Assembly (NCBI GenBank): GCA_030691075.1
Contig: JAUYFI010000022.1
Coordinates: 34,063 to 98,062, forward strand
Reading direction: 5' to 3'
Source: Sulfurisoma sp.
GTDB taxonomy: Bacteria > Pseudomonadota > Gammaproteobacteria > Burkholderiales > Rhodocyclaceae
DNA: 64,000 nucleotides
Part shown: positions 1 through 64,000 of the stretch, piece by piece
Position numbering within the stretch: the stretch's first letter is position 1
How the letters are laid out: every line of letters starts with the position of its first letter
Notes under the pieces: model-generated
What the model saw: the letters and a program-made list of their open reading frames with translations, nothing else
Told to the model about the DNA's origin: nothing
The model's database searches: none
Made by a program: the position numbers and the translations under genes

Positions 1-372
1 AAGCGCGAGACGCATCGTCAGGCGCTGGTCGCCGCGGCCGTCTCGGGCAACCCCAAGTTCTTCCTCGGCACCGACTCGGCGCCGCATGGCAAGAGCACCA
101 AGGAGGCCGCCTGCGGCTGCGCCGGCTGCTACACGGCACACGCCGGCATCGAGCTCTATGCCGAGGCCTTCGAGGCGGCCGGGGCGCTGGGGCGGCTGGA
201 AGGCTTCGCCAGCCATTTCGGCCCCGATTATTATGGCCTGCCGCGCAACGCCGAGGCGATCACACTGGTGAAGGAGGCGTGGGCCGTGCCGGCCGCGCAG
301 GCCTTTCTCGACAACGACACGCTGGTGCCGCTGCGCGCTGGCGAAACCGTGGCATGGAGGATGCAGCCTTGA
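1..372 (+). CDS. pyrC: Dihydroorotase, C-terminal part (5' end outside window)
   Basis: Reading frame open at the left edge, about 123 residues visible, ending in TGA at 370-372. It contains [10 protein letters not shown], the conserved metal/substrate region of dihydroorotase, followed by the Cys-rich CGCAGCYTA segment typical of PyrC. The enzyme closes carbamoyl-aspartate to dihydroorotate in pyrimidine synthesis in the cytoplasm. The missing N-terminus should carry the HxH zinc ligands and carbamylated lysine. The stop overlaps a TTG start of the next gene. Confidence 0.93.
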
Positions 373-791
373 GAACGATCATCCTGGTGGCGGTCGCCCT
401 GCTGCTGGCGGGCTGCGAGTCGGACGGCGCCTCCTTCGCCATCAGCGGCAATACCCAGGCGCTCTCCGTCGTGCGCCACAAGGCCTATCCGGGCGCGGCG
501 TGGGAACTGGCGCTGGTGGTGCGCAACGATCCGCTGTGCCAGCGCAAGCACCGCATGAAGGATGTCAGCGGCAACACCAAGGTTGAGCTCTACCAGCCGT
601 CGCCGGGCGCCTGGATCCTGCGCCAGGGCAAGCGCTGGTACGTGACGGAGCTCAAGAGTTGCGGCTTCGAGCAGTTCAAGGAAGAGCCGCAACAGCCCGG
701 CGACCTCGTCGGCACGTTCCTGACGCGCGACGGCAAGTTCGTGTTCGAGGCCGAGGCCAAGGCCAAGGCTCAGCCTGCCGCCGGTGGCTGA
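369..791 (+). CDS. Small predicted lipoprotein, unknown function
   Basis: About 140 aa. The TTG at 369 is preferred because GGAGG lies 8 nt upstream and it overlaps the pyrC stop; an in-frame ATG at 354 is the alternative, and the ORF-track start at 279 lies deep inside pyrC. The N-terminus [15 protein letters not shown] is a lipoprotein signal peptide with lipobox LAGC, so the mature protein should be lipid-anchored in the envelope. The C-terminus is Lys/Glu/Ala-rich. The stop overlaps the GTG of the next gene, so the two are probably co-translated. I do not recognise the family. Confidence 0.75.
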
Positions 792-1629
792 TCTGCTGGC
801 GCCACTGGCGCCGTTCAATTTGCTGCCCGGCGTGGCGCCAGCGCCGACTTTTTCATTGACTGCGCTGGCGACGGAGCGGGGCGTCGCGACCGGCGACGGC
901 AAGCCGCTGCGCTTCGTCGCCCCCGGCGGCTCGACGCTGGCCTACGAGGAACGCGCCTGGCTTCACGGCGAAGTCGAGACCCGTCCCGACAACTGGCACG
1001 ACGCCTACAACGCGCTGGTGTGGCTGGCCTTTCCGCAAGCCAAGGCGGCTCTCAACCGCAAGCACTACTTGACCATGACGACGCGCCGCGCCTCCGCGTG
1101 CAAGGGTCGCGGTCGCCTGCGCGACGCGCTGACCCAGTTCGACGAATGCGGCCTGGTCGTGGCCAGCACCGACATGTCGCTGTGGGACGGTATCCGCGCC
1201 CACCGCTGGCGCGAGGTTTTCGCCGGACGACGCGCGGAAGTGAAAATGAAAATGCGTTTCTTCGTATTCGGTCACGCCAGCATGGATAGCCTGCGCGCGT
1301 CGTTTGTCGGGCTCACCGCCAAGGCGTTGTGCATGGGTGTTGATGACACGTGGTTTGACCGGGATGCCGATGCGCAACGGGCCGACGTCGATACCTGGTT
1401 GGCCGAGCAATTCGACGATGCTGGCGAGTCATTCAGTCGCGCGTTCCAGCCGATTCCGCTGCTGGGAATCCCCGGCGTAACTCCGGAAAACGAAAACCCT
1501 GCCTACTACGACGACACCCGGCAATTTCGCCCCAAGCGTCTACAATGCGACCCGGAAGTCCGCCAGGCAGCCGCGGCACCGCAAGGTGTCGAGGAAAGTC
1601 CGGGCCCCATAGAGCAGGATGCCGGCTAA
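784..1629 (+). CDS. DUF3025 family protein
   Basis: 281 aa from a GTG at 784 overlapping the preceding stop. The block NALVWLAFPQAKAALN and the later PENENPAYYDDTRQFRPKR match the DUF3025 family, whose function is unknown. The domain appears to end just before the rnpB promoter; the last ~25 codons (after LQCDPE) are encoded by the 5' end of the rnpB gene, so this C-terminal tail is probably a non-conserved extension. Near the N-terminus, VAPAPTFS is encoded by a possible inverted copy of the dispersed KVGAGGTA repeat. Confidence 0.8.
   Translation: MADLLAPLAPFNLLPGVAPAPTFSLTALATERGVATGDGKPLRFVAPGGSTLAYEERAWLHGEVETRPDNWHDAYNALVWLAFPQAKAALNRKHYLTMTTRRASACKGRGRLRDALTQFDECGLVVASTDMSLWDGIRAHRWREVFAGRRAEVKMKMRFFVFGHASMDSLRASFVGLTAKALCMGVDDTWFDRDADAQRADVDTWLAEQFDDAGESFSRAFQPIPLLGIPGVTPENENPAYYDDTRQFRPKRLQCDPEVRQAAAAPQGVEESPGPIEQDAG
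1541..1546 (+). promoter_or_regulatory. -10 element of the rnpB promoter, inside the DUF3025 CDS
   Basis: TACAAT is placed 7 nt before the first paired nucleotide of RNase P RNA at 1554, the expected distance for a sigma-70 -10 box. No good TTGACA-like -35 is visible 17 nt upstream. The promoter lies inside the 3' end of the upstream reading frame. Confidence 0.55.
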
Positions 1630-2031
1630 CGGCCGGGCGCCGCGAGGCGACAGACAGTGCAACAGAAAGATACCGCCGATGGCTTCGCCTGACTTTGACG
1701 CCGCAAGACGGCAAAGTCCCTCTTGAGTGAGCAGGGCGGGGATCAGGCAAGGGTGAAATGGTGGCGTGGCGTGTGCCGTCGCGAAAGCGACGGTGCGAGA
1801 CGCGCCGGGGCCGCGCAAGCGGTCACGAGGTAAGAGCTCACCGCGGACGTGGTAACACGGACGGCATGGCAAACCTCATCCGGGGCAAGGCCAAATAGGG
1901 GAGCATTGGCGTGGCTCGCGCTGCTCCCGGGTAGGCTGCTTGAGCCTGTCGGCAACGGCAGGCCCAGAGGAATGGCTGCCAGGCTGTCGCAAGACAGTCC
2001 CACAGAACCCGGCTTATCGGCGGACTTCCAC
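1554..2031 (+). ncRNA. rnpB: RNase P RNA, bacterial type A, enlarged
   Basis: Catalytic RNA that cleaves 5' leaders from pre-tRNAs. Diagnostic conserved blocks occur in order: GAGGAAAGTCCGGGC, CAGTGCAACAGA, ACCGCCGATGGC, GGTAAGAGCTCACCGCG, GGCAAGGCCAAATAGGGG, CGGGTAGGCTGCTTGAG and ACAGAACCCGGCTTATCGG. The ends pair (GGAAGTCCGC with GCGGACTTCC) to form P1. At about 478 nt it is roughly 100 nt longer than E. coli M1 RNA (377 nt). The extra length lies between the ACCGCCGATGGC block and the GGTAAGAG block, in the P9 and P12 regions, which carry added hairpins such as CCGTCGC-GAAA-GCGACGG. The first 76 nt overlap the DUF3025 CDS. Confidence 0.96.
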
Positions 2032-2038
2032 TATTCCG

Positions 2039-3274
2039 CTAGGCATCAAGATCTTGAACCCAGGCCAGGGCTTCGGTCAGGCAGGTGTTCAGGATGTGCT
2101 GGTTGAGTTCGCCGATGCGCACGAGCGTCAACTCGCAGCCGAGCATGTTGTTGTCGTCATAGTATTCGATCAACAGCAGTAGTTGTCCGAGCGGGCCGCC
2201 ATAATCGCCGACGGCTTCCGCGACCTCGGGCGAGAGGGCAATCTGCGCGAGCACCTCGCACATCGGGACCCGCAGCGCCGCGGGCATCAGCGACATTACG
2301 CCGACGATGAAGGCGCTGTCGAGCATGGCACGTTCGCCGGGATGGCGGCGCTGCACCAGCAGCTCGATCATGCGGCCGCGCATGGCGGCGTGCAGCATCA
2401 GCGGGTTGGTGGCAAGGCTGCCGCCGCTGCCGCGGAACAGCAGCAGGTGCAGCCAGCGCAAGAGCTGGCGGCGGCCGAGCAGGGTGATCGCCTGCGCGAT
2501 CGAGCCGACGGGACTGCGCAGCCCCATGGCGGCCGAGTTGACGACGCGCAGCAGGTTCATGGTCAGCGCCGGGTCGCCCTTGAATGCGTTTTCAATGCTG
2601 TGGGTTTCGACATCGGTCGATACCAGATTGACGATGCGCAGCAGTCCCTGGGTGGTCGGATCGAGCCTGCGGCCTTCCTCGATCAGCGGGCGAGCGAAAT
2701 AGTAGCCCTGGAAATACTGGAAGCCCTGCTGGCCGCACCACTCGGCTTGCTCGACGGTTTCGACCTTGGCCGCGAGAAGCTTGCGCGCGTGGCTGTTCAG
2801 CTTCGCCGCGACCGTCGCCACCTGATCGGCCGTGGCGTGGGCAACGTCGATCTTGATATAGCTGGCAAGGTCGAGCAGCGCGGCGGCGGGGAGGGGGTCG
2901 CGCGGATCGAGTCCGACCGCGAATTCATAGCCCCGCGCGCGCAGATCGAGGTAGCGGGCCAGCATCGCCTCGTTCGCCTGCGGGGCCACCTCGAGCACCA
3001 CCTGATCGGCAGGCAGCATCTCGACGGCGTCGGAGTCGAGAAAGCTCGGATCGACATTGACGAAGGCTTTGAGGTCGCGCAGCGCCGCGGCGATGCCGAA
3101 CTCGGTGAAGGCCGTGCAGATGACCTGTGCCGTGGCACTCGCCGCCGAATCGAAGTGGGCCGTCTCGTCACCCCCGTGGGCGCGGAACAGCAATTCGTAG
3201 CCGATGACGGTGTGCGTGGTGTCGAGAATCGGCTGGCGGCCGAGAAAGATGGCCTCGGAAGAGAGCGGGGTCAC
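2039..3274 (-). CDS. EAL-like/HDOD signalling protein (YuxH type)
   Basis: About 411 aa. The N-terminal half resembles an EAL domain (FLGRQPILD, GYELLFR, KAFVNVDPSFL, YIKIDVA, QGYYFARP), but the DDFGTG metal motif is replaced by GLDPRDP, so cyclic-di-GMP hydrolysis is unlikely. The C-terminal half is an HDOD domain (GDPALTMNLLRVVNSAAMGL). Such proteins usually act in signalling or motility control. I chose the GTG at 3274, just ahead of SSEAIFLGRQP; the longer ORF to 3361 is translated from a GC-rich repeat-like spacer. The stop lies 8 nt beyond the 3' end of convergent rnpB. Confidence 0.85.
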   Translation of the reverse strand: MTPLSSEAIFLGRQPILDTTHTVIGYELLFRAHGGDETAHFDSAASATAQVICTAFTEFGIAAALRDLKAFVNVDPSFLDSDAVEMLPADQVVLEVAPQANEAMLARYLDLRARGYEFAVGLDPRDPLPAAALLDLASYIKIDVAHATADQVATVAAKLNSHARKLLAAKVETVEQAEWCGQQGFQYFQGYYFARPLIEEGRRLDPTTQGLLRIVNLVSTDVETHSIENAFKGDPALTMNLLRVVNSAAMGLRSPVGSIAQAITLLGRRQLLRWLHLLLFRGSGGSLATNPLMLHAAMRGRMIELLVQRRHPGERAMLDSAFIVGVMSLMPAALRVPMCEVLAQIALSPEVAEAVGDYGGPLGQLLLLIEYYDDNNMLGCELTLVRIGELNQHILNTCLTEALAWVQDLDA

Positions 3275-3583
3275 GGCTCCGCCTTCCGAAGGGCCGTCCC
3301 GAGGAAGGTAGCGCCCCGCGTAGGGGCGGCGAGCAAGGTGAGCGTGGGGGTCATCTTTCATCCGGTTGGAATACCCCGAACTTTACCGTCTCGCCCAGTC
3401 GCTGACCAGCACGTTTGCCATGTCTTGGCGCTGGCGCTACCGGTCACGGGATCTTTTGAGGTTAAGATTTTACTTTTGAATGACGCTCTATCTACCTTGT
3501 TTTATATGGGTATTATTTTTGTAGGGTTACACCGAAAGTCAGCCTAAGTCCTTGTTGCGGCAGAAAAATCCCGCAATTTCCCC
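3275..3583. other. Intergenic spacer between the HDOD gene and mraZ
   Basis: About 300 bp without a supported gene. The part next to the HDOD gene is GC-rich and repeat-like (CCCCGCGTAGGGGCGGCGAG). The middle (roughly 3455-3535) is markedly AT-rich against its surroundings and probably holds the promoter of the minus-strand gene, but I cannot assign convincing -35/-10 boxes. The right end merges into the mraZ promoter. Confidence 0.6.
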
Positions 3584-3612
3584 TTGACCCACCCAAAAAA
3601 CATCCGTAGAGT
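3584..3612 (+). promoter_or_regulatory. dcw cluster promoter (Pmra)
   Basis: TTGACC at 3584-3589 and TAGAGT at 3607-3612 with a 17-bp spacer form a good sigma-70 promoter 32 bp before the mraZ start. The first MraZ box overlaps the end of the -10 element, so MraZ binding would block initiation. Confidence 0.75.
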
Positions 3613-3640
3613 GGGAAGAAGTGGGGAAAAGTGGGGGAAT
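3611..3640 (+). promoter_or_regulatory. MraZ-binding boxes (three direct repeats)
   Basis: GTGGGA-AGAA, GTGGGG-AAAA and GTGGGG-GAAT occur at 3611, 3621 and 3631 with an exact 10-bp period. Direct GTGGGN repeats just ahead of mraZ are the known operator for MraZ autorepression. The last box ends 3 bp before the mraZ ATG, so it also occupies the ribosome-binding region. Confidence 0.85.
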
Positions 3641-3643
3641 CGG

Positions 3644-4090
3644 ATGTTTCAGGGCGCGGCGGCACTCAATCTCGATGCGAAAGGGCGGATGGCGATTCCG
3701 GCCCGGCATCGCGACGCTCTGGCCAAGGCTGGCGAGGGTCGCCTGGTCCTCACTGCCCATCCGCATCGCTGCCTGCTGCTGTATCCCGAGCCGGCGTGGG
3801 AGCCGATCCGCGCCAAGATTCTTGCCGCGCCCAGTCTTGAAGTGCAGTCCGCCATGCTGCGTCGCCTGCTGGTGGGCTTTGCCGTCGACATGGAGATGGA
3901 CGCCGCCGGCCGCTTGCTGCTGCCGCCGGAGTTGCGGCACTACGCCGGGCTGGAGAAAGGCGTCTGGCTGGTAGGTCAGGGCAACGGCTTCGAGATCTGG
4001 TCGGATGCCGGTTGGCAGGCGCAACAGGAAACCATCTTCGCCCAAGGCGACAAGCTGCTGCCGCCAGGTCTGGCGGACCTGGCGCTGTAA
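3644..4090 (+). CDS. mraZ: Transcriptional regulator MraZ
   Basis: 148 aa, normal for the family. Start at the ATG of MFQGAAALNLDAKGR, the canonical MraZ N-terminus, not the upstream in-frame ATG at 3584, which would lie in the promoter. It carries two AbrB/SpoVT-like swapped-hairpin repeats, LDAKGRMAIPARHR near residue 10 and MDAAGRLLLPPELR near residue 87. MraZ forms a ring that binds GTGGGN repeats and represses the dcw cluster. First gene of the cluster. Confidence 0.96.
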   Translation: MFQGAAALNLDAKGRMAIPARHRDALAKAGEGRLVLTAHPHRCLLLYPEPAWEPIRAKILAAPSLEVQSAMLRRLLVGFAVDMEMDAAGRLLLPPELRHYAGLEKGVWLVGQGNGFEIWSDAGWQAQQETIFAQGDKLLPPGLADLAL

Positions 4091-4255
4091 TAAATGGCCC
4101 CCCACGCCCGCATCCCCCAAGGGGACTTCCTCCGGGGCGAACCTGGCTTATGTCCCCGGCGCAGCCGGGGCCGGTATCCCTTGCGGACGCCGCCCCCCCC
4201 CCCAGAAGGGGGCAAGCCGTGCATGCCCTCTTGGGGCGGCCCGGCGAGGGCATGA
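4091..4255 (+). other. GC-rich spacer between mraZ and rsmH with repeat-like content
   Basis: 165 bp with no gene, unusual because every other dcw junction upstream of murD is tight. It contains CCCCCAAGGGGACTTCC, a CCCCGGCGCAGCCGGGG hairpin and a run of about 12 cytosines near 4190-4202. It looks like an inserted intergenic repeat unit. Confidence 0.6.
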
Positions 4256-5176
4256 ATGGCTTCAGTCCATGTCAGCGTCCTCCTCAGCGAAGCCGTGGAG
4301 GCGCTGGCGGTGAAAGCGGAGGGTGCCTACGTCGATGCGACCTTCGGCCGCGGTGGCCACAGCCGCGAAATCCTGCGGCAACTGGGGCCGGCGGGCCGGC
4401 TGCTGGCACTGGATCGCGATCCGGCGGCGGTTGCCGCGGCCGGCGCAATTTCCGATACGCGTTTTGCCATCGCCCATGCGCCCTTCAGCGAACTCGGGCC
4501 GATGCTCGATGCGCGCGGGATGACGCAGGTCGATGGTGTGCTGCTGGACTTGGGGGTGTCGTCGCCGCAACTGGACGATGCCGACCGGGGCATGAGTTTT
4601 CGTTTCGATGCGCCGCTGGACATGCGCATGGATACGACGAGGGGGGAGACCGCGGCGGATTTTCTGGCGCGGGCCGATGAGCGGGAAATCGAGGAGGTAA
4701 TCAGGGACTATGGCGAAGAACGGTTTGCTCATGCGATTGCAAAGGCGGTTGTTGCTGCTCGGCGCGAACACTGTATTTCAGGGACACGACAGCTTGCCGC
4801 GCTCGTGGAGAAAGCCGTCCGCACGCGCGAGCCGGGCCAGCATCCGGCGACGCGCAGCTTTCAGGCTCTACGGATTTACGTCAATCGGGAGCTTGAGGAG
4901 CTGTCGCTAGTCCTGCCGGAGTGCGTTGAAAGATTGACGCCGGGAGGCCGCTTGGTGGTGATCGGTTTCCACTCGCTCGAAGACCGTATCGTCAAGCGCT
5001 TCCTGCGCGACGAGGCGACGCCGCGCCAGCCGCCGAAGGGCGTGCCGGTGCGCGCCGCCGACCTGCCGCCGGTGCGCCTGCGCCTGGTCGGCAAGGCGGT
5101 GCGGCCGTCGGCGGTGGAAGTGGCGGCCAATCCGCGTTCGCGTAGCGCGGTGATGCGCGTGGCCGAGAGAGTGTAG
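4256..5176 (+). CDS. rsmH: 16S rRNA (cytosine1402-N4)-methyltransferase
   Basis: 306 aa, family-typical. N-terminus [19 protein letters not shown]-binding motif [14 protein letters not shown] near residue 29, [15 protein letters not shown] near 100 and C-terminal [14 protein letters not shown]. It methylates N4 of C1402 in 16S rRNA. Start is the ATG at 4256; an out-of-frame ATG 4 nt upstream is ignored. ftsL follows after 2 nt. Confidence 0.96.
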
Positions 5177-5178
5177 GC

Positions 5179-5442
5179 GTGGTCAAGCTGAACCTGCTTC
5201 TGCTGTTCGTCGCGGTGATCTGCGCCCTGGCGGCCGTGTCGTCGAGCCATCGCGCGCGCAAGCTTTTCATCGGGCTGGAAAACGAGCAGAAGCGCATGCG
5301 CGACCTCGATATCGAGTGGAGCCAGCTGCAGCTCGAGCAGAGCACCTGGGCCAATCATGCGCGGGTCGAGAAAATCGCCCGCGACAAGCTGGCCATGCGG
5401 CCGCCGGCCGCCGGCCGCGTCGTTTCGGTGGATATGCAGTGA
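5179..5442 (+). CDS. ftsL: Cell division protein FtsL
   Basis: 87 aa from a GTG start. A short cytoplasmic end, one transmembrane helix (LNLLLLFVAVICALAAVSS) and a periplasmic coiled-coil stretch (ENEQKRMRDLDIEWSQLQLEQ). FtsL forms the FtsQLB complex that activates FtsWI at the septum. Identified by size, topology and position between rsmH and ftsI. Its stop overlaps the GTG of ftsI. Confidence 0.93.
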   Translation: MVKLNLLLLFVAVICALAAVSSSHRARKLFIGLENEQKRMRDLDIEWSQLQLEQSTWANHARVEKIARDKLAMRPPAAGRVVSVDMQ

Positions 5443-7163
5443 GACTCAAGTTCGCCCACAGCCCCCTGCTGTCGCAGCCCCTGCCGGCCTGGCGCGCGCG
5501 GCTGCTGCAGGGCCTGCTGCTGGCCGCCTTCGTTGCCTTGGTCGGCCGCTCGCTGTTCCTGCAGGGCATCAACAACGACTTCCTGCAGAAGAAGGGCGAG
5601 TCGCGCTATGAGCGCGTCATCGAGATCTCGGCGACGCGCGGCCGCATCCTCGATCGTCATGGCGACGTGCTGGCCGTGAGCACGCCGGTCAAGTCGGTCT
5701 GGGCCATTCCCGAGGACGCCAGGCTTTCCCCCGCCCAGGCGCGCGCGCTGGCGCCGCTGCTCGACATGGACGTGCGCGAGCTCAACCACAAGCTTGCCTC
5801 GGAGAAGGACTTCGTCTTTCTGAAGCGCCAGATTCCGCCGGAGCAGGCCGACCGCATCGCCGCGCTCGAACTGCCGGGCATCCACCAGCAGCGCGAATAC
5901 CGCCGCTACTACCCGGCCGGCGACGTCACGGCCCATGTGATTGGCTTCACTGGCATCGAGGACGCCGGCCAGGAAGGCGTCGAACTTGCGCTGAACCAGC
6001 AGCTCTCCGGCAAGCCCGGCTCGCGCCGCGTGATCAAGGACCGCCGCGGCCAGATCGTCGAGGATGTCGAGAGCATCAGTGCGCCGATCGAGGGACGCGA
6101 CGTGAATCTTGCGCTCGACGCCAAGATCCAGTACCTGGCCTATTCGCATCTCAAACAGTCCATTACCGAAAACAAGGCCAAGGCCGGCGGCATCGTCGTG
6201 CTCGACGCCCGGAGCGGCGAGATTCTCGCCCTGGCCAACCTGCCGACCTATAACCCCAACAACCGCGTCAAGCTCGCCGGTGCGCAGCTGCGCAACCGCG
6301 TTTTCACCGATACCTTCGAGCCCGGCTCGACCATGAAGCCCTTCACCGCCGCGCTGGCGCTGGAGAAAGGCAAGTTCCGTTTCGACACCCCAATCCAGAC
6401 CGCGCCGGGCAAGCTCACCATCGGCTCGGCGACGATTTCCGATGCCCATGTCCATGGCGTGCTGACGGTGGCGGAGGTGATCCAGAAATCGTCCAACGTC
6501 GGCATTTCCAAGATTGCGCTGACCTTCCCGCCGCAAGAGATGTGGACCATGTTCGACAGCATGGGTTTCGGCCATCCGCTCAATCTGGGCTTCCCCGGCG
6601 AAGTCGGCGGCCGCCTGCGTCCGGCGAAAAACTGGCGTCCCATCGAGCAGGCCACCATGTCCTACGGCCACGGCATTTCGGTGACGCTGATCCAGCTGGC
6701 GCGCGCCTACATGGCTTTCGCCCGTGACGGCGATCTGGCGCCGCTCTCGCTGACGCGCCTTGAGACCAGCGCGACGACAGGGCAAAGCGTCTTCTCCGCC
6801 CAGACCGCGCGCGAGGTGCGCGCCATGCTCGAACTCGCCGTGCAGGCCGGCGGCACCGCGCCCAAGGCGCAGATTCCCGGCTACCGCGTCGCCGGCAAGA
6901 CCGGCACGGCCCACAAGATCGAGGGCGGCGCCTATGCCGACAAGTATGTGTCATCGTTCGTCGGCTTCGCCCCGGTTTCCGATCCGCGCCTGATCGTCGC
7001 CGTGATGATCGACGAGCCTTCGGCCGGCAAGCACTTCGGCGGCGATGTCGCCGCGCCGGTATTCGCGCAGGTCATGGCGGGCGGCCTGCGCACGCTGGGC
7101 GTGGCGGCCGACGCGCCGCTCAAGCCGCTGCAGATGGCGGCCGTGCCTAAGGAAATCCGGTGA
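5439..7163 (+). CDS. ftsI: Peptidoglycan transpeptidase FtsI (PBP3)
   Basis: 574 aa from GTG 5439; the longer ORF-track start at 5316 would run through ftsL. One N-terminal transmembrane helix (LLQGLLLAAFVALVGRS), a dimerisation domain beginning RGRILDRHGDVLA, then the transpeptidase with GSTMKP (active-site Ser near residue 296), SSN near 351 and KTGTA near 487. It cross-links septal peptidoglycan and works with FtsW. Overlaps both ftsL and murE by 4 nt, suggesting translational coupling. Confidence 0.96.
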   Translation: MRLKFAHSPLLSQPLPAWRARLLQGLLLAAFVALVGRSLFLQGINNDFLQKKGESRYERVIEISATRGRILDRHGDVLAVSTPVKSVWAIPEDARLSPAQARALAPLLDMDVRELNHKLASEKDFVFLKRQIPPEQADRIAALELPGIHQQREYRRYYPAGDVTAHVIGFTGIEDAGQEGVELALNQQLSGKPGSRRVIKDRRGQIVEDVESISAPIEGRDVNLALDAKIQYLAYSHLKQSITENKAKAGGIVVLDARSGEILALANLPTYNPNNRVKLAGAQLRNRVFTDTFEPGSTMKPFTAALALEKGKFRFDTPIQTAPGKLTIGSATISDAHVHGVLTVAEVIQKSSNVGISKIALTFPPQEMWTMFDSMGFGHPLNLGFPGEVGGRLRPAKNWRPIEQATMSYGHGISVTLIQLARAYMAFARDGDLAPLSLTRLETSATTGQSVFSAQTAREVRAMLELAVQAGGTAPKAQIPGYRVAGKTGTAHKIEGGAYADKYVSSFVGFAPVSDPRLIVAVMIDEPSAGKHFGGDVAAPVFAQVMAGGLRTLGVAADAPLKPLQMAAVPKEIR

Positions 7164-8632
7164 GCGGCGTGGCCATGACGATTCTCGAACAACTCGAACG
7201 GCAGGGAGTGAAGGCGACAAGCCTCTGCGCCGACTCGCGCGCGGTACGTCCGGGCGATGTCTTCGTGGCGATGCAGGGCCACCGTGTCGATGGTCGCGAC
7301 TACATCGACGCGGCGGTCGAGCGCGGCGCCGCCGCGGTGATCGCCGAGCCTGGTGGAAAAGTCGGCGCTGGCGGGACGGCGTTCGTCGAAGTGGAACGCC
7401 TCGACCGTCTTGCCGGCGACATCGCAAATCTGGTCTATGGCCGTCCATCGGAACGGCTGTGGCTGGCCGGCGTCACCGGCACCAACGGCAAGACCTCGGT
7501 GTCGCAATGGATCGCCCAGGCCATGAACGCCCGGGACTGCAAGTGCGCCGTTGTCGGCACGCTCGGCAACGGCTTCCCGGGCGCCTTGGCGGAAAGCGCC
7601 AACACCACGCCCGACGCCATCGCCCTGCATCGCGCGCTGGCCGGCTATCTCGAACAGGGCGCCGTGGCCTGCGCCATGGAGGTTTCTTCCATCGGCCTCG
7701 ACCAGGGACGTGTCAACGGCGTGAACTTCGACGTCGCCGTGTTCACCAACCTCACCCGCGACCACCTCGAGTACCACGGCAGCATGGCAGCCTACGGCGA
7801 GGCCAAGGCCAGGCTGTTCGAGACGGCTGGACTCGAAGCGGCGGTGATCAACCTCGACGACGCCTTCGGCCGCGAACTCGCGGCTCGACTCAAAGGGCGC
7901 GTGCGCACCATCGGCTACACGCTCGAAGATCGCGTTGGTACCGACGCAGTACTCGCCGGCCGCAATCTCGAAATGACCGCGACGGGGCTGGCCTTCGAGC
8001 TCGCCGGCGTGCCCGGCGTGCGTTTTGCCGCACCGCTGATCGGGCGCTTCAATGCATCCAACCTGCTGGCCGTGATCGGCGCGTTGCTCGCCGGCGACGA
8101 GAAGCTTGAAGATGTCGCCGCGGTGCTGCCGCGGCTGCGCCCGCCGCCGGGACGCATGCAGGCGCTGGGCGGCGTGCATGAGCCGCTGGTGGTGGTGGAC
8201 TACGCTCACTCGCCCGACGCACTGGAAAAGGCGCTGACCACATTGCGCGAAACCGCGCAGGCGCGCGGCGGCAAGCTCGTCTGCGTCTTCGGCTGCGGCG
8301 GCGACCGCGACGCCGGCAAGCGGCCGCAGATGGGCGAGATCGCCGAACGGCTGGCCGACCGCGTGATCGTCACCAGCGACAACCCGCGCTCCGAATCGCC
8401 CGACGCCATCATCGCGGCGATCCTCGACGGCATGAAGCAGCCGGCCGAGGTCGAGAGCGACCGCGCCGTGGCTATAGAGGCAGCCGTGGCCGAAGCCGAT
8501 GTCCGCGATGTGATCCTGCTCGCCGGCAAGGGCCACGAGCCCTATCAGGAGATCGGAGGCGTGCGCCATGCCTTCTCCGATGTCGAGGCCGCAAAGTCGG
8601 CGCTGGCGGGACGGCGCGGGGTGCAGCCATGA
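7160..8632 (+). CDS. murE: UDP-MurNAc-L-Ala-D-Glu:meso-diaminopimelate ligase
   Basis: 490 aa. ATP-binding GVTGTNGKTS near residue 105, MEVSSIGLDQGR, NLTRDHLEYHG and DNPR (in VTSDNPRSESP), the last being the signature of ligases that add meso-diaminopimelate rather than lysine. Residues about 66-73 (KVGAGGTA) are encoded by a copy of the dispersed 27-bp repeat, and a second copy, read in another frame, encodes the extreme C-terminus ([11 protein letters not shown]). Starts within the ftsI stop and overlaps murF by 4 nt. Confidence 0.96.
   Translation: MSGVAMTILEQLERQGVKATSLCADSRAVRPGDVFVAMQGHRVDGRDYIDAAVERGAAAVIAEPGGKVGAGGTAFVEVERLDRLAGDIANLVYGRPSERLWLAGVTGTNGKTSVSQWIAQAMNARDCKCAVVGTLGNGFPGALAESANTTPDAIALHRALAGYLEQGAVACAMEVSSIGLDQGRVNGVNFDVAVFTNLTRDHLEYHGSMAAYGEAKARLFETAGLEAAVINLDDAFGRELAARLKGRVRTIGYTLEDRVGTDAVLAGRNLEMTATGLAFELAGVPGVRFAAPLIGRFNASNLLAVIGALLAGDEKLEDVAAVLPRLRPPPGRMQALGGVHEPLVVVDYAHSPDALEKALTTLRETAQARGGKLVCVFGCGGDRDAGKRPQMGEIAERLADRVIVTSDNPRSESPDAIIAAILDGMKQPAEVESDRAVAIEAAVAEADVRDVILLAGKGHEPYQEIGGVRHAFSDVEAAKSALAGRRGVQP
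7354..7381 (+). repeat. Dispersed KVGAGGTA repeat, short form (in murE)
   Basis: AAAAGTCGGCGCTGGCGGGACGGCG, read in frame as KVGAGGTA. Nearly identical segments occur at 8591 (murE 3' end), 39990 (argJ, minus), 47277 (yhdP 3' end) and 52554 (ribD, minus). Confidence 0.8.
8591..8616 (+). repeat. Dispersed KVGAGGTA repeat, short form (murE 3' end)
   Basis: AAAGTCGGCGCTGGCGGGACGGCG is identical over at least 24 bp to the copy at 7354 in the same gene but is read in a different frame, as KSALAGRR. The two copies are about 1.2 kb apart in direct orientation. Confidence 0.8.
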
Positions 8633-9993
8633 TGCGCCTGTCGCAGGCGGCGGCGTCACTCGGCGTTCCCCACCAGGGCGTTGACGCCGAATTCCTGGCC
8701 GTCGGCACCGACTCCCGCGCCGTGACGCCCGGCATGCTCTTCGTTGCGCTCAAGGGCGAGCGCTTCGACGGCCACGACTACGTGCGCGAGGTTCTCGCGG
8801 CCGGCGCGGCCGGCGCGATGGTCGAGCGCGGCTGGGCGGCGGCGAATCCCGATCTGCCGCTGATTCCGGTCATCGACACGCGCGAGGCGCTGGGCCAACT
8901 GGCGGCCAACTGGCGCAGCCGCTACACCATTCCCCTGCTCGGCATCACCGGCAGCAACGGCAAGACCACGGTCAAGGAAATGTGCGCCGCCATATTGCGC
9001 CGCCACCTCGGCGCGGACGCGGTGCTGGCCACCCAGGGCAACCTCAACAACGACATCGGTCTGCCGCTGACACTGCTCCGCTTGCGTGCCGGCCATCGCG
9101 CCGCCGTGATCGAGATGGGCATGAACCATCCGGGCGAGATCGCCTATCTGACGCGGCTGGCACGGCCCACCGTGGCGTTGGTCAACAACGCGCAGCGCGC
9201 GCATCTCGAAGGACTGGGCACGCTGACCGAGGTGGCGCGCGCCAAGGGCGAGATCTTCGCGGGCCTGGAGTCGAAGGGCGTGGCGGTTATCAACGCCGAC
9301 GACCCGCATGCACCGCTGTGGCGCGAACTCTGCGCGGGACGGACGGTCAGCGCCTTCGGCCTGACGCAGGCGGCCGACGTCCGTGGTCGCTGGCTGCCGC
9401 GCGGCTTCGCCGGCCGCCTCGAACTGGAGACCGCGGCGGGGAGCGCGGCGGTCGAACTGGCGGTGCCGGGCGAGCACAACGCCCGCAATGCCGTGGCGGC
9501 GGCAGCCACCTGCCTGGCGGCCGGCGTGCCGCTGGAGGTCATCGGCGCCGCCCTCGCCGGCTATGCCGGCATCAAGGGCCGGCTGCAGCGCCGCGCCGGA
9601 CTGAACGGCGCGACGGTTATCGACGATACCTACAACGCCAATCCCGACTCGATGCGCGCCGCCATCGACGTGCTGGCCGGCGTGCCGGGCAAGCGCATCC
9701 TGGTGATGGGCGACATGGGCGAGGTCGGCGAGGCGGCGGCGCAATTCCACGACGAAATCGGCGGCCATGCCAAGAGCCGCGGCATCGAACGGCTGTTCGC
9801 GCTCGGCGCGCTGTCGCGCGATGCCGCGCACAATTTCGGCGAGGGGGCGCGGCATTTCGAAAGCGTCGAGGCGCTGATCCAGGCATTGCGGCCGGAGTTG
9901 CTTGCGTCCACGACCGTGCTGGTCAAGGGCTCGCGCTTCATGCGCATGGAGCGCGTGGTCGAAGCCATCGAGGAGAAATCGAATGCTGCTTGA
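8629..9993 (+). CDS. murF: UDP-MurNAc-tripeptide:D-alanyl-D-alanine ligase
   Basis: 454 aa. [14 protein letters not shown] is the P-loop near residue 105, followed by [10 protein letters not shown] and [11 protein letters not shown], all diagnostic of MurF. It adds D-Ala-D-Ala to complete the UDP-MurNAc-pentapeptide. ATGA overlap with murE, 11-nt overlap with mraY. Confidence 0.96.
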
Positions 9994-11152
9994 GTTGTTC
10001 CAATGGCTGGCCCAGGACATCCGCGCCTTCAACGTGTTCAGCTACATCACGCTGCGCGCGGTGCTGGCGACGATGACGGCGCTGACCATCTCCTTCATCG
10101 CCGGCCCGGCGGTGATCCGCTGGCTCGCCGCCAAGAAGATCGGCCAGTCGGTGCGCGACGACGGCCCGCGGACCCACCTGGTCAAGGCCGGCACGCCGAC
10201 CATGGGCGGCGCGCTGATCCTGATTTCGCTCGGCATCGCCACGCTGCTGTGGGCCGACCTGTCCAACCGCTTCGTCTGGATCGTGCTGATCGTGACGCTG
10301 GGCTACGGCGCGGTCGGCTGGGTCGACGACTGGCGCAAGGTGGTCTATCGCAACCCGGACGGCCTCTCGGCGCGGTCCAAGTTCTTCTGGCAGTCGCTGA
10401 TCGGCCTCGTCGCCGCCATCTATATCGCCTTCTCGATTTCCGCGCCCAACAACGAGAAGGTGGTCCAGCTCTTCTTCCAGTGGGTGGCCAGCGGCTTCAC
10501 CCTCGAACTGCCGGCGAAAACCGATCTCATCGTGCCCTTCTTCAAGAGCGTCACCTACCCGCTCGGCATGTTCGGCTTCATCCTGCTGACCTACTTCGTC
10601 ATCGTCGGCGCCAGCAATGCGGTGAACCTCACCGACGGCCTCGACGGCCTGGCCATCATGCCGACGGTGATGGTCGGCGCGGCGCTCGGCCTCTTCGCCT
10701 ATGTCGCCGGTCATGCCGGCTTCTCCAAGTACCTGCTGCTGCCCTACATCCCGGGGGCCGGAGAGCTCATGGTGTTCTGCGGCGCGCTGGCCGGCGCGGG
10801 ACTGGGCTTCCTCTGGTTCAACGCCTACCCGGCGGAGGTCTTCATGGGCGACGTCGGCGCGCTGGCGCTGGGCGCGGCGCTGGGCGCGGTGGCGGTGATT
10901 GCGCGCCAGGAAATCGTCTTCTTCATCATGGGCGGCGTCTTCGTCGCCGAGACGGTGTCGGTGATGCTGCAGGTCGGCTGGTTCAAGTACACCAGGAAGC
11001 GTTACGGCGTCGGCCAGCGCATCCTGCTGATGGCGCCGCTGCATCACCACTTCGAGCAGACCGGCTGGAAGGAAACCCAGGTCGTGGTGCGCTTCTGGAT
11101 CATCACCATCCTGCTGGTGCTGTTCGGGTTGTCGACACTGAAGATTCGATGA
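9983..11152 (+). CDS. mraY: Phospho-MurNAc-pentapeptide transferase (lipid I synthase)
   Basis: 389 aa; start at the ATG of MLLELFQWL at 9983, inside the murF end, because the longer ORF at 9902 lies in murF. About ten transmembrane helices with cytoplasmic catalytic loops: [27 protein letters not shown] and [10 protein letters not shown], and the C-terminal HHHFE motif. It transfers phospho-MurNAc-pentapeptide onto undecaprenyl phosphate at the inner membrane. Confidence 0.96.
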
Positions 11153-11160
11153 AAAGCATT

Positions 11161-11237
11161 CACCACGAAGACACGAAGGGCGCGAAGAAAGGCCGAAGGG
11201 AATGGGTTTCCTTGGCGCCCTTCGTGTCTTCGTGGTT
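11161..11237. repeat. Palindromic ACCACGAAGACACGAAGG repeat, copy 1
   Basis: A perfect 22-bp inverted repeat (arms 11162-11183 and 11215-11236, ACCACGAAGACACGAAGGGC type) separated by 31 bp. It fills most of the 94-bp mraY-murD gap, and its right arm ends 10 bp before the murD start. One of five copies in the window. Confidence 0.9.
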
Positions 11238-11246
11238 CAAGATTTC

Positions 11247-12755
11247 ATGCGGTTGAACGACAAACACGTTCTGGTGCTCGGCCTCGGCGAATCGGGGCTG
11301 GCGATGGCGCAATGGTGCGGGCGCAACGGCGCCACCGTGCGCGTCGCCGACACCCGCGCCGCACCGCCCTGTCTGGACGAACTGCGCCGCCGTGCCGCCA
11401 GTCCCACGGGGATTTCCTTCGGTCACGCCGACTTTCGTCCGGGCGAGTTCGCAAAGAGCCTGCTCGACGGCATCGACCTCGTCGCGCTCTCGCCGGGGCT
11501 GTCGCCCGGCTTGCTGGTGCTGATCCATGCCCGCGCCCAGGGTATCCCCGTGGTCGGCGAAATCGATCTGTTCGCGCACGGCCTGCGCGCACTGGGTGTG
11601 CGCGGGAACACCCGCGTGATCGCCATCACCGGCACCAACGGCAAGACCACCACCACGGCGCTCGCCGGCCACCTCTGCCGCGTCGCCGGCAAGGTCACCG
11701 GCGTGGCCGGCAACATCTCGCCCTCGCTGCTTTCGGCGCTGATGGCCTGCCAGGACGCCGGAAAATTGCCGGATATCTGGGTGCTGGAACTGTCGAGCTT
11801 CCAGCTCGAGACCCTGCAAAGCCTCGATGCCGACGCCGCCACGGTGCTCAATATTTCCGACGATCACCTCGATCGCTACATCGATCTCGACGACTATACC
11901 GCCGCCAAGGCGCGAATCTTTGCGGGGCACGGTGTCCAGGTACTCAACCGCCAGGACGCGCGGGTCAAGCGCATGGCGATTCCGGGCCGACCGCTGATCA
12001 CCTTCGGTCTCGACGCGCCCGGCGATGCCGCCGACTTCGGCCTGCGCGACAACAAGGGCGAGCCGTGGATCGTGCAGGGCGACAGGTTCCTGCTACCGGT
12101 GTCGCAACTGCCGCTCAGCGGCCTGCACAATGCCGCCAATGCCATGGCGGCGCTGGCGCTGTGCGCCGCCATCGATGCGCATGACGGCCTCGACGCCGTG
12201 GCGCTGCTGCCGGGGCTGCGCGAGTTTCGCGGGCTGCCGCATCGCGTCGAGCGCGTTGCCGAAATCTGCGGCGTCACCTGGTTCGACGATTCCAAGGGTA
12301 CCAACGTCGGCGCGACGGTGGCTGCCCTCGAAGGCATTGGCGGCCAGATGGCCGCCCCGAATAGTCGCCTCCCTCCCCCGGGGAGGGAGGTTGGGAGGGA
12401 GGGCTCTTCCGGGGGACCTTGCGGTCGGCCCGACCGCAAGGTCGTGGTGATTCTCGGTGGTGACGGCAAGGGCCAGGACTTTTCACCGCTCAAGCCGGCC
12501 ATCGCCCGTCACGCCCGCGCCGTGGTGTTGATCGGCCGCGATGGGCCGAAAATCGCCGAGGCGATCGCCGGTTGTGGCGTGCCCGTCCACGGCGCGTCGG
12601 ACATGGACGAAGCCGTGCGCGTCGCCGCGCGGGCCGCATGGGCCGGCGACGCCGTGCTGCTGTCGCCGGCCTGCGCCAGCTTCGACATGTTTCGCAACTA
12701 CGAGCACCGCGCGCAGGTTTTCGTCGCGGCGGTGAACGGGCTGGAAAAAGAATGA
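11247..12755 (+). CDS. murD: UDP-MurNAc-L-alanine:D-glutamate ligase
   Basis: 502 aa. Start at [17 protein letters not shown] (11247); the ORF-track start lies in the palindromic repeat. P-loop GTNGKTTTT near residue 128, [19 protein letters not shown] and DDSKGTN. Two segments are foreign-looking: residues about 50-63 ([13 protein letters not shown]) come from the long form of the dispersed repeat, and residues about 370-400 ([16 protein letters not shown] and following) from a hairpin-rich insertion just before the conserved GGDGKGQDF. Both keep the frame, so the enzyme is presumably functional. ATGA overlap with ftsW. Confidence 0.94.
11388..11436 (-). repeat. Dispersed repeat, long form with 24-bp core (in murD)
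   Basis: On the minus strand it reads GAAAGTCGGCG, then the core TGACCGAAGGAAATCCCCGT+GGGA, then CTGGCGGCACGGC. The same arrangement and an identical core occur in trpC at about 31998-32050, but here the element is antisense to the gene and encodes [12 protein letters not shown]. Confidence 0.85.
12352..12446 (+). repeat. Hairpin-rich in-frame insertion in murD
   Basis: About 95 bp containing CCTCCCTCCCCCGGGGAGGGAGG and the palindrome CCTTGCGGTCGG-CC-CGACCGCAAGG. It adds about 30 Pro/Gly/Arg-rich residues immediately before [14 protein letters not shown]. Similar C/G-rich hairpin units occur in the murB N-terminus and in the ribD-nrdR gap. Confidence 0.7.
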
Positions 12756-13930
12756 GCGCCGTATTCACCTCCAATCGCCGCCCGACCCTGGCGCAGGGCG
12801 CGCCGGCCGAGCTCGATCCGCTGCTGCTGTGGCCGGCGTTGGGCCTCTTGATGTTCGGCCTGGTGATGGTGTATTCGGCTTCGATCGCCACGGCCGAGGG
12901 CAGCCGCTTCACCGGCAACCAGGCCAGCTACTTCCTGGTGCGTCACGCCGTCTTTCTCGCCGTCGGCCTCGTCGCCGGCCTGGTTGCCTTCCAGGTTCCG
13001 CTGCGGCTGTGGCAGCAGGCGGCGCCCTGGCTGTTCATGGCGGGCGTCGCGCTGCTGGTGATCGTGCTGATTCCCCATGTCGGTCGCTCCGTGAATGGCG
13101 CCCAGCGCTGGCTGCCGCTGGGCCCGGTCAGCCTTCAGCCTTCGGAATTGATGAAACTCTTCGTCGTCCTCTATGCCGCCGACTACACGACGCGCAAGCT
13201 CGCCGAAATGGGTTCCTTCCGCCGCGGCTTCGTGCCCATGGCGCTGGTGATGGTGCTGGTCGGCGCATTGCTGCTGCGCGAACCGGATTTCGGCGCCTTC
13301 GTCGTCATCGTCGCCATCGCCTTCGGCGTCCTCTTTCTCGGCGGCATCAACGCGCGGCTGTTCGCGGTGCTGATCGGCGTCATGGCCGTCGCCTTCGTCG
13401 TGCTGATCCTGACCTCGCCTTATCGGCTCGAGCGCATCACAAGCTACATGGATCCATGGAAGGACGCTTTCGGCCGCGGCTACCAGCTTTCGCACGCGCT
13501 GATCGCCTTCGGTCGCGGCGAGTGGTTCGGCGTGGGCCTGGGCGCCAGCGTCGAGAAGCTGTTTTACCTGCCGGAAGCCCACACCGACTTTCTGCTGGCG
13601 GTGATCGCCGAGGAACTCGGCTTCTTCGGCGTCCTCGCCGTCGTTGTCATGTTCGCGCTGGTGGTGCAGCGCGCCTTCGCCATCGGCCGCCAGGCGCTGA
13701 TCCTCGACCGCGTTTTCGCCGGTCTCGCCGCCCAGGGCGTCGGCCTCTGGATCGGCGTGCAGGCCTTCATCAACATGGGCGTGAACATGGGCCTCTTGCC
13801 GACCAAGGGTCTGACGCTGCCGCTGATGAGCTTCGGCGGCTCGGGCATCCTCGCCAACTGCGTGGCGCTGGCCGTGTTGCTCCGCGTCGACTGGGAGAAT
13901 AGACAGCTCATGCGGGGGGTGTCGGTGTGA
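12752..13930 (+). CDS. ftsW: Septal peptidoglycan glycosyltransferase FtsW
   Basis: 392 aa, start at ATG 12752 within the murD stop. SEDS family with about ten transmembrane helices: VMVYSAS in helix 1, [37 protein letters not shown] and [13 protein letters not shown] near the C-terminus. It polymerises lipid II at the septum together with FtsI. Confidence 0.95.
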
Positions 13931-14994
13931 GCAAGACCCTCCTCGTCATGGCGGGCGGCACGGGGGGGCACATCTTTCCGGGTCTCGCGGTGGCCGACGC
14001 ACTGCGCGAACAGGGCTGGCGCGTGGTGTGGATGGGCAATCCGGATGGCATGGAGGCGCGGCTGGTGCCGGAACGCGGCTACGAGATGGCCTGGGTGCGC
14101 TTCGCGGCGCTGCGCGGCAAGGGCATCGTGCGCAAGCTGCTGCTGCCCTTCGACCTGCTGCGCGCCTTCGCCCGGGCATCGAGCGAACTCAAGCGCATCC
14201 GCCCGGACGTCGTGCTCGGCATGGGCGGTTTCGTCACCTTTCCCGGCGGCATGATGGCGGTGTTGAAGGGAATCCCGCTGGTGCTGCACGAGCAGAACTC
14301 CGTGGCCGGCCTGGCCAACCGCGTGCTGGCTTTTGTTGCCGACCGCATCCTCACCGGCTTTCCCGGCGCGCTGAAGAAGGGAGACTGGGTCGGCAATCCC
14401 GTGCGTACGGAAATCGCCTTGCTGCCGGAGCCGACTTTGCGTTATCGCGAGCGCGAACGCCGCGGCGATCCACCTCATTTGCTGGTGGTCGGGGGCAGTC
14501 TCGGTGCCGCGGCGCTCAACGAAGCCGTGCCGCGGGCGCTGGCCCTGCTGCCGGAAGGCGAGCGGCCCGAGGTGCTGCATCAGGCCGGCGAGAAGCACAT
14601 CGATTCACTGCGCGATATTTACTCGCGTGCCGGCGTCACGGCGAATCTCGTGCCCTTCATCGAGGACATGGCCGGCGCCTACGCCTGGGCCGATCTGGTG
14701 ATCTGCCGCGCCGGGGCGCTCACCGTCGCCGAGCTGGCCGCCGCGGGCGTCGCCAGCGTCCTCGTGCCCTTCCCGCACGCGGTGGACGATCACCAGACCG
14801 GCAACGCGCGCTTCCTCGCCAATGCCGGCGCGGCGATCCTGCTGCCGCAGGCCGAGTTGACGCCCGAGCGGCTGGCGCTGATCCGCAACATGAATCGCGA
14901 CCAGCTGCTGCAAATGGCGGAGATGGCGCAGTCGCTGGCGAAACCGGACGCGACCGCCGCGGTCGCGAATGTTTGCAAGGAGTTGGTCCGATGA
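13927..14994 (+). CDS. murG: Lipid II synthase (MurNAc-lipid GlcNAc transferase)
   Basis: 355 aa from a GTG overlapping the ftsW stop. [14 protein letters not shown] near residue 10, [23 protein letters not shown] and [19 protein letters not shown] are the MurG glycosyltransferase GT28 signatures. It adds GlcNAc to lipid I at the cytoplasmic membrane face. ATGA overlap with murC. Confidence 0.96.
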
Positions 14995-16371
14995 AACACA
15001 AAGTGCGCCGCATTCATTTCATAGGCGTCGGCGGTTCCGGCATGAGCGGCATCGCCGAGGTGCTGGCCAACCAGGGCTATGAAGTCTCCGGTTCCGATCT
15101 CACCGAGTCCGCCACGACGCGGCGTCTCGCCGCGCAGGGTGTGCGCGTGGCGATCGGCCACGCCGCCGACAACGTCGCCGGCGCCGACGCCGTGGTGGTG
15201 TCGACGGCGGTGAAGGACGACAACCCGGAGGTGATCGCCGCGCGCTCCCGCCACCTGCCCATCGTGCCGCGGGCGCAGATGCTGGCCGAGCTGATGCGCC
15301 TCAAGCAGGGCATCGCCATCGCCGGCACCCACGGCAAGACCACGACCACCAGCCTGGTCGCCAGTTGCCTGGCCGAGGGCGGCATCGACCCGACCTTCGT
15401 CATCGGCGGCCGCCTCAATTCCGCCGGCGCCAATGCGCGGCTCGGCGCCGGCGAGTTCCTCGTCGCCGAGGCCGACGAGTCCGATGCTTCGTTTCTGTTC
15501 CTGTCGCCGGTGGTGTCGGTGGTGACCAACATCGACGCCGACCACATGGAGACCTACGGCCACGACTTCGGCCGGCTCAAGCAGGCCTTCGTCGATTTCC
15601 TCCATCGCCTGCCCTTCTACGGCGTGGCCGTGCTCTGTACCGACGACGCCAACGTGCGTGAGATCCTGCCGCGCGTGGCCAAGCAGGTGGTGACCTACGG
15701 CATCGACGAGCCGGCGAACTTTCGCGCCGAGAACGTGCGCGCGGAAGGCAGCGTCATGAAGTTCGACTGCGTCCGCACCAACGGCAGCATTTCGCGCCTG
15801 GCCGTCACGCTCAACCTGCCCGGCCGCCACAACGTACTCAATGCGCTGGCGGCGATCGCGGTGGCCACGGAAGTCGGCGTTGGCGACACGGCGATCGTCA
15901 AGGCCCTGGCCGAGTTCAAAGGCGTCGACCGCCGCTTCCAGCGCCATGGCGAGATAGCGGCAAAAGACGGCGGCCGCTTCACCCTGATCGACGACTACGG
16001 CCACCACCCGGTCGAGATGGCCGCGACCATCGCCGCCGCCCGCGGCGCCTTCCCCGGCCGCCGTCTGGTGCTGGCCTTCCAGCCGCACCGCTACACCCGC
16101 ACCCGCGACTGCTTCGAGGACTTCGTCAAGGTGCTCGCGGGCGCGGACGCGCTGCTGCTGGCCGAGGTCTACGCGGCGGGCGAGGCACCCATCGTTGCCG
16201 CCGACTCGCGCGCCCTCACGCGCGCCTTGCGCGTCGCCGGCAAGATCGAGCCGGTGTTCGTCGCGGATATCGCGGCCATGGCGGACGCCATCCTCGAGGC
16301 GGCGCGCGACGGCGACGTCGTCATCACCATGGGCGCGGGTTCCATCGGCGGCGTGCCGGGAATGTTGAGCA

Positions 16372-16379
<8 letters not shown>
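14991..16379 (+). CDS. murC: UDP-N-acetylmuramate:L-alanine ligase
   Basis: 462 aa from ATG 14991; the ORF-track start 14028 lies in murG. N-terminal [18 protein letters not shown]-loop [11 protein letters not shown] near residue 112, [19 protein letters not shown] and DDYGHHPVE. It adds the first amino acid to UDP-MurNAc. Overlaps murB by 8 nt. Confidence 0.96.
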
Positions 16380-17372
<993 letters not shown>

Positions 17373-17373
<1 letters not shown>

Positions 17374-18287
17374 TGCAGCACGACTTCGGCAAGGTCGCGG
17401 TAATGCTCGGCGGCGAGTCGGCCGAGCGCGCCGTCTCGCTCAAGAGCGGCGCGGCGGTGCTCGCCGCGTTGCTGCGCGCCGGCGTAGACGCCCATGCCTT
17501 CGATCCGGCGGAAAAGCCGCTGGCCGCGCTCAAGGACGAGGGCTATGCCTGCGTCTTCATCGCCCTGCACGGTCGCGGCGGCGAAGACGGCTGTATGCAG
17601 GGTGCTCTGGAATTGATGAAGATTCCCTATACCGGCAGCGGCGTGCTGGCCTCGGCGCTGGGGATGGACAAGTGGCGCAGCAAGCTGGCCTGGCGCGCGG
17701 CGGGAATCCCCGTTCCCGATTTCGCGGTGATCGATGCCGGGTCGGACTTCGCCGCGGTCGAGCGGCAACTCGGCCTGCCGCTGTTCGTCAAGCCGGCGTG
17801 CGAGGGTTCGAGCATCGGCATCAGCAAGGTCAAGACGCCGGGCGGCCTGCGCGCCGCCCGGGAACTGGCGGCGAAATACGACAAGGTGGTGCTGGCCGAG
17901 CGCTTCGTCGACGCCGGCGAATACACCGTCGGCATACTCGCCGGCCAGGCGTTGCCGGTGATCCGCATCGTGCCGGCGACCGAGTTCTACGATTTCGAGG
18001 CCAAGTACGAGCGCGCCGACACCCAGTACCGCATTCCCTCCGGACTGACCGCCGAACAGGAAAGCGGGATGCGGACCCTGGCGCTGCGCGCCTTCGACGT
18101 TCTGGGCGGCCGCGGATGGGGCCGGGTGGACATCATGCTCGACCATGACGGCCACTCCTGGTGCCTCGAGGTCAACAGCTCGCCCGGCATGACCGACCAT
18201 TCGCTGGTGCCGATGGCGGCGCGCGCCGCCGGCATCGACTTTGAAGACCTCGTCGTAAGAATCCTGGCGGAGGCGAGCTGTGGCTAG
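17373..18287 (+). CDS. ddlB: D-alanine:D-alanine ligase
   Basis: 304 aa, ATG sharing one base with the murB stop. ATP-grasp enzyme: [43 protein letters not shown] and the C-terminal [17 protein letters not shown]. It makes the D-Ala-D-Ala dipeptide used by MurF. Overlaps ftsQ by 8 nt. Confidence 0.96.
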
Positions 18288-19065
18288 GAAGGACCGCAAC
18301 CGCCGGGTACAGGAGAACGAGGGCCTTTGGGATCGGCCGCAGTTGCTCAATCTGGGCGCCGATCTGCTGTTCGTTTTCGCTATTGCCGTGCTGGCCTGGG
18401 CGGCGATGAGCGGCGTACAGCGCCTGCCCTTCTATCCGCTGCGCGAGCTGGTGGTGGTCGGCGAGGTCGGGCGCGTCAGCCGCGCCCAGATCGAGCATGC
18501 CGCGCGCTCCGCGCTGTCCGGCAATCTGTTGAGCGTCAATCTCGACGAGGCACGCGTCGCCTTCGAGAAGCTGCCCTGGGTGCGCCGCGCGGAATTGCGC
18601 CGGCAGTGGCCGCATGCGCTGGAGCTCGTGCTCGAGGAGCATGTCGCGATGGCGCGCTGGGCGCGGGCCGACGGCGATCCGCGCCTGGTCAATACCCGCG
18701 GCGAGGTCTTTGCGGCCGCCGGCGGCGACGACCTGCCGCTCTTCATCGGGCCCGAGGGCTCGTCCGCCGCGATGCTCGAACGCTATCGCGAGTTCGACTC
18801 GCGCCTGGCGAAAATCCGGCGCAAGCCCGTGGCGCTGACGCTGACGGCGCGCGAGGCCTGGCAGGTGAAGCTCGACGACGGCGTGCTGCTCGATCTCGGC
18901 CGCGACCAGCCCAGGCAGCCGCTGGCGGAGCGCCTCGAACGCTTTGCCGCGCACTACGCCGCCGCCCGCGACAAGGCCGGGGCGCCGGTCGCCGCCGTCG
19001 ACATGCGTTACCCCAACGGCTTCGCGCTGCGCCTCGGCCAGCCGGACAAAAAGAGTGCTTCATGA
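18280..19065 (+). CDS. ftsQ: Cell division protein FtsQ
   Basis: 261 aa from GTG 18280. Short cytoplasmic tail, one transmembrane helix ([17 protein letters not shown]), a POTRA domain beginning [14 protein letters not shown], then the beta domain ending with [12 protein letters not shown] bitopic divisome scaffold that binds FtsL/FtsB. ftsA follows after 10 nt. Confidence 0.95.
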
Positions 19066-19075
19066 GTAAAGAACA

Positions 19076-20308
19076 ATGAGCAAGGAACCCAAACGCGATC
19101 TGATCGTCGGTCTCGACATCGGCACCTCGAAGATCGTCGCCATCGTCGCCGAGGTCAATGCCGAGGGCCAACTGGTCATTCTCGGCCTGGGCAGCCAGCA
19201 GTCGCGCGGGCTGCGCCGCGGCGTGGTGGTGAACATCGAGGAGACGGTGGGCGCCATCTCGCGCGCCATCGAAGAAGTCGAGCTGATGGCCGGCTGCAAG
19301 GTCAAGGAAGTCTATACCGGCATCGCCGGCAGCCACATCAAGAGCAAGGACTCCAGCGGCATGGCCGTGGTGCGCGACAAGGAGGTGACGCAGTTCGACG
19401 TCGAGCGCGCCATCGAGGCCGCCAACGCCACGCCGATTTCCGCCGACGACCGGATCCTCCATACGCTGGTGCAGGAGTTCATCGTCGATGGCCAGGATGG
19501 TGTCAAGGAACCGATTGGCATGGACGCCAAGCGCCTCGACGTCAAGGTGCATATCGTCACCGGCGCCGTCACCGCCGTGCAGAACATCGTCAAGTGCGTG
19601 CATCGCTGCGGCCTTGAAGTGGTCGACCTGGTCCTGCAACCGCTGGCCTCGGGCCATGCCGTGCTGACCGACGACGAGCGCGACGTCGGCGTCTGTCTGG
19701 TCGACATCGGCGGCGGCACCACCGACGTGGCGATCTTCTCCCAGGGCGCCATCCGTCACACCGCGGTGATTCCCATCGCCGGCGACCAGATCACGGCGGA
19801 CATCGGTTTTGCCCTGCGCACCTCGACGGCCGACGCCGAGGAGATCAAGGAAAAATGGGGCGTGGCGTTGCAGCAGATCGCCGACCCGGAGCAGATGATC
19901 GAGGTGCCGGGCGTCGGCGAGCGCTCGGCGACGCAGCTCTCGCGCCAGTCCCTGGCCGGCTTCATCCAGCCGCGCATCGAGGAAATCTTCCTCAAGGTGC
20001 AGGAGGAACTGGTCAGGAGCGGCTACGAGCGGCTGCTGCGCGCCGGCATCGTGCTCACCGGCGGTTCGGCGCAGATGCCGGGGATGACCGAGCTGGGCGA
20101 GGAAATCTTCCACAACACGGTGAAGCTCGGCGTGCCGCACTACGACGGCAACCTGCGCGACTTCGTCAAGGGGCCGCGCCATTCGACGGCGATGGGGCTG
20201 CTGCTCGAGGGGCTGACCCAAAAACAACGCGGGCTCAAGGTGCGGAGCCCGCGGAATTTCAGGCAGGTTCTGGAACGCATGCGTTCCTGGTTCGTGAAGA
20301 ATTTTTGA
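19076..20308 (+). CDS. ftsA: Cell division protein FtsA
   Basis: 410 aa actin-like ATPase: LIVGLDIGTSKIVAIV is the phosphate-1 motif, VDIGGGTTDVAIF near residue 207 the phosphate-2 motif and GIVLTGGSAQMPG the adenosine motif. The C-terminal RMRSWFVKNF is the amphipathic membrane-targeting helix. It anchors FtsZ filaments to the membrane. 35 nt before ftsZ. Confidence 0.96.
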   Translation: MSKEPKRDLIVGLDIGTSKIVAIVAEVNAEGQLVILGLGSQQSRGLRRGVVVNIEETVGAISRAIEEVELMAGCKVKEVYTGIAGSHIKSKDSSGMAVVRDKEVTQFDVERAIEAANATPISADDRILHTLVQEFIVDGQDGVKEPIGMDAKRLDVKVHIVTGAVTAVQNIVKCVHRCGLEVVDLVLQPLASGHAVLTDDERDVGVCLVDIGGGTTDVAIFSQGAIRHTAVIPIAGDQITADIGFALRTSTADAEEIKEKWGVALQQIADPEQMIEVPGVGERSATQLSRQSLAGFIQPRIEEIFLKVQEELVRSGYERLLRAGIVLTGGSAQMPGMTELGEEIFHNTVKLGVPHYDGNLRDFVKGPRHSTAMGLLLEGLTQKQRGLKVRSPRNFRQVLERMRSWFVKNF

Positions 20309-20343
20309 TCTTACTTTGCAGCAGCAACAACAAGGAGGCGAGC

Positions 20344-21543
20344 ATGTTTGAATTTGTTGAACCGGAACCCACGACCATCATCAAGGTCATCGGCGTCGGC
20401 GGCGCGGGTGGCAATGCCGTCGAGCACATGATCCGCGAGGGCGTGCAAGGCGTTGAGTTCATTTGCGCCAACACCGACGCGCAGGCGCTGAAACACATGA
20501 GCGCCGGCGTCAAGCTCCAGCTCGGGCCGGGTCTGGGCGCCGGCGGCAAGCCCGAGGTCGGCCGCGAGCATGCGCGGTTGGCCCGCGAGCAGATCGCCGA
20601 GGCGCTCGCCGGCGCCCACATGGCCTTCATCACCGCCGGCATGGGCGGCGGCACCGGCACCGGCGCCGCGCCCATCGTCGCCGAGGTGGCGCGCGAACTC
20701 GGCATCCTCACCGTCGCCGTGGTGACCAAGCCCTTCGACTACGAGGGCCGCCGCATGAGCCTGGCCGAGGCCGGTCTCAAGGAACTGGAAGAATCGGTCG
20801 ACTCGCTGATCGTCGTGCTCAACGAGAAGCTGATGGAAGTGCTGGGCGAGGACGTGCTGATGGACGAAGCCTTCCGGGCCGCCGACAACGTGCTCAAGAA
20901 TGCCGTCGGCGGCATCGCCGAGATCATCAACGTGCATGGCCACATCAACGTCGATTTCCAGGACGTGCGCACCGTGATGGGCGAGATGGGCAAGGCCATG
21001 ATGGGCTCGGGCGAAGCCACCGGCGTCGATCGCGCCCGCATCGCCGCCGAGAACGCCGCCGCCAGCCCGCTGCTCGAGGGCATCGAGTTGTCCGGCGCCC
21101 GCGGCGTGCTGGTCAATGTCAGCGCCAGCAAGCAGATCAGCATGAAGGAGTACAAGGAGGTGATGGCCACCATCCGCCAATACACCTCGCCCGAGGCGAC
21201 CGTGATCTGCGGCCTCGCCTACGACGAGGGCATGGAGGATCGCGTGCGCGTCACCGTGGTCGCCACCGGGCTGGGCGCGCCCGGCGTGCGCCGCCAGGCC
21301 AAGCCGACGCTGATCCACGACGCTGAAAGATTGAATGGCACGGACGGCAGGCCGGTGCCCGGCACGAGTTCGGGTTTCAATGTTCCCGAGGTGGGAGATG
21401 TGTTCCGCTCCAGCCGCGGCAACCGCGCCGCCAGCGTCGATTCCATGACTGCCAGTGGGGTCGATAAGTACGATATTCCTGCTTTCCTGCGCAGGGACAA
21501 CGACGAATCGTTGCCGGCCTTTTTCCGCAAACAGGCGGATTGA
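20344..21543 (+). CDS. ftsZ: Cell division GTPase FtsZ
   Basis: 399 aa; start at MFEFVEPEPT (20344) preceded by AAGGAGG, the strongest ribosome-binding site in the cluster, fitting its high expression. Nucleotide motif GGGTGTGAAP near residue 105. The conserved tail peptide KYDIPAFLRR binds FtsA/ZipA, and here a further ~16 residues (ending FFRKQAD) follow it. Forms the Z-ring. Confidence 0.97.
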   Translation: MFEFVEPEPTTIIKVIGVGGAGGNAVEHMIREGVQGVEFICANTDAQALKHMSAGVKLQLGPGLGAGGKPEVGREHARLAREQIAEALAGAHMAFITAGMGGGTGTGAAPIVAEVARELGILTVAVVTKPFDYEGRRMSLAEAGLKELEESVDSLIVVLNEKLMEVLGEDVLMDEAFRAADNVLKNAVGGIAEIINVHGHINVDFQDVRTVMGEMGKAMMGSGEATGVDRARIAAENAAASPLLEGIELSGARGVLVNVSASKQISMKEYKEVMATIRQYTSPEATVICGLAYDEGMEDRVRVTVVATGLGAPGVRRQAKPTLIHDAERLNGTDGRPVPGTSSGFNVPEVGDVFRSSRGNRAASVDSMTASGVDKYDIPAFLRRDNDESLPAFFRKQAD

Positions 21544-21660
21544 GGCAAGGTTTGGCGGCGCGACCGGGGGAGATTCGCCTCCCCCCGACCGCTCCGCCTG
21601 CCATGGTAAGATCGTCGCCCCGAACAATGCCTTTGCCATATCCTCTCCGCTAGCCCGTCC

Positions 21661-22581
21661 ATGCTGCGCCAGCGCACGCTCAAGTCCGTCATCAACGCCA
21701 CTGGCGTCGGTCTTCATTCCGGCGTCAAGGTGCGGTTGACGCTGCGTCCGGCCCAGCCGAATACGGGTATCGTTTTCCGTCGCGTCGATCTCGATCCGCC
21801 GGTCGACCTGCGCGCCGATCCCTTCGGTGTCGGCGACACGCGCATGGCCTCGGTGCTCGAGCACGATGGTGTGCGCCTCGGCACCGTCGAGCACCTGATG
21901 TCGGCGCTGGCCGGTCTCGGCATCGACAATCTCTACGCCGACGTCGACGCCGCCGAGCTGCCGATCATGGACGGTTCGGCCGGCCCCTTCGTGTTCCTGC
22001 TGCAATCCGCCGGCATTGAGGAACAGAACGCGCCGAAACGCTTTCTTCGCATCAAAAAGCCCGTCGAAGTGAAGGATGGCGACAAATGGGCACGGCTCGA
22101 GCCCTACGACGGATTCAGGCTGACGTTTTCCATCGCCTTCAACCACCCGGCGGTGGATCAGACCGGAAATCGCGTTGTGGTCGATTTTGCCGACGACTCT
22201 TACATCCGCGACATCTCACGCGCCCGCACTTTCGGTTTCACCCAGGATGTCGAGGCCCTGCGCGCCCAGGGCCTGGCGCTCGGCGGCAGCCTCGACAACG
22301 CCATCGTAATGGACGAATACCGCATCCTCAACACCGACGGCCTGCGGCTTCCCGACGAGTTCGCCCGTCACAAGATGCTCGACGCCATCGGCGACCTCTA
22401 TCTCGCCGGCCATCCCCTGCTGGCCGCCTTCTCGGCCCACAAGTCCGGGCATGCGCTCAACAACCAGTTGCTGCGCACCCTGCTGGCGGATGCCTCGGCC
22501 TGGGAACTGGTGAGTTTCGAGGATGCCGCGGCCGCTCCGGCCGGCATCGCGAACCTCTATCCCGAACTGCAGGCGGCTTGA
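21661..22581 (+). CDS. lpxC: UDP-3-O-acyl-N-acetylglucosamine deacetylase
   Basis: 306 aa. N-terminal [18 protein letters not shown], zinc ligand region [12 protein letters not shown] and catalytic [10 protein letters not shown] match LpxC, the committed zinc enzyme of lipid A synthesis, so the cell has an LPS outer membrane. It follows ftsZ after 117 bp that hold a small GGGGGAG/CTCCCCC hairpin and no gene. Confidence 0.96.
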
Positions 22582-22598
22582 TCCCGACTGTAGGGTTT

Positions 22599-23042
22599 CT
22601 AGCCGCGCTCGACCAATTTGGCCAATGCAAGCTTAAGGCGAGACCCTTCAGGCAAGCGCCTTTCAAGCGATGTGAGTCCTTGCTTTGCTTGATCGCCAAT
22701 GCCTGTGGGGGCTTGGCGCGGGGCTTGGATGGGTTTTTCGTTGCGCCCTTGCACGCGGATTTCAATTCCATTAACCTCCGCCGCTTCAAAACGTACAAGG
22801 TCGGCGAGCCGCGGTGCCAGTTGCCTGAGCTTTGCCGCCACCGCGCCATTATCGGCGTGGATAACGAGCTTCCCCGACTTGAGATTCGCCACGCGGGCGC
22901 CGCGGGCAAGGCTGACTGGTAGGTTAGCCGCAAGAATAGCTTGCAGCCGCGCCAGGCGGGAAGCATGGGAAGACAGTCGAGCCATGCCGGCATCGGCGAG
23001 CAGGCAGTCTTCGAGAGAACGGACAGTGCGGCGCGGCCGCAT
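22599..23042 (-). CDS. DUF721/DciA-like protein
   Basis: About 147 aa, start at ATG 23042 (PRRTVRSLEDCLLADAG); ATG 23075 is an in-frame alternative. RLQAILAANLPVSLARGARVANLKSGKLVIHADNGAVAAKLRQL is the DUF721 core, the family of DciA, which assists loading of replicative helicase in bacteria without DnaC. The basic C-terminal half looks disordered. Convergent with lpxC (17 nt apart); its start lies 27 bp from that of the divergent M23 gene. Confidence 0.82.
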   Translation of the reverse strand: MRPRRTVRSLEDCLLADAGMARLSSHASRLARLQAILAANLPVSLARGARVANLKSGKLVIHADNGAVAAKLRQLAPRLADLVRFEAAEVNGIEIRVQGRNEKPIQAPRQAPTGIGDQAKQGLTSLERRLPEGSRLKLALAKLVERG

Positions 23043-23069
23043 GGTGCAATACCTGAAAGGGTGCAGAGC

Positions 23070-24008
23070 ATGCATATTATTCTCGTCTCCGACAGAATGA
23101 CAACGGCCAAGACCCTGACGTTGACCTGGCGTCACCTGATACTGGGCAGCGGTCTGCTGGTCGCCTCGGTCATCGCACTATCCACCCTGTTTTCCTATTT
23201 CACCGTCCGCCATGCCGCCGAGTTGCGTCTGCCCTTCCTGCAGGACCTGATGCGCGTCGTCTCCGCCGAGGAAACGCAGAAGAGCCGCGACTATGTGCGC
23301 GAAAACCTCAATGCCATGGCCGTCAAGCTCGGCCAGATGCAGGCCCAACTGCTGCGGCTGGACTCGCTGGGCGAGCGCCTGGCCTCGGTTTCCGGACTCA
23401 AGCTGCAGGACGCGCGCACCCAGGCACCGGACCGGGACAGCCGCGGCGGCCCGCTGGTCAACCCCTCCGCGCTATCCGCCAATGAACTGCAGCAGGCAGT
23501 CGAGGCCCTGGGCCGCCAGCTCGAAGCCAGGACCGACACCCTGAGCCTGCTCGAAGCGCAGCTGTTCGAGGATCGCGTGCGCAAGGCGCGACTGCCGACC
23601 ACCCTGCCCGTCGACGCGCAATGGAACGCCTCGGCCTATGGCTGGCGCCTCGATCCCTTCACCGGCCAGCGCGCGATGCACGAAGGCGTGGACTTTCCAG
23701 CCGAGGTCGGCATTCCCATCGTCGCTGCCGCGGCGGGCGTGGTGATCGCCGCCGAGCGCCATCCCGAATACGGCCTGATGATCGACATCGACCACGGCAA
23801 CGACCTGATTACCCGCTATGCCCATGCCTCGAAGCTGCTGGTGCAGCCGGGCGCCTTCGTCAAACGCGGCCAGAACATCGCCGCCGTCGGCAACACCGGC
23901 CGCTCGACCGGTCCCCACCTGCACTTCGAGGTGCGCATCAAGGGCGCGGCGCAAAATCCCAACCGCTTCCTGCAGATGGCTGCCGATACCCACGGCCACC
24001 GCCACTGA
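23070..24008 (+). CDS. M23 family metallopeptidase (LytM-type), membrane-anchored
   Basis: 312 aa starting MHIILVSDRM. One N-terminal transmembrane helix (LILGSGLLVASVIALSTL), a coiled-coil stretch, then the M23 domain with HEGVDFPAEVG (HxxxD), HGNDLITRYAH and HLHFEVR. The zinc ligands are present, so it may be an active endopeptidase on periplasmic peptidoglycan. This M23 gene beside secA is a common betaproteobacterial arrangement. Confidence 0.9.
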   Translation: MHIILVSDRMTTAKTLTLTWRHLILGSGLLVASVIALSTLFSYFTVRHAAELRLPFLQDLMRVVSAEETQKSRDYVRENLNAMAVKLGQMQAQLLRLDSLGERLASVSGLKLQDARTQAPDRDSRGGPLVNPSALSANELQQAVEALGRQLEARTDTLSLLEAQLFEDRVRKARLPTTLPVDAQWNASAYGWRLDPFTGQRAMHEGVDFPAEVGIPIVAAAAGVVIAAERHPEYGLMIDIDHGNDLITRYAHASKLLVQPGAFVKRGQNIAAVGNTGRSTGPHLHFEVRIKGAAQNPNRFLQMAADTHGHRH

Positions 24009-24121
24009 TCCGCGTCGCCCGGGCCGCCCCATTCCCGTCTTGGCCCAGATCAAGGCCGGCCGGGGCCGCATGGTAGAATTCGCCCTTTCGCCGACCCCGG
24101 CGCTGGACGACTCCCAACCAC

Positions 24122-26875
<2,754 letters not shown>

Positions 26876-26884
26876 AAACCATGA

Positions 26885-26965
26885 ACCACGGAGACACAGA
26901 GGCACGGAGGAGGACGATTCTTTCACGGGCATTGGCACTTCTCCGTGCCTCTGTGTCTCCGTGGT
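26885..26965. repeat. Palindromic repeat, ACCACGGAGACACAGAGG variant, copy 2
   Basis: A perfect 25-bp inverted repeat: arm ACCACGGAGACACAGAGGCA+CGGAG at 26885-26909 and its complement at 26941-26965, loop 31 bp. It occupies the secA-mtnA junction, and the GTG start of mtnA lies within the last bases of the right arm. Arm sequence differs from the other copies (GGAGACACAGAGG instead of GAAGACACGAAGG) yet pairs perfectly. Confidence 0.9.
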
Positions 26966-27953
26966 AAAAGAGGTTCTTGCCACAATCCGCGAGGATGGCG
27001 ATGCGGTGGTCATCCTCGATCAGACCCGGCTGCCCGGGGAGACGGCCTTCGTTGTCCTCCGTGGCTTGGAAGACGCCGCCAATGCCATCCGCGTCATGCA
27101 GGTGCGCGGCGCGCCGCTGATCGGCGCCACGGCGGCCTACGGTGTTGCGCTGGCGCTACAGGAAGGCCGCCCGCTCGAAGACGCGCTGACAGCTCTTGCC
27201 GCCACCCGTCCGACCGCGGTTAACCTCCACTGGGCGCTGAAACGCATGCGCCTCGTCCTCGAAAACTCGGCGCTGGCGACACGGCGCGATTTGGCCTGGA
27301 ACGAAGCTCGCGCCATCGCGCGCGAGGACGAGGCCGCCAATGCCGCCATCGGCCAGCATGGCCTGCCGCTGCTGCAGGCCATCGCCGCCCGCAAGGGACG
27401 CATCAACGCGATGACCCATTGCAACGCCGGCTGGCTCGCCACCGTTGCCAACGGCACCGCGCTCGCCCCCATCTATGCCGCACAGGACGCCGGCCTCGAC
27501 GTCCATGTCTGGGTCTCCGAAACCCGCCCCCGCAACCAGGGCCACCTCACCGCCTGGGAACTCGAACAGGCCGGCATACCGCACACCCTCATCGCCGACA
27601 ATGCCGCCGGCCTGCTGCTGATGCAGGGCAAGGTCGATTGCGTCATCGTTGGCGCCGACCGCATCGCCGCCAACGGCGATACCGCCAACAAGATCGGCAC
27701 ATATTTGAAGGCGCTGGCGGCCCGCGAACACGGCGTGCCGTTCTACGTTGCCGCCCCCGTTTCCACCATCGATTTCGCCTGCCCCGATGGTGCGCACATT
27801 CCCATCGAGGAGCGCGCCGCCGAAGAAGTCGGCGCCGGCGACACGCCGGTGGCCAATCCCGCCTTCGACGTCACGCCGGCGGGGTTGATTTCCGGTGTCA
27901 TCACCGAGCGCGGTATCATTACCGCGTCGAATCTCCGATCGGTGATGCCATGA
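26961..27953 (+). CDS. mtnA: S-methyl-5-thioribose-1-phosphate isomerase
   Basis: 330 aa from GTG 26961 (VVKEVLATIREDG); the family start lies close before ILDQTRLP, and the earlier part of the ORF is repeat DNA. VRGAPLIGATAAYG, THCNAGWLAT, GADRIAANGDTANKIGTY and NPAFDVTP are MtnA signatures. It converts methylthioribose-1-P to methylthioribulose-1-P. A stretch EEVGAGDTP near residue 290 may be a degenerate copy of the dispersed repeat. ATGA overlap with the next small gene. Confidence 0.93.
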   Translation: MVKEVLATIREDGDAVVILDQTRLPGETAFVVLRGLEDAANAIRVMQVRGAPLIGATAAYGVALALQEGRPLEDALTALAATRPTAVNLHWALKRMRLVLENSALATRRDLAWNEARAIAREDEAANAAIGQHGLPLLQAIAARKGRINAMTHCNAGWLATVANGTALAPIYAAQDAGLDVHVWVSETRPRNQGHLTAWELEQAGIPHTLIADNAAGLLLMQGKVDCVIVGADRIAANGDTANKIGTYLKALAAREHGVPFYVAAPVSTIDFACPDGAHIPIEERAAEEVGAGDTPVANPAFDVTPAGLISGVITERGIITASNLRSVMP

Positions 27954-28186
27954 GAGTTGTCGGGAAACGCGTGCAGGACGATATCAGCTTCGACGCCTCG
28001 GCCGAAAAGCTGCTCAGCGGCGCGCGCTGGAACGATGCCATGCAACAAGCCTTCGGCGCGAACCAGCCTGGCATATTCCCGAAGGGCGTCTTCCGCTACC
28101 GTTCCCACGAAGAAGCCGACGAGGCCCTGCTCGATGCCCTGGCCAAGCGCATGGCGACGATTGCACTGGCGCGGAGAAATGGCTGA
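27950..28186 (+). CDS. Small hypothetical protein paired with a nucleotidyltransferase
   Basis: 78 aa, ATG overlapping the mtnA stop; hidden in the track inside a longer ORF. It contains GIFPKGVFRYRSHEEADE, a pattern I have seen in small proteins next to DUF6036-type nucleotidyltransferases, but no function is known to me. Its end overlaps the nucleotidyltransferase start by 8 nt, so the two are translationally coupled and behave as a cassette. It could be an antitoxin-like partner; that is inference from size and arrangement. Confidence 0.7.
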   Translation: MRVVGKRVQDDISFDASAEKLLSGARWNDAMQQAFGANQPGIFPKGVFRYRSHEEADEALLDALAKRMATIALARRNG

Positions 28187-28679
28187 GGAAAAGACGTCTC
28201 GCGCCGCCACGACCGACGATCTGCTGCGCGTGATTCGTGCATTGAACGAGCAAGGCGCGGACTATCTTCTGGTGGGCGGCTATGCCCTCTATGCCCATGG
28301 CTACCAGCGTGCGACAACTGATATCGATATTCTGGTCCCCTCGACCCGCGAGAGTGCCACCCGGGTAACCCAAGCGCTACTGCTGTTGCCAGATCGGGCG
28401 GCGGGGCAAATCGATCCGGCCTGGTTCGAGGAGGGAAACACCATCCGCGTGGCCGACGAATTCGTTGTCGATGTCATGTTCAATGCCTGCGGCGAAAGCT
28501 ACGAAAGTTTGCTGCCGCATGCACAGACCGTCATTCTGGACGACGGCACGCCGGTCAAAACAATCGATCTCGAGGGTTTGCTCAAGACCAAGCAGACAGT
28601 CCGCGGCAAGGATGCAGGCGACCGACTCGCGCTGGAGCGCGCGCTGGAGGAGCTGAAGCGGCGAAACCCGCATGGCTGA
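28179..28679 (+). CDS. Nucleotidyltransferase-fold protein (DUF6036/AbiEii-like)
   Basis: 166 aa. LLVGGYALYAHGYQRATTDID fits the GG-x-D-x-D signature of minimal nucleotidyltransferases (pol-beta fold), with a further acidic position at FVVDVMF; metal-binding residues appear intact. Relatives include AbiEii/MenT toxins and uncharacterised DUF6036 proteins. It overlaps the 78-aa gene upstream and the aldolase gene downstream, so it sits within the mtnA-aldolase transcription unit. A toxin or RNA-modifying role is possible but not shown. Confidence 0.78.
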   Translation: MAEEKTSRAATTDDLLRVIRALNEQGADYLLVGGYALYAHGYQRATTDIDILVPSTRESATRVTQALLLLPDRAAGQIDPAWFEEGNTIRVADEFVVDVMFNACGESYESLLPHAQTVILDDGTPVKTIDLEGLLKTKQTVRGKDAGDRLALERALEELKRRNPHG

Positions 28680-29310
28680 CCCCGACGTACGTTCCGCCGT
28701 CCTCGCCACCGCGCGCGCCATGAACGCGGCGGGGCTCAATCGCGGTACGGCGGGCAACGTCAGCGCGCGCCACGAAGATGGCTTTTACGTTACGCCGACC
28801 GGCATGGATTACGACGAAGTCGCGCCCGAGGACATCGTCTTCGTCGGCTTCGACGGTTCAGTCTCCGGCAAGCGCAAGCCCTCCAGCGAATGGCGCTTCC
28901 ACCGCGACATCTACGCGGCGCGGCCGGAGGCCGGCTCGATCCTGCATGCCCACGCATCGTTCGCCACCGCGCTGGCCTGTCGCGGTGAGCCGATTCCGCC
29001 GTTCCACTACATGATCGCCCGCTTCGGTGGCGCCGACATCCGCTGTGCGGCCTATGCCACTTTCGGTACACAGGAACTCTCAGACGCGATGATCGAAGCG
29101 CTGGAAGGGCGCTGCGCCTGCCTGATGGCGCATCATGGCATGGTGGTGTTCGGTGGGGATATGAAGCAGGCGCTGGCGCTGGCCGTCGAGTTCGAGGCCT
29201 TGTGCGAGCAGTACTGGCGGGTCTTGGCGCTGGGGCCGGCGAAGCTGCTGCCGGCAGACGAAATGCAAAGGGTAATCGGGAAATTTGCCGGCTACGGCCG
29301 GCAGGACTGA
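28672..29310 (+). CDS. Class II aldolase/adducin family, probable methylthioribulose-1-P aldolase
   Basis: 212 aa. GTAGNVSAR binds the substrate phosphate, SSEWRFHRDIY carries the catalytic acid, and HAHASF and MAHHGM supply the zinc histidines of fuculose-1-phosphate-type aldolases. Location in the mtnA unit suggests it is the Ald2-type enzyme of the DHAP shunt, cleaving methylthioribulose-1-P (or 5-deoxyribulose-1-P) to DHAP and an aldehyde. Substrate is inferred from context only; no mtnB dehydratase or other mtn gene is visible nearby. Confidence 0.8.
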   Translation: MADPDVRSAVLATARAMNAAGLNRGTAGNVSARHEDGFYVTPTGMDYDEVAPEDIVFVGFDGSVSGKRKPSSEWRFHRDIYAARPEAGSILHAHASFATALACRGEPIPPFHYMIARFGGADIRCAAYATFGTQELSDAMIEALEGRCACLMAHHGMVVFGGDMKQALALAVEFEALCEQYWRVLALGPAKLLPADEMQRVIGKFAGYGRQD

Positions 29311-29311
29311 T

Positions 29312-30010
29312 TCAGCCGCCCAGCATCTCTTTCGTGTCGATCGCCAGATCGCTCTCGTCCGTCGGCGATTCGGCCGCCCATTGCGCCGGCTTGGCCGGAT
29401 CGGAATAGATTCGGCGCATCAAGCCGTTGATCTCGAAAAATTGCGAATGGCGGAAGGCCTTCGCGGTTTCGAGCACGGCCAGTTCGACGATACGGGTTGC
29501 CATCAGGTTCTGCGGCGGTGTGCGCTTGTCGGCCAGAAACGCGCGGCAGGCCGATTCCGACAGCGAATAATAGCCGCGGCAGGTGATCGGCCGACTAGCG
29601 TACACGGCGCAGCCCTGTTCGGTCAGAAAGGCGCATGGGGGATTTTCCACGCCGGTTGGGCTTGACGACAGGAGCGCGGCGATGACGGCGGTTTTTTGCT
29701 CGACAGGCGTTCTTTCCTCGAGATGCCGGACAAGCAGCACGGCCTCGGTGGTCGTAAGGGTGATGCGCTGAAACTGGCAGCAGTGATTGCAGCCGGCCCG
29801 ACAGGGCAGGGCGACCGTGGCTCGCGCCTTCTGTTCCTCGATTGCCGTATCCGCGGCGGCCAGCAAATCGGCATAGCGCGCCGCGGGCGAATCCCGGTTG
29901 GCGCGGCTGTTCCAGGTCGCGGCGAGTCGCGCCGAGACCTTCTCGGCGATCGCGAGCAGGGCCGGATCATGGCGGCAGAATGCCGCCAGCTGCTTGCTTA
30001 CATTGGCCAT
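29312..30010 (-). CDS. YkgJ-type cysteine-cluster protein
   Basis: 232 aa. CRAGCNHCCQ near residue 75 followed by CAFLTEQGCAVYASRPITCRGY is the zinc/iron-chelating CxxxCxxCC pattern of the YkgJ/UPF0153 family. Biochemical role unknown. It ends 2 bp from the convergent aldolase gene. Confidence 0.82.
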   Translation of the reverse strand: MANVSKQLAAFCRHDPALLAIAEKVSARLAATWNSRANRDSPAARYADLLAAADTAIEEQKARATVALPCRAGCNHCCQFQRITLTTTEAVLLVRHLEERTPVEQKTAVIAALLSSSPTGVENPPCAFLTEQGCAVYASRPITCRGYYSLSESACRAFLADKRTPPQNLMATRIVELAVLETAKAFRHSQFFEINGLMRRIYSDPAKPAQWAAESPTDESDLAIDTKEMLGG

Positions 30011-30024
30011 CGTCTCTCCACAAA

Positions 30025-30051
30025 GAAAAACGGCCGCCCGAAGGCGGCCGT
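30025..30051 (-). terminator. Rho-independent terminator of the porin gene
   Basis: On the minus strand ACGGCCGCC-TTCG-GGCGGCCGT followed by TTTTTC: a 9-bp GC stem, a UUCG tetraloop and a U-tract 30 bp after the porin stop. Confidence 0.9.
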
Positions 30052-30080
30052 CTTATTCCTAAAAGAACCGGGAGGTTCGA

Positions 30081-31175
30081 TTAGAAGGAGTGACCCATGC
30101 CGAGGCTGAGGCCGGTGGTGCGGACGGCACCGTTGGCACCCAAAGCAGCCAGGTTGGCACCGGAGGTCAAGCCGTAACGACCATCCTGGTTGTTGCTCAC
30201 ATTGCCGTACTGCACATACATGTTGGTGCGCTTGGACAGGTCGTACTGGTAGCCCAGACCGACGTGGGTCGCATCCTTGTTGGCAGCGGTCTTGTCGTTG
30301 CCGCGGTTGATGGCGGCCTTGATGGTGCCCATGCCCATCGGCACTTGCAGGCCGATCAGCCAGTCGCCGTTGTCGATGTTGGTGGTCGAAGAAGAAGAGC
30401 GCAGGCTGTTGTACATCAGCGAAAGGGTCAGCGGCGCGAACTTGTAGGCACCGCCGATGGCGGTCGAGTAGAGGTGCTGACCATTGGCGATGTTGTCGGC
30501 CAAACGGATGAAGGCGGCACCGACGAGCAGCGGGCCGTTGGAATAGACACCCTTCAGGCTGGCGGTGGAATTAGAGACAGCGCCGGTGGTGTTTTCCTCG
30601 CCCATGCCGTACAGGGCGCCGACCGTGAAGCCGTTGATGTTGGGCGACACGTAGTTCATCGAGTTCGAGGCGCGGGTCACGGCACCGACGCCGACGGGGT
30701 GAATGGCAAGGATGGACGCGACGCCGACGGCGCCGAACGGATCAACCGCCTTGGCGACCAGGAAGAACGGGGTGTAGTGACGACCGACGGTCAGGGTGCC
30801 GAAATTGCCCGACACGCCGACGTAGGATTGACGGAAGGAGGCTTCCATGCCGGTCGTGCCGGGAGCTTGGGCGCTGGCAGCGGCACCATCAACGTTCACG
30901 TTGTATTCGGCGGTAAACACAGCCTTCATGCCGTTGCCGAGGGCTTCCTCACCCTTGAAGCCGATCATCGAGGACTTGTTCAGGCCGTTGTTGATGCCGT
31001 TGATCGAGGCAGCGGTAGCGGAGCCGACGGTGTAGGCGCCGGTACCGTTCCTGTGGGTGCCGGTCAGGGACTGGTAGCCAGCGTCGAGGTTGCCGTAGAT
31101 GGTGACGTTGGACTGAGCGAAGGCGGCGCCGGAAGCGACAGCGGCGACGGCCAGAGCGATGATTTTCTTTTGCAT
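30081..31175 (-). CDS. Outer-membrane porin (Gram-negative porin family)
   Basis: 364 aa. Signal peptide QKKIIALAVAAVASGAAFA cleaved before QSNVTIYG, then a 16-strand-type barrel with SSMIGFKGEEALGNGMKAVF and TVGRHYTPFF, ending GLSLGMGHSF with the C-terminal Phe needed for barrel assembly. Typical betaproteobacterial trimeric porin. A GGAG ribosome-binding site lies 9 nt before the ATG. Strong expression is suggested by the perfect terminator downstream. Confidence 0.93.
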   Translation of the reverse strand: MQKKIIALAVAAVASGAAFAQSNVTIYGNLDAGYQSLTGTHRNGTGAYTVGSATAASINGINNGLNKSSMIGFKGEEALGNGMKAVFTAEYNVNVDGAAASAQAPGTTGMEASFRQSYVGVSGNFGTLTVGRHYTPFFLVAKAVDPFGAVGVASILAIHPVGVGAVTRASNSMNYVSPNINGFTVGALYGMGEENTTGAVSNSTASLKGVYSNGPLLVGAAFIRLADNIANGQHLYSTAIGGAYKFAPLTLSLMYNSLRSSSSTTNIDNGDWLIGLQVPMGMGTIKAAINRGNDKTAANKDATHVGLGYQYDLSKRTNMYVQYGNVSNNQDGRYGLTSGANLAALGANGAVRTTGLSLGMGHSF

Positions 31176-31376
31176 GTGTGAATCTCCAAAAGTGTTGTGA
31201 TTACTCGAGACTTGCGGCGATCAATGACTCCACGTGGTTGGCCACTGCGCACCACATCCCTCCCGATCGGGAAGTTGGCGCCATTCTGCCGGTGTCGCCG
31301 GGAGCGGGGCAAGGGAAAAGCGGGTTTGCGGGCCGGGGGGCGGGGAGGTTGTTGGTTTTTTGCAACAGGCCCGTGG
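31176..31376. other. Porin upstream region
   Basis: 201 bp between the porin start and the trpC stop. It must hold the porin promoter on the minus strand, but no clear -35/-10 pair is visible. A CCCGATCGGG palindrome lies near 31263. No gene seen. Confidence 0.5.
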
Positions 31377-32189
31377 TCAGGCGAAAAGCCTTGCCAGCGC
31401 AAGGCCTGGCGAGGCGGCGCGCATGAAGGCCTCGCCGACCAGGAAGGCATGGACGTTGTTTTGGCGCATCAGAGCGACGTCCTCTGGCTTGAGGATGCCG
31501 GACTCGGTGACGACGATGCGATCGGCCGGGATGCGGGCCAACTGGTCGAGGGTGGTGTCGAGGCTGACCTCGAAGGTGCGCAGGTTGCGGTTGTTGATGC
31601 CGATCAGCGGGGTCTTGAGCTGCAGGGCGGCATCGACCTCGGCGCCGTCGTGGGCTTCGACCAGCACGGCCATGCCGAGCGACCGGGCGAGGGCTTCGAG
31701 TTCCAGCATCCGGGGCACGGACAGCGCGGCGACGATGAGCAGGATGGCGTCGGCGCCCATGGCGCGAGCTTCATGGACCTGATACGGGTCGATCATGAAG
31801 TCCTTGCGCAGTACCGGCAGGGCGCAGGCGGCGCGGGCCTGTTGCAGATATTCCGGCGCACCCTGGAAGAACTGGCGGTCGGTGAGCACGGAGAGGCAGG
31901 CGGCGCCGTGCCTCTCGTAGTCGGCGGCGATTTCGGCCGGACGGAAATCCTCACGCAAGACGCCTTTCGACGGGCTGGCCTTCTTGATTTCGGCGATGAC
32001 CGCCGTACCGCCAGTCCCACGGGGATTTCCTTCGGTCACGCCGATTATTTTCCGGATGGCGCCGGCGAAGTCGCGCGCGGGCGGCTGGGCTTCCGCTTCG
32101 GCGCGGATGACGACGAGCGGCTTGGCCGCCCGCGCCGCCGCGACCTCCTCGCGCTTGACGGCAAGTATCTTGTTCAGGATGTCGCTCAT
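31377..32189 (-). CDS. trpC: Indole-3-glycerol phosphate synthase
   Basis: 270 aa. [61 protein letters not shown] and VTESGI are TrpC signatures. Catalyses ring closure to indole-glycerol-phosphate. The segment [17 protein letters not shown] near residue 48, just before the conserved [13 protein letters not shown], is encoded by the long form of the dispersed repeat and is absent from ordinary TrpC proteins in this form. The start overlaps the trpD stop. Confidence 0.95.
31998..32050 (-). repeat. Dispersed repeat, long form with 24-bp core (in trpC)
   Basis: In the coding direction AAAATAATCGGCG, then TGACCGAAGGAAATCCCCGT+GGGA, then CTGGCGGTACGGCGGT. The core is identical to the murD copy; the flanks match the short form found in murE, argJ and ribD. 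Here it is sense with the gene. Confidence 0.85.
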
Positions 32190-33211
32190 GCGAATTTCTT
32201 GGTGAATTGCACGAACTCGTCGACCTTCCTGCGCGCCGCGCCCGAGGCGATGGCTTCGCGGGCGAGCTTGATGCCGTCGCCGATCGAGTCGGCCAGGTTG
32301 GCGGCATAGAGTGCCGCGCCGGCGTTAAAGGCGACGATCTCGCGCGCGGTGCCGGGCGTGTTCTCGAGCGCGCCGAGCAGCATGGCCTTCGATTCGGTGG
32401 CATCGGCGACCTTGAGGCCGCGGTTCGACACCATCTGCAGGCCGAAGTCCTCGGGGTGGATTTCGTATTCGCGAATCTCGCCGTTCCTGAGCTCGCCGAC
32501 CAGCGTGGCGGCGCCGAGCGAGATCTCGTCGAGGCCGTCCTTGCCGTAGACCACCAGCACGTGGTCGGCGCCGAGGCGCTGCATCACCCGCACCTGGATG
32601 CCGACGAGGTCGGGGTGGAACACACCCATCAGCGTGTTCGGCGCGCCGGCCGGGTTGGTGAGCGGGCCGAGGATGTTGAAAATGGTGCGCACGCCCATTT
32701 CCTTGCGCACCGGCGCGACGTTCTTCATCGCCGGGTGGTGGCTGGGCGCGAACATGAAACCCATGCCGACCGCCTGGATGCACTCGGCCACCTGCGACGC
32801 GGTCAGATCGATCCTGGCGCCGAGAGCCTCGAACACGTCGGCGCTGCCGGATTTGGACGAGACGCCGCGGCCGCCATGCTTGGCGACGGTGGCGCCGGCC
32901 GCGGCGGCGACGAAGGCCGCGGCGGTGGAGATGTTGAAGGTGTGGGCGGCATCGCCGCCGGTGCCGACGATGTCGACGAAGTTCCTGTTGTCCGGCACCT
33001 CGACCCGGGTGCACAGTTCGCGCATCACGGTTGCGGCCGCCGCGATCTCGCCGATGGTTTCCTTCTTGGCGCGCAGGCCGGCGAGTATGGCCGCGGTCAT
33101 CACCGGCGAAATTTCGCCCTGCATGATCAGCCGCATCAGATGCAGCATCTCGTCGTGGAAAATCTCGCGGTGCTCGATGGTGCGCTGGAGCGCTTCCTGC
33201 GGGGTGATCAT
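32186..33211 (-). CDS. trpD: Anthranilate phosphoribosyltransferase
   Basis: 341 aa. [33 protein letters not shown] is the PRPP/anthranilate-binding region, followed by LGPLTNPAG and VYGKDGLDE. Transfers phosphoribose to anthranilate. Separated from trpG by the vapBC cassette; 24 bp downstream of vapC. Confidence 0.96.
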
Positions 33212-33235
33212 GGCAAATATCTCGTTGGAAAGTGG

Positions 33236-33640
33236 TTAGACGGCGAGCAGCAGGCCAACTCTCCGGGCTGCCTGCTTAAGGCCACCGTCGATGCAGGCAA
33301 GCGGCGTACCGAGACGCAAGGCGAGTTCCAGGTAGGTTGCGTCGTAGGCGGAAAGGCTGAATTGTCGCGCAAGGTCGTGCAAGCGCGCCGGGGCAGGCGT
33401 CTGACGATCGACGACAAGGCCGAGAATTTCCGCGCGCCCGAAAATACCGGCGGCGATGCCGGGCTTGAGCAGGCGTTGCCGTTCCAGTTTCAGCATCACA
33501 TTGGCGAACTCGGATAGCCACAACGCCGGCACATGAGCGGTGTCCCGCTCAAGGCGGTCAAGCACTGCCTCGCTGTAGCGCGTTGCCTCGTCGGGCAGGA
33601 ACCAGCGCGCCACGACCGAGCAGTCTACGACAAAGGCCAT
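33236..33640 (-). CDS. vapC: PIN-domain toxin of a VapBC pair
   Basis: 134 aa from ATG 33640 (MAFVVDCSVVARWF), which shares a base with the vapB stop; the longer ORF runs through vapB. PIN-domain acidic residues appear intact: D in VVDCS, E in LSEFANVML, D in SAYDATYLELA and D in LACIDGGL. VapC toxins are Mg-dependent RNases inhibited by VapB. Lies inside the trp operon in the same orientation. Confidence 0.9.
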   Translation of the reverse strand: MAFVVDCSVVARWFLPDEATRYSEAVLDRLERDTAHVPALWLSEFANVMLKLERQRLLKPGIAAGIFGRAEILGLVVDRQTPAPARLHDLARQFSLSAYDATYLELALRLGTPLACIDGGLKQAARRVGLLLAV

Positions 33641-33999
33641 CAGCGCCGATCCGCTTCGATCATCTTGCGGAGACCGACTTTTCCCGTGAGGCAGGATTCG
33701 CGAAAACGGCGTAATTCCGCGATGGCTTGCATCATGCGCTCGCGATGGGCGTCTTCCGCCGCCGCGTTGCGTGCCGGTACCCAATCCGTGTTGTCGAGGT
33801 CGCCAGCATGCGTTTTTCGGAAGGCGTCGGCGACCTCCCCGGTCGAAGTTTGCGGCGCGCGCGCAAATGCCGCGGCCGAAAGGATCACCGCTACCGGTTT
33901 GCCTCGCCGCGAGAGGGTCACCGGGTGACCGGCTTCCGCCTCGCGCACCACGCCGGAAAGGTCGTTGCGAGCTTCGGCGATGGAACAGGTTCTGTCCAT
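33640..33999 (-). CDS. vapB: Phd/YefM-type antitoxin of a VapBC pair
   Basis: 119 aa. RTCSIAEARNDLSGVVREAEAGHPVTLSRRGKPVAVILS is a Phd/YefM DNA-binding domain; the basic/acidic C-terminal half should bind VapC. A perfect 20-bp palindrome 13 bp upstream is its likely operator, giving autoregulation independent of the trp promoter. Confidence 0.88.
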   Translation of the reverse strand: MDRTCSIAEARNDLSGVVREAEAGHPVTLSRRGKPVAVILSAAAFARAPQTSTGEVADAFRKTHAGDLDNTDWVPARNAAAEDAHRERMMQAIAELRRFRESCLTGKVGLRKMIEADRR

Positions 34000-34012
34000 G
34001 TTTGCGTCCCCG

Positions 34013-34032
34013 ATGGCTATCTAGATAGCCAT
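34013..34032. promoter_or_regulatory. vapBC operator palindrome
   Basis: ATGGCTATCTAGATAGCCAT is a perfect 20-bp palindrome 13 bp before the vapB ATG. A -10-like TAATAT (34036-34031 on the minus strand) abuts it, with TTGCAG 19 bp further upstream, inside the trpG 3' end. The arrangement fits an autorepressed toxin-antitoxin promoter. Confidence 0.75.
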
Positions 34033-34049
34033 ATTATCGAGGTCGGCGT

Positions 34050-34613
34050 TCAGCCCTGCAAGAAGTTTCTCAGCAGCTCGTGGCCGTGCTCGGTCATGAT
34101 GGATTCGGGGTGGAATTGCACGCCTTCCACGGAAAGCGTCTTGTGGCGCACGCCCATGATTTCGCCATCCTCGGTCCAGGCGGTGATTTCGAGGCAGTCG
34201 GGCAGGGTGTCGCGGCGGATGGCGAGCGAGTGGTAGCGCGTGGCGGTAAACGGGTTGGGCAGGCCGTGGAACACGCCCTTGTCGGCGTGGTGGATGGCCG
34301 AGGTCTTGCCATGCATCATCTGCCTGGCGTGGACGATCTCGCCACCGAAGGCGTAGCCGATGCTCTGGTGGCCGAGGCAGACGCCGAGGATCGGGATCTT
34401 GCCGGCGAATTCCTGGATCGCGGCGACCGAGATGCCGGCTTCCTTCGGCGAGCAGGGACCGGGCGAGATGACCAGCCGCGCCGGGTTCATGGCGGCGATC
34501 TCCTTGAGGGTGATGGCGTCGTTGCGGAACACGCGCACGTCCTCGCCGAGCTCGCCGAAATACTGCACCAGGTTGTAGGTGAAGGAGTCGTAGTTGTCTA
34601 TGACTAGCAGCAT
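34050..34613 (-). CDS. trpG: Anthranilate synthase component II (glutamine amidotransferase)
   Basis: 187 aa. [38 protein letters not shown] with the catalytic Cys near residue 79, and VQFHPESI with the catalytic His/Glu. Supplies ammonia to TrpE; in many bacteria the same protein also serves aminodeoxychorismate synthase. Separated from trpE by the GxxExxY cassette. Confidence 0.95.
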
Positions 34614-34627
34614 CGTGAAAACCTTTC

Positions 34628-35075
34628 ACCACGAAGACACGAAGGGCACGAAGAAAAGCTCATAGGGCGAGTCGCTTGATGCCGTCGCGGATCAGGCGCG
34701 AGTTGAAATTGACGAGCAAGCCCAGGCGCTGGTTGGCCAGCTTGAGGTAGGTGATCAATTGCGCCTCGTGGATCGGCAGCAAGGTCTCGACCGATTTCAG
34801 CTCGACGATCAGACTCTCGGCCACCAGCAGGTCAAGCCGGAAGGCGTTGTCGATGGATTGCCCGCGATAGACGATGGGCAACCGCAATTCCGATGCGAAA
34901 GGAATCCCGCGATGCCTGAGCTCGACCTCGAGGCACGCCCGATAGGCCGATTCGAGCAACCCGGGCCCTAGCGCCTTATGCACAGCAAAGGCGGCATCCA
35001 CCACCTCTCGCGCCAGACTTTCCAGTTCGGCATCAAAGGTTTCGAATCTCTTCGTGCCCTTCGTGTCTTCGTGGT
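34628..35075. repeat. Palindromic repeat carrying the GxxExxY gene, copy 3
   Basis: Arms ACCACGAAGACACGAAGGGC+ACGAAGA at 34628-34654 and the perfect 27-bp complement at 35049-35075. Elsewhere in the window the two arms are 30-70 bp apart; here they enclose almost the whole GxxExxY gene, whose first codons (NHEDTKGTK) are read from the arm itself. Confidence 0.9.
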
Positions 35076-35088
35076 TCAAGGTTTTCAT
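34660..35088 (-). CDS. GxxExxY family protein
   Basis: 142 aa from ATG 35088, which overlaps the trpE stop (ATGA). The family motif is GLLESAY (G-x-x-E-x-x-Y) in KALGPGLLESAYRACLEVEL, followed by LDLLVAESLIVELKSVE, a PD-(D/E)xK nuclease-like pattern, and QLITYLKLANQRLGLLVNF. Function is unproven; family members are often multicopy and linked to this same palindromic repeat. It looks like an accessory passenger within the trp operon. Confidence 0.88.
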   Translation of the reverse strand: MKTLNHEDTKGTKRFETFDAELESLAREVVDAAFAVHKALGPGLLESAYRACLEVELRHRGIPFASELRLPIVYRGQSIDNAFRLDLLVAESLIVELKSVETLLPIHEAQLITYLKLANQRLGLLVNFNSRLIRDGIKRLAL

Positions 35089-36578
35089 TCCAGCCTCGTG
35101 TCCAAACCCGACTCGGCCATCTCGGCGGCGCGCAGCTGGGCGCGGGCCTTGCTGCGCGTCTCTTCCCACTCGGCATCGGGATCGGAGTCGGCGACGATGC
35201 CGGCGCCGGCCTGGACGTAGATGCGGCCGTCCTTGATTACCGCGGTGCGGATGGCGATGGCCAGGTCCATGTCGCCGTTGAAGCCGAGGTAGCCGACGGC
35301 GCCCGCGTAAATTCCCCTCTTCGTCGGCTCGAGTTCGTCGATGATCTCCATCGCCCGCACCTTGGGCGCGCCGGACACGGTGCCGGCGGGGAAGGTGGCC
35401 TTGAGCACCGAAAGCGGGCCTTCGTCGTCCTTGAGCACGCCCTCGACGTTGGAGACGATGTGCATGACGTGGGAGTAACGTTCGATGGCGTACTGCTCCG
35501 TGACTTTCACGCTGCCGATCTTGGCGACGCGGCCGACGTCGTTGCGGCCGAGGTCGAGCAGTTGCAGGTGTTCGGCGCGCTCCTTCGGATCGGCCAGCAG
35601 TTCCTCGGCCAGCGCGGCGTCTTCCTCGGGGGTGGCGCCGCGCTTTCTCGTGCCGGCGATCGGCCGCAGGGTGATGCGCCGCTCCTCTCCCGCGTCGTCG
35701 AGGCGCACCAGGATCTCGGGCGAGGCGCCGACGACGTGGAAGTCCTCGAAGTCGAAATAGAACATGTAGGGCGAGGGGTTGAGCGTGCGCAATGCCCGGT
35801 AGAGCGCCAGCGGGCTGGCCTTGTAGGGCTTGCTCATGCGCTGCGAGAGCACCACCTGCATCACGTCGCCCTCAAGGATGTACTGCTTGGCACGGAGCAC
35901 GGCGGCCTTGAAGGCTGCCTCGCCGAATTCTGACTCGGCCGGCTCGCTCGGCACCGCCGTGTCTTGCGGAATTTGCACCGGTTCGCGCAGCTTGGCCAGC
36001 AGTTCCTTCAGCCTCGCCTGTACTTGTTTCCAGGCGCCGGGGAAACCGGGCTCGGCGAAGACAACCAGCGACAGCTTGCCCGAGAGGTTGTCGACGATGG
36101 CGATTTCTTCCGAGAGCATGAGCAGGATATCGGGTACGCCCAGCGGATCGGGTTTGCTCGCGCCATCGAGCTTCGGCTCGATGAAGCGCACGGTGTCGTA
36201 GCCGAAGGCGCCGACCAGGCCGCCGCAGAAGCGCGGCAGACCCTTGAGATCAGGCACCTTGAAGCGCGCCATGAACTCCGAGATATAGGACATCGGGTTG
36301 GTGTGCTCGCGGCGTTCGGCGACGCGGTTGCCGGTGAGCAGCAGGATGGTCGAGCCGCTGACGGAAATGCGCGTGCTGCTCGACAGGCCGATGAAGGAAT
36401 AGCGGCCGAAGCGCTCGCCGCCCTGCACCGATTCGAGCAGGTAGGAATAGGGCCCGCCGGCGAGTTTGAGATAGATCGACAGCGGCGTGTCGAGATCGGC
36501 GAAGGTGTCGAGGGTGACAGGAATGCGGTTGTAGCCTGCGGCGGCCAACCGGTTGAATTCGGATTCGGTCATGATCAC
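35085..36578 (-). CDS. trpE: Anthranilate synthase component I
   Basis: 497 aa. SYLLESVQGG near residue 45 is the LLES motif for tryptophan feedback inhibition. The chorismate-binding domain has RPIAGTRKRGATPEEDAALAEELLADPKERAEH, DVGRVAKIGSV and FPAGTVSGAPKVRAMEII. Catalyses the first committed step of tryptophan synthesis. Preceded by the trpL leader and attenuator. Confidence 0.96.
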   Translation of the reverse strand: MIMTESEFNRLAAAGYNRIPVTLDTFADLDTPLSIYLKLAGGPYSYLLESVQGGERFGRYSFIGLSSSTRISVSGSTILLLTGNRVAERREHTNPMSYISEFMARFKVPDLKGLPRFCGGLVGAFGYDTVRFIEPKLDGASKPDPLGVPDILLMLSEEIAIVDNLSGKLSLVVFAEPGFPGAWKQVQARLKELLAKLREPVQIPQDTAVPSEPAESEFGEAAFKAAVLRAKQYILEGDVMQVVLSQRMSKPYKASPLALYRALRTLNPSPYMFYFDFEDFHVVGASPEILVRLDDAGEERRITLRPIAGTRKRGATPEEDAALAEELLADPKERAEHLQLLDLGRNDVGRVAKIGSVKVTEQYAIERYSHVMHIVSNVEGVLKDDEGPLSVLKATFPAGTVSGAPKVRAMEIIDELEPTKRGIYAGAVGYLGFNGDMDLAIAIRTAVIKDGRIYVQAGAGIVADSDPDAEWEETRSKARAQLRAAEMAESGLDTRLE

Positions 36579-36604
36579 TCCACTGCGGGGTCAAACGAAA
36601 AGTC

Positions 36605-36665
36605 GGCCCTGGCGCTACGGCGTCAGAGCGAGGCAAGAAAACCTAGCGCCAGGGACGCCAGGGCC
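36605..36665 (-). terminator. trp attenuator hairpin
   Basis: CCCTGGCGCTA (36654-36644) pairs perfectly over 11 bp with TAGCGCCAGGG (36617-36607), followed by GACTTTTCGTTTG. The same 3' arm can instead pair over 10 bp with GGCCCTGGCG (36665-36656) within the leader codons. The 5' arms contain the last Trp codons of trpL, so a ribosome stalled for tryptophan would occupy them. The U-tract is interrupted, so terminator strength is uncertain. Confidence 0.7.
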
Positions 36666-36711
36666 AGGCCTCCGCCCAGAGGGCATTTTTCGTTGCGTGG
36701 AGTGTGTTCAT
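36643..36711 (-). CDS. trpL: trp operon leader peptide
   Basis: 22 codons, too short for the ORF track: ATG at 36711 overlapping the gph stop (ATGA), then a peptide ending ALWAEAWPWRPWR and TAG at 36645-36643. Four of the last 11 codons are TGG, the classical sign of ribosome-mediated attenuation ahead of trpE. The overlap with gph implies translation by ribosomes finishing gph, and hence transcription from a promoter upstream of gph or within it. No separate ribosome-binding site is obvious. Confidence 0.85.
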   Translation of the reverse strand: MNTLHATKNALWAEAWPWRPWR

Positions 36712-37382
36712 GCGCGAGTGACAAGCTGTGCGGCGTCGAAGAGAGTTTCGACTATAGCATCGGCGTCGAGGCCGCGCACGTCCTGGCCCTCGTTGTAGCC
36801 GTAGGGCACGAGGAAGACCTTGCAGGAGGCCGCGCGCCCGGCCTTGAAGTCATGCACCGAGTCGCCGATCAGCAGGGTGTCGGCCGGGGAGACGCCGAGC
36901 CGGCCGCAGGCCCAGATCACCGGCATCGGATCGGGCTTCGGTTTCGGCAGGATGTCGCCGCTGACGATGACGTCCATGTAGGGCGCCAGCCCCGTGCGCT
37001 CGAGCAGCGGCAGGGTGAAGGCCTGCGCCTTGTTGGTGATGACGCCCAGCGGCAGGCCCATGGCCTTGAGGGCCAGGACACCTTCCATGACGCCGGGGAA
37101 GGGCTTGGCGGCGCGGCCGTTGAAATGCGCGTAGTGCTTCTTGAAGCTGGCCAGGGCCTCGGCGGGCGGCGGCGTCGGATCGTCGGCGGCTTCGAGTCTG
37201 CCTTCCAGCACGCGCTTGACCAGGTTGGGGATGCCGCGGCCGACATAGGCGCGGATGTCCTCGACGGCGACCTCGGGCCGACCGAGGTCATGCAGCATGC
37301 CGTTGGCCGCCGCGTGGAGGTCGAGAACCGTGTCGAGCAGCGTGCCGTCGAGGTCGAGCAGGACGGCTTTGACGGGAAACAT
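36708..37382 (-). CDS. gph: Phosphoglycolate phosphatase (HAD family)
   Basis: 224 aa from ATG 37382 (MFPVKAVLLDLDGTLLDT); a GTG at 37397 inside the palindromic repeat is the alternative. HAD motif I LLDLDGTLLDT, motif II ITNKAQ, and GDSVHDFKAGRAA for motifs III/IV. Removes phosphoglycolate. The rpe-gph-trpE order is conserved in many beta- and gammaproteobacteria. Confidence 0.93.
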   Translation of the reverse strand: MFPVKAVLLDLDGTLLDTVLDLHAAANGMLHDLGRPEVAVEDIRAYVGRGIPNLVKRVLEGRLEAADDPTPPPAEALASFKKHYAHFNGRAAKPFPGVMEGVLALKAMGLPLGVITNKAQAFTLPLLERTGLAPYMDVIVSGDILPKPKPDPMPVIWACGRLGVSPADTLLIGDSVHDFKAGRAASCKVFLVPYGYNEGQDVRGLDADAIVETLFDAAQLVTRA

Positions 37383-37392
37383 GAAATCTTTC

Positions 37393-37487
37393 ACCACGAA
37401 GACACGAAGGACACGAAGGACACGAAGGACACGAAGAAAACCAGGAAATCTCTTTGCATTTTTTCGTGCCCTTCGTGGCTTCGTGGT
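37393..37487. repeat. Palindromic repeat with tandem expansion, copy 4
   Basis: Left arm ACCACGAAGACACGAAGG followed by further tandem 9-mers of GACACGAAG (four in total), and a right arm ending CCTTCGTGGCTTCGTGGT. It fills the rpe-gph gap, and the right arm runs up to the rpe stop. The arms are imperfect because the 9-mer has expanded on one side only. Confidence 0.88.
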
Positions 37488-38179
37488 CAGGCTTTCTGCA
37501 GTTCGGCGCGCAGCGCGGCGATGATGCTGTTGTAGCGCTGCGGGTCGCTGTCCTTGCCGGCGCCGAAGACGGCGGAGCCGGCGACGAAGGTGTCAACACC
37601 GGCCCTGGCGACTTCGAGGATGTTGGCCGGGCCGACGCCGCCGTCGATCTCGAGGCTGACATCGAGGCCGCGGTCATCGATCATCTTGCGCACCTGGCGC
37701 GCCTTGTCGAGCACATAGGGGATGAACTTCTGCCCGCCGAAGCCGGGGTTGACCGACATCAGCAGCACCATGTCGAGCTTGTCGAGCGTGTATTCGAGGA
37801 CGTCGAGCGGGGTGGCCGGGTTGAACACCAGGCCGGCCTTGCAGCCGTTTTCCTTGATCAGGGCTATGGTGCGGTCGACATGCTCGGAGGCTTCCGGGTG
37901 GAAGGTGATGTAACTGGCGCCGGCCTTGGCGAAGTCGGGGATGATGCGGTCGACGGGCTTGACCATCAGGTGCACGTCGATGGGGGCGGTGACGCCATGC
38001 TTCTTCAATGCTTCGCAGACGAGCGGGCCGATGGTGAGGTTGGGGACGTAGTGGTTGTCCATCACGTCGAAGTGGACAATGTCGGCGCCGGATTTGATGA
38101 CGTTGTCGACTTCTTCGCCGAGCTTGGCGAAGTTGGCCGAGAGGATGCTCGGGGCGATGCGGAAGTTTTGCTTGGCCAT
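37487..38179 (-). CDS. rpe: Ribulose-phosphate 3-epimerase
   Basis: 230 aa. [62 protein letters not shown] and [11 protein letters not shown] are Rpe signatures with the metal-binding His/Asp residues. Interconverts ribulose-5-P and xylulose-5-P. First gene of the rpe-gph-trp run. Confidence 0.96.
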
Positions 38180-38281
38180 GACTGTCTCCTGGATATTTTT
38201 GGAATGGGGAAATTTTTGACCAACAATTTTAACCTAGCGTCACGGTTGCGGCTGGCGGGCTTTTCGTGTGAAATGACAACC

Positions 38282-38665
38282 ATGGCCGAAGCGAAAAAAC
38301 ACGACATCAAGATCGACGTTGCAACCGAATACCTCCCTGATCAGTCGGAGCCCGCGGCCGCCCGCTACGTCTTCTCCTACAGCATCACCATCGCCAACAC
38401 CGGCGGCATCGCGGTGCAATTGATCTCGCGCCACTGGATCATCACCGACGCCTCCGGCCTCGTGCAGGAAGTGCGCGGCCTCGGCGTGGTCGGACATCAG
38501 CCGCTGCTGAAGCCGGGCGAGCATTTCGCCTACACCAGCGGCAGCGCGCTGGCCACGCCGGTCGGCACGATGAAGGGCAGCTATCAGATGGTGGCCGAGG
38601 ACGGCACGCCGTTCGAGGCGACGATTCCCGAGTTCGTGCTGTCGATGCCCAGGACCCTTCACTGA
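38282..38665 (+). CDS. apaG: ApaG protein
   Basis: 127 aa, family-typical; start at AEAKKHDIKIDVATEYLPDQS, with an ATG three codons earlier as alternative. SRHWIITDASGLVQEVRGLGVVGHQPLLKPGEHFAYTSG is the ApaG fibronectin-III-like core. Role in diadenosine polyphosphate metabolism is only loosely established. Divergent from rpe. Confidence 0.94.
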   Translation: MAEAKKHDIKIDVATEYLPDQSEPAAARYVFSYSITIANTGGIAVQLISRHWIITDASGLVQEVRGLGVVGHQPLLKPGEHFAYTSGSALATPVGTMKGSYQMVAEDGTPFEATIPEFVLSMPRTLH

Positions 38666-39285
38666 CCGAGGGTCTTCGCTTCTTCCCGCGTCAGGGTCTT
38701 CCACGGCAGCGGCAGCAATCCCGGCACGCGCTCCATGTAGCGGCGATAGGCGTCGCCATGCCGCGCCAGCAGCTTTTTTTCCTCCAGCCGCGAGCCGACG
38801 ACAAAGTACGCCGTGATCGCCAGCGTCGACACCAGCAGCGGCAAGTTCTTGTCGCCGGTCCACACCAGCACCAGGCCGAAGAAGTACCAGGGGTGACGCA
38901 CATGGCGGTGGAAAGGCGAGAGCCGGAAGCCTTCGTTGCCGTCGGGTTGGCGGTCGTGCTCGCGGATCTGGCGCAGGCCGAGGAAGGTGTCCATGTCGTA
39001 CCAGCGCGCGACGGCGGCGAAGCCGGCGATGGCGGCCAGCGCCAGCCCGTGCGACAGCCAGCGCCACCCGCCCGCCCATTCCCACAGCAGCGGCCCCTCC
39101 AGCGCGTAGGACAGCCAGACGATGGGCAGGACGGCGGCGAGCGAGAGGCCGTTGAAGGCCAGCCGGTACCAGGACGCCGCCGCCGGCCAGCGGCGCGCCA
39201 CCCATTCCTTGACGGCAAACGAGGCGAAGAGGGAATGAAGGAGGACGAAGGCCAGCCAGGCCGACGCCAGCCAGAGGGCGTTCAA
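38659..39285 (-). CDS. Membrane protein of the isoprenylcysteine methyltransferase/NnrU-like group
   Basis: About 208 aa; a TTG at 39285 overlapping the argJ stop is the best start, since the track ORF runs antisense-frame through argJ. Several transmembrane helices ([37 protein letters not shown]) and the motif [16 protein letters not shown], the RHPxY signature of the ICMT/PEMT methyltransferase fold. Substrate unknown. Overlaps apaG tail-to-tail by 7 bp. Confidence 0.75.
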
Positions 39286-40508
39286 CTGCGGTAATCCGCG
39301 TTGATCTTGACGTAGTCGTAGGAGAAGTCGCAGGTCCACACCTTGCCCTGCGCGGCGCCGCGACCGAGATCGACGCGGACGGTGATCTCCGCCGGCTTCA
39401 TGACGCGCGCGCCGTCTTCTTCCTGGTAGCTGGCGGCGCGGCCGCCGTTTTCGGAAACGAGGACATCGCCGAGCCAGAGCTTCACCTTCTCCACATCGAG
39501 ATCGCCGATCCCCGCGTTGCCGATGGCGCCGAGGATGCGGCCGAGGTTGGGGTCGGAAGCGAAGAAGGCGGTCTTGACCAGCGGCGAGTGGGCGATGGCG
39601 TAGCCGACCGCCTTGCACTCCTCCTTCGTCGCGCCGCCGGAAACGGCGATCTCGATGAACTTGGTGGCGCCCTCGCCGTCGCGGACGATGGCTTGCGCCA
39701 GTTGTCGCGCGACCGTGGTCACGGCATCGCGCAGCGTGGCGTAGTCGGCCGCTGCCGCGTCGGTGATTTCCGCATTGCCGGCCTGGCCGGTGGCGATCAG
39801 CACGAAGGAATCGTTGGTCGAGGTGTCGCCGTCGACAGTCACGCAGTTGAAGGACTCGTCGGCGACTTCTTTCACCAGCCGCTCGAGCAGCGGCTGCGAA
39901 ATGGCGGCGTCGGTGGCGACGAAGCCGAGCATGGTCGCCATGTTCGGCTTGATCATGCCGGCGCCTTTCGAGATTCCGGTCACCGTTACCGCCGTCCCGC
40001 CAACGCCGACTTTTTGCGAAGCGCCCTTGGCGACGGTGTCGGTGGTCATGATGGCGTGGGCGGCGTCGAACCAGCCGTCGGCCTTGAGCGCGGCGCGGCA
40101 GCCCGGCAGGCCCGCGGCGATGCGCTCGGCCGGCAGCGGCTCCATGATCACGCCGGTGGAGAAGGGCAGCACCTGCGCGGCATCGACGCCGAGCAGCTGC
40201 GCGGCCGCGGCGCAGGTGGCGTTGGCTGCGGCCAGCCCCGGCTCGCCGGTGCCGGCGTTGGCGATGCCGGTGTTGATGACCAGCGCGCGGATGTCGCCCG
40301 ACGCCAGATGCTGCCTGCACACCTGCACCGGCGCGGCGCAGTAGCGGTTCTGGGTGAGCACGCCGGCGACGCGGCTGCCGGGCGCGAGTTCGATCAGCGT
40401 CAGGTCGCGGCGATTGGCCTTGCGGATGCCGGCCTCGGTCACGCCGAGACGAACGCCGGCGACGGGATGGAGGGATTCGGCGGTGGGGGGGGCGAGATTC
40501 ACGGGCAT
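39282..40508 (-). CDS. argJ: Bifunctional glutamate N-acetyltransferase/amino-acid acetyltransferase
   Basis: 408 aa from ATG 40508, which has GGAG 7 nt upstream; ATG 40514 is too close to it. [15 protein letters not shown] carries the Thr nucleophile for self-cleavage into alpha and beta chains; ATGQAGN and NDSFVLIA follow. Recycles the acetyl group in arginine synthesis. [14 protein letters not shown], just before the cleavage region, is encoded by the short dispersed repeat. Confidence 0.95.
39988..40019 (-). repeat. Dispersed KVGAGGTA repeat, short form (in argJ)
   Basis: In the coding direction GCAAAAAGTCGGCGTTGGCG+GGACGGCGGT, read as [10 protein letters not shown]. One mismatch to the murE copy over the shared 25 bp. 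Confidence 0.8.
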
Positions 40509-40538
40509 GAACATTCTCCAGATGCGAAAGGGCGTTTC

Positions 40539-40643
40539 ACCACGAAGACACGAAGAACACGAAGCAACATCAAGGAAATGCAAAGGCGATTGCAATGACC
40601 CGGAAGCCCTGGCCTGTCTTTGTGCCCTTCGTGCCTTCGTGGT
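40539..40643. repeat. Palindromic repeat, copy 5
   Basis: ACCACGAAGACACGAAGAAC at the left and a right arm ending CCTTCGTGCCTTCGTGGT, about 54 bp between arms and with several mismatches. It fills the glnE-argJ junction and looks like an older, decayed copy. Confidence 0.85.
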
Positions 40644-40652
40644 TCAAGATTT

Positions 40653-43349
40653 TCAGGCTTGTTCGAATACCATTTTCCACAGCGCGCGCACGGCCTCGAT
40701 GCGATCGGCGATCGGGGTGGCCTCGATGCGGGCAGGCAGGTTGTTCAAACGCAGCCCATGCTGCAGGCGGCGGTATTCGCGGTAGGCGTCGCGCACCTGG
40801 TCGGCGAGATCGGCGGGAATCAGCCCGGCCTCGGCGGCCATCTTCAACAGCGCGATATTGCCCTTGTTGGCGGTGAGTTCGCGGTGGGCCGCCGCGTGGC
40901 CAAGCACGAGATACTGCACCATGAATTCGACGTCGATGAGACCGCCGGGATCGTGCTTGAGATCGAAATTCTCACGCAAATGAGCCGACTTGCCGGCGTG
41001 GGCGTCATACATTTTGTGTCGCATCGCCAGCACTTCCTCGCGCAGTTTGGCAAGGTCGCGTGGCTGGCAGAGGATTTCGCAGCGGATATTTTCGAAGCCT
41101 TCGCCGATGGCGTGGTCGCCGGCCGAGTAGCGGGCGCGGGTCAGTGCCTGGTGTTCCCACACCCAGGCCGATTCGAGCTGGTACTGGCGGAAGGACGCCA
41201 GCGACACCACCATCAGGCCCGAGTCGCCGTTGGGCCGCAGCCGCAGGTCGGTCTCGAACAGCTGGCCGGCCGAGGTCTGCGACGACAGCCAGGTGTTGAG
41301 CCGCGTGGCGAGCTTGGCGTAGGTCGATGCGGCATCCGGGTCCGGATCGTCGAAGAGGAAGATCAGGTCGAGGTCGGAGGCGTAGCCGAGCTCCTTGCCG
41401 CCGAGCTTGCCGTAGCTGACGATGGCGAAGCGCGGCGCCGCGTCGGGTGCGCAGTGTTTCTTCAGCAGCTTCTTCCAGGCATGGCGGATCGCCAGGTCGA
41501 GCATGATGTCGGCAAGTTCCGACAGATGGTCGGCCAGGCGCTCGACGGTGAGCAGGCCGGCGATGTCCTGCGCCAGCAGGCGGAACACCTGGGCATGGTG
41601 CGCCTCGCGCATCAGGTCCATCTGTCGCTCGGTGTCGGGCTCGGCCGCATCGAGTTGCGCGTCGATCTGGGCGCGGAACGCCGGCCAGTCGGGCGCGACT
41701 TCGAGGATGCGGGCGTCGAGCAGCTCGTCCATCAGCACCGGGTGCTGCTTGAGATACTCGGCCGCCCAGCTCGAGCTGCCGGCGATCTTCGCCACCTGCT
41801 TCAAGGCCCGCGGGTATTGCAGCAGCAGCGCGAGGTAGGCGGCGCGGCGGCTCACCGCATCCAGCAGGTCGAGGATGCGCGACAGCGTGGCGTCGGGCGC
41901 GGGCGTGGCGGCGGCGGCCTCGATCACGCGGGGCACCAGCGCATCGAACTTGCCGCGCGTGGCTTCGGTCATCTGCTGGTAGCGGCTGCCTGAGCGGATG
42001 GCGTCGAGGCGCTCGATGGCGGCAGCCGCGTCGCGGTAGCCGCGCTGCGCCAGTTCCTCGACGCGGCTGTCGGATTCCTTTGCGTGCCAGACGTTGTCAA
42101 GCGCGTGGTTGGCCTCGCCGGCATGCGGGTCGGCGAACACCGCCTCGAAATGGCGCGAGACGTTCTGACGGTGGTCGTCGAGCTCGGTCGCCAGCGCCTC
42201 GAAGTTGGCGAAGCCCATGGCGCGGGCGACGATCTGCTGGTCTGCGGCCGACTCGGGCAGGCTGTGGGTCTGGGCGTCGTCGAGATATTGCAGGCGGTGT
42301 TCGAGCCGGCGCAGGAAATCGTAGGCGGCGGTGAGTTCGATCACGGCGTCGAAACCGAGCTGTCCGCGCTCGGCCAGCAGGCTCAGCACCTTCACCGTCG
42401 GCTTGATCTGCAGCCTCGCGTCGCGGCCGCCGCGGATCAGCTGGAACACCTGGGCGATGAATTCGATCTCGCGGATGCCGCCGGGGCCGAGCTTGATGTT
42501 GGCCGCCATGTCCTTGCGCGCCACCTCGCGGCGGATCTGCGCGTGCAGGTCGCGCATGGCATTGATGGTGCCGAAGTCGAGATACTTGCGGAAGACGAAG
42601 GGGCGGCGGATCTTCTCCAGCTCGTCGAGCCGATCTCCCGTCAGCGGCCGCGCCTTGATCCAGGCATAACGCTCCCATTCACGGCCCTGGGTGATGAAGT
42701 AGTTCTCCAGCATGTCGAAGCTGCACGCCAGCGGGCCGGAGTCGCCGTTGGGGCGCAGCCGCATGTCGACACGGAAGACCTGGCCTTCGGCCGTAATCTC
42801 GGCGATGGCGGCGATCAGCTGGCGTCCCAGGCGGGTGAAGAACTCGAAGTTGGAAATGCTCTTGGCGCCGTCGCGCGTTGCATCCGTCTGACCATCTTCC
42901 GGATAGACGAAGATCAGGTCGATGTCGGAGGAGACATTCAGCTCGCGGCCGCCGAGCTTGCCCATGCCGAGCACAATGAGCTTCTGTTCCTCGCCCTTGT
43001 CGTTCCTCGGCGTGCCGTAGCGCGCGGCGAGCGGCTCGGCGAGCGCCGCCAGCGCGGTCTCGACCGCGATCTCGGCGATGCGCGTCATTGCCTCGGTGAC
43101 TTCGCCCAGATGCGCGCGTCCGGAAAGGTCGCGCGCCGCGACGCGGGCATGGGCGCGCTGCTTGAGGCGGCGCAGCGCGGGTTTGAGGCTGTCCTCGGTC
43201 AACGATTCCGCGGCGAGCCAGCCGCGCATCTCCTCGGCGGTGAGCGCTGCGTCGATGCGCGCCGCGACCTCGGCGGCAATCTCGGGCCGCGCCGAAAACA
43301 GGCGTTCGAGATAGCGCGAACAGGCGGCGATGTCGGCGGAACAGGGCAT
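40653..43349 (-). CDS. glnE: Glutamine synthetase adenylyltransferase/adenylyl-removing enzyme
   Basis: 898 aa, full length. Two nucleotidyltransferase domains: GKLGGRELNVSSDIDLIFVY near residue 125 (adenylyl removal) and GKLGGKELGYASDLDLIFLF near residue 650 (adenylylation), with the long helical linkers between and after. Controls glutamine synthetase activity in response to PII. Divergent from yhdP across a 160-bp gap. Confidence 0.96.
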   Translation of the reverse strand: MPCSADIAACSRYLERLFSARPEIAAEVAARIDAALTAEEMRGWLAAESLTEDSLKPALRRLKQRAHARVAARDLSGRAHLGEVTEAMTRIAEIAVETALAALAEPLAARYGTPRNDKGEEQKLIVLGMGKLGGRELNVSSDIDLIFVYPEDGQTDATRDGAKSISNFEFFTRLGRQLIAAIAEITAEGQVFRVDMRLRPNGDSGPLACSFDMLENYFITQGREWERYAWIKARPLTGDRLDELEKIRRPFVFRKYLDFGTINAMRDLHAQIRREVARKDMAANIKLGPGGIREIEFIAQVFQLIRGGRDARLQIKPTVKVLSLLAERGQLGFDAVIELTAAYDFLRRLEHRLQYLDDAQTHSLPESAADQQIVARAMGFANFEALATELDDHRQNVSRHFEAVFADPHAGEANHALDNVWHAKESDSRVEELAQRGYRDAAAAIERLDAIRSGSRYQQMTEATRGKFDALVPRVIEAAAATPAPDATLSRILDLLDAVSRRAAYLALLLQYPRALKQVAKIAGSSSWAAEYLKQHPVLMDELLDARILEVAPDWPAFRAQIDAQLDAAEPDTERQMDLMREAHHAQVFRLLAQDIAGLLTVERLADHLSELADIMLDLAIRHAWKKLLKKHCAPDAAPRFAIVSYGKLGGKELGYASDLDLIFLFDDPDPDAASTYAKLATRLNTWLSSQTSAGQLFETDLRLRPNGDSGLMVVSLASFRQYQLESAWVWEHQALTRARYSAGDHAIGEGFENIRCEILCQPRDLAKLREEVLAMRHKMYDAHAGKSAHLRENFDLKHDPGGLIDVEFMVQYLVLGHAAAHRELTANKGNIALLKMAAEAGLIPADLADQVRDAYREYRRLQHGLRLNNLPARIEATPIADRIEAVRALWKMVFEQA

Positions 43350-43510
43350 TGGTTTAGAATTGGCGCAGTGCGGCTGCCATTGTATCGCGCGCTTGCAGCG
43401 CCGCTCCTGGCCGCCCGCGCCGCCCCCTCATTCCTTCCCCCCTTTTCCCTATTTCTTCCCCCATATTTTTCGCTGCCCTCCGCACCCGGCTCGCGCGTCC
43501 GCGCGCGCGG

Positions 43511-46500
43511 GTGGCCTTGCGCGTGCTCGGCTGGACCGTCGGCACGCTCTATTTCGCTTTCGCCCTGCTGGTACTGGTGCTGCGCTACGCCATCCTGCCG
43601 CAGATCGAGAGCTACCGGCCGGACATCGAACGCGCCCTTTCCACCGCCCTGCGCCAGTCGGTGGCGATTCGCCGGATCGAGGCCGGCTGGCAGGGTCTGC
43701 GGCCGAGCCTGACCCTGTCGGGCATCGAGTTGCGCGACGCGGCCAACCGCCCGGCGCTGACGCTCGACCATGTCGAGGCCGATCTCGGCTGGTCGTCGCT
43801 GCTGTATCTCGCGCCGCGCCTGCATCGCCTCGAGATCGCCTCGCCCCGCATCGATGTTCGCCGTGATCCCGCCGGCAAGCTGTTCGTCGCCGGCCTTGAA
43901 ATCGACACCCGGACTTCGGATGCGAATTTCTCCGACTGGCTGCTGGCGCAGGACCGCGTGATCGTGCGCGATGCCGCCATCACCTGGCACGATGAACTGC
44001 GCGGCGCGCCGCCGCTGGCGCTGACCCGGCTCAACTTCGACCTGCGCAACAGCGGCAATCGCCACCGCTTCGGCCTCACCGCCGAACCGCCGCGCCATCT
44101 CGCCGCCCGCATCGACCTGCGCGGCGACTTCAAGGGCAAGGACCTCGATCTGCTCGATTCGTGGAAGGGCGAGGCCTACGCCGAACTCGACTATGCCGAT
44201 CTCGCCGGCTGGCGCGCCTGGGTTGATTATCCGGTCGAGTTGTCGCAGGGCAGCGGCGCGCTGCGGCTGTGGCTGGGTTTCGCCGCCAAACGGCTGACCA
44301 GCCTCGCGGCCGACGTGCGTCTGGCCAACGTGCAGATTCGCCTGGCCAAGGACCTGCCGTTGCTCGAGCTTGACCGCGTCGAGGGCCGCTTTGCCGGCAA
44401 GCGCTTCGCCGAAGGCTACGAGGCCGAGGCGAAGCAGCTGACTTTGCAGGCTCGCTCCGGCACGCGCATCGAGCCCACCGATTTTCGTTTGCGCTGGGAT
44501 GCACCGGCGGCGAACCGCGCCGCTCGCGGCGAGTTTTCCGCCAACGGCCTCGATCTGGCGGCGCTGACCGACCTGGCGGCGCATCTGCCGCTCGATGCCA
44601 GCGTGCGGCAGAAGCTTGCGAACTGGGCGCCGCGCGGCCGCCTGCTCGACCTCGCCTCGAGCTGGAGCGGCCCGACTCACGAAGGCGGCGCCTTGCTCTC
44701 GTGGAAGGTCAAGGGACGCTTCGAGGGCCTGGGGCTGGCGGCGCAGGGCGAACTGCCGGGCTTTTCCGGCGTCAGCGGCACGGTCGCGGGCGACGAGAAG
44801 GGCGGCACGCTCGAACTGGCCAGCCGCCAGGTGGTGGTCGAAATGCCGGCGATCTTCGCCGAGCCCCGGCTTGAACTGGAAACGCTCAGCGCCAATACCG
44901 CGTGGCAGGCAGCCGACGGGCGGATCGTCGTGAATCTCAAAAAGGCCGAGTTCCAGAATCGCGACGCGGCCGGCGAACTGGTCGGCAGCTACCGCACGGC
45001 CAAGGATGGCCCGGGCGAAATCGACCTCTCCGGCAAGCTCACGCGCGCCGCCGGTGCCGCCGTGTGGCGCTACATGCCGCTGGGGGTGAACAAGGATGTG
45101 CGCGACTGGCTGCACACTTCGCTGATCGGCGGGCAGGCGTCGGAGGCGACGCTCAGGCTCAAGGGCGACCTCAAGAGCTTCCCCTTCCGCGACGGCAAGA
45201 GCGGCGTCTTCGAGATCAAGGGGCGTTTCCGCGGCGCGACGCTGAAATTCGCCGAGGGCTGGCCCGATATCCGCGGCGTCGACGGCGAGTTGCTGTTCGA
45301 GGGTGTGCGCATGCTGATCAAGGGAACCAAGGGCACCCTGCTCGGTGTCAATGTCAGCGCGGTCAGCGCGGAAATCCCCGATCTCGAAACCCACGAGGAG
45401 CAGCTCAACATTTCGGGCAAGGTAGCCGGGCCGACCACGGAATTCCTCAAGTTCATCGAGGCCAGCCCCGTGGGCGAGCGCATCGACCACTTCACGGCCC
45501 CGATGGTGGCGGTGGGCAATGGCGATCTCGACCTCAAGCTCGCCCTGCCGCTGCGGCACCTCGACCAGACTCGGGTAGATGGCCGCTACCGTTTCGCCAA
45601 CAATCGAGTGACGGTCGACGCCGACCTGCCGCCGCTCACCGACGTCAATGGCGAACTGCGCTTTACCGCCGATCGCCTGGAGGCGCGGATGGTGCGCGCC
45701 TCCATGCTCGGCGCGCCGATGACGCTGGATATCGCGACGGCCGGCCAGGGCCTGGTGACGATCAATGCCGCCGGTTCTGTCTCGGTGCGCGAGTTGCGCC
45801 AGCAGTTCGAGCATCCCGCCCTCGAGCACCTTTCCGGAGTCGCGCCGTGGAGCGGCACGGTGCGCGCGCGCAAGCACACGGTCGAGGCGCGCATCGAATC
45901 CTCGCTCAAGGGCATTGCTTCGAGCCTGCCGGCGCCCTTCAACAAAAGCGCGACCGAGGCGCGGCCGCTGGTCCTCGAGCGCCGCGCCGCGCCGGAAGTG
46001 CCGAAAGCCGGCGCCGCGCCGCGCGACCAGTTGCTGCTCAGCTATGGCGACGCGGTCAGGGGCCAGATCGTGCGTCGCCACGAGGCGAAGGGAGCGGTGG
46101 TCGAGCGCGGAGTCATCGCCATCGGCCTGCCGCCGCGGCTGCCCGAGCAGGGCCTGCTGCTGGCGGCGGAGCTCGAGACCCTGGATGTCGATTTCTGGCG
46201 GCGCCTGCTGAAGAACGGCAACGGCGGCACTGTCGTGCCGGTGAGCGAGGTTGCGCTGCATGCAGAGGAACTGTTCGTGCATGGCCGCAGCTTCAGCGAC
46301 TTCCGCGTCAATGCCACGCGCAGTAACGACACCTGGCGGGCCGAGGTGGCCGGCAATGCCTTCGCCGGCAAGCTCGACTGGAGCGGCGAGGGCGCGGGGA
46401 GATTGTCGGGCCGCATGTCGCGCGTCACCGTTCCCGAGAGCGTGACCAGCGTCGGCCCCGGCGACAGCGAGGAGCCGACCGAGCTACCGGCCATCAATCT

Positions 46501-47332
46501 CGTCATCGATCGCTTCAGCTTGCGCGGCAAGGATTTCGGCGAAGTCAAGCTCCAGGCCGAGAACCGCGAGGGCTTGTGGCACGCTCGCATGGACGTGAAG
46601 AACGAGGATGGCGCTCTCTCGGGCCAGGGGCGCTGGCGGCCGCATGTCAGCGCGCCGCTGACCCAGTTCGACTTCAAACTCGAGGCGAAGAGCGTCGAGA
46701 AGCTGCTGGCGCGCGTCGGCTATCCGCAGGCGGTGAAGCGCGGCACGGCGACGCTCGAGGGTTCGCTCAACTGGGCCGGTTCGCCGCTGACCATCGACTA
46801 TCCCTCGCTCTCCGGCAAGCTGAAACTCGACGCCGCCAACGGTCAGTTCAGCAAGCTCGAGCCCGGTGTCGGCCGCCTGATCGGCGTGCTTTCGTTGCAG
46901 TCGCTGCCGCGGCGCATCGTGCTCGACTTCCGCGATGTCTTCAGCGAGGGCTTCGCCTTCGACAGCATCAATGGCGAATCGACGGTGACGCGCGGCATTC
47001 TCGAAACGAAGGACATGGAGATCGTCGGGCCGTCGGCGCGGGTCATTCTCAACGGCAGCGTGAACCTGCCCAGCGAGACGCAGAACCTGAAGGTGCGGGT
47101 GCAGCCGGCGCTGGGCGAGACGGTGGCGCTCGGCGCGGTGCTGGCCAACCCGGCCATCGGCGCCGTTACCTGGCTGGCGCAGAAACTGTTCAAGGACCCC
47201 TTCGGCCGGGTCTTCGCTTTCGAGTACAACGTCACCGGCGGCTGGGCCGATCCCAAGGTGGAAAAAGTCGGCAGCGAAAAAGTCGGCGCTGGCGAGACGG
47301 CGAAAGAGCCGGCCAGGGCCGGCAAGCCATGA
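43511..47332 (+). CDS. YhdP family AsmA-like protein
   Basis: 1273 aa from GTG 43511 (ALRVLGWTVGTLYF). One N-terminal transmembrane helix (FAFALLVLVLRYAILP), then a very long beta-rich periplasmic region (DUF3971 type) ending in the AsmA-like C-terminal domain (KLDAANGQFSKLEPGVGRLIGVLSLQSLPRR). YhdP-type proteins are bridge-like phospholipid transporters between inner and outer membranes. The last residues, [17 protein letters not shown], come from a copy of the dispersed repeat. Adjacent to tldD as in E. coli, with one gene between. Confidence 0.9.
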   Translation: MALRVLGWTVGTLYFAFALLVLVLRYAILPQIESYRPDIERALSTALRQSVAIRRIEAGWQGLRPSLTLSGIELRDAANRPALTLDHVEADLGWSSLLYLAPRLHRLEIASPRIDVRRDPAGKLFVAGLEIDTRTSDANFSDWLLAQDRVIVRDAAITWHDELRGAPPLALTRLNFDLRNSGNRHRFGLTAEPPRHLAARIDLRGDFKGKDLDLLDSWKGEAYAELDYADLAGWRAWVDYPVELSQGSGALRLWLGFAAKRLTSLAADVRLANVQIRLAKDLPLLELDRVEGRFAGKRFAEGYEAEAKQLTLQARSGTRIEPTDFRLRWDAPAANRAARGEFSANGLDLAALTDLAAHLPLDASVRQKLANWAPRGRLLDLASSWSGPTHEGGALLSWKVKGRFEGLGLAAQGELPGFSGVSGTVAGDEKGGTLELASRQVVVEMPAIFAEPRLELETLSANTAWQAADGRIVVNLKKAEFQNRDAAGELVGSYRTAKDGPGEIDLSGKLTRAAGAAVWRYMPLGVNKDVRDWLHTSLIGGQASEATLRLKGDLKSFPFRDGKSGVFEIKGRFRGATLKFAEGWPDIRGVDGELLFEGVRMLIKGTKGTLLGVNVSAVSAEIPDLETHEEQLNISGKVAGPTTEFLKFIEASPVGERIDHFTAPMVAVGNGDLDLKLALPLRHLDQTRVDGRYRFANNRVTVDADLPPLTDVNGELRFTADRLEARMVRASMLGAPMTLDIATAGQGLVTINAAGSVSVRELRQQFEHPALEHLSGVAPWSGTVRARKHTVEARIESSLKGIASSLPAPFNKSATEARPLVLERRAAPEVPKAGAAPRDQLLLSYGDAVRGQIVRRHEAKGAVVERGVIAIGLPPRLPEQGLLLAAELETLDVDFWRRLLKNGNGGTVVPVSEVALHAEELFVHGRSFSDFRVNATRSNDTWRAEVAGNAFAGKLDWSGEGAGRLSGRMSRVTVPESVTSVGPGDSEEPTELPAINLVIDRFSLRGKDFGEVKLQAENREGLWHARMDVKNEDGALSGQGRWRPHVSAPLTQFDFKLEAKSVEKLLARVGYPQAVKRGTATLEGSLNWAGSPLTIDYPSLSGKLKLDAANGQFSKLEPGVGRLIGVLSLQSLPRRIVLDFRDVFSEGFAFDSINGESTVTRGILETKDMEIVGPSARVILNGSVNLPSETQNLKVRVQPALGETVALGAVLANPAIGAVTWLAQKLFKDPFGRVFAFEYNVTGGWADPKVEKVGSEKVGAGETAKEPARAGKP
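47277..47305 (+). repeat. Dispersed KVGAGGTA repeat, short form (yhdP 3' end)
   Basis: AAAAAGTCGGCGCTGGCGAG+ACGGCGAAAG, read as KVGAGETAK in the last 20 codons of yhdP. A partial direct duplicate GAAAAAGTCGGCAGCG lies 16 bp upstream. Confidence 0.75.
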
Positions 47333-48141
47333 AGGACCTGCGCGTCGCCGCGGTGCAGATGATCTCCGGCCCGGAGGTTTCCGCCAATCTCGCCACCGCC
47401 GCGCGGCTGATAGCCGAGGCGTCGGCGCAGGGCGCGCAACTGGTGGCCCTGCCCGAATACTTTCCGCTGATCGGCGCGACCGACGCCGACCGGCTGGCGG
47501 CGCGCGAACGTAACGGCGCGGGGCCGATCCAGGATTTCCTCGCTGAAACAGCGCAAAGGCACGGCGTCTGGCTGATCGGCGGCTCGATCCCGACCTTCGC
47601 CGTCGATCCGGCGAAGTTGCACAACACCTGCCTGGTGTTCGACGCTGCGGGCCGGCAGGTCGCGCGCTACGACAAGATCCACCTGTTCGGTTTCCAAAAT
47701 AGCGAAGAGCGTTACGACGAGGCGGCCGCCATCGAGGCCGGTGATATGCCGACGGCCTTCGACACGCCCTGGGGTCGCGTCGGCCTCGGCATCTGCTACG
47801 ACCTGCGCTTTCCCGAGCTGTTTCGCTGCCTCGGCGACATGGACTTGCTGATCCTGCCCGCTGCCTTCACCGACACCACCGGCCGCGCCCACTGGGAGCT
47901 GTTGCTGCGCGCGCGCGCCGTCGAGAATCAATGCTATGTTGTGGCAGCGGCCCAGGGCGGGCAGCACCCGAACGGCCGCGTTACCCATGGCAACAGCATG
48001 ATCGTCGATCCGTGGGGCGACATCCTGGCGCGGCTCCTCAAGGGCGAGGGCGTGGCCAGTGCCGAACTTTCCTCGACGCGGCTGGCCGAAGTGAGAACCA
48101 GCCTGCCCGCGCTGCAACACCGAACATTGAAAGCCTCCTGA
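47329..48141 (+). CDS. Carbon-nitrogen hydrolase (nitrilase superfamily, Nit1/Nit2-like)
   Basis: 270 aa, ATGA overlap with yhdP. Catalytic triad of the nitrilase fold: Glu in ALPEYFPL, Lys in RYDKIHLF and Cys in [13 protein letters not shown]. The RYDKIHLFG pattern fits the deaminated-glutathione/omega-amidase group, a metabolite-repair role, but substrate is inferred. tldD follows after 1 nt. Confidence 0.9.
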
Positions 48142-48142
48142 C

Positions 48143-49591
48143 ATGACCATGGATTCCCAAGCCCTCTACCGCACCGCCGAGCAATGCCTGCTGGCGCCCT
48201 ACGACCTGTCGCCGCGCCGGCTCGAGAGCGTCTTCGGCCAGGTCTTCGGCCACCGCGTCGATTACGCCGATCTCTATTTCCAGTACGGCCGCTCCGAGGC
48301 CTGGAGCCTGGAGGAGGGCATCGTCAAGTCCGGCAGCTTCAGCATCGACCAAGGCGTCGGCGTGCGCGCCATCGCCGGCGAGAAAACCGCCTTCGCCTAT
48401 TCCGACGAGATCAGCCTGCCGGCGCTGGAATCCGCCGCCCGCGCCGTGCGCGCGATCGCCGCCAGCGGCTCGCATCGCCTCACCCCCATGCTCGGCAGGC
48501 GCAGCGTGCCGGCGCTCTATACCGCGTTTGATCCCATCGCCTCGCTCGACGACACGGCCAAGGTGCAACTGCTCGAACGCCTCGAAGGCTTCGCTCGCGC
48601 CGCCGACCCGCGCGTGGCCGAGGTCATGGCGCATATCGCCGGCTCGTGGGAGGTGGTGCTGGTGGCGCGCTCCGACGGCCACCTCGCCGCCGACGTGCGG
48701 CCGCTGGTGCGCGTCTCCATCACGGTCATCATGAAGGACGGCAACAAGCGCGAGCAGGGCTCCTCCGGCGGCGGTGGCCGCTTCGACTACGGCTATTTCA
48801 GCGACGCGGTGCTCAAGGACTACGCTGCCAAGGCCGTGCACCAGGCCAGCGTCAACCTCGCCGCCAAGCCCGCGCCGGCCGGCACCATGACGGTGGTGCT
48901 GGGCTCCGGCTGGCCCGGCATCCTGCTGCACGAGGCCATCGGCCACGGGCTGGAGGGCGACTTCAACCGCAAGGGCAGCTCGGCCTTCGCCGGGCGCATC
49001 GGCGAGCGCGTCGCCGCTCCCGGCGTCACCGTGGTCGACGACGGCACCATGCCCAACCGGCGCGGCTCGCTGTCGATCGACGACGAGGGCAACCCGACGC
49101 AGCGCACGGTGCTGATCGAGGACGGCAGGCTCAAAGGCTACCTGCAGGACAGCCTCAACGCGCGGCTGATGGGCGTCGAGCCCACCGGCAACGGTCGCCG
49201 CGAATCCTTCGCCCACCTGCCGCTGCCGCGCATGACCAACACCGTGATGCTGGCCGGCGACAAAGATCCCGCCGAGATCATCGCCTCGGTGAAGAAAGGT
49301 CTCTACGCCGTCAATTTCGGCGGTGGCCAGGTCGACATCACCAGCGGCAAGTTCGTCTTCTCCACCGCCGAGGCCTACATGATCGAGAACGGCAAGATCA
49401 CCTATCCGGTCAAGGGGGCGACGCTCATCGGCAACGGCCCCGACGTGCTGACGCGCGTGTCGATGATAGGCAACGACCTCGCGCTCGACCCCGGCGTCGG
49501 CACCTGCGGCAAGGAAGGGCAGAGCGTGCCGGTGGGGGTGGGGCAGCCGACGCTGCGGATTGATGGGCTGACGGTCGGCGGCACCGGGTAG
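48143..49591 (+). CDS. tldD: Metalloprotease TldD
   Basis: 482 aa. [19 protein letters not shown] in the N-terminal domain, the zinc motif [11 protein letters not shown] near residue 262 and the C-terminal [21 protein letters not shown]. Partner of TldE/PmbA in peptide maturation (microcin B17) and CcdA degradation; no tldE is in this window. Confidence 0.95.
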
Positions 49592-49869
49592 GGATCTATC
49601 GCGGCTTCATGCCGCCGTGTCGCCATCCGCTACGGCGAGGAGAGCGTTTCTTGCTCGACCGCCTTGTAGCGCAGTTGCTTCATCAGCGCTGACTTTTTAC
49701 GGTTGATTTTGCTTTGCCGGGTCTCGCCCCGGCGGGCGAGGTACTTTCTTGCTGCGCGGCAAGAAAGTACCCAAAGAAACGCGCCCCGCTGCCCCGGCCT
49801 GCGGCTTCCCTCGCTCCGGACTATCGTGCCGGCCGGACACCCCCGGCCCGACAGCCCTCCACTCGGCGG
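49592..49869. other. Mobile-element debris downstream of tldD
   Basis: About 280 bp without an intact gene. Contains the perfect palindrome GTACTTTCTTGC-TGCGCG-GCAAGAAAGTAC (49741-49770) followed by CCAAAGAAACGCG, a repeat type I associate with insertion-sequence neighbourhoods, and a GC-rich unit around 49790-49869 that interrupts the IS91-like remnant. Confidence 0.6.
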
Positions 49870-50097
49870 GCCTGCCAGCAGCTTCGCCCGAAAGACCTTG
49901 GCCAGTGCCTTATGGTTGAACAGATAGCCGCCCTCGGCCTTGCCCCGCCGCTTGGTTCGCCATCGGTTTTGCTCGCCGTCGACCGCCGCCGCCGGCATGA
50001 CCAGATGAACATGCGGGTGGAAATCCAGCCGGCGCGTGTGCGTATGCAACACCGCCATCGCCCCGGGCGTGCCGCGCAGGCGGCGATGGCCATGGGC
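49870..50097 (-). pseudogene. IS91-family (Y2/HUH) transposase remnant
   Basis: About 75 codons of similarity: GAMAVLHTHTRRLDFHPHVHLVMPAAAVD contains the HUH (HVH) motif of Y2 transposases, followed by YLFNHKALAKVFRAKLLAG. Both the N-terminal part and the Tyr-bearing C-terminal part are missing; the 5' side ends near the IS1595 left repeat and the 3' side runs into unrelated repeat DNA. Confidence 0.8.
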
Positions 50098-50139
50098 ATC
50101 CGGATCGGAGGATCGGGATGGATGACTGCATGCCCACAC

Positions 50140-51189
50140 GGGGTATCCCTTTAGCTCCACAGATGGCAAAATTGGCCCATGGGCGCCCCAGAGCTACAAC
50201 CGATAGGTGGAACGGATTATCCAACAACTTGGGTTCAATTCCTTGACTGGTTTCACTCTGAGCAAGCATGTCGCGATTACCTGGAGAAGCTGCGGTGGGC
50301 CGATGGTTTGATCTGCCCGAAATGCGGAGCATCAAGCGAAGTCGAGCGTATCAGTCGCGGCAGATTAATTTGTCCGGCATGCCGACATCAGACCACGGTA
50401 ACGGCGGGGACTATTTTCGACAAGACACGCACTGAGCTTCGTGTCTGGTTCGCTGCCATTTGGTACATCACCAACCAGAAGCACGGAGTCAGCGCATTGG
50501 GGTTGCAGCGTGTGCTTGGGCTGGGGAGCTACGAAACCGCTTGGACAATGCTGCACAGGTTGCGACGCGCGATGGTTCGACCTGGCAGGGAATTGCTTCA
50601 CGGAGAAGTGGAAGTCGATGAGACCCACCTCGCCCTCACCGACCGGAAAACGCCAGTTTCCGCGGTCGGTCGCAAGAGCAACACCACAAAAGCGCTCGTT
50701 GTCATTGCCGTCGAAATGCTTCAACCCAAAGGGTTCGGGAGAATTCGGATTCAGCAAATTGCGAATGGCGACTATGAGCACCTGATGCCTTTTATCAAGG
50801 AGTCTGTTCGTTCGGGGGCGATTATTCACAGTGATGGGTCTGCCGCCTACAGAAAACTTGACGATGCCGGATATGGACACCGTCGCACGGTTCATCTTGG
50901 GTCGGACACGCCAGCCCATGAATCGATGCCAGGCGTTCATCGGGTCGCCGCATTGCTGCAACGCTGGATGATGGGGACTCACCATGGGGCCGTCCAACCA
51001 AGTCAATTGGACTACTACCTCGACGAATTCGTATTTCGCTTCAATCGCCGAACTTCGCGATCACGGGGACTACTGTTTTATCGCCTGCTCCAGCAGACCG
51101 TCATGACGAAGCCTGTGACTTACGGAAAAATCGTAGAAATTCCCAAAAAACCTGGAAATTGAATTCCTGTGGAGCTAAAGGGATACCCC
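50140..51189 (+). mobile_element. IS1595-family insertion sequence, complete
   Basis: 1050 bp bounded by perfect 23-bp inverted repeats (GGGGTATCCCTTTAGC... at 50140-50162 and its complement at 51167-51189) and carrying one intact transposase. No target-site duplication is visible in the flanks (GCCCACAC on the left, ATGTGTCG on the right). The left flank is IS91-like debris and the right flank a truncated brnT, which suggests a deletion or recombination at one end after insertion. Confidence 0.93.
50179..51162 (+). CDS. IS1595-family transposase
   Basis: 327 aa. N-terminal zinc ribbon (CPKCGASSEVE...CPACRHQ), a short helical stretch, then the ISXO2-like DDE domain: EVEVDETHLAL (first D), IHSDGSAAYRKL (second D) and a C-terminal RFNRRTSRSRG. 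No frameshift or stop, so probably active. Codon use is visibly less GC-biased than in the flanking genes. Confidence 0.94.
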   Translation: MGAPELQPIGGTDYPTTWVQFLDWFHSEQACRDYLEKLRWADGLICPKCGASSEVERISRGRLICPACRHQTTVTAGTIFDKTRTELRVWFAAIWYITNQKHGVSALGLQRVLGLGSYETAWTMLHRLRRAMVRPGRELLHGEVEVDETHLALTDRKTPVSAVGRKSNTTKALVVIAVEMLQPKGFGRIRIQQIANGDYEHLMPFIKESVRSGAIIHSDGSAAYRKLDDAGYGHRRTVHLGSDTPAHESMPGVHRVAALLQRWMMGTHHGAVQPSQLDYYLDEFVFRFNRRTSRSRGLLFYRLLQQTVMTKPVTYGKIVEIPKKPGN

Positions 51190-51301
51190 ATGTGTCGAAA
51201 CAGTCGCGATTTTCCACACCGAGACAGAGACCGAGACTCATATCATCTCCATGCGAAAGGCAGAACCCCATGAAATCCGCAAATTCTTCTCTTATCTCTG
51301 A
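51190..51301 (+). pseudogene. brnT: BrnT toxin remnant, C-terminal part
   Basis: An open frame running from the IS right end to TGA at 51299-51301 reads FHTETETETHIISMRKAEPHEIRKFFSYL, with the IISMRKA block typical of the C-terminus of BrnT RNase toxins. The N-terminal catalytic part is absent, so the toxin is inactive. It overlaps the brnA start by 32 nt, as expected in brnTA operons. Confidence 0.75.
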
Positions 51302-51554
51302 CAAGGCACCGCGCCTGCGGGTGGGCATGAAAGACGCCACGCGCGAGCAATTCGCCGCCGCCGTCACCGAGCGGCTGGGCAAGCAGCGCGTGTCGATCAT
51401 GCTCGATGCCTCGGTCATCGCCTTCTTCAAAGCCAAGGCTGGCGAACGCGGGTATCAGACACTGATTAACCAGGCGTTGCACCGGTCGATGCAGGGCGAG
51501 CAGATCGAGGCCACCCTGCGCCGCGTGATCCGCGAGGAAATGGCACACGGTTGA
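51270..51554 (+). CDS. brnA: BrnA-like antitoxin (orphan)
   Basis: 94 aa from ATG 51270. VSIMLDASVIAFFKAKAGERGYQTLINQALHRSM is the ribbon-helix-helix-containing BrnA core (compare RLDxDVxxWFK..GYQTRIN). BrnA binds and represses its operon and neutralises BrnT. Here the toxin is truncated by the IS element and the native promoter is lost; expression could only come from the IS or read-through. Confidence 0.82.
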   Translation: MKSANSSLISDKAPRLRVGMKDATREQFAAAVTERLGKQRVSIMLDASVIAFFKAKAGERGYQTLINQALHRSMQGEQIEATLRRVIREEMAHG

Positions 51555-51665
51555 GCTGCATCCAGGCATCGTCGTTGATGCACCAACGGACGGCGTTGGC
51601 GAAACGGCAAGGCGGCGATTGCAGCATTCCATCGTAGCCCACCCGCTGCGGCGAGTCACGGCACA

Positions 51666-52775
51666 CTACCCCAGCCTTGCCCGCAGGAAAAAGTCGGCGC
51701 CGACGACACGGCGTTCCAGCACATCCAGCCGCCGCGCACCCGCCAGCTCGGTGAGCTCGGGCAGATCGAACATGCCGCGCGCGGCATCGCCGAGCAGCAG
51801 GGGCGCCTGATAGATCAGCAGTTCGTCCACGCAGCCTTCCCGCAGCAGCGAGCCGTTGAGCCTGAAACCGGCCTCGGCCATGACCTCATTCGCACCGCGG
51901 CGGCCGAGTTCGGCCAACAGCGCCGGCAGGTCGACCTTGCCCTGGGCGTTGGGCAGTACCACGACATCGACACCGCGCGCTCGCAGTTGAGTGGCCTTCT
52001 CCACCTGCTCGACGGCGCAGGCGACGAGCGCATTGCCGCCATCGAGCACCGCCGCGTCGAGCGAAATTTCCAGCCGGCTGTCGACCACCACGCGCAGCGG
52101 CTGGCGCGGCGTGTCGATGTCGCGTACCGTCAGGCGCGGGTTATCGTCGCGCACGGTGCCGATGCCGGTGAGCATCGCGCAGCTTTGCGCGCGCCAGGCG
52201 TGGGCGTCGTGACGCGCCTCGGGGCCGGTGATCCATTGCGACTTGCCGTTGTCGAGCGCGGTCTTGCCGTCGAGGCTGGCGGCAACCTTGAGGCGCAGCC
52301 AGGGCCGGCCGCGCGTCATGCGCGAGACGAAGCCGGGGTTGAGTTCGCGCGCCTCGGCTTGCATCAGGCCGCTCTCCGTCACGATGCCGGCAAGTTCGAG
52401 CCGGGCCAGGCCCGTGCCCGCGACCAGCGGATTGGGGTCGCGCATCGCGGCGACCACGCGGCTGACGCCGGCGTCGATCAGCGCGTCGGCGCAGGGCGGC
52501 GTGCGGCCGTGGTGCGAGCAGGGTTCGAGGGTGACGTAAGCCGTGGCGCCACGCGCCGTCCCGCCAGCACCGACTTTTTGCGCCGCCACGGCCGCCAGTG
52601 CGTTGACCTCGGCGTGCGGCTCGCCCGCCTTCTCATGCCAGCCCTCGCCGATCACCGCACCGTCGCGCACGATGACGCAGCCGACGCGGGGGTTGGGCGT
52701 CGTGGTGTAAAGACCGCGCCGCGCGAGTTGCAGGGCCCGCGCCATGAACTCGTGATCGGCCGCCGAGAAGCTCAT
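51666..52775 (-). CDS. ribD: Bifunctional riboflavin biosynthesis deaminase/reductase
   Basis: 369 aa. Deaminase domain with zinc ligands HAEVNAL near residue 53 and PCSHHGRTPPCADAL; reductase domain with KVAASLDGKTAL and GIGTVRDDNPRLTVR. Catalyses the second and third steps of riboflavin synthesis. An insertion AAQKVGAGGTARGA, encoded by the dispersed repeat, lies between the two halves of the zinc site, just before TAYVTLEPCSHHG. Downstream of nrdR in a glyA-nrdR-ribD run. Confidence 0.95.
   Translation of the reverse strand: MSFSAADHEFMARALQLARRGLYTTTPNPRVGCVIVRDGAVIGEGWHEKAGEPHAEVNALAAVAAQKVGAGGTARGATAYVTLEPCSHHGRTPPCADALIDAGVSRVVAAMRDPNPLVAGTGLARLELAGIVTESGLMQAEARELNPGFVSRMTRGRPWLRLKVAASLDGKTALDNGKSQWITGPEARHDAHAWRAQSCAMLTGIGTVRDDNPRLTVRDIDTPRQPLRVVVDSRLEISLDAAVLDGGNALVACAVEQVEKATQLRARGVDVVVLPNAQGKVDLPALLAELGRRGANEVMAEAGFRLNGSLLREGCVDELLIYQAPLLLGDAARGMFDLPELTELAGARRLDVLERRVVGADFFLRARLG
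52552..52586 (-). repeat. Dispersed KVGAGGTA repeat, short form (in ribD)
   Basis: In the coding direction GCGCAAAAAGTCGGTGCTGG+CGGGACGGCGCG, read as AQKVGAGGTAR. One mismatch to the murE copies over the shared 25 bp. Confidence 0.8.
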
Positions 52776-52782
52776 GACACTC

Positions 52783-52835
52783 GAGCGCAGCGAGCCGACA
52801 GTCTCCTCCCCCGCGAGGGGGAGGCCGGGAGGGGG
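52783..52835. repeat. Hairpin-rich repeat unit between ribD and nrdR
   Basis: CGAGCGCAGCGAGC followed by the hairpin CCTCCCCC-GCGA-GGGGGAGG and GGGAGGGGGCGGG. It shares its opening and layout with the insertion in the murB 5' end. Confidence 0.65.
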
Positions 52836-52839
52836 CGGG

Positions 52840-53316
52840 TCATGTTGTGCGGGGACGCCGTACGCGAGGTTTTTTAACCTCGCGTATGGCGTCGGAGAAC
52901 TCGTCGAGATCCTCGAAGTTGCGATAGACCGAGGCGAAGCGGATGTAGGCGACCTTGTCGAGTTTTTTCAGTTCGCGGATCACCAGTTCGCCGATGCGGT
53001 CGGAGGCCACCTCGCGCTCGCCAAGGGTGACGAGCCTTTCCTCGATGCGGTCGAGCGCGGCGTCGACGCTGTCGGTGGTCACCGGGCGCTTCCTCAGCGC
53101 CAGCATCATGCTGGCCTTGAGTTTTTCCCGGTCGTACTCGGTGCGGCTGCCGTTCTTCTTGACCACCAGCGGCAACTGCAACTCGACCCGCTCGTAGGTG
53201 GTGAAGCGCTTGTCGCAGGCAAGGCAGCGACGACGACGGCGAACGGTGTCGCCGTCCTCGTTCTCACGGGTGTCCACCACCTGCGTGTTCGGCTCTGCGC
53301 AGTAGGGACATTTCAT
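52840..53316 (-). CDS. nrdR: Transcriptional repressor NrdR
   Basis: 158 aa. Zinc ribbon CPYC...[12 protein letters not shown], then the ATP-cone domain ([28 protein letters not shown]). Represses ribonucleotide reductase genes in response to ATP/dATP. The last codons (after [11 protein letters not shown]) are encoded by a perfect 11-bp hairpin, TACGCGAGGTT/AACCTCGCGTA at 52861-52886. Confidence 0.96.
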
Positions 53317-53389
53317 TTCAGTTGCTCCACCGCGTTGCGCGCGACCCGCGACGCAGGAAACGTCTCGTTCGTTGGGGATCGGCGCGCGT

Positions 53390-53487
53390 CAAGGGTGGCG
53401 GGTAGCCGACGCCGCTCATGTCACCCGGACCGGGCTGCGCCCGGCCCTCCTTCTTTACTTCGCTATGTCGGCTACCCGCCACCCTTG
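53390..53487 (+). repeat. Structured repeat unit 1 between nrdR and glyA
   Basis: Perfect 21-bp outer stem (AAGGGTGGCGGGTAGCCGAC with GTCGGCTACCCGCCACCCTT), then CCGCTCATGTCACCCGG, an inner GC hairpin (CCGGGC-TGC-GCCCGG) and CTCCTTCTTTACTTCGCT. The blocks between the stems are nearly identical in unit 2, while the outer stem differs. Confidence 0.85.
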
Positions 53488-53541
53488 GCGGGGCACGCCG
53501 GTGCTGCTGTACCGCCGCAAACCAACGGCGCTTGCCGATCG

Positions 53542-53637
53542 GGCCGGTGGGGTGCTCTGCGCAGCGAAGTAAAGAAGGAGGCGGCGGCCGAAGGCCGGCG
53601 CCGGGTGACATGAGCGGAGCAGAGCACCCCACTGGCC
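53542..53637 (-). repeat. Structured repeat unit 2 between nrdR and glyA (inverted)
   Basis: Opposite orientation to unit 1. Outer stem GGCCRGTGGGGTGCTCTGC (19 bp, one mismatch), with the same internal blocks on the minus strand: CCGCTCATGTCACCCGG and CTCCTTCTTTACTTCGCT around a different GC hairpin. The 54 bp between the units show no feature; no gene was found in the 358-bp nrdR-glyA gap. Confidence 0.85.
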
Positions 53638-53674
53638 TGATCGCGCACCAAACCACGAGTTTCACTTCAGTCGA

Positions 53675-54922
53675 TCAATCGCCATAAACCGGAAACTTCT
53701 TGCACAGCGTGGCAACTTCACCGCGCACCTTCGCCAGCACGGCCTCGTCGCTGGGCGCATCGAGCACGTCGGCGATCAGTTCGGCAACGGTCTCGGCCTC
53801 GATCTCGGTAAAACCGCGCGTCGTCATGGCCGGCGTGCCGATGCGGATGCCGGAGGTAACGAAGGGCTTCTGCGGATCGTTGGGGATGGCGTTCTTGTTA
53901 ACGGTGAGATGTGCCTTGCCCAGCGCGCCTTCCGCATCCTTGCCGGTGATGTTCTTGGCCCGCAGGTCGACCAGAAAGACATGGCTTTCGGTGCGCCCCG
54001 AGACGATGCGCAGGCCGCGCGACTTGAGCACCTTGCACATCACCTGGGCGTTGTCGATCACCTGTTCCTGGTAGTTCTTGAATTCCGGCGTCATGGCCTC
54101 CTTGAAGGCCACGGCCTTGGCGGCGATGACGTGCTCCAGCGGGCCGCCCTGCAGGCCGGGGAAGATGGCCGAGTTGATGGCCTTCTCGTGCTCGGCGCGC
54201 ATCAATATCAGGCCGCCCCTGGGGCCGCGCAGGGTCTTGTGGGTGGTCGAGGTGACGACGTCGGCGTGCGGTATCGGGTTGGGGTAGAAGCCGGCGGCGA
54301 CGAGGCCGGCGTAGTGGGCCATGTCCACCATGAAGATGGCGCCGACGGCCTTGGCCACCTTGGCGAAGCGTTCGAAATCGATCTTCAGGGCATAGGCCGA
54401 GGCGCCGGCGATGATCAACTTCGGCTTGTGCTCGTGCGCCAGTTTCTCCATCGCATCGTAGTCGATCTCCTCCTTGGCGGTCAGGCCATAGGGCACGACC
54501 TTGAACCACTTGCCGCTCATGTTGAGCGCCATGCCGTGGGTGAGATGGCCGCCTTCGGCCAGGCTCATGCCGAGGATGGTGTCGCCGGGCTTGAGGAAGG
54601 CGAAGAACACGGCCTGGTTGGCCTGGGAGCCGGAATTGGGCTGGACGTTGGCGCAATCGGCGCCGAAGAGCTTCTTGGCGCGGTCGATGGCCAGTTGCTC
54701 GGCGACGTCGATATGCTCGCAGCCGCCGTAGTAACGCTTGCCGGGGTAGCCCTCGGCGTACTTGTTGGTGAGCTGGGAGCCCTGCGCCTCCATGACCGCG
54801 TGGGAAACGTAGTTCTCCGAGGCGATCAGCTCGATGTGGTCTTCCTGGCGCTTGTTTTCGGCCTCGATCACGGCCCACAGTTCGGGATCGGTCTTGGCGA
54901 GTGAATTCTTCTTGGAAAACAT
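53675..54922 (-). CDS. glyA: Serine hydroxymethyltransferase
   Basis: 415 aa from ATG 54922 with GGAG 6 nt upstream; the TTG at 54934 is rejected. [46 protein letters not shown], the PLP lysine in [13 protein letters not shown] near residue 230, and [15 protein letters not shown]. Interconverts serine and glycine and supplies one-carbon units. Followed on the same strand by nrdR and ribD. Confidence 0.97.
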
Positions 54923-55027
54923 TTTTTGCTCCAAAAAATGTTTCAGTGCAGGCTAATGCGCGTAGCGCGTTACGCCGAAACCAAAACATGGCGGACTTCC
55001 GTCAAATGAGGGAAAACCGGCATTTTA

Positions 55028-55663
55028 TCACTCGACAACCTGCTCCAAGACCCGCTCGAGGTGGTGGCGGTCGGCCCAGGTCTGCAGGTGCCAGCCGTGG
55101 GCGTCGATGGCGAACCAGTTGAGCGCGCAGTTGGGGATCTTGAAGTCGCGCGGCGCCGAAAGCAGGCGGCCCGTCGCCTTGCGGTAGATGATGTCGAGCA
55201 CCCCGCCGTGGGAAACCGCCAGAACCGTCTGCCCGGCGTGATGGCGGACCAGCCACTCCACCCCGGCGACGACGCGGTCGGCGAAGCCGCGCAGGCTTTC
55301 ACCGCTCTCGAAGTCGTAGTCGGGATCGCGCGCCGCGTAGCGCGCGTGGGCGACAGGGTGCAGTTGCGCGCCCTCGGCGACCGTCAGCCCCTGAAAGATG
55401 CCGTAGTGCCGCTCGCGCAGATCCGGCGCGGGACGAATATCGAGGCCGAGGCGCTCGGCCGCCGCCTGCGCCGTCTGCCAGGCACGACCGAGATTGCTGG
55501 CGTAGAGCGCCGCGAACGCGTGGTGGGCGACACCGAATGCCGTGGCCAGCGCCTGGACCCGGCCCGTCTCGTTGAGGGGGACGTCGATGTGGCCCTGGAT
55601 GCGCTTTTCGGCGTTCCAGTCGGTTTCGCCGTGGCGAACGATGCAGAGACGGGTCGTGGTCAT
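55028..55663 (-). CDS. Histidine phosphatase family protein (phosphoglycerate mutase-like)
   Basis: 211 aa; start at MTTTRLCIVRHGETDWN (55663), the longer ORF running into the TRAP gene. RHGETDWN with the phosphorylated His, LRERHYGIFQG with the catalytic Glu and AVSHGGVLDII with the second His are complete. Probably a cytoplasmic phosphatase; a cobalamin-pathway (CobC-like) or general phosphatase role cannot be decided from sequence. Confidence 0.87.
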   Translation of the reverse strand: MTTTRLCIVRHGETDWNAEKRIQGHIDVPLNETGRVQALATAFGVAHHAFAALYASNLGRAWQTAQAAAERLGLDIRPAPDLRERHYGIFQGLTVAEGAQLHPVAHARYAARDPDYDFESGESLRGFADRVVAGVEWLVRHHAGQTVLAVSHGGVLDIIYRKATGRLLSAPRDFKIPNCALNWFAIDAHGWHLQTWADRHHLERVLEQVVE

Positions 55664-55775
55664 GGGACGCTGGCTATTGTGGATTCCCGCAGGCGGCAAT
55701 CGGGAGAAATGCCGTGGAAACGGGTTAAGCTTCGACGCTGCGATTCTAAGCTTCCGGCACAAGAGGAGACATCCC

Positions 55776-56432
55776 ATGCAATTCCTGCTCAGGCTTTCGC
55801 GCCTGATAGACGCTTTCACCGAGCGCCTCGGTGGCGCCGTGCTCTGGCTGGTGCTGGCCGCCGTGCTCATCAGCGCCACCAATGCCATCGTGCGCAAGGC
55901 GTTCAACGTCAGTTCCAACGCCTTTCTGGAAATCCAGTGGTACCTGTTCGCCGGCGTCTTCCTGCTGGGCTCCGGTTACACCATGTTGCGCCAGGGGCAC
56001 GTGAAAATCGACGTCATCCTCGGCCGCTTTTCCAAGCACACCCAGATCAAGGTCGAGATCTTCGGCATCCTGTTCTTCCTCATGCCCTTCGTCTTCGCCG
56101 TCGTCGCCCATGTCTGGCCGCTGGTGGTGAATGCCTACGTGACGGGCGAAATGTCGGAGAACGCCAGCGGCCTGATCCGCTGGCCGGTTTACGCCCTGGT
56201 GCCCGCGGGCTTCATCCTGCTCGGCCTCCAGGGGCTGTCCGAACTCATCAAGCGCATCGGCTTTCTCATGGGACTCAGCGTCGACCCGACCCTGCCCGTG
56301 CATGCCAAGTCCGCCGAGGAAGAACTCGCCGAGGAAATCAGGAAGCATCAGGTCGCGCCCGAAGTGATCGATCGCGTGGAAGACGCCCTGGAAATGGTCG
56401 CCGACCAAGGCAAGCAAGGGGGTGCCAAGTGA
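55776..56432 (+). CDS. TRAP transporter small permease (DctQ type), set 1
   Basis: 218 aa from ATG 55776 with AGGAG upstream. Four transmembrane helices (AVLWLVLAAVLISATNAIVRK, FLEIQWYLFAGVFLLGSGYTML and two more) and a charged cytoplasmic C-terminus with EEELAEEIRKHQVAPEVIDRVE. Same length and very similar sequence to the set 2 gene at 61139. Overlaps the large permease by 4 nt. Confidence 0.93.
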   Translation: MQFLLRLSRLIDAFTERLGGAVLWLVLAAVLISATNAIVRKAFNVSSNAFLEIQWYLFAGVFLLGSGYTMLRQGHVKIDVILGRFSKHTQIKVEIFGILFFLMPFVFAVVAHVWPLVVNAYVTGEMSENASGLIRWPVYALVPAGFILLGLQGLSELIKRIGFLMGLSVDPTLPVHAKSAEEELAEEIRKHQVAPEVIDRVEDALEMVADQGKQGGAK

Positions 56433-58141
56433 TCGAGTTCCTCCAAACCAACATGGCTCCGGTGATGTTCGCCGGGCTGATCGTCTTCCTGCTGCTCGGT
56501 TATTCCGTGGCCTTCTCGCTCGCCGCCTGCGGCCTGTTCTTCGGCTACCTCGGCGTCGAACTGGGCATGCTGCCGGCATCCCTGCTGCAGGCCCTGCCGC
56601 TGCGCATTTTCGGCATCCTCAAGAACGACACCCTGCTGGCCATTCCCTTCTTCACCTTCATGGGGCTGATCCTGGAACGTTCCGGCATGGCCGAGGATCT
56701 GCTCGACACCATCGGCCAGGTGTTCGGCCCGATCCGCGGCGGTCTGGCCTACGCGGTGATTTTCGTCGGCGCCATGCTGGCGGCCACGACCGGCGTCGTC
56801 GCCGCCTCGGTGATCTCGATGGGCCTGATCTCGCTGCCCATCATGCTGCGCTACGGCTACGACCGGCGCATCGCCGCCGGCGTCATCGCCGCCTCGGGAA
56901 CCCTCGCGCAGATCATTCCGCCGTCGCTGGTGCTGATCGTCATCGCCGACCAACTGGGCCGCAGCGTCGGCGACCTCTACGCCGGCGCCTTCATCCCCGG
57001 CTTGGTGCTCACGGGCCTGTATGCCGTTTACATTTTCGCCGTGAGCCTGATCAAACCCGAGACCGTTCCCGCCCTGCCGCTGGAAGCGCGCACCATCCGC
57101 GAGGACGACGGCAGCGGCGGCTTGCGCTCGCTGCTGTTCCTGGCCGTGCTTTCGGTGGCCGGCGCCGTCGTCTACGCCAAGACGCGCCCGGCGGAAACGC
57201 CCACCGACGAAATGATCGTCGTCTCCATGTCGGTCGGCGTCGGCATCGCCTTCGTCCTGGCGGTCGTCAACCGGATCACGAAACTGGGCCTGCTGTCGCG
57301 CATGGCCGAACGGGTCACCTTCGTCCTGATCCCGCCGCTGGCGCTGATCTTCCTGGTGCTCGGCACCATCTTCCTCGGTATCGCCACCCCCACCGAGGGC
57401 GGTGCGATGGGTGCCCTCGGCGCGCTGATCATGGCCGTCAGCCGCCGCCGCCTGAGCCGCAAGCTCATGACCCAGGCGATGGAGGCGACCATGAAGCTGT
57501 CGTCCTTCGTGCTGTTCATCCTGCTCGGCGCGACGGTGTTCAGCCTGAGCTTCCAGGGCGTGGATGGGCCGAAATGGGTCGAGCATTTGCTGACCGGGCT
57601 GCCCGGCGGCCAGATCGGCTTCCTGATCGTGGTGAACCTGCTGGTCTTCGTGCTCGCCTTCTTCCTCGACTTCTTCGAGCTGGCCTTCATCATCATTCCC
57701 CTGATCGGGCCGGTGGCCGACAAGATGGGCATCGACCTGGTCTGGTTCGGCGTGCTGATGGCCGTGAACATGCAGACTTCATTCATGCACCCGCCCTTCG
57801 GTTTCGCGCTCTTCTACCTGCGCAGCGTCGCCCCCCACGCGGCCTACGACGACCGGCTCACCAAGAAGAGGATCGAGCCGGTCACCACCGGCCAGATCTA
57901 TTGGGGCGCCGTGCCCTTCGTGATCATCCAGATCGTCATGGTCGGCCTGGTCATCGCCTTCCCCGCCCTGGTGACCGGCGGCGTGAAGAAGGAAGCCGCG
58001 GTGGACCTGAACACCATCCAGTTGGAGGTGGCGCCCAAGGATCAAGGCGGCAGCGATCCGTCCGCCAGCGCGGAAGCCGACGACCCGGCGGCAGCCCTGG
58101 CGCGGGAAATGGCCGAGGACGCGAAGAAGAGCAAGAAGTAG
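56429..58141 (+). CDS. TRAP transporter large permease (DctM type), set 1
   Basis: 570 aa from a GTG overlapping dctQ. Many transmembrane helices; DctM signatures PFFTFMGLILERSGMAEDLLD, SGTLAQIIPPSLVLIVIADQ and GIATPTEGGAMGALGA. Longer than the usual ~430 aa: a middle insertion and a hydrophilic tail rich in Lys/Asp/Ala (ending EDAKKSKK). Transports a carboxylate-type solute with Na+ or H+. Confidence 0.93.
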   Translation: MIEFLQTNMAPVMFAGLIVFLLLGYSVAFSLAACGLFFGYLGVELGMLPASLLQALPLRIFGILKNDTLLAIPFFTFMGLILERSGMAEDLLDTIGQVFGPIRGGLAYAVIFVGAMLAATTGVVAASVISMGLISLPIMLRYGYDRRIAAGVIAASGTLAQIIPPSLVLIVIADQLGRSVGDLYAGAFIPGLVLTGLYAVYIFAVSLIKPETVPALPLEARTIREDDGSGGLRSLLFLAVLSVAGAVVYAKTRPAETPTDEMIVVSMSVGVGIAFVLAVVNRITKLGLLSRMAERVTFVLIPPLALIFLVLGTIFLGIATPTEGGAMGALGALIMAVSRRRLSRKLMTQAMEATMKLSSFVLFILLGATVFSLSFQGVDGPKWVEHLLTGLPGGQIGFLIVVNLLVFVLAFFLDFFELAFIIIPLIGPVADKMGIDLVWFGVLMAVNMQTSFMHPPFGFALFYLRSVAPHAAYDDRLTKKRIEPVTTGQIYWGAVPFVIIQIVMVGLVIAFPALVTGGVKKEAAVDLNTIQLEVAPKDQGGSDPSASAEADDPAAALAREMAEDAKKSKK

Positions 58142-58170
58142 CCGGGGCGCAGCCGTCCCGGAGGCGGCAC

Positions 58171-58210
58171 AAAAAAACGCCCGCGGGTTTGCGACCCGCG
58201 GGCGTTTTTT
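58171..58210. terminator. Bidirectional terminator between dctM (set 1) and dctP
   Basis: AAAAAAACGCCCGCGGGT-TTGCG-ACCCGCGGGCGTTTTTT: a long GC stem with an A-tract on one side and a T-tract on the other, serving both convergent genes. Confidence 0.93.
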
Positions 58211-58231
58211 GCGGCTGGCTAGCGCGGCCGC

Positions 58232-59317
58232 TTAGAGCTTCTGCTGCTGCATGAAGTCGTCGAAACCGGCTTCGGCGAAGCGGAACCACTGGTGCTGCTC
58301 GCGGCGGAAGTCGGCGAAATCGGTATAGATCTTCTTCCATTGCGGGTTCTTCGCCGACAAGTCGGAGTAGAGATCCTGGGACGCCTTGAAGGCCGCCTCC
58401 ATCACGTCCTTGGGCATGCGCTGGAGCTTGACGCCGCCGGCCACCAGTTCCTTGAGGGCCTTGGGATTCTTGGCGTCGTACTTGGCTTGCATGTCCGTGT
58501 GGGCCAGGGCCGCCGCGCACTCGACGATGGCCTTGTTCTCGGTGGACAGCGCCTCGTAGGCCTTGGTGTTGACGTAGAGTTCCAGTTCCGGGCCGCCTTC
58601 CCACCAGGCCGGGTAGACGTAGTTCTTGGCCACCTTGTAGAAACCCAGCTTCAGGTCGTCGTAGGGGCCGACCCACTCGGTCGCGTCGATGGTGCCCTTT
58701 TCCAGCGCCTGGTAGATCTCGCCGCCGGGGATGTTCTGCGGCACGCCGCCGATGCGCTCCAGCACCTTGCCGCCGAAACCGCCGATGCGCATCTTGAGGC
58801 CCTTGATGTCGGCCACACTCTTGATTTCCTTGCGGTACCAGCCGCCCATCTGGGCGCCGGTGTTGCCCATCGGGAAATTGACGATGTTGTAGTTCTTGTA
58901 GAACTCGCGCATCAGCTTCATGCCGTTGCCTTCGTACATCCAGGCCGTCATCTGGCGACTGTTGAGACCGAAGGGAATCGCGCAGTCGATGGCGAAGGTG
59001 TCGTCCTTGCCGAAAAAGTAGTAGGGGGCGGTGTGGGCGCACTCCACGGTACCCTGCTGCACGCCATCCACCACGCCGAAGGCCGGCATCAATTCGCCGC
59101 CGGCGTGCACCGAGATGGTGAACTTGCCGCCGGTGGCCTCGCTGACTATCTTCGAGAACACTTCCGCGGAGCCGAAAATGGTATCGAGCGCCTTGGGGAA
59201 GCTTGATGCGAGGCGCCAGCGGATGGCGGGCGCGCCTTGCGCATGGACCGCCGGCGCGGCGCCGGCAGCCAGGATGCCGGCGATGCCGGCGTTTTGCAGA
59301 AACTTGCGACGTTCCAT
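58232..59317 (-). CDS. TRAP transporter substrate-binding protein (DctP family)
   Basis: 361 aa. N-terminal RRKFLQNAGIAGILAAGAAPAVHA is a twin-arginine signal ending in a cleavable AHA-type site, so the protein is exported folded to the periplasm. DctP core: WRLASSFPKALDTIFG, MRIGGFGGKVLERIGG and ATEWVGPYDDLKLGFYKVAKNYVYPAWWEGGPE, the last resembling TakP-type proteins for 2-oxoacids; substrate not proven. It is the only binding protein for the two flanking permease sets. Confidence 0.92.
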   Translation of the reverse strand: MERRKFLQNAGIAGILAAGAAPAVHAQGAPAIRWRLASSFPKALDTIFGSAEVFSKIVSEATGGKFTISVHAGGELMPAFGVVDGVQQGTVECAHTAPYYFFGKDDTFAIDCAIPFGLNSRQMTAWMYEGNGMKLMREFYKNYNIVNFPMGNTGAQMGGWYRKEIKSVADIKGLKMRIGGFGGKVLERIGGVPQNIPGGEIYQALEKGTIDATEWVGPYDDLKLGFYKVAKNYVYPAWWEGGPELELYVNTKAYEALSTENKAIVECAAALAHTDMQAKYDAKNPKALKELVAGGVKLQRMPKDVMEAAFKASQDLYSDLSAKNPQWKKIYTDFADFRREQHQWFRFAEAGFDDFMQQQKL

Positions 59318-59405
59318 GGATGACTCTCCTCGATGTTGTTTAACTTAACCAAAACGGCGATGCCGGACTGGCTTGTCGCCGGATACTACACCACAATTTT
59401 TGAGG

Positions 59406-61142
59406 CTACTTGCCCTTGTTGATGGACTGCTGCAAGGCCTTGGCCGGGTCGTCTTCCTCTTCCTCCTTCTCCCGTTTTGCCTTCTCCTCTTCGGTCTCTT
59501 CCTTGCCGTCGGTCGGCGCACCCTGGTCGGCCGCGGGCGGAGCGTCGATCTGAATGTTCTGGATGTCGACTTGCGGCGCCTTGTCGGCACTGCCGGTGAC
59601 CAGTTGCGGGAAGGCGATGATCAGGCCGACCATGATCACCTGGATGATGACGAAGGGCACCGCGCCCCAGTAGATCTGCATGGTGGTTACCGGCGCGATG
59701 GTCTTCTTGGTGAGGCGGTCGATATATTCCGAGTGAGGCGCCACGCTGCGCAGGTAGAACAGCGCGAAGCCGAAGGGCGGGTGCATGAAGGAGGTCTGCA
59801 TATTCACCGCCAGCAGCACGCCGAACCAGACCAGGTCGATGCCCATCTTCTCCGCCACCGGCCCCAGCAGCGGCACGATGATGAAGGCCAGCTCGAAGAA
59901 GTCGAGGAAGAACGCCAGGAAGAAGACCAGCAGGTTCACCACGATCAGGAAGCCGATCTGGCCGCCGGGCAGGCCGGTCAGCAGGTGCTCGACCCAGACC
60001 GATCCATCCACGGCCTGGAAGGTCAGGCTGAACACCGTGGCGCCGAGCAGGATGAAGAGCACGAAGCAAGCCAGCTTCATGGTCGCTTCCATCGCCTGCT
60101 GCATCAGTTTGATGCTCAGGCGGCGGCGCGAGACCGCCATGATCAGCGCCCCCGACGCGCCCATGGCGCCGCCCTCGGTCGGCGTCGCGATGCCGAGGAA
60201 GATGGTGCCGAGCACGAGAAAGATCAGCGCCAGCGGCGGGATCAGGACGAAGGTGACGCGCTCCGCCATGCGCGAGAGCAGACCGAGCCTGGTCACGCGG
60301 TTGATGACGGCCAGCGCGAAGGCGATACCGACACCGACGCACATCGACACCACGATGGTTTCGTCGAGCGCCGCGTCCGCCGGCCGCGTCTTGGCATAGG
60401 CGATGGCGGCGGCCGTGGAGACGACAACCAGCGCCAGCACCGAAGGCAGACCGGCGCTGCCGTTGTCTTCGCGAATGGTGCGGGCTTCGAGCGGCAGGGC
60501 CGGGACGTAAGCCGGCTTGACCATGCTGACGATGAATACCCAGACTACGTAGAGGCCGGTGAGGACGAAACCGGGAATGAAGGCGCCGGCATACAGGTCG
60601 CCGACGCTGCGGCCCAACTGGTCGGCGATCACGATCAGCACCAGCGAGGGCGGGATGATCTGCGCCAGCGTGCCGGAGGCGGCGATCACGCCCGAGGCAA
60701 TGCGCCGGTCATAGCCGTAGCGCAGCATGATCGGCAGCGAGATCAGGCCCATCGAGATCACCGAGGCGGCCACCACGCCGGTGGTCGCGGCGAGCATGGC
60801 GCCGACGAAGATGACTGCGTAGGCCAGGCCGCCGCGAATCGGGCCGAAGAGCTGGCCGATGGTGTCGAGCAGGTCCTCGGCCATGCCGCTGCGTTCGAGA
60901 ATCAGACCCATGAAGGTGAAGAAGGGAATCGCCAGCAGCGTGTCGTTCTGCATGATGCCGAAGATGCGCAGCGGCAATGCCTGCAGCAGCGATTGGGGCA
61001 GCAGGCCGAGCTGGACGCCGAGCCAGCCGAAGAACAGACCGCAGGCGGCCAGCGAGAAGGCCACCGAATAGCCGAGCAGCAGGAAGACGATCAGGCCGCC
61101 GAACATCACCGGCGCCATGTTGTGCTGGAGGAATTCGATCAT
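59406..61142 (-). CDS. TRAP transporter large permease (DctM type), set 2
   Basis: 578 aa. Near-duplicate of the set 1 protein: NMAPVMFGGLIVFLLLGYSVAFSL, LERSGMAEDLLDTIGQLFG, GIATPTEGGAMGASGAL. The proteins diverge mainly in the middle cytoplasmic/periplasmic stretch and in the acidic-basic tail (EETEEEKAKREKEEEEDD). The TTG/ATG start region overlaps dctQ by 4 nt. Transcribed toward dctP, which follows after 88 bp. Confidence 0.93.
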   Translation of the reverse strand: MIEFLQHNMAPVMFGGLIVFLLLGYSVAFSLAACGLFFGWLGVQLGLLPQSLLQALPLRIFGIMQNDTLLAIPFFTFMGLILERSGMAEDLLDTIGQLFGPIRGGLAYAVIFVGAMLAATTGVVAASVISMGLISLPIMLRYGYDRRIASGVIAASGTLAQIIPPSLVLIVIADQLGRSVGDLYAGAFIPGFVLTGLYVVWVFIVSMVKPAYVPALPLEARTIREDNGSAGLPSVLALVVVSTAAAIAYAKTRPADAALDETIVVSMCVGVGIAFALAVINRVTRLGLLSRMAERVTFVLIPPLALIFLVLGTIFLGIATPTEGGAMGASGALIMAVSRRRLSIKLMQQAMEATMKLACFVLFILLGATVFSLTFQAVDGSVWVEHLLTGLPGGQIGFLIVVNLLVFFLAFFLDFFELAFIIVPLLGPVAEKMGIDLVWFGVLLAVNMQTSFMHPPFGFALFYLRSVAPHSEYIDRLTKKTIAPVTTMQIYWGAVPFVIIQVIMVGLIIAFPQLVTGSADKAPQVDIQNIQIDAPPAADQGAPTDGKEETEEEKAKREKEEEEDDPAKALQQSINKGK

Positions 61143-61795
61143 TTCGCGCTCCCGTTTCTGTTCCGATCGGCCACCATGTCCAACGACTCCTCGACACGCT
61201 CGATCACTTCGGGCGCCACCTGATGTTTAAGGATTTCCTCGGCCAGTTCCTCCTCGGCCGTCTTGGTTTGCACCGGCTTGGTGGGATCGTCGGCCAGTCC
61301 CATGAGGAAGGCGACGCGCTTGATCAGTTCCGACAAGCCTTGCAGGCCCAGCAGCGCAAAGCCGGCCGGGACCAGGGCGAAGACCGGCCAGCGGATGAGG
61401 CCGCCGGCATTTTGCGACATCTCGCCGCTGACATAGGCTCTGACCACCAGCGGCCAGACCAACTCGATGACCTTGTACACGAAGGGCATGAGAAAGAACA
61501 CGATGCCCAGACATTCGACGATGATCTGCGTGCGCTTGGAGAAACGGCCGACGATGACGTCGATCTTGACGTGGCCCTGGCGCAGCATCGTATAACCCGA
61601 ACCGAGCAGGAACACGGCGGCGAACAGATACCACTGGATTTCGAGAAAGGCATTCGAACTCATGTCGAAGGCTTTGCGCACGATGGCGTTGAGGGCCGAG
61701 ATGATCACGGCGGCGAGCACCAACCAGATCAGGCCGCGGGCGATGCGTTCGCTCATGGCGTCGATCAGGTGCGAGAGTTTGAGCGCGGCATTCAT
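61139..61795 (-). CDS. TRAP transporter small permease (DctQ type), set 2
   Basis: 218 aa from ATG 61795 with GGAGA upstream; the track start 24 nt earlier is unlikely. Same length as the set 1 protein and matching over most positions (SSNAFLEIQWYLFA, LLGSGYTMLRQGHVKIDVI, EELAEEILKHQVAPEVIERVEE). Four transmembrane helices. First gene of the dctQ2-dctM2-dctP run, divergent from the GntR regulator. Confidence 0.93.
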   Translation of the reverse strand: MNAALKLSHLIDAMSERIARGLIWLVLAAVIISALNAIVRKAFDMSSNAFLEIQWYLFAAVFLLGSGYTMLRQGHVKIDVIVGRFSKRTQIIVECLGIVFFLMPFVYKVIELVWPLVVRAYVSGEMSQNAGGLIRWPVFALVPAGFALLGLQGLSELIKRVAFLMGLADDPTKPVQTKTAEEELAEEILKHQVAPEVIERVEESLDMVADRNRNGSAK

Positions 61796-62084
61796 GGGTG
61801 GGTCTCCGGAGTTGCGCAACTGTCGCGCCGGGCGCGCGGCGCGGTCACGGTGCAGGCGTTGGGTGGCAGCATAATAACCTTAGCTTTGAACATTAGGCGA
61901 TTCAATAACGTCCCCTTGAAGCGTCAGCAGTGTCGCGAGGGTCGCCACTACCGCACCGAGGCAGGATTTTGCCGAATACCTGGTTTGTGGGTCAGTGGTC
62001 AGACCATAAGTCACGGGAGGTTAAGGCTCGCGATTGGCCATGTCAAGAGAGATTGCGGATTATTCCCGGTCGATGTTCCTATGA
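61796..62084. promoter_or_regulatory. Control region between the TRAP operon and the GntR gene
   Basis: About 290 bp with no gene. Contains one perfect TGGTCAGACCA palindrome at 61996-62006 and an AT-richer stretch near 61870-61905 that probably holds the minus-strand TRAP promoter, though no clear -35/-10 pair can be named. Confidence 0.6.
61996..62006. promoter_or_regulatory. GntR/FCD operator, site 1
   Basis: TGGTCAGACCA, a perfect 11-bp palindrome identical to site 2 and of the TGGTNNNACCA class bound by PdhR/LldR-type regulators. It lies about 200 bp upstream of the TRAP operon start. Confidence 0.8.
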
Positions 62085-62114
62085 TTGATATTGTGGTCAG
62101 ACCAATGCTATATT
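62085..62114 (+). promoter_or_regulatory. Promoter of the GntR regulator gene with embedded operator
   Basis: TTGATA (62085-62090) and TATATT (62109-62114) with an 18-bp spacer. The operator copy TGGTCAGACCA (62094-62104) fills the spacer, so bound regulator would block its own promoter. The predicted transcription start (about 62121) coincides with the ATG, implying a leaderless or very short leader. Confidence 0.8.
62094..62104. promoter_or_regulatory. GntR/FCD operator, site 2
   Basis: TGGTCAGACCA between the -35 and -10 boxes of the regulator gene, extended as ATTG-TGGTCAGACCA-ATGC. Identical core to site 1, 98 bp away (centre to centre). Confidence 0.85.
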
Positions 62115-62120
62115 GAAAAT

Positions 62121-62855
62121 ATGGACGCAAAGATGACAGCGCCACGACTTGCCGATGTGGTCGCGCGGGAGATCGAGCAGCGGATGCTTGAGGGCCGTTT
62201 GAAGCCGGGCGACCGACTGCCTTCGGAGCGCGACCTGTCGGTGCAACTGGGGGTTTCGCGCCCTTCTCTGCGCGAAGCGATCCAGAAATTGGCTGCACGC
62301 GGATTGCTGGAAAGCCGGCAGGGCGGCGGCACCTTCGTTACCGACCGGCTCGATGCCAGCTTTGCCAATCCCTGGGAAGAAATCCTGCGCGACCATCCGG
62401 CGGTGCATGAAGACATGCTCGAATTTCGTCACATGCTTGAAGGCCGTGCAGCCGAATGTGCCGCGCGGCGGGCCACCGTGGCCGATCGCGAACGTGTTAG
62501 CCAAAGCCTGGCGCGGCTGGAAGAAGCCTTTGCCGGAGACGATCTGGATGCCCAGGTCGATACCGATCTGGCGTTTCACCAGGCCATTGCCGAAGCCTCG
62601 CACAATGTCATCGTCGGCCACCTGACGGCGAGCCTGCTGCGCCTGCTGCGCGACAATCTGCGGCGCAATCTGAGCGAACTGATGCAAGTGCCGGCCGCCA
62701 GGGAGCAACTGCTCGATCAGCATCGCGCGGTGTGGCGGGCCATCGAGCAAGGTGACGCCGAACAGGCGCTGGAATCCGCCGCCGACCACATCGGCTATGT
62801 GCGCCAGAACCTCACCCGCATGCTGCGCAGCGACGCCCGCCACAAGTCGTCTTGA
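62121..62855 (+). CDS. GntR-family (FadR/FCD) transcriptional regulator
   Basis: 244 aa from ATG 62121; ATG 62133 (MTAPRLADVV) is an alternative if the mRNA has a leader. Winged helix LPSERDLSVQLGVSRPSLREAIQKLAARGLLESRQGGGTFV at residues ~37-77, then the FCD ligand domain with metal-type residues in EFRHMLEGRAAECAARRA, DTDLAFHQAIAEASHN and LLDQHRAVWRAIEQGDAEQAL. Closest in layout to PdhR/LldR, which sense 2-oxo or hydroxy acids. Probably controls the divergent TRAP operon and itself. Confidence 0.92.
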   Translation: MDAKMTAPRLADVVAREIEQRMLEGRLKPGDRLPSERDLSVQLGVSRPSLREAIQKLAARGLLESRQGGGTFVTDRLDASFANPWEEILRDHPAVHEDMLEFRHMLEGRAAECAARRATVADRERVSQSLARLEEAFAGDDLDAQVDTDLAFHQAIAEASHNVIVGHLTASLLRLLRDNLRRNLSELMQVPAAREQLLDQHRAVWRAIEQGDAEQALESAADHIGYVRQNLTRMLRSDARHKSS

Positions 62856-62905
62856 GGCGTTTCTGCATTTGCCGGCGATGCGGGTTTTGGCTTCTGTCCT
62901 GCGCA

Positions 62906-64000
62906 TCATGGCAAGGCAGCCCCGGTTGTCAGGAGGTGCCGTTGCGCCTCGCTTCGGGTTTCGAATATGCTGGGGTCGGCCACCCGCTTGCCGAAGGATT
63001 CGCCGAGTTTGGCACGCAGGAAGGTACTCGCCGTATAGCGCGTGACGTCGCTGTAGTGGCGATCCATGATGCCCTTGACCATGCCCGTGTAGTCGTCGAT
63101 CAAATCCGGCGCGATGCTGAAGCGCTCGTAATTGACGATGGCCGCTACTTTGTGCCCGATAGGCGCGAGGCGCGCCTCGACGGCGCGCAGAATGCGGTCG
63201 ATGTCTTCGGCCACGCGCACCGAAAGCCCCTCGAAATTGACGAAGAACAGATTCTGCTCGGGGTCGTAGCTCAGGCGCTGATCGATCGGCATCTCGAGCA
63301 ACTGGGGTCGCAGGCCCATCGGCTCCGGCGCGAAGATGCGCGCATCCATCGGCGCGGGTTCGCCGCGCAGGATAGGGGCGAACTCCATGCGTTCGAGGAT
63401 GTCGCGCTGGAGATCGATGTCCGGGGCAATCTCGATCAGTTCCAGTCCTTCCGCGCACAAGCGGAACACGCAGCGCTCGGTGATGTAGAGCACGGTCTTG
63501 CCGGACTTGGCCGCGACCGGGCCGCTGAAAGTGCGGTGCTCGACTTGTTGCACGAACTTGTTTGCCTTGCCGTCGGCGCGGATTTTCAGCCCGCCAGCCT
63601 CCAGCGCGATCTGCAGTTTGCCGGCGGTGAAGGTGCCGACGAACACCACCTTCTTCGCGTTCTGGCTGATGTTGATGAAGCCGCCGGCGCCGGCCAGCTT
63701 GGGCCCGAACTTCGAGACGTTGAGGTTGCCGTCGCGGTCTGCCTGGGCCAGCCCGAGAAAGGCGATGTCGAGTCCGCCGCCATCGTAGAAATCGAACTGG
63801 CTGGGCTGGTCGAGGATGGCCTGGGTGTTGGTGGCAGCACCAAAGTTGAGGCCGCCCGCCGGCACTCCGCCGATAACACCGGGCTCGGCGGTGAGCGTAA
63901 TGAGGTCGATGATTTTTTCCTCGGCGGCGACCGAGGCGATTCCCTCCGGCATGCCGATGCCGAGATTCACCACATCGTTGGCCGAGAGTTCCATCGCCGC
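62906..64000 (-). CDS. Acyl-CoA:acetate/propionate CoA-transferase, C-terminal part (5' end outside window)
   Basis: 365 residues visible; the frame is open to the right edge (two further Ala codons beyond the internal Met at 63994). [38 protein letters not shown] with the catalytic-type Glu, [17 protein letters not shown] and [30 protein letters not shown] match YdiF/propionate CoA-transferase (Pct) proteins. Transfers CoA between short-chain acyl-CoAs. Tail-to-tail with the GntR gene; substrate range unknown. Confidence 0.9.

What the first reader, a model, noticed from the sequence alone, without database searches (positions are those of the whole stretch)
53390..53637. Head-to-head structured repeats with covarying outer stems between nrdR and glyA
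Two inverted units share unpaired blocks CCGCTCATGTCACCCGG and CTCCTTCTTTACTTCGCT and each has an inner GC hairpin, but their outer 19-21-bp stems have different sequences that both pair almost perfectly. Conserved loops with compensatory stems are what a structured RNA or a structure-recognised DNA element looks like, not a simple REP palindrome.
Basis: partly seen in the sequence, partly recalled or inferred. Interest (0 to 1): 0.75.

Follow-up and report, generated by a model that had tools for sequence, protein, structure and literature searches.

The report
Paired folding repeat at operon junctions
Two inverted folding sequences between the genes glyA and nrdR are one copy of a roughly 350-base repeat scattered through this genome and some distant relatives; its shape rather than its letters is preserved, it sits at joints between genes, and it looks like a small mobile DNA whose mover is unknown.

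Summary
The two units are one head-to-head pair, the core of a repeated element of about 350 bp. The window's genome (a Sulfurisoma-like betaproteobacterium) holds 25 units; pairs recur at nearly fixed spacing. Related pairs occur patchily in Rhodocyclales, Burkholderiales and Xanthomonadales. Outer stems differ in sequence but keep pairing (37 of 38 pairs with two-sided changes; all controls far lower), and the "loops" covary too. Mismatches are strongly one-sided: on the purine strand G·U/T outnumbers A·C about 10 to 1, equally for the A and the B unit, although these lie on opposite strands. So each unit's purine strand is the folding strand, which argues against one mRNA and for a DNA hairpin in each half, as in BIME/REPIN elements. 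It is not a RAYT-linked REP: copies occur in genomes without a detectable Y1 transposase, no unit lies beside one, and no GTAG/CGTC tag is conserved. In Sulfurisoma full copies sit between a stop codon and the next start codon and usually carry that gene's Shine-Dalgarno; several orthologous sites are empty. Best reading: a non-autonomous, REPIN-like mobile element with an unusual non-Watson-Crick core and an unknown mobiliser. RNA roles are not excluded.

The parts
53317..53670 (-). whole element as seen in this genus, filling the glyA stop to nrdR start interval (read on the operon strand: CTGAAGTGAAAC ... B ... A ... GGAGCAACTGA)
   Evidence: full-length alignment of copies; genus-wide matches run over query 1013-1373 = window 53312-53672; empty orthologous sites
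53387..53490 (-). unit A; strand given is the purine strand inferred to fold (outer stem, covarying internal loop, inner hairpin)
   Evidence: CM match G000:C178:87449-87552; R strand RNA MFE -69.2 versus -63.8 kcal/mol
53537..53642 (+). unit B; strand given is the purine strand inferred to fold
   Evidence: CM match G000:C178:87599-87704; R strand RNA MFE -75.7 versus -63.8 kcal/mol
53412..53428 (+). conserved block 1 of unit A (Y strand CCGCTCATGTCACCCGG)
53447..53464 (+). conserved block 2 of unit A (Y strand CTCCTTCTTTACTTCGCT)
53601..53617 (-). conserved block 1 of unit B
53563..53580 (-). conserved block 2 of unit B
53491..53536 (.). central linker between the units (variable sequence, near-constant length)
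   Evidence: inter-core spacing 100-119 bp in 142 of 168 counted pairs
53314..53328 (-). nrdR start codon with element-borne Shine-Dalgarno, GGAGCAACTGAAATG on the operon strand; this motif recurs at other copies in front of unrelated genes
53353..53362 (+). A-side terminal motif GCAGGAAACG (consensus GCATGAAACG)
   Evidence: alignment
53659..53670 (-). B-side terminal motif CTGAAGTGAAAC (consensus CTRRNATGAAAC), next to the glyA stop codon
   Evidence: alignment, list
53675..54934 (-). glyA, upstream gene
52840..53316 (-). nrdR, downstream gene

Best explanation
A non-autonomous repeated DNA element, REPIN/BIME-like in logic. Two inverted units form its two halves. In each, the purine strand (5'-GCGAAGTAAAGRAGGAG-hairpin-CCGGGKGACATGAGC-3' inside a long outer stem) folds as single-stranded DNA, on the top strand in one half and the bottom strand in the other. 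A trans-acting enzyme, not identified, recognises the folded core (shape plus non-Watson-Crick internal loop) rather than the outer stem sequence, and copies or moves the element. In Sulfurisoma the element sits at operon stop/start junctions and carries a Shine-Dalgarno, so both neighbouring genes stay usable. Shown here: repeat status, pairing, covariation, folding strand, stop-to-start placement, empty sites. Inferred: ssDNA as the folding molecule, mobility, the existence of an enzyme, and harmlessness.
For: 25 units in this genome, 14 or more matches in other genomes such as G003, G001, G032. Inter-core spacing is 100-119 bp in 142 of 168 counted pairs across genera. Covariation: own genome 29 of 38 pairs with two-sided changes, 186 cells versus 64 in shuffles; 150 matches from other genomes 37 of 38 pairs, 1430 cells versus 410, slid controls at most 310. 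Strand asymmetry: outer stem, Y orientation, G.T 54 versus A.C 511 over 313 units; A units 5 versus 44, B units 5 versus 51; A.C exceeds G.T in each of the 20 columns k=3-22. R strand is the better RNA folder in 298 of 313. Internal loop couplings: C/C 284, A/T 41, other 4 units; in 21 of 115 elements the two units differ in type while each matches internally; column 32-75 AT 290, GC 36, other 3. Context: tandem 59, convergent 20, divergent 6, inside an ORF 1. Empty orthologous sites where gene 1 stop and gene 2 start nearly touch. A derivative with both hairpins lost but both ends kept lies in front of another gene.
Against: No mobilising gene was found; Y1/RAYT genes are undetected in three carriers and never lie beside a unit. 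No clean target-site duplication or movement event was seen; several positions are shared within the genus, so copies may be old. Strand asymmetry tells which strand folds, not whether it is DNA or RNA, and cells are not independent. G.U-rich helices and a purine internal loop are also typical of RNA. The gene caller is a heuristic.
Confidence: 0.5

Rival explanations
1. Two structured RNAs, one from each unit, transcribed outward on opposite strands (small RNAs or RNA-level protein-binding sites).
For: RNA-like features: wobble-rich helices (about 8% G.U on the R strand), tandem GA/GA next to Watson-Crick pairs replaced by full pairs in variants, G.G/A-U coupling.
Against: No sigma-70-like promoter and no terminator at the end of the purine-strand hairpins in the window (promoter types other than sigma-70 not covered); B's folding strand is antisense to the operon; no Rfam family reaches its gathering score. 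No expression data.
Confidence: 0.2
2. An intercistronic mRNA element (processing, attenuation or translational control) acting in the operon transcript.
For: In Sulfurisoma it lies between stop and start of co-directional genes and carries the Shine-Dalgarno.
Against: The operon mRNA holds B in the non-folding Y form, yet B is as strongly constrained on the other strand (5 versus 51); elsewhere 20 of 86 classified pairs lie between convergent genes.
Confidence: 0.12
3. An ordinary MITE: a deletion derivative of a transposon with double-strand-acting (DDE) transposase, the palindromes being passive.
For: Similar ATGAAAC motifs at both ends and solo derivatives; CTRRNATG at both junctions could be target duplication.
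Against: Does not explain one-strand mismatch bias or loop-loop coupling; no autonomous relative was seen in the loci examined.
Confidence: 0.13
4. The same family as the Beta-proteobacterial repeat element (BRE) of Bordetella, hence partly known.
For: BRE is a high-GC repeat of about 90 bp in Bordetella, Polaromonas, Rhodoferax, Delftia and one Azoarcus, with mobile-like features (PMC3110155).
Against: BRE is described as direct tandem repeats with no or few bases between them, found by sequence identity above 70%; here units are inverted pairs with variable stems. The BRE sequence is not in the text that could be read.
Confidence: 0.1

Closest known systems
REPIN / BIME (REP doublets) with TnpAREP/RAYT
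   Same: inverted pair of imperfect palindromes with a spacer, repeated, mostly intergenic, strand-specific hairpin with conserved irregularities; singlets also occur (PMC3116915, PMC8266576)
   Different: units about 105 nt instead of 20-40; outer stem sequence free to vary; 17-nt internal-loop blocks conserved; no GTAG tag; no Y1 transposase detected in three carrier genomes; stop/start placement with a Shine-Dalgarno in Sulfurisoma
Integron attC sites
   Same: variable-sequence hairpin recognised on one folded strand (general knowledge; mentioned in PMC8266576)
   Different: carrier genomes G167 and G334 have no integron integrase above cut-off; no attC boxes (GTTRRRY/RYYYAAC) seen in the conserved blocks by eye; head-to-head pairs rather than arrays
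Beta-proteobacterial repeat element (BRE)
   Same: multi-copy, high-GC, mainly intergenic repeat of betaproteobacteria
   Different: about 90 bp direct tandem repeats; sequence could not be compared
MITE-type repeats such as Correia/NEMIS, ERIC, RUP, BOX
   Same: short non-autonomous intergenic elements with inverted structure (general knowledge; list in PMC3110155)
   Different: two independently folding units whose stems vary while internal loops covary

Membership tests
REPIN/BIME mobilised by RAYT | inverted doublet of palindromic units at characteristic spacing | tested here: met
   142 of 168 counted pairs at 100-119 bp spacing
REPIN/BIME mobilised by RAYT | RAYT (Y1 transposase, PF01797) in the same genome | tested here: not met
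   none detected in G000 (90% complete), G001 (98%) and G032 (99%), which carry the element; present in some other carriers
REPIN/BIME mobilised by RAYT | units flank a RAYT gene | tested here: not met
   no unit in 33 fetched loci around Y1 genes
REPIN/BIME mobilised by RAYT | GTAG (or CGTC) tag at the hairpin foot | tested here: not met
   GTAG in 8 (5' side) and 9 (3' side) of 325 units; CGTC in 32 and 46
REPIN/BIME mobilised by RAYT | strand-specific folded recognition | tested here: inconclusive
   one-strand mismatch bias in both units fits; no binding data
attC / integron | integron integrase (TIGR02249) in carrier genomes | tested here: not met
   all 7 carriers in the relatives set have one, but complete carriers G167 and G334 do not
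attC / integron | R and L boxes with GTTRRRY/RYYYAAC | tested here: inconclusive
   not seen by eye in the conserved blocks; no dedicated attC search was run
known structured RNA (Rfam 15) | match reaching a family's gathering score | tested here: not met
   only far-below-threshold miRNA hairpin models
BRE of Bordetella | sequence similarity to published BRE | not testable with these tools
   sequence only in a figure and supplementary list
MITE of a DDE transposon | ends shared with an autonomous transposon | tested here: inconclusive
   no recurrent neighbouring protein emerged from a rough clustering of ORFs on the named contig stretches, but whole genomes could not be read
MITE of a DDE transposon | target-site duplication | tested here: inconclusive
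   both junctions resemble CTRRNATG but rarely match each other exactly

The most novel reading that the evidence does not exclude
A previously undescribed class of mobile DNA: paired single-stranded hairpins recognised by shape and a non-Watson-Crick core, moved by an enzyme unrelated to RAYTs or integron integrases, that enters operons at stop/start junctions and brings its own ribosome-binding site.
Probability: 0.25. Interest if true: 0.8.

Novelty: new variant of a known kind. Interest (0 to 1): 0.6.

Why it matters
It gives a compact case in which selection on a fold, and on which strand folds, can be read from sequence alone in hundreds of copies. It separates the inverted-doublet design from the RAYT transposase thought to explain it, and it makes a test possible: what enzyme acts on this hairpin. 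In Sulfurisoma it also offers a natural experiment on insertions at operon joints that bring their own translation start signal.

Tried and rejected
Protein-coding reading of the blocks (SEVKKEG ... PGDMSG): rejected, because hairpin lengths and block variants break the frame (sequence). Rfam: nothing at threshold. Autonomous copy: ORFs near the elements were clustered and the two widest-spaced pairs (L250, L258) noted; L250 holds a Fic-like gene between separate copies rather than a transposase. RAYT: rejected as a requirement. Integron integrase: first looked correlated (7 of 7 carriers versus 38 of 61 genomes), then two complete carriers without it were found. Viral contigs: no exact pattern match. 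Plasmids: only Variovorax megaplasmids and a short Burkholderia match, without annotation. Kink-turn: considered, but the position next to the tandem GA is a covarying Watson-Crick pair. First count of pair types used a position one base off and is replaced.

Full report
Observation. The window holds two inverted units between nrdR and glyA, each with a long outer stem, two conserved blocks and an inner GC hairpin. Unit A is about 53387-53490, unit B about 53537-53642. Both fold far better than shuffled sequence as RNA or DNA.

Further copies. A loose search of the window's own genome (G000, 3.39 Mb in 193 contigs) gives 25 distinct units; the covariance model R1 built from them finds the same 25 loci. 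Nine pairs share a spacing of 117-118 bp between block starts. The model hits 7 of 61 relatives, among them G003 with 30 and G032 with at least 60 matches, while one genus mate, G002, has none (counts include some opposite-strand hits). Contig lengths identify G003 with Sulfurisoma sediminicola BSN1 and G032 with Ca. Nitricoxidireducens bremensis MAG5, so the window's genus is Sulfurisoma or its GTDB equivalent (inference). The distribution is patchy: 12 of 399 genomes of the order by exact pattern with no control match, and 4 of 369 in the class by model, a lower bound because only 10 candidates per genome were scored.

The pair is the unit. Across genera the two inner block ends lie 100-119 bp apart in 142 of 168 counted head-to-head pairs (duplicate loci not removed from this count).

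Covariation. In the own-genome alignment 29 of 38 pairs show changes on both sides (186 cells, shuffles 64; slid controls at most 37). In 150 matches from other genomes it is 37 of 38 (1430 cells, shuffles 410, slid controls at most 310). That second alignment was fitted to the model, and includes some opposite-strand matches, so it leans towards the structure. The internal loop covaries too. Column 32-75 is A-T in 290, G-C in 36 and mismatched in 3 of 329 units. The pair GTC[x]CCC / CTCCT[y]C is C/C in 284, A/T in 41 and other in 4; in 21 of 115 elements the two units are of different type while each is matched internally, so the coupling is not just linkage along the element. Variants such as GCGAATG with TTTATTTCGC or GTTCGTG with TTTACCTCAC keep pairing. 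On the purine strand the common form reads GCGAA/UGAGC, a tandem GA/GA next to a Watson-Crick pair, replaced by full pairs in variants; this reading of the loop is inference.

Which strand folds. In the outer stem (20 positions, 313 distinct units), read in the Y orientation, G.T mismatches number 54 and A.C 511; T.C 88 and G.A 30. On the complementary purine (R) strand these become G.U/T wobbles and G.A pairs, which a folded single strand tolerates. The bias is in the same direction in every one of the 20 columns and has the same size in A units (5 versus 44) and B units (5 versus 51) of the Sulfurisoma family set. R is the better RNA folder in 298 of 313. Cells share ancestry, so the column-wise and A/B agreement matter more than the totals. 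Since A and B lie in opposite orientation, no single transcript holds both in the R form. A strand-biased mutation process cannot be excluded from mismatch counts alone, but it would have to act on opposite strands in the two units.

Place. A heuristic gene caller puts 59 classified pairs between co-directional genes, 20 between convergent, 6 between divergent and 1 inside an ORF. In Sulfurisoma the alignment of full elements shows a fixed orientation: upstream gene stop, CTRRNATGAAAC, unit B, linker, unit A, then GGAGCAACTGACATG or similar at the downstream start. By a strict motif, 15 of 27 A-first full elements of the family set carry this start-side motif; most of the exceptions are in G032. 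Orthologous sites without the element were found in G001, G002 and G004 for several loci; there the stop and start are close or overlapping, as in GGCTAATATG (L292) or CACTGAAATG (L296). In the window's own locus G002 has 9 bp between the genes. One derivative, L334, keeps both ends and the Shine-Dalgarno motif but has lost both hairpins. Exact target duplications are not clear.

Mechanism. Inverted halves, one-strand folding, conserved irregular core, intergenic repeats and singlets match the logic of BIME/REPIN elements, where TnpAREP binds only the REP strand and the irregularity in the stem matters (PMC8266576; PMC3116915). Membership fails: Y1 transposases are undetected in G000, G001 and G032, no unit lies in 33 loci around Y1 genes, and GTAG/CGTC tags are rare. 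G000 is only 90% complete, so absence there is weaker than in G001 and G032. Integron integrases were considered because they act on folded strands; they are missing above cut-off in two complete carriers. The mobiliser is therefore unknown, and ssDNA as the folding molecule is an inference.

Known or not. Rfam gives nothing at threshold. Literature searches in an open-access library found no description by sequence or by combination of terms. The Bordetella BRE (PMC3110155) is the one published candidate relative; its organisation differs and its sequence could not be read here. Most subscription journals are not in that library.

Noticed in passing
window 52773-52845: A second repeat: this stretch beside the ribD-like gene matches dozens of places in all four genomes of the genus.
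   Followed up: no
window 50179-51162 and 49630-50169: An ORF that looks like an IS1595-type transposase next to a broken IS91-like transposase fragment (by eye, not scanned).
   Followed up: no
L334 (G000:C135:32700-34000), about 549-690: Derivative of the element that has lost both hairpins but keeps both ends and the GGAGCAACTGAAATG start motif, in front of what looks like a urease gene.
   Followed up: partly
G000, G001, G003, G013, G020, G032, G048: All seven element-carrying relatives have an integron integrase above cut-off (38 of 61 genomes do overall); the element-free genus mate G002 does not. Two other complete carriers lack it.
   Followed up: partly
Hydrogenophaga loci L089 and L113: Elements there lie between two oppositely facing terminator-like hairpins with T/A runs, unlike the stop/start placement in Sulfurisoma.
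   Followed up: no
L250 (G032:C2:100-3000): A Fic-like gene lies between two copies, one of which has an arm replaced by another repeat.
   Followed up: no
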